Shown: positions 1-24,308, counted from the stretch's first letter. The stretch is DNA of 24,308 nt from a virus (IMGVR_UViG_3300013126_000236:1-24308); one strand, 5' to 3'. The notes: generated by a model not told the origin, from the sequence alone. Translations and numbers: made by a program.

Positions 1-5
1 AAAAA

Positions 6-13
6 TATAAATA
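6..13 (+). promoter_or_regulatory. T4-type late promoter box for gp18
   Basis: The exact T4 late promoter octamer TATAAATA lies here. In T4 it is read by the late sigma factor gp55 with the sliding clamp, and transcription starts about six bases past the box. That predicts a start near base 19, which leaves the ribosome site AGGAG (34-38) and the gp18 ATG at 44 correctly placed on a short leader. The spacing supports function; the assignment is by motif only. Confidence 0.7.
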
Positions 14-43
14 TTTTTGAAAAAATAGCTTTTAGGAGAAATT

Positions 44-1234
44 ATGTCTATAGGAACTTCACCCTTAACCTTCGCATTTGCTTCTTCCAGCGACCCTACT
101 TCTCCTTTAGTGGCAGCGATGGTGTCTTCTCGGGGCCTTATTCCTATATTCGGAATTACTGGAAATAATGGAAATTCTGAAGTTGAACGGGGAATAATGA
201 CTGTTCCTGATCTGACAGACTGGTTTACTCGTTTAAATAAAAGTTCATTTAAAAACAGTGGCCCTACAGGATCTTGGCAAAACGAATGGTGGGCTGTTCA
301 TAATTATCTACTGTACGGTGGATCATGCTTAATAGGTGGTACAGGCTCTACAGGCGATTATTACAGTCCAACCGGAGGACTGACTGCCACGGACACGCCA
401 TTACACAATAAATCGTATGCTTCGTTCGATGTTGTTTTTGATTCTGGAAATACCTTTTCTGCTGTTGCAGCTGCCAGTGTGGCAACCACACGAAAAGACT
501 GTATTGGTATTGTTGGTAATTACACTAAAATAACCGGACTACCTTTGGGTTCGTCATATACCAATCATTTTGCAGATTTCGGTGTTACCTCCGATAGCGA
601 ATACGTGATGTTTGTTGCTGGCAGAAAGAAATACACTGCTGGTGTTGGTAACGCCGTTACAATTAAAGATTCTAATATTAGTCCTGATGTTGCTGGCTGT
701 TTTGCTAGAACTGTCCGGGACAATAATATCTGGATAACTCCAGCAGGAAAAACAAGAGGCGGAATAAAGAGTGTATTATCTTTAGAACAAAATTTTTCTG
801 ATTCAGATTCTAACTATTTGATAGAAGGTAATGTGAATCCAGTAAAGGTGTTTCCTGGAGAAGGAACGTATCTGATGGGTAATGAGACTAGTTACACTGG
901 CAGTGAACAATACCTAAACAAAGTAAATGTTGCTGCTTTAGTGATCTACTTAAAGAAACAAATACTACCAATAGCAGAATCTTTCTTGTTTGAGCTTAAT
1001 AATCCGTTTGTTCGTTCTAAACTTATTTCTTCAGTCACACCACTCTTAGAAAGAGTAAAAAGTGCTGGTGGAATACAAAACTATAGAGTAGTGTGTGATG
1101 CAACCAACAACACCAGTGATATTATCGCTCAAAACAAATTGATAGCAGACATATACGTGTCTCCCATACTTTCAACAGAAGTCATAACAATCAACATAAT
1201 AAACACCACAACTTCACAGGTGTTTAGCAGTTAA
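44..1234 (+). CDS. gp18: Contractile tail sheath protein (gp18-like, short form)
   Basis: Forms the contractile sheath that surrounds the tail tube and shortens to drive infection. The C-terminal half carries the conserved sheath core: an AGCFARTVRDNNIWITPAG segment near residues 218-236, the ELNNPFVRS segment near 318-326, and a RVVCDATNNT segment near residue 348, all closely matching T4 gp18. The N-terminal part (MVSSRGLIPIFG) resembles the start of T4 domain I. At 396 residues it is much shorter than T4 gp18 (659), so the outward-facing insertion domains appear to be mostly missing. AGGAG at 34-38 supports the ATG. The tube gene follows after three bases. Confidence 0.93.
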   Translation: MSIGTSPLTFAFASSSDPTSPLVAAMVSSRGLIPIFGITGNNGNSEVERGIMTVPDLTDWFTRLNKSSFKNSGPTGSWQNEWWAVHNYLLYGGSCLIGGTGSTGDYYSPTGGLTATDTPLHNKSYASFDVVFDSGNTFSAVAAASVATTRKDCIGIVGNYTKITGLPLGSSYTNHFADFGVTSDSEYVMFVAGRKKYTAGVGNAVTIKDSNISPDVAGCFARTVRDNNIWITPAGKTRGGIKSVLSLEQNFSDSDSNYLIEGNVNPVKVFPGEGTYLMGNETSYTGSEQYLNKVNVAALVIYLKKQILPIAESFLFELNNPFVRSKLISSVTPLLERVKSAGGIQNYRVVCDATNNTSDIIAQNKLIADIYVSPILSTEVITINIINTTTSQVFSS

Positions 1235-1237
1235 TAT

Positions 1238-1828
1238 ATGTCTAATTCTATCACAGATTTTATAAACACTTTTGCTGGTGGAACTCGTTTAAATCGTTTT
1301 AGAATTAACGGTAAACTGGGATCTACTACACCGCAACAATTAGAAGACGGTGGTGGTGTTTTTTATGTTAGAAGTGCAAGCATTCCTGCTTCGAATGTTG
1401 GAGCAATTCCAGTAAATTATAGAGGAAGAACCGTTTCATTTCCTGGAGATAAAGTATATCAACCTTGGATGATAACCGTTTTAGACGAAAATCCCAAAGA
1501 AAATCCAAATTTTAATATACACAGATTATTTCACGAATGGCACGAGCGAATAAATGGAAATATATCAAATCTATCTCAAGTAGGAAATCCACTTCTTCAT
1601 TTTTCTGATCAATCTTTACTGTATCCTTCAACATGGTCTGTGGAACAACTAGATACTAATGGACCAACAGTTATTAGAAAGTTTGAATTGTTTAATTGTT
1701 GGCCTGCTGTTGTTGGGCCTATAGAATTGGATATGAGCAAAGATAATACTATTGCTTCGTTTGCGGTAACTATCGTATACAGTCATTTTAATTATGTTAA
1801 TCTAACTTTTGGTGCAAGTCAACAATAA
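1238..1828 (+). CDS. gp19: Tail tube protein (gp19-like)
   Basis: Builds the inner tube through which DNA passes, and serves as the template for sheath assembly. The sequence shows the T4 gp19 pattern: an N-terminal ITDFINTFAGG segment, a YVRSASIPASNVGAIPVNYR stretch (about 43-62) typical of tube subunits, a VYQPWMITVLDE strand region, and a C-terminal LFNCWPAVVGPIELDMS segment. At 196 residues it is somewhat longer than T4 gp19 (163). It lies three bases after the sheath gene with no clear Shine-Dalgarno sequence, so translation may depend on ribosomes coming from gp18. The 18-19-20 order is the same as in T4. Confidence 0.93.
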   Translation: MSNSITDFINTFAGGTRLNRFRINGKLGSTTPQQLEDGGGVFYVRSASIPASNVGAIPVNYRGRTVSFPGDKVYQPWMITVLDENPKENPNFNIHRLFHEWHERINGNISNLSQVGNPLLHFSDQSLLYPSTWSVEQLDTNGPTVIRKFELFNCWPAVVGPIELDMSKDNTIASFAVTIVYSHFNYVNLTFGASQQ

Positions 1829-1839
1829 GGTGAAACTAT

Positions 1840-3426
1840 ATGGAATTAGAACTTTTTGGATTTAAACTAGGAAAAAATAAAAAAGACCAAACAACCGAAA
1901 ACAAGGATGTTATTACTCCTGATTCGTATGACGGTTCTTATGTTTTAGAAACTGGTGGTGTGTTCGGAACATTTGTTGATTTTTCTGGTGCTATACGCGA
2001 CGAAAACCAGATGATTCAACACTATCGTTCTATGGCATTATATCCTGAAGTTGACTCGGCAATAGAAGACATAGTGAATGAAGCTATAGTTCTAGATCAA
2101 GACAGAAAACCAGTAAAATTAAATTTAGACCACGTAAATCTTTCAGAAACAATTAAAACTAAAATTTATTTTGAATTCAATCACATTTTAAAGATGTTAG
2201 ATTTTTCAAATAAAGCAACAGATATTTTTAGACGTTGGTATATTGATTCTAAAGTATTCTACTATAAAAAAATCGATAAGAACGATTTAAGAAAAGGTAT
2301 ATTAGAACTTATTCCTATCGATCCAATTAAAATTAAAAAGATTAGAAAGATAGAAAAAGAAAAAGGATTTTATGGAAAATTAGGTCCATTTTCTCCTGTT
2401 AAAAGTATTCAAGAATATTATGTGTATACTGATACTGATAAAGATGCCGCATTTCCAACGTCCGGAACTGGTTGGAAAATAGCACCCGATACGGTTGCTT
2501 ACGGCCATTCAGGAATAATAGATTCTGCCACAAAACGAGTTGTAGGGTATCTTCAAAAAGCGGTTAGACCATTAAATCTGCTTCGTCAGATTGAAGACGC
2601 TGTTGCGATTTATCGAATATCGCGTGCTCCTGAACGACGTATATTTTACGTGGACGTAGGTAATTTACCTAAACAAAAAGCAGAACAATATCTGCGTGAA
2701 ATCATGAACCGTTATCGTAATAAAATTATTTACGATCCTGCTACCGGTCAAATTAAAGATGAACGCAATCACATGAGCATGCTTGAAGATTTTTGGATGC
2801 CACGTCGTGAAGGTGGTCGTGGCACAGAAATTAGTACACTTGATGGTGGTCAAAATCTAGGCCAGATGGAAGATGTCATGTATCTTCAACAGAAACTGTT
2901 CCGTGCTTTAAGTATTCCTCTTTCAAGAATGATGGGTGAAAGTGGATTTAACATGGGTCGATCTGCAGAAATTACCAGAGACGAAGTACGATTTAATAAA
3001 TTTATTGATCGTTTGCGTCATCGTTTCTGTAGTGTTTTCTTAGATATACTTAAAACACAAGTAATATTAAAAGGAATAATGACCGAAGAAGATTGGAACC
3101 GTATCAACCAGGATATTACGTTCCGGTTTAATAATGATTCGTATTTTACAGAATTAAAGAATAATGATATACTGCGAGAAAGAATAGATATTATTGCTGC
3201 TGTTACCCCATTTATAGGAACTTTTTTCTCTAAAGAATATATTAGAAAAAATCTGTTGAAACAATCTGAAGAAGAAATACTAGAAATAAACGCACAAATG
3301 AGTCGAGAACTACAAAAGCAAATAGAAGATCAAGAAATGGCTCAATATCAACAGATGTTGGCGGGTGAAGAACCTGAAGACGCTGATGAGCAAGAAGCAG
3401 AACAAGAGGAACCACCAAAACAATGA
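1840..3426 (+). CDS. gp20: Portal vertex protein (gp20-like)
   Basis: Forms the dodecameric portal at one capsid vertex, the start point of prohead assembly and the DNA entry channel for the terminase motor. Length (528 residues) is nearly that of T4 gp20 (524). Conserved portal segments include YPEVDSAIEDIVNEAIV (about 65-85), ISRAPERRIFYVDVGNLPK (about 260-280), DFWMPRREGGRGTEISTL (about 317-334), and YLQQKLFRALSIPLSRM (about 348-364). The last 30 residues are strongly acidic and Gln-rich. AAGGTGA just upstream is the ribosome site. The end overlaps the next gene by four bases (ATGA), indicating translational coupling. Confidence 0.96.
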   Translation: MELELFGFKLGKNKKDQTTENKDVITPDSYDGSYVLETGGVFGTFVDFSGAIRDENQMIQHYRSMALYPEVDSAIEDIVNEAIVLDQDRKPVKLNLDHVNLSETIKTKIYFEFNHILKMLDFSNKATDIFRRWYIDSKVFYYKKIDKNDLRKGILELIPIDPIKIKKIRKIEKEKGFYGKLGPFSPVKSIQEYYVYTDTDKDAAFPTSGTGWKIAPDTVAYGHSGIIDSATKRVVGYLQKAVRPLNLLRQIEDAVAIYRISRAPERRIFYVDVGNLPKQKAEQYLREIMNRYRNKIIYDPATGQIKDERNHMSMLEDFWMPRREGGRGTEISTLDGGQNLGQMEDVMYLQQKLFRALSIPLSRMMGESGFNMGRSAEITRDEVRFNKFIDRLRHRFCSVFLDILKTQVILKGIMTEEDWNRINQDITFRFNNDSYFTELKNNDILRERIDIIAAVTPFIGTFFSKEYIRKNLLKQSEEEILEINAQMSRELQKQIEDQEMAQYQQMLAGEEPEDADEQEAEQEEPPKQ

Positions 3427-3833
3427 ACACCCTAACTCGTTTGGTAGAAATGATTTTAAGAGGTCAAAACGACAAATTTAAAAGCGTTCTTCAAGAAGAG
3501 CTTAGAGAACGTGCTGCTGTTTTGATGGAAAAGGTATACCAAACTGAAGCTAAAAGAGCATTAGAAATGTGTGAAACAAAAGAACCCAAATATCCAGAAG
3601 AAAACACCATTTCTACTAAACAGTCAGACAAGCCTACTTTTATACCAGAGTCTTCTTATCGATTAAAAGATGGTAATGTGGGAATACTTACTACGGAAGA
3701 AAAACAATTAGTTATTAAACTACATGAAAGTCTAAATATTGATAATCAAGAAAGAATGGTAAAATTATTATCAGAATCTGTAGAATCGTTCAATAAAGTG
3801 CTAAAACTAGCAAAAATGCATAACAAAAAATAA
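3423..3833 (+). CDS. Small prohead core protein candidate (gp68 position)
   Basis: A 136-residue charged, mostly helical protein overlapping the portal gene by four bases. T4 places the prohead core genes 67 and 68 between 20 and 21, and the length matches T4 gp68 (141), but I do not see clear residue-level identity. The N-terminal third (NDKFKSVLQEELRERAAVLM, about 16-35) resembles the equivalent segment of the next gene's product. It contains several [L/I]-X-E tripeptides (LVE, LQE, LRE, LME), the cleavage signal used by gp21-type proteases. A role as a minor internal scaffold component is inferred from position, size and these sites. Confidence 0.5.
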   Translation: MNTLTRLVEMILRGQNDKFKSVLQEELRERAAVLMEKVYQTEAKRALEMCETKEPKYPEENTISTKQSDKPTFIPESSYRLKDGNVGILTTEEKQLVIKLHESLNIDNQERMVKLLSESVESFNKVLKLAKMHNKK

Positions 3834-3842
3834 GGATTTCTT

Positions 3843-4187
3843 ATGAGTCAGGACAATAACATAAATTCATTTATAGGATTTGTAGTAAACGAAAATTTAG
3901 CTCAAGCTAAAGATATTTTAAATACCGAACTTCAGGCTCGTCTTTCCGCAGCTTTAGATGCTAAATTTGATGAATACGCTCCTAGCCTTTTTGAAAAATG
4001 GGATGCAGAAAAAGCAGACAAAAATAAAGATGGCAAATTATCAGACTGGGAAAAAGCATCAACCGAATGGGCTTCTGAAGGAGAAGAAGATGTGGAAGAG
4101 GACGAGGAGCAATCTGAGGAAGAAGAAGAAGACGAGACCGAAGACGAAGAAGCAGATGAAGATGATGAAGAAGAAGAACAAGACTAA
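3843..4187 (+). CDS. gp67: Acidic prohead core protein (gp67-like)
   Basis: A 114-residue protein with a helical N-terminal part (NENLAQAKDILNTELQARLS, about 17-36) and an extremely acidic C-terminal tail made almost only of Glu and Asp (about residues 78-114). T4 gp67, a minor prohead core protein cleaved during maturation, has the same two-part design: a short helical head with a similar ND-LVAARKLF pattern and a long Asp/Glu tail. Position between portal and protease also matches. Here it is longer than T4 gp67 (80). AAGGA precedes the ATG. The reading frame at +1 over the Glu-rich tail is open only because of the GAA/GAT composition and is not a gene. Confidence 0.72.
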   Translation: MSQDNNINSFIGFVVNENLAQAKDILNTELQARLSAALDAKFDEYAPSLFEKWDAEKADKNKDGKLSDWEKASTEWASEGEEDVEEDEEQSEEEEEDETEDEEADEDDEEEEQD

Positions 4188-4201
4188 AAAGAGAAATACC
4201 G

Positions 4202-4849
4202 ATGAAGCTAATAACCGAGACTGTTGAACAAGTAGAATTTTTAACCGAAGCCGCTAGTGACGGTACCAAAAATTATTTTATTGAAGGTACATTCATGCAA
4301 GCGGACACTTTAAACAGGAATAAAAGATTATATCCTAAAAATATTCTTTTAAACGAAGTTTCCAGATACACCAAAGAATATGTGAATCAAAGCAGAGCTT
4401 TCGGTGAATTAAATCATCCATCAGGACCAACAGTAAATCTAGACAGAGTAGCTATTATCATTAAAGAACTAAATTGCAATGGCTCTGATGTTTACGGAAA
4501 AGCTAAAGTGATGAGCACTCCCATGGGCGAGATTGTTAAAAATCTTATCAGTGAGGGTGCTAGATTAGGCGTATCTACCCGTGGAATGGGTTCGTTAAAA
4601 CAAAGAAACGGTTACAACGAAGTTCAACCCGATTTTATGTTATCTGCTGTGGATCTTGTTGCCGATCCTTCTGCTCCTAATGCATTTGTGAATGGTATTA
4701 TGGAAGGAAAAGAATGGATATGGAATAATGGAATTCTTGTAGAACGTCAGATCGAAGAGTATCGACGTGAATTAAACGCAGCTTCTGTTAAAGAGTTAGA
4801 AAATAAAGGAATTAAATTGTTTGAAGACTTTTTAAGGAAACTTAAATGA
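4202..4849 (+). CDS. gp21: Prohead core protease (gp21-like)
   Basis: Serine protease of the herpes/T4 prohead type that assembles in the core and cleaves scaffold, capsid and core proteins during maturation. The sequence aligns well with T4 gp21 and has a similar length (215 versus 212). Visible motifs are YFIEGTFMQADTLNRNKRLYP (about 25-45), GELNHP with the likely catalytic His72, GVSTRG with the likely nucleophile Ser125, and VDLVADPSAP (about 150-159), which probably supplies the acidic residue. Its own N terminus contains LTE at 14-16, a fit to the [L/I]-X-E cleavage rule, so self-processing after residue 16 is likely. It overlaps the next gene by four bases. Confidence 0.95.
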   Translation: MKLITETVEQVEFLTEAASDGTKNYFIEGTFMQADTLNRNKRLYPKNILLNEVSRYTKEYVNQSRAFGELNHPSGPTVNLDRVAIIIKELNCNGSDVYGKAKVMSTPMGEIVKNLISEGARLGVSTRGMGSLKQRNGYNEVQPDFMLSAVDLVADPSAPNAFVNGIMEGKEWIWNNGILVERQIEEYRRELNAASVKELENKGIKLFEDFLRKLK

Positions 4850-5388
4850 GCGAATTTCGTTACAAATTTCAACCAAACAGTTTAAAACAACTTTTGTTTG
4901 AACAATCACCACCCAGTGGTGGTGTTGCAGGCGCTCCAGCACCAGGAGGTATCGCTGGTCCTACTACTCCTCCTCCTACACCCGGGGGATTAACAAAAGG
5001 TACAGATTTAAATACTCTTTCATCTACTTTAAATACAGGACTTCAGGCTGTAAAGGCTGTAGGATCTCTGGCTGCAAATCCACCATCTATGGTGACTTCT
5101 AGTGCTTTAGGCTTGGGTGGAAATTTAGGATTTGATGCAGAAAATCAATTAGATTTCATGAAACACTGGAAAGAAACTATAGGATCTTTAGGCGGAGATG
5201 TAGCAGCAAAAATTCCAATATTAGGTAAATATTTTGATTCTGCAACAACCAATTTGTCTGAAATAGGAGCTGCTATGTTCTTTGATCCCAGAGCAAGAGG
5301 CCGAAGAGTCAGAATTGGTCCCAAACCCACTAATACTTCGTCTTCTCCTCAAATTTCCAGTTCAGTAGGATTAAACAAAACCCCATAA
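4846..5388 (+). CDS. Unassigned Gly/Pro-rich protein, candidate gp21-processed internal capsid protein
   Basis: I do not recognise this 180-residue protein. It begins with a short basic and hydrophobic segment ending in QLLFE, then a Gly/Pro/Thr-rich linker (about 21-50), a middle region with small residues (GLQAVKAVGSLA), an amphipathic part with GKYFDSATTNLSEIGAAMFF (about 127-146), and an RARGRRVRIGPK basic patch. L17-F18-E19 fits the gp21 cleavage rule and lies where T4 internal proteins have their removable capsid-targeting peptide. It is coupled to gp21 by an ATGA overlap, with AAGGA at 4834-4838, and precedes scaffold gp22. A packaged or core protein is inferred; T4 has no gene at this spot. 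Confidence 0.6.
   Translation: MSEFRYKFQPNSLKQLLFEQSPPSGGVAGAPAPGGIAGPTTPPPTPGGLTKGTDLNTLSSTLNTGLQAVKAVGSLAANPPSMVTSSALGLGGNLGFDAENQLDFMKHWKETIGSLGGDVAAKIPILGKYFDSATTNLSEIGAAMFFDPRARGRRVRIGPKPTNTSSSPQISSSVGLNKTP
4907..4924 (+). other. Perfect 7-bp stem, 4-base loop hairpin inside the coding region
   Basis: CACCACC, loop CAGT, GGTGGTG. It lies just after the predicted cleavage codon of the 4846-5388 gene, about 60 bases past its ATG. It may slow ribosomes or may simply result from Pro and Gly codons; there is no T-run, so it is not a terminator. Confidence 0.4.
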
Positions 5389-5417
5389 TTTTTGCATCAA
5401 GTTAAAAAATTACAAAA

Positions 5418-5425
5418 TATAAATA
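5418..5425 (+). promoter_or_regulatory. T4-type late promoter box for gp22
   Basis: Exact TATAAATA in the 59-base gap between the 4846-5388 gene and gp22. A start about six bases beyond the box falls near 5431, just ahead of AGGAA (5436-5440) and the ATG at 5448. This is one of only a few non-coding gaps in the structural block, which adds weight to the call. Confidence 0.75.
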
Positions 5426-5447
5426 AACAAGTACTAGGAAAAAACAC

Positions 5448-6371
5448 ATGAAAAAAACACAAAATAAAACAGTATTACCAGTAGTAATGGATGCCACCGG
5501 AAAAGGCGATATGGACGCTACCGGACGTGGATCATTTCTTGGAACTTTAGATAATTCTGCAGCCGTTGCCGCTGCTCCAGCTAATCAAGCTAGTCTCCGA
5601 CCAATGAGTGGTGGTGTTGATATGGGACAAAAAGTTGTTCAAGAAGATTCTGGAACCAGTGAACATCTTCAAGCATTATTTGGTGGTGAAAATCTATCAG
5701 AAGAATTTATGAACAAAGCTTCAGTTATTTTTGAAGCCGCTATTAACGAAAAAGCAACTGCTATTCGTGAACAAATTCTTCGTGAAAGTGCAACTCTTCT
5801 AGAACAAGAAGTTTCTAAAACTGTGAACGAACTTGCTACTCGTTTAGACGAATATCTAAATTACGTTGTAGAAGAGTGGATGAAAGAAAACAAGCTTGCT
5901 GTTGAAAGCGGCATCCGCACCGAGATTGCTGAAAGCTTTATCGGTGGTTTAAAGAGCTTGTTTGAAACACATTACATTGAAGTTCCAGAAAAGAAACACG
6001 ATGTACTGGAAGATCTTTTCAATGAAAACAACAAACTTGAAGACGCTCTTAACGAGCAAATCAAGACTAACATGCAACTAAACAAAGAAATTATTGCAGG
6101 TCAAGCCCGAGCAGTTTTCTTAGAGGCAGTATCAGACATGTCTCAAGTAGACGCTGAACGTCTTGCTTCTCTAGCTGAAAGTATTGATTTCAGCAATACT
6201 GAAGATTTCCAAAGCAAGATCACCATTCTCAAAGAAAACTATCTTAGAGCTGCCCCTGTTGTAGCCAAAGAACAAGAAGTATTAACAGAGCAACGAAACG
6301 CACCAGCAACCTCTGAAGGACCAATGTCTGCGTACTTGAATGCTCTGTCTCGTCAAACTAAATCTTACTAA
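5448..6371 (+). CDS. gp22: Prohead scaffold (assembly core) protein (gp22-like)
   Basis: Main internal scaffold around which the gp23 shell forms; in T4 it is degraded to small peptides by gp21 before DNA enters. The protein (307 residues, T4 gp22 is 269) is rich in Glu, Ala, Leu and Lys from about residue 75 on, consistent with long helices. It contains several gp21-type [L/I]-X-E sites (for example LRE, LKE, LDE, LTE). Position directly before the major capsid gene is diagnostic. The N-terminal region differs from T4 and holds a tandem near-repeat, MDATGKGD then MDATGRGS (about 14-29), followed by an Ala-rich stretch. Start supported by AGGAA. Confidence 0.88.
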   Translation: MKKTQNKTVLPVVMDATGKGDMDATGRGSFLGTLDNSAAVAAAPANQASLRPMSGGVDMGQKVVQEDSGTSEHLQALFGGENLSEEFMNKASVIFEAAINEKATAIREQILRESATLLEQEVSKTVNELATRLDEYLNYVVEEWMKENKLAVESGIRTEIAESFIGGLKSLFETHYIEVPEKKHDVLEDLFNENNKLEDALNEQIKTNMQLNKEIIAGQARAVFLEAVSDMSQVDAERLASLAESIDFSNTEDFQSKITILKENYLRAAPVVAKEQEVLTEQRNAPATSEGPMSAYLNALSRQTKSY

Positions 6372-6373
6372 TC

Positions 6374-6381
6374 CATAAATA
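6374..6381 (+). promoter_or_regulatory. Late promoter box for gp23 (CATAAATA)
   Basis: CATAAATA differs from the T4 late octamer only at the first base, which is the most tolerant position. The predicted start near 6387 leaves a short leader with AAGGAG at 6392-6397 and the ATG at 6407. The major capsid gene needs the strongest late expression, so a dedicated box here makes sense. Confidence 0.65.
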
Positions 6382-6406
6382 ACAACACATCAAGGAGAAA
6401 CTTAAA

Positions 6407-7867
6407 ATGTCAAATATGGACTTTTCAAACACTACTAGCTACGATACTCTCGTAGAAAAATGGAATCCTCTATTAAATCACGAGGCACTTCCAGAAATTC
6501 AAGACAGTTACAAGAAGAAATGCACCGCTCTACTTCTAGAAAATCAAGAGAAGGCTCTTCGTGAGCAATATCTCGTTGAGACTCCAGCCAACGCAATGGG
6601 TGGTGCTTTCAGTGTCTCTAATCAATCTGGCGTTCCAGCAACTACAAATAATGCTATGGCTGGTTATGATCCTATCCTCATCAGCCTAGTTCGTCGTAGC
6701 ATGCCAAATCTTATGGCCTACGATCTGGCTGGCGTTCAACCAATGAGTGCACCAACCGGCCTCATCTTCGCCATGCGTAGCCGTTATACAAAACAAGGTG
6801 CTGCTCGCAACGTGCAAGGTGATGCGAACGGTGCTGGCCGTGAAGCTCTATTCCAAGAACCATTTGCTAAATTTGGTGGTTCAGGTGGAACCGCTTCTGG
6901 TGCTGCATTCTCAGCTACTGGTGGCATCAATCCTATCGGTGCTAGCGGTGCTTCAATTGTTGGTGGTATTCAACAAACTGCCAACTTTGGCATCAGAGAT
7001 ACCGGATTTGATATCAACGACTTCCGTGCTATTCTAACTCAACGCGCTGAACAACTAGGCGGATCTGGCGCACCTTTCCAAGAGATGGCATTCAGCATTG
7101 AGCGTATGGCTGTAGAAGCTAAAACTCGTGCTCTAAAGGCTGAGTACACCACTGAACTAGCTCAAGATCTCAAGGCTGTTCACGGTCTTGACGCTGAGAG
7201 TGAACTTGCTAACATCCTTAGCACCGAAATTCTCAACGAAATCAATCGCGAGCTAATTTATACTCTATACCGTACTGCTAAGAGTGGTGCACAACAATCC
7301 GATCTAACCACTCCTGGTCAATACGACCTCAACACCGACTCAGACGGTCGTTGGAGTGCAGAGCGTTTCCGTGGTCTCATGTTCCAAATTGAGCGTGAAG
7401 CCAACGTAATCGCCAAAGAAACTCGTCGTGGTAAAGGCAACTTCGTAGTTTGCTCTAGCGACGTAGCTTCGGCTCTCGCCATGGGTGGCTTCCTAAACCT
7501 CACTCCTGCTCTACAACCTCAACTAGAGGTCGATGACACCGGCAACACCTTTGCTGGTATCCTCAACGGCAAGTTCAAGGTTTACATTGATCCATACGCT
7601 CAACTAGGTGCTAACTTCTGCCTAGTAGGCTATCGTGGAGCCAGCCCATACGACGCAGGCGTGTTCTATTGCCCATACGTACCGCTACAAATGGTACGTG
7701 CAGTCGATCAAGGCACTTTCCAACCCAAGATCGGCTTCAAGACTCGTTACGGTATGGTAAGCAATCCTTTTGCTGAAAACATTGACATCAATGCTGTTGG
7801 TGGTAACCAATACTACCGCATCTTTGCCGTCAACAATCTACACGGTAACACTGGTTTCGGTCTCTGA
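6407..7867 (+). CDS. gp23: Major capsid protein (gp23-like)
   Basis: HK97-fold shell protein forming the capsid hexamers. The N-terminal 58 residues look like the removable delta domain: the sequence REQYLVE/TPANAMGG fits gp21 cleavage after Glu58, close to Glu65 in T4. Conserved gp23 segments follow: YDPILISLVRRSMPNLMAYD (about 85-104), VQPMSAPTGLIFAMRSRY (about 108-125), MAFSIERMAVEAKTRALKAEY, TRRGKGNFVVCSSDVASAL, and a C-terminal PFAENIDINAVGGNQYYRIF segment. Length 486 versus 521 in T4. Codon use differs from neighbours: many CTC, CTA, GCC, ATC and AAC codons, as expected for the most expressed gene. AAGGAG precedes the start and a strong terminator follows. Confidence 0.98.
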   Translation: MSNMDFSNTTSYDTLVEKWNPLLNHEALPEIQDSYKKKCTALLLENQEKALREQYLVETPANAMGGAFSVSNQSGVPATTNNAMAGYDPILISLVRRSMPNLMAYDLAGVQPMSAPTGLIFAMRSRYTKQGAARNVQGDANGAGREALFQEPFAKFGGSGGTASGAAFSATGGINPIGASGASIVGGIQQTANFGIRDTGFDINDFRAILTQRAEQLGGSGAPFQEMAFSIERMAVEAKTRALKAEYTTELAQDLKAVHGLDAESELANILSTEILNEINRELIYTLYRTAKSGAQQSDLTTPGQYDLNTDSDGRWSAERFRGLMFQIEREANVIAKETRRGKGNFVVCSSDVASALAMGGFLNLTPALQPQLEVDDTGNTFAGILNGKFKVYIDPYAQLGANFCLVGYRGASPYDAGVFYCPYVPLQMVRAVDQGTFQPKIGFKTRYGMVSNPFAENIDINAVGGNQYYRIFAVNNLHGNTGFGL

Positions 7868-7893
7868 TCTAAACCATAACTAAAACTAACGTC

Positions 7894-7923
7894 AAGGGCT
7901 CCCCCTAAAAAGGGAGCCCTTTT
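7894..7923 (+). terminator. Rho-independent terminator after gp23
   Basis: AAGGGCTCCC (7894-7903) pairs perfectly with GGGAGCCCTT (7912-7921) around an 8-base loop, and the downstream arm runs into a short T tract. This is the only strong G+C hairpin with a T-run that I see in the window, and it separates the capsid transcript from the recombination genes. Confidence 0.9.
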
Positions 7924-7929
7924 CGTTTA

Positions 7930-7937
7930 CATAAATA
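7930..7937 (+). promoter_or_regulatory. Possible late promoter box (CATAAATA) close to an ATG
   Basis: Same octamer as the gp23 box, placed just after the terminator. It ends only five bases before the ATG at 7943, so a start at the usual distance would fall on the ATG itself and give a leaderless mRNA. Function is therefore less sure than for the other late boxes. Confidence 0.45.
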
Positions 7938-7942
7938 TTATT

Positions 7943-8443
7943 ATGGCAGGATATACCGGTTCTCATAATCCTTTATTAGTAAATTATTTTCAATTTTCAT
8001 TAGACCGATCTCCAGGTCTGGTTTATTTTTGCCAAACTGTAAATCTGCCTGGAATAGTATTTGGCACAGCAGAACAACCTACAACCATGGGTCATCCTGT
8101 TGTTATACCTACAGGAGCATTTCGGTTTAAAGATTTAGAACTAACGTTTCGTGTGGATGAGAATTTAAAAAATTGGACAGAAATATACGACTGGATACGA
8201 ACTTCTGGAAATTATGTTTCAGATGAATCCACATTAAGATACAACAAAAAAACTTCTGGTGCTTCTTTATTAATAACTAATAGTACATACGCACCTAAAA
8301 TACGTGTAGATTTTAAACACGTTTTTCCAAAAATTTTAGGTGATATAAAGTTTGGAGTAAACACACAATATTCAACAGAAGTCCTTTCTACTGTTGTGTT
8401 TGCGCACACAGGATATACCACAACAGTACTTGCAAACGCGTGA
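7943..8443 (+). CDS. Tail-tube-like structural protein, putative tail completion protein
   Basis: A 166-residue beta-rich protein. The pattern CQTVNLPGIVFGT, a Pro/Gly segment, then FKDLELTFRVDENLKNWTEI YDWI is typical of the tail-tube fold shared by gp19 and gp54-type proteins, and the overall layout repeats parts of gp19 in this window (a VNLPG-type strand, then W-x-x-IY). Marine T4-like phages often carry a gene between 23 and uvsY annotated as tail completion protein gp3 (T4 gp3 is 176 residues); size and place agree, but residue identity to T4 gp3 was not recognised. A role at a tail end or in the baseplate is inferred. No Shine-Dalgarno sequence precedes the ATG. Confidence 0.55.
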   Translation: MAGYTGSHNPLLVNYFQFSLDRSPGLVYFCQTVNLPGIVFGTAEQPTTMGHPVVIPTGAFRFKDLELTFRVDENLKNWTEIYDWIRTSGNYVSDESTLRYNKKTSGASLLITNSTYAPKIRVDFKHVFPKILGDIKFGVNTQYSTEVLSTVVFAHTGYTTTVLANA

Positions 8444-8457
8444 TTTTAGTGTATAAT
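8430..8457 (+). promoter_or_regulatory. Sigma-70-type promoter for uvsY
   Basis: TTGCAA (8430-8435, four of six matches to the -35 consensus), a 16-base spacer, and a perfect -10 box TATAAT (8452-8457). Start would be expected about 7 bases downstream, at or next to the uvsY ATG (8463). It does not match the late octamer, so it may serve early or middle expression of the recombination genes. Confidence 0.6.
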
Positions 8458-8462
8458 ATATT

Positions 8463-8897
8463 ATGAATTTAGATGAATTAAAAACAATGATTAAAAAAGA
8501 TCTAGAAATAGATCAGACAGCCTTGGACACTGAATCGTCCAGAACTCCCCAAATTCATAACAAATATCTGGTAATGTTTATGGATGAACGGTTAAAATTA
8601 AACCGTTTAGAAAATGAACTAGCAGTTCTTCGTCGTAATAAATGGTTATATTACACAGGCCGAATGAGCAAAGAAGAATTAGATCTTTTAGGCTGGGAGC
8701 CATTTGAATTAAATATTCTTAAAAACGAAGCAGATCAGATGATTGAATCAGATTCAGAATATATTAAAGCGCACGAAAAAATTCAATTTCAATCAGAAAA
8801 AGTAAAGTACTTGGAAGATGTTATCAAAATTGTAAATAATCGCCAATGGCAGATTCGTTCTATTATAGACTGGCTTAAATTCACTCAAGGAGTTTAA
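8463..8897 (+). CDS. uvsY: Recombination mediator UvsY
   Basis: Loads the UvsX recombinase onto single-stranded DNA covered by gp32, an essential step in phage recombination-dependent replication. Length (144) is close to T4 UvsY (137) and the pattern matches: N-terminal LDELKTMIKKDLEIDQTALD, a central HNKYLVMFMDERLKLNRLE helix, NKWLYYTGRMSKEELD corresponding to the T4 RLDYYSGR segment, and a C-terminal VIKIVNNRQWQIRSIIDW helix. No Shine-Dalgarno sequence is visible before the ATG. The stop overlaps the uvsW start by one base. UvsX itself is not in the window. Confidence 0.9.
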   Translation: MNLDELKTMIKKDLEIDQTALDTESSRTPQIHNKYLVMFMDERLKLNRLENELAVLRRNKWLYYTGRMSKEELDLLGWEPFELNILKNEADQMIESDSEYIKAHEKIQFQSEKVKYLEDVIKIVNNRQWQIRSIIDWLKFTQGV

Positions 8898-10426
8898 TGG
8901 TAGACATAAAGATCACACAGCCAGATTCTGTTGTTCTAAAAATAGAGTGTGATCGCTCTTTAGCAAAAGAGCTGAACGGATATTTTACATTTACTGTTCC
9001 TAATTTTCAATATACTCCTGCATTTAAAAAACGATTATGGGATGGTAAAATACGTTTATTCAATCTGTTTAATCAAACAGTATATGCAGGTCTGCTAGAC
9101 CGAGTAATTAAATTTGCTAAAGATCGGGGGTATACATGGGAACATGTTCCTGCCGTTTATTCTGTTCCTGATCCAGAAACCGTTAAAAGCTTTATACAAT
9201 CAATTCCGCTGTCTGCAGGAGGCAAGCCGGTTCAACCCTACGATTATCAGGTAGAAGCTGTACAACACGCCCTGAAGCATTCTAGAGCCCTTCTGGTGTC
9301 TCCTACAGGCTCTGGTAAGTCGCTAATGATATACTTGCTGTGCCGATGGATGTTAGATCAGCATCCCACAGGCAAACTTCTTATTATTGTTCCTACAACC
9401 AGTTTAGTGGCTCAGATGTTGGCAGATTTTCGAGATTATGCCAAACAAGACACCTGGAAAGCAGACAGAAATATTCATACTGTGATGTCTGGAAAAGATA
9501 AAACATCCACCAAACGTATAATAATTTCTACATGGCAGAGTATTTACAATCAGCCGTATGAATACTTTGATGATTTTATTGGTGTGTTTGGTGATGAATG
9601 TCATTTATTTAAAGCTAAATCTTTAACTTCCATCATGAGTAAAACTAAAAAAACCGTGTACAGGATAGGAACAACAGGAACTTTAGATGGTGCTTTAACT
9701 CACAAATTGGTGATTGAAGGATTGTTTGGGCCTACGTATCACACCACAACCACAAAAACACTTATAGATAAAGATCTGTTGTCTCAAATTTCAATAGATT
9801 GCTTGCAATTACAGTATGCTCCAGAAGATGTCCAGATCACCAAACGAATGTCGTACGTAGACGAAATACGTTGGATTGTAAGTAATACTGACAGGAACGC
9901 GTTTATTAAAAATTTGTGCGGTAAACTGTCTGGTAATACTTTAGTTCTTTTTAATTTTGTAGAACTGCAAGGAAAGCCATTATATGAATTATTACAAAAT
10001 TATCTCCAAAAACCTGTTTATTTTATTCATGGAGAAACAGAAGTAGATGCTAGAGAACAGATACGTAAAGCTGTAGATAAATCAGAAAATTCTGTGCTAC
10101 TTGCTTCTTACGGAACCTGTAGTACTGGTATAAATATAAAAAACATTCATAATATTATTTTTGCTTCACCTTCCAAATCTGTGGTTCGTGTTTTGCAATC
10201 TATAGGTCGTGGTTTAAGAAAAAGTGATACCAAACAGCACATGAAACTGTTTGATCTTGCTGATGATCTGCGATACAAAAGTTATACCAATCACGGTATG
10301 CGTCATCTAGACGAACGTTTAAAAATATATACTAATGAGAGATTCCCATATAAGATTTTCTCTATTCAGTTACCAAAGGAGTCCAATGAAAAAATTATAC
10401 AAGATAATAAAAATGAAATCGGGTGA
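8897..10426 (+). CDS. uvsW: Recombination DNA/RNA helicase UvsW
   Basis: Superfamily 2 helicase that unwinds branched DNA and R-loops and, in T4, shuts off origin replication in favour of recombination-primed replication. Length 509 fits T4 UvsW (503). After a small N-terminal DNA-binding region with YTPAFKKRLWDGKIRLF (about 39-55), the helicase core has the Q-like motif YDYQVEAVQHAL, Walker A SPTGSGKS (135-142), the DECH box (233-236), a GTTGTLDG motif III-like segment (258-265), and motif VI QSIGRGLRKS (about 433-442). GGAG precedes the ATG. The final 41 bases overlap the next gene. Confidence 0.95.
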   Translation: MVDIKITQPDSVVLKIECDRSLAKELNGYFTFTVPNFQYTPAFKKRLWDGKIRLFNLFNQTVYAGLLDRVIKFAKDRGYTWEHVPAVYSVPDPETVKSFIQSIPLSAGGKPVQPYDYQVEAVQHALKHSRALLVSPTGSGKSLMIYLLCRWMLDQHPTGKLLIIVPTTSLVAQMLADFRDYAKQDTWKADRNIHTVMSGKDKTSTKRIIISTWQSIYNQPYEYFDDFIGVFGDECHLFKAKSLTSIMSKTKKTVYRIGTTGTLDGALTHKLVIEGLFGPTYHTTTTKTLIDKDLLSQISIDCLQLQYAPEDVQITKRMSYVDEIRWIVSNTDRNAFIKNLCGKLSGNTLVLFNFVELQGKPLYELLQNYLQKPVYFIHGETEVDAREQIRKAVDKSENSVLLASYGTCSTGINIKNIHNIIFASPSKSVVRVLQSIGRGLRKSDTKQHMKLFDLADDLRYKSYTNHGMRHLDERLKIYTNERFPYKIFSIQLPKESNEKIIQDNKNEIG

Positions 10427-11078
10427 AGAACTGATTGCTGCAGTGTCTAGAACCAAAGACGGTAACTACAAACTTACTAGACCTATGGTATTTAAAAGCA
10501 TGGTAACTCCTGACATGTTTGGTGGAATGAAAGAATTGTTTATGTTAAAAAACTGGTTGATTTTATCTACTGATAAACAAACAACAATAAACAAAGATTC
10601 TGTAAATACTTTATTAGAACCTACTGTTGATGTAGTGATGTTATACGAAGCAGAAATGAAAAAAGAAGACAGATCTACCTACAAAACTCGTCAAGTTCCA
10701 CCCGCTATTCCGAGCATTACACCCAAGGCTAAACAACCAGAATCAACAATCGATGATATGCAATTTTTTGAGAAAATGATTCAAGATCTCATGAATATCC
10801 CAGAAGAAGAATCTAACTTAAAAGAACTTGCAAAACCCAGAAAAGATGATAAAATGGTGTTTATGAACCTTGTTTTTTCACCTGAAGTACTTGTAGAACT
10901 TCTTCGATCAGGTCTGTTGAATCGAAAAGAAATGGGTGAGATAATAAATGAAATTACCAACACTAATGGTGAGGGTATGCATCCAAACAAGTATACTGGT
11001 AATAAAAAAGATAAAAAGAATTTAGGCAATGACTGGACAGATTGGAATCCAGACCCTTCTTCTAACGATTACAAATAA
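10386..11078 (+). CDS. Sm-like (LSm) domain protein
   Basis: I place the start at the ATG at 10386, preceded by AAGGAG at 10376-10381; a longer open frame from 10335 would add 17 residues lying entirely inside uvsW without a ribosome site. The resulting 230-residue protein begins with LYKIIKMKSGEELIAAVSR and KLTRPMVF, a good fit to the Sm1 motif of Sm/Hfq-type RNA-binding domains, followed by an Sm2-like strand (VDVVMLYEAEM). A linker rich in Pro and Lys leads to a C-terminal domain with FMNLVFSPEVLVELLRSGLL (about 159-178) and a polar, Asn/Lys-rich tail. Similar proteins next to uvsW occur in marine T4-like phages. RNA binding is inferred, not shown. Confidence 0.6.
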   Translation: MKKLYKIIKMKSGEELIAAVSRTKDGNYKLTRPMVFKSMVTPDMFGGMKELFMLKNWLILSTDKQTTINKDSVNTLLEPTVDVVMLYEAEMKKEDRSTYKTRQVPPAIPSITPKAKQPESTIDDMQFFEKMIQDLMNIPEEESNLKELAKPRKDDKMVFMNLVFSPEVLVELLRSGLLNRKEMGEIINEITNTNGEGMHPNKYTGNKKDKKNLGNDWTDWNPDPSSNDYK

Positions 11079-11130
11079 CCTAATATTCTTTATTAACTCA
11101 GACAAAATATTATAGCAGGAATTTTATATC

Positions 11131-11712
11131 ATGTCAAGTGGAAAATCTAAAAAAGTTAAGAAAAAACAAACAACCGAAGAAATAATAGAAAAACAATTAA
11201 ATCAAGATCATTACGTTGATAATAAAAAGTTTTTAGACGAAATGATTAAATGGAAAAAAGAAATACGCGAATCAGAAGATAGTGGCGATGACCGGCCTCC
11301 AGTTTCAGATTATATTGGAGGTTGTTTTTTAAAAATAGCAGAACGATTATGTTCTAAATCCAATTTTATGAATTATCCGTATAAGGATGAAATGATTGGA
11401 GATGGAATTGAAAATTGTTTGATGTATGCTCATAATTTTAATCCACGAAAATCAAAAAATCCATTTTCTTACTTTACACAAATAATCTATTATGCATTTC
11501 TTCGTCGTATAGAAAGAGAAAAGAAACAAGCATATATAAAATTTAAGTTGACAGAGAACATGGATGATGGTACACTACACAAGTGGTTTAAAGAAAATTA
11601 TTTCGATAAATCAAATGAACGTGAAGCTCTAACCGAACATTTTAGTATTTCTGAGCGTGATATTGAAAAGTATGAACCAAAGAAACGTAAAAAGCGCCGT
11701 AAGAAAATATGA
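11131..11712 (+). CDS. gp55: Late-transcription sigma factor (gp55-like)
   Basis: Directs host RNA polymerase to late TATAAATA promoters. Sequence and length (193 versus 185) match T4 gp55: VDNKKFLDEMIKWKKEI (about 27-43, T4 has VNNKELLQAIIDWKTEL), YKDEMIGDGIENCLMYAHNF (about 86-105), NPFSYFTQIIYYAFLRRIER (about 111-130), and KKQAYIKF. This is the sigma region 2-like core. The C terminus differs: T4 ends in an acidic-hydrophobic clamp-binding peptide, while this protein ends in YEPKKRKKRRKKI. CAGGA precedes the start by a suitable distance. The gp47 gene overlaps its stop by four bases. Confidence 0.92.
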   Translation: MSSGKSKKVKKKQTTEEIIEKQLNQDHYVDNKKFLDEMIKWKKEIRESEDSGDDRPPVSDYIGGCFLKIAERLCSKSNFMNYPYKDEMIGDGIENCLMYAHNFNPRKSKNPFSYFTQIIYYAFLRRIEREKKQAYIKFKLTENMDDGTLHKWFKENYFDKSNEREALTEHFSISERDIEKYEPKKRKKRRKKI

Positions 11713-12746
11713 AAATTGCAATAATCAGTGATACGCATTTCGGAGCTCGTGGAGACTCTCCGATTTTCCTCAATCACTTTCTTAAATTTTTTGAAGAACA
11801 GTTCTTTCCTTATCTGAAAGAACATGGAATCACCAAAGTGATTCATATGGGCGATTTGTTTGATCGCCGCAAGTTTGTTAATTTTAACACACTACATCAT
11901 GTTAAGAAGCGATTTATTAAATGGTTTGATGAGAATGGCGTAGAATTACATTGTATTTTAGGAAATCATGATGTGTTTTACAAGAACACAAATCGTTTAA
12001 ATTCCCCCAAAGAAGTTCTTGGTGATTGTCACGATACATTTCATCTATACGAAGACACACAAGAAGTATACTTTAATGGGGCAACCATTCTTATGGTTCC
12101 TTGGATCAACGAAGAAAATCATGATCGATTTATGCAAAATATCGCAGACACTAAAGCCACTATTCTAGTCGGCCATTTAGAGTTGTCTGGATATGAAATA
12201 ATGCCCGGAGTAAACTTTGGTGAAGGTATGAATGACAAATTTTTAGAAAAATTTGATCTGGTACTTACCGGCCACTTTCATAAAAAGAGTTCTAAAGGTA
12301 ATGTGCATTATCTGGGCACGCAGTATCAGATGACCAGTATTGACACCAACGAGACTAAAGGATTTCATATTTTAGACACCGAAACTCGTGAACTTCAGTT
12401 TATTTCAAATCCTCTAAAGATGTTTCATAATATTGAATGGCGAAACGGAACTCTAATTCAAGATTTTGATCCAGCCAGATATAAAGGAACATACGTCAAG
12501 GTAATAGTTTACGAGAAAAAAAGCGAAATTAAATTTGACCAGTTCTTGGATTCGTTGTATGCTGTAGAGCCAGCTAATGTTAGTATTATTGAAGATCTTA
12601 GTGATAAGACTAAGGAAGATGCAGAGTTAGATATTTCTGAAGATACTCTTAGTCTTATCAATCGTGAAATAGACGGTATGGGAGCGGACAATCCTGAAGA
12701 GTTAAAAAACATTGTTCGTGAGATCTACATGGAGAGTTTAGATTGA
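11709..12746 (+). CDS. gp47: Recombination endonuclease subunit (gp47, Mre11/SbcD type)
   Basis: Nuclease subunit of the gp46/gp47 complex, which resects double-strand ends to start recombination and helps degrade host DNA. All calcineurin-like phosphoesterase motifs are present: SDTHFG (Asp8, His10), MGDLFDRR (Asp49), GNHD (85-88), VGHLE (His156), and GHFHKK (188-193). Length 345 versus 339 in T4. The ATG overlaps the gp55 stop by four bases. Directly followed by gp46, as needed for a 1:1 complex; T4 has a small gene between the two, missing here. Confidence 0.96.
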   Translation: MKIAIISDTHFGARGDSPIFLNHFLKFFEEQFFPYLKEHGITKVIHMGDLFDRRKFVNFNTLHHVKKRFIKWFDENGVELHCILGNHDVFYKNTNRLNSPKEVLGDCHDTFHLYEDTQEVYFNGATILMVPWINEENHDRFMQNIADTKATILVGHLELSGYEIMPGVNFGEGMNDKFLEKFDLVLTGHFHKKSSKGNVHYLGTQYQMTSIDTNETKGFHILDTETRELQFISNPLKMFHNIEWRNGTLIQDFDPARYKGTYVKVIVYEKKSEIKFDQFLDSLYAVEPANVSIIEDLSDKTKEDAELDISEDTLSLINREIDGMGADNPEELKNIVREIYMESLD

Positions 12747-14467
12747 TCGTATTCAAGAAAGTTCGTTTTAAAAACTTTGGATCATTCGGTAACACGTTCA
12801 CAGAAATTAATCTGAACGGTAGTACTACCACTCTAGTATGTGGATCTAATGGCAACGGTAAATCGTTTGCGTTTCTAGACTCTATTTCATTTGGTTTATT
12901 CGGAAAACCGTTTCGTAATATGAATATTCCACAACTGGTTAATTCTGTAAATAAGAAGAACTGTATTGTAGAAATAGAATTTACTGTAGGTAAGACTGAA
13001 TACAAAATTGTTCGTGGTCTTGCTCCCAAGATCTTTAAGATCTACAAAGACGATGAACTGCTAAACGAAGACGCTAAAAGCAAAGACTACCAAAATATTT
13101 TAGAAGAACAGATTATTGGTATGAACCATAAAACGTTCTCACAGGTTGTTGTGCTAGGTTCGTCCTCGTTTATTCCGTTCATGCAGTTGACTCCTGCAGA
13201 TCGTCGTCTAGTAATCGAAAATATTTTAGATATTGGTATCTTCTCGGAGATGAATGGTGTACTTAAGACCAAGATGGGTGTGGCTAAAGGCAATCTACAA
13301 ACTGTAGATTCGGAACTAGTTTTAGTAAATGAAAAGATTAGTGCAACCAAAGAGGTGTTAGAATCGTACCAAAAAAATACTGCGGATCGTGTAAGCGACC
13401 GTAAGCGCACTTTGGAAGAGAACACCCAAACAATTAAGGCATTATCTAAAGAACTAAAAGCATTCCAGAAATCTATGAAGGATCTGGAAACCCAACTAGA
13501 ACCGGGAGATCAAATTAATGCGGAACTCAAGAAGCAACAGATTGTTCTCTTCAAACTAGAAAATGCCCTTGAAGGCATACAGGAAGATATCCAGTTCTTT
13601 GAAAAGAACCACAGTTGTCCTACCTGCAAGCAAACCATCAGTAAAGAACACAAAGAGACAGTCATTGCGGAGAAGTCCGAGAAAGCCCAAGAGCAGCATC
13701 GCTCGTTGGACCGCATAAAAGAAGCTATCAGTATGTCCAAGAACAATCTGAACAAGATTACGTCTGTTCAGAACAAGTACAATGATTTGGTGATCAAGGC
13801 ATCAGCCAAAGAACAAACTATAGAGTCTTTAATTAAATTGAACGAGCGATTAGATCAAGAAGTGATTGCGGTTACAGAGACCGCAGATACACAGGCTAAA
13901 ATTCAAGATAGCCAAGATCGCCTGTCAGAACTGTTAGCCAAACACCAGAAGCATCTGGAAAAAAAACAAAAAACTCTTGACACTCTTCGATCTTATGATA
14001 AACTGGTATCCTTGTTCAAAGACAGCGGAATCAAAGCAAAGATTGTAAAATACTATATTCCTCTGATCAACAAGTACGTAAACAAGTACTTGAACAGCAT
14101 GGACTTCTACGCAAACTTTCATCTAGACGAGGAGTTTAATGAAGTTATTAAGAGCCGCCATCGTGACGAGTTCTGTTACGAGTCGTTTAGCGAAGGCGAG
14201 AAAATGAGAATCGATCTGGCACTGCTTCTGACATGGCGAGAGATCGCAAAGTTGAAGAACAGTGTCAATACTAATCTGCTTATTCTGGATGAAGTTTTTG
14301 ATTCCAGTTTGGACAGTGGTGGAGTGGATGAACTGATGAAACTCCTGTCTAGTTTTGGAGTACGAACAAACGTGTTCGTGATCAGCCATAAGACTGATCA
14401 ACTACTAGACCGATTTAACAACGTGATTCAACTAGAAAAGAAAAAGAACTTTAGCCGACTTGTATGA
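12743..14467 (+). CDS. gp46: Recombination endonuclease ATPase subunit (gp46, Rad50/SbcC type)
   Basis: SMC-like ATPase partner of gp47. Walker A GSNGNGKS is at 34-41, a coiled coil runs from about 160 to 420 and is interrupted by the zinc hook CPTC (Cys292, Cys295), the ABC signature SFSEGEKMRIDLAL lies near 480-494, Walker B LLILDEVFD near 512-520, and the switch motif VISHK near 545. Conserved FGLFGKPFRNMNIPQLVNS follows Walker A, as in T4 gp46 (560 residues, here 574). The start is a TTG whose last two bases form the gp47 stop TGA; the first in-frame ATG (Met58) is after Walker A, so TTG is the only sensible start. Confidence 0.95.
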   Translation: MIVFKKVRFKNFGSFGNTFTEINLNGSTTTLVCGSNGNGKSFAFLDSISFGLFGKPFRNMNIPQLVNSVNKKNCIVEIEFTVGKTEYKIVRGLAPKIFKIYKDDELLNEDAKSKDYQNILEEQIIGMNHKTFSQVVVLGSSSFIPFMQLTPADRRLVIENILDIGIFSEMNGVLKTKMGVAKGNLQTVDSELVLVNEKISATKEVLESYQKNTADRVSDRKRTLEENTQTIKALSKELKAFQKSMKDLETQLEPGDQINAELKKQQIVLFKLENALEGIQEDIQFFEKNHSCPTCKQTISKEHKETVIAEKSEKAQEQHRSLDRIKEAISMSKNNLNKITSVQNKYNDLVIKASAKEQTIESLIKLNERLDQEVIAVTETADTQAKIQDSQDRLSELLAKHQKHLEKKQKTLDTLRSYDKLVSLFKDSGIKAKIVKYYIPLINKYVNKYLNSMDFYANFHLDEEFNEVIKSRHRDEFCYESFSEGEKMRIDLALLLTWREIAKLKNSVNTNLLILDEVFDSSLDSGGVDELMKLLSSFGVRTNVFVISHKTDQLLDRFNNVIQLEKKKNFSRLV

Positions 14468-15204
14468 AAAAGAAAAAGAAAAAAGTGTCACGCCGTATTG
14501 GTCGTGGTGATTCTGTAGACTCTCTAATCATGGGCAGTGAGCCTGTGTGGAAGGATGCAGATAAACTAACACCAGAAGAACTGAATACCAAGATTCTAAA
14601 AGCAATCAACTGGTACAGTTATTCATGCGATAATAACATGTGCAAGCCATGGGTTATTGATTGGATGATGAAGAACGGTTATTCTAAGAAAGATATCAAG
14701 GCTGCAGCAGCATGTGACATTAATGCCATGGAGTTTATCTATATTGGCAGTCGCTGTCGTATCATGAATCTTGGTGGTACGCTTCGTCCAGAAACCGTAG
14801 ACATGGTAAAAAAGAATGTGGATCAAATCATTCACCAAGGGCTGACTCGTCCAGCCAAAATTGAAGATCCTAACAAGGAGAAAGTGAATGTCCAAGAACG
14901 TATTGCCAAGAAAAGTATTGAATACATGGCGGTTATTGAAGGGCGTGTCGATCAACTTTACGGTTTGGCTGTTAAGGATCAATTAAAGAATACGGATCAC
15001 GAAGAATGGTTGCGTGGTGAAGGTATAAAACCTGTACACTTTAAGAAGTTAGTTAAGGTACTAGAACCTCACATCAAAGAACTAAAAACTGCATATAAAG
15101 GTCAAGATCTGGACCTAAAACAAGGATTTGATTTTCTCGGTAAGCGTAAGATCAAACAAATGATAACTACTTTAGAGGAATTTAAAGACATTTTAAATGG
15201 CTAA
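14464..15204 (+). CDS. Unassigned 246-residue protein between gp46 and the RNase H gene
   Basis: I cannot assign a function. The N terminus is strongly basic (MKKKKKKVSRRIGRG), suggesting nucleic acid contact. A helical region with INWYSYSCDNNMCKPWVIDW (about 49-68) and MMKNGYSKKDIKAAAACD (about 69-86) follows, then a segment rich in Lys and Glu, and a C-terminal GFDFLGKRKIKQMITTLEEF. Isolated cysteines do not form a clear zinc site. It is coupled to gp46 by an ATGA overlap and overlaps the following gene by eight bases, so it is part of the replication-recombination operon. Codon use is like gp46. A replication accessory role is a guess from context. Confidence 0.75.
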   Translation: MKKKKKKVSRRIGRGDSVDSLIMGSEPVWKDADKLTPEELNTKILKAINWYSYSCDNNMCKPWVIDWMMKNGYSKKDIKAAAACDINAMEFIYIGSRCRIMNLGGTLRPETVDMVKKNVDQIIHQGLTRPAKIEDPNKEKVNVQERIAKKSIEYMAVIEGRVDQLYGLAVKDQLKNTDHEEWLRGEGIKPVHFKKLVKVLEPHIKELKTAYKGQDLDLKQGFDFLGKRKIKQMITTLEEFKDILNG

Positions 15205-15517
15205 TTACGGAACAATTTTTAAAGTAGTAGACGCTACCGGAAAGTGCATACAATACTCGAAAGGAGATATTGTATATAAAAATGGAGAGGCATATATTGC
15301 AAGTCGTGATCCGGATATTTGCAAATCTCCTGAGCATAAAAATTCTGGTTGGGAGCCTCTTCAAAACGAAAGAAACGGAACAGCTGTTACATTTTTTAAT
15401 TCCACGACGCCTCCTGCACGAATAATTCAAGGGGATGAGTGGTTTAATCCAGATACGGGAAAATTATACAAATATATTAAAGACAATGATTCTGAACAAT
15501 GGGTACAAATCTTTTGA
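15197..15517 (+). CDS. Small protein with carbohydrate-binding-like and tail-fibre-like motifs
   Basis: A 106-residue protein in two parts. The first half (YSKGDIVYKNGEAYIAS to SGWEPL, about 20-53) resembles the short chitin-binding type 5/12 modules, with the pattern Y-x-x-GD-x-V-x-x-x-G-x-x-Y and a Trp. The second half has GDEWFNPDTGKLYKYIKDND then SEQWVQIF (about 78-106), a motif very common in phage tail fibre and neck proteins (GD-x-WF-x-x-x-TG-x-LY). Its place inside the replication operon is unexpected for a virion protein. No signal peptide or membrane segment. Starts eight bases inside the previous gene. Confidence 0.65.
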   Translation: MANYGTIFKVVDATGKCIQYSKGDIVYKNGEAYIASRDPDICKSPEHKNSGWEPLQNERNGTAVTFFNSTTPPARIIQGDEWFNPDTGKLYKYIKDNDSEQWVQIF

Positions 15518-15541
15518 CTTTTAGTTTTTATGTGGTATATT
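15514..15541 (+). promoter_or_regulatory. Sigma-70-type promoter for the RNase H gene
   Basis: TTGACT (15514-15519, five of six matches), a 16-base spacer, and TATATT (15536-15541). The ATG at 15548 starts six bases after the -10 box, so the transcript would begin at or next to the start codon. Spacing is nearly the same as at uvsY, which argues against chance. Confidence 0.55.
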
Positions 15542-15547
15542 TAAATC

Positions 15548-16384
15548 ATGTTACTTATTGACAACAACCAGATTATTCTGGCTAATATTTTTCAAGCAGC
15601 AAAAGACGGCGAACCTCTAAACGAGGATTATGTTCGTCACACTGTGCTGAATTCGTATCGTAAATATCACACCAAGTTTCGTCAGTACGGAGAAATGATT
15701 CTTTGTAATGATGGAAATAACTATTGGCGTAAGGACGTATTTCCGTATTACAAAGCTAATCGTAAGAAGCAACAAGAACTTAAGAAGGATGAATGGAAAG
15801 CGGTATTTGAAGTACTGGATACCATTCGTGATGAGATAAAAGAAGTATTTCCGTATCCTAGCATTCGGCTTCAAGGAGCCGAAGCCGACGATATTATCTA
15901 CACCCTGTGCAAGACACATTATCAAACTGAAAAGGTGCTTATTGTGTCTAACGACAAAGATTTTCAACAGCTACAAATCTTTCCAAATGTAGAACAATAC
16001 AGCCCTACCACAGATAAATATCTTACGTGTTCAGATCCTCGCGGATTCCTTTTTGAACATATTATAGGTGGTGATTCCAGTGATGGTGTGCCTAATATGC
16101 TTAGTGACGATGATACTTTTGTGGCAGATGGCAAGCGACAAACGCCAATGACACAGAAGCGCATCAATCAGCTTAAGAAGGATGCTGAAAGCTCTGAATT
16201 TTATGAAAATCCTAAATATGTTAGGAACAGCACTTTGATCGATATGAGTAACGTACCAACAGATCTACAAGATCGAATCCTTGACGCATACAACAATCAG
16301 AAAGGAAAAGGCAGAGATAAGCTGCTTCAGTATTTTATTGACCATCGACTGAAGAGCCTTATGCCACATCTAGAGGAGTTTTGA
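15548..16384 (+). CDS. rnh: RNase H / 5'-3' exonuclease (T4 Rnh, FEN-1 family)
   Basis: Removes RNA primers and short flaps from Okazaki fragments ahead of ligation. Metal-binding acidic residues fit the flap nuclease family: Asp5 in LLIDNN, Asp55 in CNDGNNYWRK, the GAEADDII motif (110-117), VSNDKDFQQL (133-142, Asp136 and Asp138), and GGDSSDGVPN (174-183). Residues 60-73 (WRKDVFPYYKANRK) form the conserved region that contacts DNA, as in T4 (DNSKSGYWRRDFAYYYKKNR-like). Length 278 versus 305 in T4, with the N terminus starting right at the first catalytic strand. No Shine-Dalgarno sequence; see the promoter just upstream. Confidence 0.93.
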   Translation: MLLIDNNQIILANIFQAAKDGEPLNEDYVRHTVLNSYRKYHTKFRQYGEMILCNDGNNYWRKDVFPYYKANRKKQQELKKDEWKAVFEVLDTIRDEIKEVFPYPSIRLQGAEADDIIYTLCKTHYQTEKVLIVSNDKDFQQLQIFPNVEQYSPTTDKYLTCSDPRGFLFEHIIGGDSSDGVPNMLSDDDTFVADGKRQTPMTQKRINQLKKDAESSEFYENPKYVRNSTLIDMSNVPTDLQDRILDAYNNQKGKGRDKLLQYFIDHRLKSLMPHLEEF

Positions 16385-16566
16385 TGTATACCCCAGAACC
16401 TGAATCAGAATACGAACGTTGGCGACGAGAACAAAAAGAAGCAGCTGCCCGACGAAAGAAAAAGCGTGGCCGCAAACCCAACCAACAAGGTTGGCTGAAT
16501 GACTTGCGACACGGTTACACATCTGAAGGCGAAGATTTTGAAAACTTTGAACGATTTGACAAATAA
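16384..16566 (+). CDS. Small highly charged hypothetical protein
   Basis: A 60-residue protein between RNase H and the sliding clamp. I choose the ATG at 16384, which overlaps the RNase H stop in TGATG; a TTG three bases earlier is also in frame but weaker. The sequence alternates an acidic start (YTPEPESEYERW), a very basic middle (AAARRKKKRGRKP, about 22-34), and an acidic-aromatic end (EGEDFENFERF). This could suit a nucleic-acid or polymerase-binding adaptor. T4 has small genes (rpbA, 45.2) near gene 45, but I see no identity with them. Confidence 0.65.
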   Translation: MYTPEPESEYERWRREQKEAAARRKKKRGRKPNQQGWLNDLRHGYTSEGEDFENFERFDK

Positions 16567-16580
16567 AGGATTTTTATATT

Positions 16581-17267
16581 ATGACACAAGCGACAACAAC
16601 AATTTCTAAAGACACACTGAATATTCTTAAGAATTTCAGTAGCATTAATTCTAACCTGTACGTAAAGGCTGGATCTAAACTTACTACCATGTCTCCCACA
16701 AAGAATATCATGGCAGAAACCACTGTGGAAGAAACATTCGATACCGAGTTTGGCATCTGGGATCTAAACAAGCTTCTGGGTGTTATTTCTCTATTTCAAG
16801 ATCCAGAACTACAGTTTCATGAGAAGTATGTCACAATCACTGGCAGTAGTGGTTCCACCGTAAAGTATTATTATTCGGATCCCAAGCTCCTGTCATATCC
16901 CACAAAGAGTATCAAGAAAGTTGATGCTGCAGTAGAGTTTGATCTAACCAGTGATGATATTCGTGAACTGCAACGAGCATCAGCAGTTCTAGGAAATCCA
17001 GATCTGTCTTTTGTTTCCAAGGATGACAAGGTGGTTGCTATTATTCGTGATCTGAAAGATCCTACTTGTAACACATTTAGTATTGAAGTCGGTGACAATA
17101 CTAATGAAGCAGACTTTACCTTTAACTTTAAGATGGAAAACATGAAGATGCTTGATGGTGATTATCACGTGGCACTCTCTAAGAGTGTTATTGGTCAGTT
17201 CACACATGCCAGCCGTCCTCTAACTTATTGGGTTGCCATGGACGCAACCAGTACTTACAAGGAGTAA
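16581..17267 (+). CDS. gp45: DNA polymerase sliding clamp (gp45)
   Basis: Trimeric ring that tethers DNA polymerase and, in T4, also acts as the mobile activator of late transcription. Length is exactly that of T4 gp45 (228). Conserved pattern includes LNILKNFSSINSNLYVKAGS (about 13-32), a TEFGIWDLNKLLGVISLF segment (about 55-72), YYYSDPKLLSYP (about 96-107), and the C-terminal PLTYWVAMDATS. AAGGA at 16566-16570 lies 10 bases before the ATG. Next to gp44 and gp62 as in T4. The AU-rich start region could be a RegA target, as gene 45 is in T4. Confidence 0.95.
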   Translation: MTQATTTISKDTLNILKNFSSINSNLYVKAGSKLTTMSPTKNIMAETTVEETFDTEFGIWDLNKLLGVISLFQDPELQFHEKYVTITGSSGSTVKYYYSDPKLLSYPTKSIKKVDAAVEFDLTSDDIRELQRASAVLGNPDLSFVSKDDKVVAIIRDLKDPTCNTFSIEVGDNTNEADFTFNFKMENMKMLDGDYHVALSKSVIGQFTHASRPLTYWVAMDATSTYKE

Positions 17268-17268
17268 A

Positions 17269-18228
17269 ATGCTTACAGCAAATGATGCTATTGGACTGCT
17301 GGTAGAAAAGTATCGACCAGCAATCATTGATCACTGTGTGCTTCCTCAAGATCTGAAGGACACGTTTAATGCTATCGTAGAGTCTGGAGAGTGTCCTAAT
17401 CTGCTTCTAGCAGGCAAGCCCGGTATGGGCAAGACCACGGTGGCTAAGGCCCTGTGTGCCCAACTAGGTGCAGATCATATCCTGATCAATTGCTCTGAGG
17501 ATGGTAATATCGACACTCTGCGAACCAAGATTCGTCAGTTTGCCAGTACCGTATCTCTGTCGGAAGGAGCCAAGCAGAAGATTGTGATTCTAGACGAGTT
17601 TGACTATTCTAATGCCCAGAGTATTCAGCCTGCCCTTCGAGGAGCTATTGAAGAGTTTGCCAAGACGTGTCGGTTTATTCTGACCTGTAACTACAAGAAC
17701 CGTATCATTGAGCCTATCCATTCTCGTTGTACGGTTATTGACTTTAATTTTCCGTCTAAGGAACGTCCGGAACTAGCCAAGCAGTTTTTGGGCCGCTGTC
17801 AGGCCATCCTAGACGAAGAAGGTATCCAATACGATTTAAAGGTGCTGTCCAAGGTCGTGGTTAAGTATTTTCCGGATTTTCGTCGCACCCTGAACGAACT
17901 TCAACGATACTCTGCTGCAGGAGTTATTGATATTGGAATTCTCAGTACCGCTGGCGAACTAAACATCAAGGAACTGATTGGATTCTTGAAGGCCAAGAAC
18001 TTTACAGAGATCCGTAAATGGGTTGCCAATAATCTAGACAACAGCCCGCAGGACGTGTTCAGGAAGGTCTACGATGGCTTATACGAGCATCTAGATCCTA
18101 AGAGCATTCCACAGGCGGTGGTTATTATAGGCGAGTACCAATACAAGACTGCGTTTGTGAGTGATCAAGAGATCAACCTGTGTGCGTTTATGGTGGAACT
18201 AATGATGAACTGTGAGTTTAAAGAATGA
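17269..18228 (+). CDS. gp44: Clamp loader large subunit (gp44, AAA+ ATPase)
   Basis: ATPase that opens the gp45 ring and loads it at primer ends, as a 4:1 complex with gp62. I choose the ATG at 17269, one base after the gp45 stop, with AAGGAG (17259-17264) ahead of it; an upstream in-frame ATG at 17233 lies within gp45. The resulting length, 319 residues, equals T4 gp44. Motifs: LVEKYRPAIIDHCVLP (11-26), Walker A GKPGMGKT (49-56), Walker B ILDEFD (107-112), and the arginine finger motif SRC (152-154). The C-terminal half has the helical collar. Codons are richer in G and C than in neighbouring accessory genes. Confidence 0.97.
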   Translation: MLTANDAIGLLVEKYRPAIIDHCVLPQDLKDTFNAIVESGECPNLLLAGKPGMGKTTVAKALCAQLGADHILINCSEDGNIDTLRTKIRQFASTVSLSEGAKQKIVILDEFDYSNAQSIQPALRGAIEEFAKTCRFILTCNYKNRIIEPIHSRCTVIDFNFPSKERPELAKQFLGRCQAILDEEGIQYDLKVLSKVVVKYFPDFRRTLNELQRYSAAGVIDIGILSTAGELNIKELIGFLKAKNFTEIRKWVANNLDNSPQDVFRKVYDGLYEHLDPKSIPQAVVIIGEYQYKTAFVSDQEINLCAFMVELMMNCEFKE

Positions 18229-18620
18229 ATCCTTTTGATTTTTTAAATTCCATAAATCAAACAAAAATTCCACTTATGGACGAAGATCCGGGGTGCGAAC
18301 GAGAATATAATCCATTTTTAGCTAACCGAGGATTGTCGTATTTCTCGGATACTATATTCTTAGCCAATGAAATGAACAGGCTATCCGGTTTGGGTAAAAA
18401 GCCTCAGTACGATTATCTACGCCTGTCTGTACGTGCCCGTAAGCGTTACAGTAAATGGATCAAGGACGAAACCAATGACCGTATAGACGCTCTAAAGACT
18501 CTATACGGGTACAGCCACACCAAAGCCAAACAGGTGGTAGATCTGATCTCTGAAGACGACTGGAAAGCTATTTTTGCTCGACTAGATCAAGGTGGCACAA
18601 ATACACAAATTCCTAAATAA
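18225..18620 (+). CDS. gp62: Clamp loader small subunit (gp62)
   Basis: Non-ATPase subunit that bridges the gp44 spiral. Recognised by position directly after gp44 (ATGA overlap) and by the pattern NPFDFLNSINQTKIPLMDED near the start, YNPFLANRGLSYFSDTIFLA (about 28-47), and a basic helix with RLSVRARKRYSKWIKDE (about 66-82). Length 131 is clearly shorter than T4 gp62 (187), as in several marine T4-like phages; the missing part would be C-terminal. It ends in DQGGTNTQIPK. No frameshift is evident. Confidence 0.9.
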   Translation: MNPFDFLNSINQTKIPLMDEDPGCEREYNPFLANRGLSYFSDTIFLANEMNRLSGLGKKPQYDYLRLSVRARKRYSKWIKDETNDRIDALKTLYGYSHTKAKQVVDLISEDDWKAIFARLDQGGTNTQIPK

Positions 18621-18658
18621 TTCTGTGTTACTGAATTTTTATACGAAAGCAGATTATT

Positions 18659-19063
18659 ATGGAACCCGAAGATATTTTTGATGGCCTTGGAGTGGAAGTC
18701 AAACTAAAAACTAAAGACGACTTTCTCAAGGTGAAAGAGACACTTACCCGAATGGGAGTGTCTTCCAAGAAAGAAAAAAAACTATACCAAAGCTGCCACA
18801 TCCTCCATAAGCGAGGACGTTATGCTATTATGCATTTTAAAGAAATGTTAGATCTAGATGGCCTAGAAACGGATATTGATGATACAGATATTGGTCGTCG
18901 TAACATGATTGTAAAGCTGCTTGTAGAATGGGGACTGGTAGAAGCGGTAGATCCAGAAGAATATGCCGAACCTATTATTTCTCTAGCACAACTAAAAATT
19001 ATTCCTCATAAAGAAAAGAAAGATTGGCAATTGGTGCCTAAATATCATATCGGGAACTCTTAA
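18659..19063 (+). CDS. regA: Translational repressor RegA
   Basis: Binds AU-rich translation initiation sites of its own and several early phage mRNAs and blocks ribosomes. Identity with T4 RegA is high: DDFLKVKETLTRMGVSSKK (about 20-38, T4 has EDFLKVKETLTRMGIANNK), LYQSCHILHKRGRYAIMHFK (about 41-60), WGLVEAVDPEE, and the end DWQLVPKYHIGN. An N-terminal extension of about ten residues makes it 134 long versus 122. No Shine-Dalgarno sequence; the start lies in an AT-rich stretch (GATTATTATGG), a plausible autoregulatory site. In T4 the next gene is the DNA polymerase; here a sugar-modification cassette follows after two bases. Confidence 0.97.
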   Translation: MEPEDIFDGLGVEVKLKTKDDFLKVKETLTRMGVSSKKEKKLYQSCHILHKRGRYAIMHFKEMLDLDGLETDIDDTDIGRRNMIVKLLVEWGLVEAVDPEEYAEPIISLAQLKIIPHKEKKDWQLVPKYHIGNS

Positions 19064-19065
19064 TT

Positions 19066-19704
19066 ATGCAAACAGAAGTGATTTCTTTTTATAGTGATAT
19101 AGATGGTAAAACATACTACAGTGACCATGCTAAAAGATTGTCTAAACAACTAAGCGATCTGAGCATTCCTTATGATTTTAGAGAAAAACAATCTCTAGGA
19201 TCGTATCAACAAAATTGTTTAAGCAAACCACAATTCATTTATCAATTATTGATTCAAAAACAAAAACCTATTGTTTGGTTAGATATTGACTCGGATGTAC
19301 GAAAATCGTTAAACGTTTTTGATCAGTTTTATAATAATACAGATATTGCTGTTGCTTGTTCTCATCCTAAATTGCATGCAGCAAAAGCATCGCCAATTTA
19401 TTTTGCATTTAATTCTAAAGTGCTTGAATTTTTACAGCATTGGTCATTTCTTGCAAAACAGATGGCAAAAAGTGGACAATGGTTTGATCATGAAGCACTC
19501 ATTGGAATTCTTCATTCTTTTTATCAAAAAGAAGGATTTCAAATGAAATTTATAGGACCAGAATATTGTGTATGGCCAGGTCATGAAAATGAAAATAGTG
19601 TTATTGTAATGGGATTGGCTGATGTGGAATCTAAAAAACAAGCCCTAAAAGGACTAGGAATGAGTGAGGAATTAATACAATGGCAGAGCCCCGGCACAAA
19701 ATAA
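19066..19704 (+). CDS. Putative glycosyltransferase with DxD motif (copy 1 of a paralogous pair)
   Basis: A 212-residue protein of the nucleotide-diphospho-sugar transferase (GT-A) type. The hallmark VWLDIDSD (70-77) supplies a DxD metal and nucleotide-sugar site after a hydrophobic strand. Other visible features are SLGSYQQNCLSKPQFI (43-58), KASPIYFAF (107-115), and QWFDHEAL (138-145), a likely acceptor or catalytic loop. The same segments recur in the 20545-21192 product. It starts two bases after regA and its end overlaps the next gene by 25 bases. It has no signal peptide or membrane segment, so it should act in the cytoplasm. Donor sugar and acceptor are unknown. Confidence 0.75.
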   Translation: MQTEVISFYSDIDGKTYYSDHAKRLSKQLSDLSIPYDFREKQSLGSYQQNCLSKPQFIYQLLIQKQKPIVWLDIDSDVRKSLNVFDQFYNNTDIAVACSHPKLHAAKASPIYFAFNSKVLEFLQHWSFLAKQMAKSGQWFDHEALIGILHSFYQKEGFQMKFIGPEYCVWPGHENENSVIVMGLADVESKKQALKGLGMSEELIQWQSPGTK

Positions 19705-20558
19705 GAGGAATTGGATTACCGTTCGAAGCACAGTATTCTTCTTGTTCAAATTTAAAACCAACAAAATTTGATTGGTGTTTAGATGCAGGAGATTGCGATA
19801 TCCATGTCGATCATGGACTATTGTTTCAACCAGATTTATCAATATTCAAAGAAAAAAGATATGGATGGATATGTGAGTCAAAGGATATAATACCAGAGGT
19901 ATATAATTTTATTATTTTAAATCATAAGGTATTATTTAATAATTTTTATAATAAAATATTTACATGTGACAGATCTTTATTATTACTAAATTCTAATTTT
20001 AAATTTGTTCCTAATGGAAGCAATTATCCTTGGATAAAAAAAGAAAATTGGTCCTCATTTATTGATGATAAAAATAAAATATGTTCTATGTTTGCGTCTC
20101 CTAAATTAGCAACACCGGGTCATGTGTATAGACACGAAATTGCAAAAATTGCAATAAGTAAAGGATATGATGTTTATGGGGGTGCTCATGGCAGTAAAAG
20201 AACAGTAACAGACCCACAAAATCCATGGAATACCAAAATAGATGGAATGAAATCTTATATGTTTAATATTGTGATTGAAAATTCTGTTTATGATGATTAT
20301 TACACAGAAAAATTAACAGACTGTTTTGCTTCTGGTACTATACCAATCTATTCCGGTACAGATAATATACCATCTATTTTTGATAAAAATGGTATTATTA
20401 AATTAGAAAAAGGAAAAGAAGAAGAAATATTAAATAGCTTAACAGAAGAATTGTGGCAGTCTAAACGTTCTTCGATAGAAAATAATTTAAAAGCATTGAA
20501 TGATCTAAAAATGGCCGATGATGTTTTATTTGAAAAGGTACTAAATGTCCACAATTAA
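19680..20558 (+). CDS. GT10-like fucosyltransferase family glycosyltransferase
   Basis: A 292-residue protein whose C-terminal part fits the conserved alpha-1,3-fucosyltransferase (GT10) signature: FNIVIENS (195-202) followed by YYTEKLTDCFASGTIPIY (207-224) and the GTDNIPSIFD segment. This is the GDP-sugar binding region of a GT-B enzyme. KICSMFASPKLATPGHVYRHEIAK (in two stretches, about 133-156) and YDVYGGAHG (163-171) also match the family layout. The N-terminal domain is not recognised. The start overlaps the previous gene by 25 bases with GAGG nearby. Donor may be GDP-fucose or another GDP-sugar; no GDP-fucose synthesis gene is in the window. Confidence 0.78.
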   Translation: MAEPRHKIRGIGLPFEAQYSSCSNLKPTKFDWCLDAGDCDIHVDHGLLFQPDLSIFKEKRYGWICESKDIIPEVYNFIILNHKVLFNNFYNKIFTCDRSLLLLNSNFKFVPNGSNYPWIKKENWSSFIDDKNKICSMFASPKLATPGHVYRHEIAKIAISKGYDVYGGAHGSKRTVTDPQNPWNTKIDGMKSYMFNIVIENSVYDDYYTEKLTDCFASGTIPIYSGTDNIPSIFDKNGIIKLEKGKEEEILNSLTEELWQSKRSSIENNLKALNDLKMADDVLFEKVLNVHN

Positions 20559-21192
20559 ACTGATAAGTTATTATTCTGATCTACCGGGCTTAGATTATTA
20601 TAAAAATTGTTCTGAAGAGTTTTTACAAAATTGTTTATATTTTAATATAGATGCACATGTACAAAATCTAGAAAGTGCCGGTTCGTATAGGCTAAATTGT
20701 TTAAGAAAACCGCAATTTATTTTAGATTGTTTGATAAAATTTAATACAGCTGTAATGTGGCTAGACATAGACAGCAAAATACACACAAATCTTCCAGTAT
20801 TAAATAATAATTTAAATTTTGATATTGGTCTTTGTTATTTGGGGTTTGGAAAAGAATTATTGACTAATCTACCACCAAAAGCATCTCCAATCATATTTAA
20901 TAATACAGAATTAGGAATTTATATTTTAAAACAATGGATACATGAATGTGAAAATAACATAAAAACAAATGGACACTTTTTTGATCATGAAGTGTTAGTT
21001 GATTTTATACTTCCTAAATTATCTAATATTAAAGTATTAGGATTGGATCAAATGTATTGTATGCCAGATTCTGCAAATTTTGCTAATATTCCAAGACACG
21101 TCACGATGGGTATAGCAAAACACGAACACAAGAAACAAGGACTTCGTGAGATGGGCCACGATGAAGCCAGAATACAAATGGAGATTGGATGA
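20545..21192 (+). CDS. Putative glycosyltransferase with DxD motif (copy 2 of a paralogous pair)
   Basis: A 215-residue protein clearly related to the 19066-19704 product along its full length: SYYSDLPGLDYY, AGSYRLNCLRKPQFI (45-59), MWLDIDS (71-77), PKASPIIF (111-118), FFDHEV (145-150), and a C-terminal MGIAKHEHKKQGLREMG that matches MGLADVESKKQALKGLGM in copy 1. The DxD site is intact, so both copies are probably active, perhaps with different acceptors. It overlaps the GT10-like gene by 14 bases and the following gene by four. Sequence divergence shows an old duplication, not a recent one. Confidence 0.75.
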   Translation: MSTIKLISYYSDLPGLDYYKNCSEEFLQNCLYFNIDAHVQNLESAGSYRLNCLRKPQFILDCLIKFNTAVMWLDIDSKIHTNLPVLNNNLNFDIGLCYLGFGKELLTNLPPKASPIIFNNTELGIYILKQWIHECENNIKTNGHFFDHEVLVDFILPKLSNIKVLGLDQMYCMPDSANFANIPRHVTMGIAKHEHKKQGLREMGHDEARIQMEIG

Positions 21193-21857
21193 TGAATATT
21201 AATTTATTTTTTGAATTTTTTAATTCTAAAAATTTAAATAGACAAGAAGAATTTGATTTTTGTATTAAAACAAACATAAATTCTGGATTGTTTAATAAAA
21301 TTTATACTTTAACCAATACCACAAATATTCCTTCATATCTTTTAAAGGCACAACAAGAAAATAAATTAACAATAATTAATACGTCTTCTACCCGATTGGA
21401 ATATCAAGAAGTTTTTGATATCAGTAATAAGTTAACAAAAGATAATGAAATAAATCTTATATGTAATACCGATATATGGTTTGACGACACAATCAACTTG
21501 TTAAAAGATAAAATGACACCAGAAATTGCTATAGGATTGAGTCGATGGTATCCACCAAACGATTACTATATGGTTAATGGGTTTCACACCAATGGAAAAG
21601 CAGCTCCAGAATCAAATGATACTTGGGGATGGGTAGGAAAATGTAAAGTAACCAACGGAACATTTCCTATAGGTTATACTGCATGTGATTGCAGAATAAT
21701 GAAATGTTTTGAAGAAGCAGGATATAGAGTATACAATCCAGCAAAATCTATTAAAACTTGGCATAATCACACTGGTCGTGGAGTAAATCCGCCTACCGTT
21801 CCGGGACCTTACTGGACAGGACCAAAAGAACACCATACGATTGAGGATTTAAAATGA
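21189..21857 (+). CDS. Putative glycosyltransferase, GT2-like
   Basis: A 222-residue protein (221 if the second of two adjacent ATG codons at 21192 is used). NLICNTDIWFDDTI (89-102) is a strand followed by an acidic D-x-x-x-D site as seen in phage and marine bacterial glycosyltransferase-like proteins. AIGLSRWYPPND (114-125), DTWGWVGKCK (144-153), and a late WHNHTGRG (191-198) are further conserved-looking segments; the His-rich motif may bind metal. It overlaps both neighbours by four bases. I assign it to sugar transfer from the motif and the cassette; the exact family is uncertain. Confidence 0.62.
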   Translation: MMNINLFFEFFNSKNLNRQEEFDFCIKTNINSGLFNKIYTLTNTTNIPSYLLKAQQENKLTIINTSSTRLEYQEVFDISNKLTKDNEINLICNTDIWFDDTINLLKDKMTPEIAIGLSRWYPPNDYYMVNGFHTNGKAAPESNDTWGWVGKCKVTNGTFPIGYTACDCRIMKCFEEAGYRVYNPAKSIKTWHNHTGRGVNPPTVPGPYWTGPKEHHTIEDLK

Positions 21858-22525
21858 ATATATCTTTATTGTTTTTAGATGGTCTAGGAAAAGAGACAAC
21901 ACAATACGAAAATTTAATTAAAAATATTTTTAAAAAACATATAGAACCATTAAAAATTAAAATTAATAAAATAATATTTTTAACATCAAATGAATCATAT
22001 AAAAATAATGATTGGATAATACATCATATACCAAAATTAAATTATATTCAATATTCTAATTTATTGTTTAATGGTCTTGGTAATTATTTTGATGACGATA
22101 AAATAATTCATATTCAGACAGATGGATTTATGCAAAATAATGATAAATGGAATGACGAATATTTGGCATATGATTATATTGGAGCACCATGGCCAGCAAC
22201 ATGTAATTGGTGTAAAGGAAATCCATTAGTAGGAAATGGTGGATTTTCTATAAGATCTAAAAAACTTTACAATTTAACAAAAAATGTAATGTTTTTGAGC
22301 GGTCCAAATTCTCAAATTTTAACAACAAATGATGATGTTTTTATTAGTTTTACAATTAGAGAATATTTAGAACAAAATGGGATTAAATTTGCTCCAGTAG
22401 AATTAGCTAAAATATTCTCTGTGGAAATACCAATATCCAATGATCATACCCTGGCATCTTCTTTTGGTTTTCACGGAAAACACTACATGGAACAGAATGA
22501 ATTTTTAAGAGATTATTTACAATGA
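21854..22525 (+). CDS. DUF5672-like glycosyltransferase
   Basis: A 223-residue protein with the full pattern I associate with DUF5672: IIHIQTDGF (84-92), YDYIGAPW (106-113), VGNGGFSIRS (126-135), NDDVFISFTI (159-168), and KFAPVELAKIFSVE (178-191), then SSFGFHGKH (202-210). This domain is a GT-A-like fold found beside capsule and lipopolysaccharide genes. The QTDG segment replaces the usual DxD. GAGGA precedes the start and both ends overlap neighbours by four bases. The gene is one of the most AT-rich in the window. Confidence 0.78.
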   Translation: MNISLLFLDGLGKETTQYENLIKNIFKKHIEPLKIKINKIIFLTSNESYKNNDWIIHHIPKLNYIQYSNLLFNGLGNYFDDDKIIHIQTDGFMQNNDKWNDEYLAYDYIGAPWPATCNWCKGNPLVGNGGFSIRSKKLYNLTKNVMFLSGPNSQILTTNDDVFISFTIREYLEQNGIKFAPVELAKIFSVEIPISNDHTLASSFGFHGKHYMEQNEFLRDYLQ

Positions 22526-23196
22526 AACTAATATCATTCAGTCTTTGGGGAGATAATCCCATGTATACACAGGGTGCAATTGCTAATTGTAAATTAGCGG
22601 AAGAATTATTACCTGATTGGATTTGTAGATTTTATATTGGGAATAACACCAATAAACAAATTATAAATCAATTAAAACGATTTAAAAATACACAAGTAAT
22701 AGAAATGAACACAGAAGGCACCATGAAATCTATGATATGGAGATTTATTCCATGCTCAGAACCGAATGTGGATGTGGTTTTATCTAGAGATACGGATTGC
22801 AGAATGTCTCCTAGAGAAATAGAAGCAATAAATATGTGGTTAGCTTCAGACAAAGATTTTCATATTATACGAGACCACCCGTACCACAATGCCCCTATTT
22901 TGGGAGGATTATGGGGAGCTAGAAATAAAGTATTACAAGAAATGACTTCTTTATTACACGAATTTGAAAACACCAAAACTCCTGATAGAAAACAATATGA
23001 TCAAATATTTCTTGGAAATGTTGTTTACAATAAAATAAAAGATAAAACTTTTGTTAATGATGAATTTTTTGAAAAAAAGAATAAGTTAAAAACCCCCAGA
23101 AATCCAACTGGTGTTTATTTTTTAGGAGAAATATTCAATGCAGATGATTCATTTTACAGTCAAGAACACAGAGATTTAATCGATAGGAATTCATAA
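22522..23196 (+). CDS. Putative glycosyltransferase with SRDTD motif
   Basis: A 224-residue protein carrying VVLSRDTDCRMSPRE (85-99), a DxD-type nucleotide-sugar site extended by a conserved R-x-S-x-RE segment, and FHIIRDHPYH (113-122) followed by APILGGLWGAR (124-134). The same arrangement is familiar from bacterial capsule and surface polysaccharide gene clusters. A YDQIFLGNVVY segment (about 161-171) fits the D/Q-rich helix of the same family. It overlaps the DUF5672-like gene by four bases and is followed after one base by the next gene. Acceptor and donor unknown. Confidence 0.7.
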   Translation: MKLISFSLWGDNPMYTQGAIANCKLAEELLPDWICRFYIGNNTNKQIINQLKRFKNTQVIEMNTEGTMKSMIWRFIPCSEPNVDVVLSRDTDCRMSPREIEAINMWLASDKDFHIIRDHPYHNAPILGGLWGARNKVLQEMTSLLHEFENTKTPDRKQYDQIFLGNVVYNKIKDKTFVNDEFFEKKNKLKTPRNPTGVYFLGEIFNADDSFYSQEHRDLIDRNS

Positions 23197-23197
23197 T

Positions 23198-23698
23198 ATG
23201 AACGGTCAAACAAAATTTGTATACGATAAATTATCGTCAAATAACATAAAAACAGTTTTAAATATAGGATTTAGAGACGACAGCAACAAAACTATAATGA
23301 ACCACTGTATTACCACAGGAAAGACTTGGACAGTGTTGGAAATATGGGAACAAAATTGTATTAATATGGCAGCTATAGGAATAGATGTTATTAATGCTGA
23401 TGTTAGACAAATTTCAAAAATACAAAAAACATATGATGCTATTATCTGGTTACACGGACCAGAACATATTTTATGGGAAGAATTTTTAGTTTGCCGAAAG
23501 GATATAGAACAAAAAGCAAATAAATTAGTTATATATCAAGCTCCTATAGGAGAGTATCCTCAAGAAGAATTATACGGTAATCCATACGAACAACATGTAG
23601 TTTCTTTAAATTCTAAAATGTTTAAAGATCTTGGTTATCAAACAATAGATCATATAGAAAACGGAGAAAGAACTTTTAGCGCTTTTATAGAAAAATGA
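23198..23698 (+). CDS. Putative SAM-dependent methyltransferase-like protein
   Basis: A 166-residue protein with a Rossmann-like outline: strand and glycine loop VLNIGFRDDSN (20-30), a second strand ending in an acidic residue VLEIW (46-50), INADVRQI (65-72), and YDAIIWLHGPEH (79-90) in the place of motif IV. The last 60 residues have alternating strands. The glycine loop is poorer than in classic class I enzymes, so cofactor binding is not certain. In glycan cassettes such genes usually cap or decorate sugars. It overlaps the next gene by four bases and has no clear ribosome site. Confidence 0.55.
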   Translation: MNGQTKFVYDKLSSNNIKTVLNIGFRDDSNKTIMNHCITTGKTWTVLEIWEQNCINMAAIGIDVINADVRQISKIQKTYDAIIWLHGPEHILWEEFLVCRKDIEQKANKLVIYQAPIGEYPQEELYGNPYEQHVVSLNSKMFKDLGYQTIDHIENGERTFSAFIEK

Positions 23699-24308
23699 AT
23701 GTTTTAATAATACAAGAAAACGGCAGGCATGATGCAAACAGACAATTTAGAGAATGTTTTTCTTTACAACGGGCTTTTAATTATCATGGACATAATGCAG
23801 ATGTTTGGGGATTAGGGCATAAAAATTACAGTGAAAATATAGATTTTAATTCGTATGATCTTATATTTAATTTAGAAAATTATGGAGATAATTGGCTTCC
23901 TGATTTGAAGCAAATAACAAAACCAACAAAAGTGTTATGGAGTATTGATGCGCACTGTCGAGGAGTTCAACCATACGAACAAATTTTTAAAACTGGCAAA
24001 TACATTTATCTTCTACATTCTACCAAAGATTTTGTAAAAGAACCTTACCATAAATGGTTTCCTAATGCATACGATGATGAACTGATAAAACCATTAGAAA
24101 TACAAAAAACTATTCGTTTTGGTTTTTGTGGTAACTATGCTAATAGAAAAGAAATACTAGAATGGTTACAGCAAAATTATAGTTTACATTTAGATATTTT
24201 TGTTATAGGACAACAGATGGTTCAAGCTATTAATTCCTATAAATGTCATTTTAATTTAAATATAGCAAATGATATTAATTATCGTTCTTTTGAAACTATA
24301 GGTTGTGG
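23695..24308 (+). CDS. Glycosyltransferase, CgeB/GT4-like, cut by the window end
   Basis: Open from the ATG at 23695 (overlapping the previous stop in ATGA) to the end of the window, with 204 whole codons and no stop. N-terminal MNVLIIQENGRHDANRQF and LQRAFNYHGHNADVWGLG resemble the first Rossmann domain of GT-B enzymes. Further on, IRFGFCGNYANRKEILEWL begins the second domain, and the visible end YKCHFNLNIANDINYRSFET is the typical donor-binding motif of CgeB/YkvP-like glycosyltransferases, where the last Glu contacts the nucleotide sugar. The C terminus lies outside the window. Confidence 0.75.
   Translation, partial: MNVLIIQENGRHDANRQFRECFSLQRAFNYHGHNADVWGLGHKNYSENIDFNSYDLIFNLENYGDNWLPDLKQITKPTKVLWSIDAHCRGVQPYEQIFKTGKYIYLLHSTKDFVKEPYHKWFPNAYDDELIKPLEIQKTIRFGFCGNYANRKEILEWLQQNYSLHLDIFVIGQQMVQAINSYKCHFNLNIANDINYRSFETIGC

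Follow-up and report, generated by a model that had tools for sequence, protein, structure and literature searches.

What is a run of sugar-modifying genes doing directly downstream of regA in a T4-like phage, and on what would its products act? The locus lies at the 3′ end of a 24308 bp stretch of DNA (the window), an IMG/VR virus record whose remainder comprises T4-like structural and replication genes in one block, with those for tail sheath, tail tube, gp20-gp23, uvsY, uvsW, gp55, gp47, gp46, gp45, gp44, gp62 and regA. The source is an uncultured T4-like phage lineage. The major capsid protein shares no more than 57% identity with that of any cultured phage, the nearest being T4-like phages of Synechococcus and Prochlorococcus, and a near-identity search against cultured phages returned only two 118-base matches at 78%.

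The translational repressor gene regA (18659..19063, + strand; PF01818, E 6e-41; phrog_242) serves as the anchor of the locus, and the first cassette gene starts 2 nt downstream of its end. As a sequence-only reading of the window had described, eight genes (g1-g8) follow in a tightly coupled run, all on the + strand, with overlaps of 25, 14, 4, 4, 4 and 4 nt and a single 1-nt gap. The AT-richness that it remarked upon is also real (29.2% GC in the cassette vs 37.8% upstream). The run contains seven closed ORFs that start with ATG and span 160 amino acids or more, compared with 0 in 500 mononucleotide shuffles. Pairwise dN/dS against relatives is 0.04-0.09 for g1, 0.18 for g2 and 0.11 for both g4 and g5; these values, well below 1, indicate that the cassette genes are under purifying selection and rule out the cassette as stuffer DNA.

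How many of these genes encode glycosyltransferases? Seven had been proposed, plus one methyltransferase; six of the seven are now supported, with unequal strength, while g4 and g7 were placed by neither sequence nor profile. The assignment of g1 (19066..19704) as a GT-A glycosyltransferase comes from its AlphaFold model (pLDDT 91.5, pTM 0.88) and from a profile search that gave GT8 matches. Its best PDB match is 2p6w, a PBCV-1 capsid-glycan glycosyltransferase (E 3e-9, TM 0.65), and the model aligns with 2p72 over 176 residues (Z 16.2, rmsd 3.1). Domain 1 of PBCV-1 A064R is the nearest fold, but the identity is only 11-14%, and the likeness is one of fold that does not prove the same reaction. 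No match to g1 was found among cultured phages. A paralogue of the same GT-A family, g3 (20545..21192), is 31% identical to g1 and has a conserved DxD. The predicted fold of g6 (22522..23196; pLDDT 76, pTM 0.77) is likewise GT-A, with glycogenin (Z 12.9) and the fucosyltransferase WrtF (Z 12.7) among its structural matches; the glycogenin-rich match list speaks for the fold only and not for function. In both g1 and g6 the fold is accompanied by an invariant DxD or RDTD, the latter in g6.

Based on its match to PF00852 (E 8.7e-9; 35.7 bits against a curated cut-off of 23.9), g2 (19680..20558) is a member of the GT10 fucosyltransferase-like family, a statement of membership that does not extend to sugar specificity. 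Probably also a glycosyltransferase is g5 (21854..22525), which matches PF18922 (DUF5672, E 3.8e-17), a family listed by Pfam as of unknown function; a profile search of the PDB found no relative. The last gene, g8 (23695..24308), is cut by the contig end, with its reading frame open at 24306. The fragment matches PF13524 at E 3e-4, below the cut-off, and it is assigned as a PF13524-like, GT-B-like glycosyltransferase because a full-length relative on contig L102, 56% identical, matches that family at 1e-17. The two remaining genes lack Pfam matches: g4 (21189..21857) belongs to a family without an assigned fold, with invariant N93, D95, H192 and H194 and no relative in a profile search of the PDB, and g7 (23198..23698) is methyltransferase-like by eye, with no significant relative in sequence and profile searches of the PDB. 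PHROGs gave no useful annotation for the cassette proteins.

Does the cassette end with the window? The 3′ end falls within g8 and is therefore an assembly end rather than a biological boundary, so that only relatives can show what follows position 24308. A protein search with g8 for sequence beyond this position found only L102, which differs downstream of its own sugar cassette. A search with RegA identified 80 close loci (81 with the window’s own). In four relatives, gene 43 lies 23.0, 25.9, 26.2 and 32.4 kb beyond regA, vs 1.5-1.8 kb in two cultured kyanoviruses (those in which both genes were seen), and the earlier idea that a multi-family cassette interrupts the regA-43 neighbourhood thus holds. 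The gene order in these four relatives is regA, glycosyltransferases, a gene that we refer to as GT2-TPR after its domains, a tail-fibre-assembly-like gene, fibres, dut and gene 43. Relatives carry 12-17 genes before GT2-TPR, and the figure of eight reflects truncation of the contig: the eight genes are real, but the cassette is probably just the 5′ part of an extensive and rapidly changing island of 23-32 kb, which in relatives continues to GT2-TPR and the fibres.

Entry into this island is fixed. The first ORF after regA is of g1 or g2 type in all 72 relatives with an ORF there, and 64 have both. Beyond g1/g2 lies a variable stretch of ~10-14 genes that is almost wholly different between phages with near-identical RegA. 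In a set of 21 loci whose RegA proteins share 95% identity or more (the window’s own included), the proportion of pairs with a homologue is 90-100% for upstream genes, 100% at positions 1-2 after regA (g1, g2) and 4-31% at positions 4-12. Families in the relatives’ islands include GT2, GT10, GT11, GT25, GT34 and GT47, GDP-mannose dehydratase, epimerases, FkbM methyltransferases, a hexapeptide acetyltransferase and fucose-type enzymes. As far as gene families can indicate a product, this range of sugar-enzyme kinds fits an oligosaccharide, which lends support, for the relatives, to the earlier suggestion of a glycan of several sugars.

To what might such a glycan be attached? The sequence-only reading left the target open between a virion surface protein, modified DNA and the host surface, and the relatives favour the first, disfavour the second and leave the third possible. 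In relatives, GT2-TPR comprises a GT2 domain (PF00535, E 4e-11) followed by TPR matches, and is ~80% identical among close relatives. It neighbours a gene for a 136-residue protein resembling tail-fibre-assembly families, and downstream are large fibre proteins with collagen repeats, in two of which 19/25 and 78/90 triplets are Gly-X-Thr. A separate GT2-TPR search gave 54 loci, of which 45 were usable. A fibre-assembly-like or collagen ORF occurs within the next three ORFs at 44 of the 45, vs 111 of 578 other ORFs of the same loci; loci within one lineage are related, and the 44 are therefore not 44 independent events. Collagen-like genes are also found elsewhere in these phage genomes, which counts against fibre glycosylation.

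Profile comparison of GT2-TPR with the PDB places generic GT2s far behind GmaR (E 2e-17) and SunS (4e-13). The latter two, the nearest solved structures, both glycosylate proteins or peptides, the acceptors being flagellin and a bacteriocin, although GmaR, the Listeria flagellin GlcNAc transferase (PMC9638930), differs from GT2-TPR in its additional antirepressor domain. The TPR parts of FlmG bind the acceptor (PMC7591256). The domain arrangement is that of SgtA of Clostridioides difficile, a GT-A enzyme with a TPR part at its C terminus and a gene that directly precedes bclA3. In vitro, SgtA transfers GlcNAc to Thr residues in collagen repeats; in the bacterium this first sugar is then extended into a chain (PMC7157674). 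In both cases the gene is immediately upstream of one for a collagen-like Gly-X-Thr surface protein. SgtA belongs to a bacterial spore system, whereas here the setting is a phage tail-fibre locus with a variable cassette of 12-17 genes, the activity is a predicted one and the fibre is the presumptive acceptor. Among cellular relatives of GT2-TPR, a Gly-X-Thr collagen ORF occurs within 5 kb at 15 of 80 loci; of 14 control genomes, 11 gave no match to the Collagen model.

Since the island in relatives runs into genes for a protein glycosyltransferase and collagen-like fibres, the phage probably sugar-coats its own tail fibres. We consider it fairly probable that the cassette is the 5′ part of an island for O-glycosylation of the virion, specifically the tail fibres, with hypervariable extension of the glycan. 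The window ends at 24308, before the expected position of GT2-TPR and the fibres; the evidence on the acceptor comes from relatives, and the window’s phage would be expected to carry the same downstream part. Late expression would be driven by gp55-type promoters before regA, the GT2-TPR gene and some fibre genes. The conserved GT2-TPR would attach the first sugar to Ser or Thr of the tail fibres encoded just downstream, probably in the Thr-rich collagen-like Gly-X-Thr stretches, with the TPR part holding the fibre. The g1/g2 pair and the phage-specific glycosyltransferases, nucleotide-sugar enzymes, methyltransferases and acetyltransferases would then extend and cap the chain. Shuffling of the cassette among close relatives would make the fibre glycan phage-specific, and this variable glycan may alter adsorption, shield the fibre or conceal the virion.

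Co-location is no proof that the fibres are a target of the cassette and not just of GT2-TPR. In a second lineage, GT2-TPR directly precedes a gene for a ~1,100-residue collagen-like fibre at the gp14/gp13/gp17 locus, a second genomic context that supports its pairing with fibres; that no cassette adjoins it there counts against the fibre-glycan model. Base composition also divides the island, GT2-TPR being like the fibres (37-40% GC), which again supports their pairing, and the cassette lower (28-31%). The missing cassette and the difference in composition would suit a division of labour in which GT2-TPR by itself adds a single sugar to the fibres and the cassette serves LPS or another virion protein, the two sharing only a recombination hotspot. 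We regard this as improbable: in four relatives the two parts adjoin within the interval from regA to dut-43, on one common strand, and the bacterial SgtA-type system couples initiation on BclA3 to subsequent chain extension.

When would the cassette be expressed? The T4 late promoter is TATAAATA (PMC2984593). Within the window it occurs 38 nt before gp18 and 30 nt before gp22, and CATAAATA occurs ~32 nt before gp23. Upstream of regA, within the end of gene 62, is the late-promoter-like CCTAAATA (18612..18619, + strand). This element carries two mismatches to TATAAATA, a point that counts against the fibre-glycan model. It is retained in most of the window’s clade, and other relatives have CATAAATA or TATAAATA at the corresponding place. 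Perfect TATAAATA is present in 19 of 50 distinct regA upstream regions and also precedes GT2-TPR in relatives, often at equal distance, vs 0.2-0.65% of random island 60-mers; most variable cassette genes have no perfect late promoter, which also counts against the model. If, as their sequence and placement suggest, these elements act as promoters, the predicted late timing fits glycosylation of the virion better than that of DNA.

Phage glycosyltransferases often modify DNA, and this cassette sits in a replication block. Its enzymes might attach sugars to hydroxymethylated bases, as happens in T-even phages, yet we judge this very unlikely. No thymidylate synthase/dCMP hydroxymethylase family member was found in the contigs of nine relatives (44-168 kb; positive controls were detected, and the records may be incomplete), and DNA modification leaves the association with fibres unexplained. 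Searches for the Tet_JBP and T4 (beta-)glucosyltransferase families were empty, but so were their controls.

Glycosyltransferases of T4-like phages are usually interpreted as modifiers of LPS or DNA, and the main rival to fibre glycosylation is modification of the host surface, in which the cassette would make or alter LPS or O-chain sugars of the infected cell and block superinfection. Consistent with this, the relatives’ islands contain GT25 and nucleotide-sugar enzymes, and relatives of g2 (31-35% identity) occur within cyanophage clusters; the presence of GT25 and other LPS-typical enzymes counts against the fibre-glycan model. Precedents come from pelagimyophage host-recognition clusters, hypervariable T4-like islands that mix tail fibres with glycosyltransferases, as the relatives’ islands do, and that have been interpreted in this way (PMC7029224), and from the LPS-type clusters of cyanophages S-SSM7, S-SM2 and P-SSM2, which share GT10-type transferases, epimerases and methyltransferases in a T4-like phage (PMC3037559). 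The pelagimyophage clusters lie between VrlC and gp14, unlike the island of the window lineage between regA and dut-43, with its fixed entry genes g1/g2 and its fixed GT2-TPR beside fibres; the GT2-TPR of the second lineage does adjoin gp14. The cyanophage clusters differ in lying near hli03 or phoH, and their proposed role is LPS modification or stuffer DNA. Against a host-surface target, a strongly hydrophobic segment, even a single one, was found in only 9 of the 529 island ORFs. Judged by hydropathy only, polytopic proteins resembling a flippase, polymerase or ligase are not evident, and the membrane flippase, polymerase, ligase and GtrA/Gtr proteins of O-antigen or gtr-type serotype conversion are missing. 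The strict linkage of GT2-TPR to fibres and the late-promoter-like elements also argue against it. We regard host-surface modification as rather unlikely.

Fibre glycosylation also has parallels among eukaryotic viruses. PBCV-1, through A064R and its capsid glycan machinery, builds the glycan of its virion with soluble glycosyltransferases that the virus itself encodes, although this chlorovirus places an N-glycan on its capsid (PMC9614988). Mimivirus L230, a collagen glucosyltransferase, is a case of virus-encoded glycosylation of a virus-encoded collagen-like protein, but acts on hydroxylysine and has another domain arrangement (PMC9614988).

Our literature search, which covered little of the subscription journals, found no description of this locus or its arrangement. 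The parts are of known kinds; the arrangement absent from the papers searched is a fixed unit of protein glycosyltransferase and fibre that adjoins, in the regA-43 interval, a hypervariable sugar cassette. Does the lineage then carry a complete protein O-glycosylation system of its own, with an SgtA-like initiator fixed beside the fibres and an exchangeable set of about a dozen soluble transferases producing a combinatorial virion glycan serotype? We consider this about as likely as not. Given that the fixed unit is found in dozens of phages, we predict that their tail fibres are glycoproteins whose glycans vary with the phage. If true, this would bear on host range, virion recognition and the long-standing question of the role of phage ‘LPS clusters’, and phages would join giant viruses in building the glycans of their own virions. 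The island would also be a large source of new glycosyltransferases: its 529 ORFs from 81 loci (the window included) form 220 clusters at 60% identity.

The bacterial relatives of GT2-TPR, the putative protein glycosyltransferase gene found upstream of fibre and collagen genes in related phages, can also be encoded near collagen-like genes. These lie ≤5 kb away, and threonine occupies 47-98% of their Y positions. Such proximity occurs in bacterial loci L172, L173, L178, L181, L183, L184, L186, L187, L191, L195, L213, L216, L221, L242 and L244, in bacteria that include Streptomyces, Bacillus, Clostridium, Paenibacillus and Erythrobacter, among others. We consider these arrangements candidate pairs of the SgtA-BclA type, known from a GT-A plus TPR enzyme and the adjacent collagen-like spore glycoprotein of Clostridioides difficile, distributed over several phyla.

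Among phages, a GT2-TPR relative (36%) is carried by the jumbo soil phage Tunturi_5 of Tunturiibacter (L164), in which an annotated 4.4-kb tail fibre gene lies ~3.7 kb away on the opposite strand. The GT2-TPR gene is broken into two or three ORFs in phage loci L136 (9001-9345) and L148 (8995-9507), which may reflect frameshifts, assembly errors or decay.

Besides the region after regA, the clamp-loader block takes up sugar or accessory genes. A glycosyltransferase gene of the g6 type is inserted between gp44 and gp62 in L038 (3710-4354), and an additional 186-aa ORF occupies the same interval in G002 (64686-65246; L105, inside L027). In L040-L081, the clade whose RegA is 76-82% identical, the two conserved genes after regA have swapped places, with g2 preceding g1. 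The T4-like contig L102, whose sugar cassette differs and includes epimerase, C-methyltransferase and GT2-like ORFs, encodes a relative of g8 (56%).

Within the window's replication block, flanked by gp46 on one side and an exonuclease on the other, a 106-aa protein (15197-15517) matches the L-shaped tail-fibre-assembly family phrog_3304; BLAST detected no similarity between it and the 136-aa tail-fibre-assembly-like protein encoded after GT2-TPR in relatives. A second tail-tube-family protein (phrog_45; 7943-8443) is encoded after gp23, the first being at 1238-1828.
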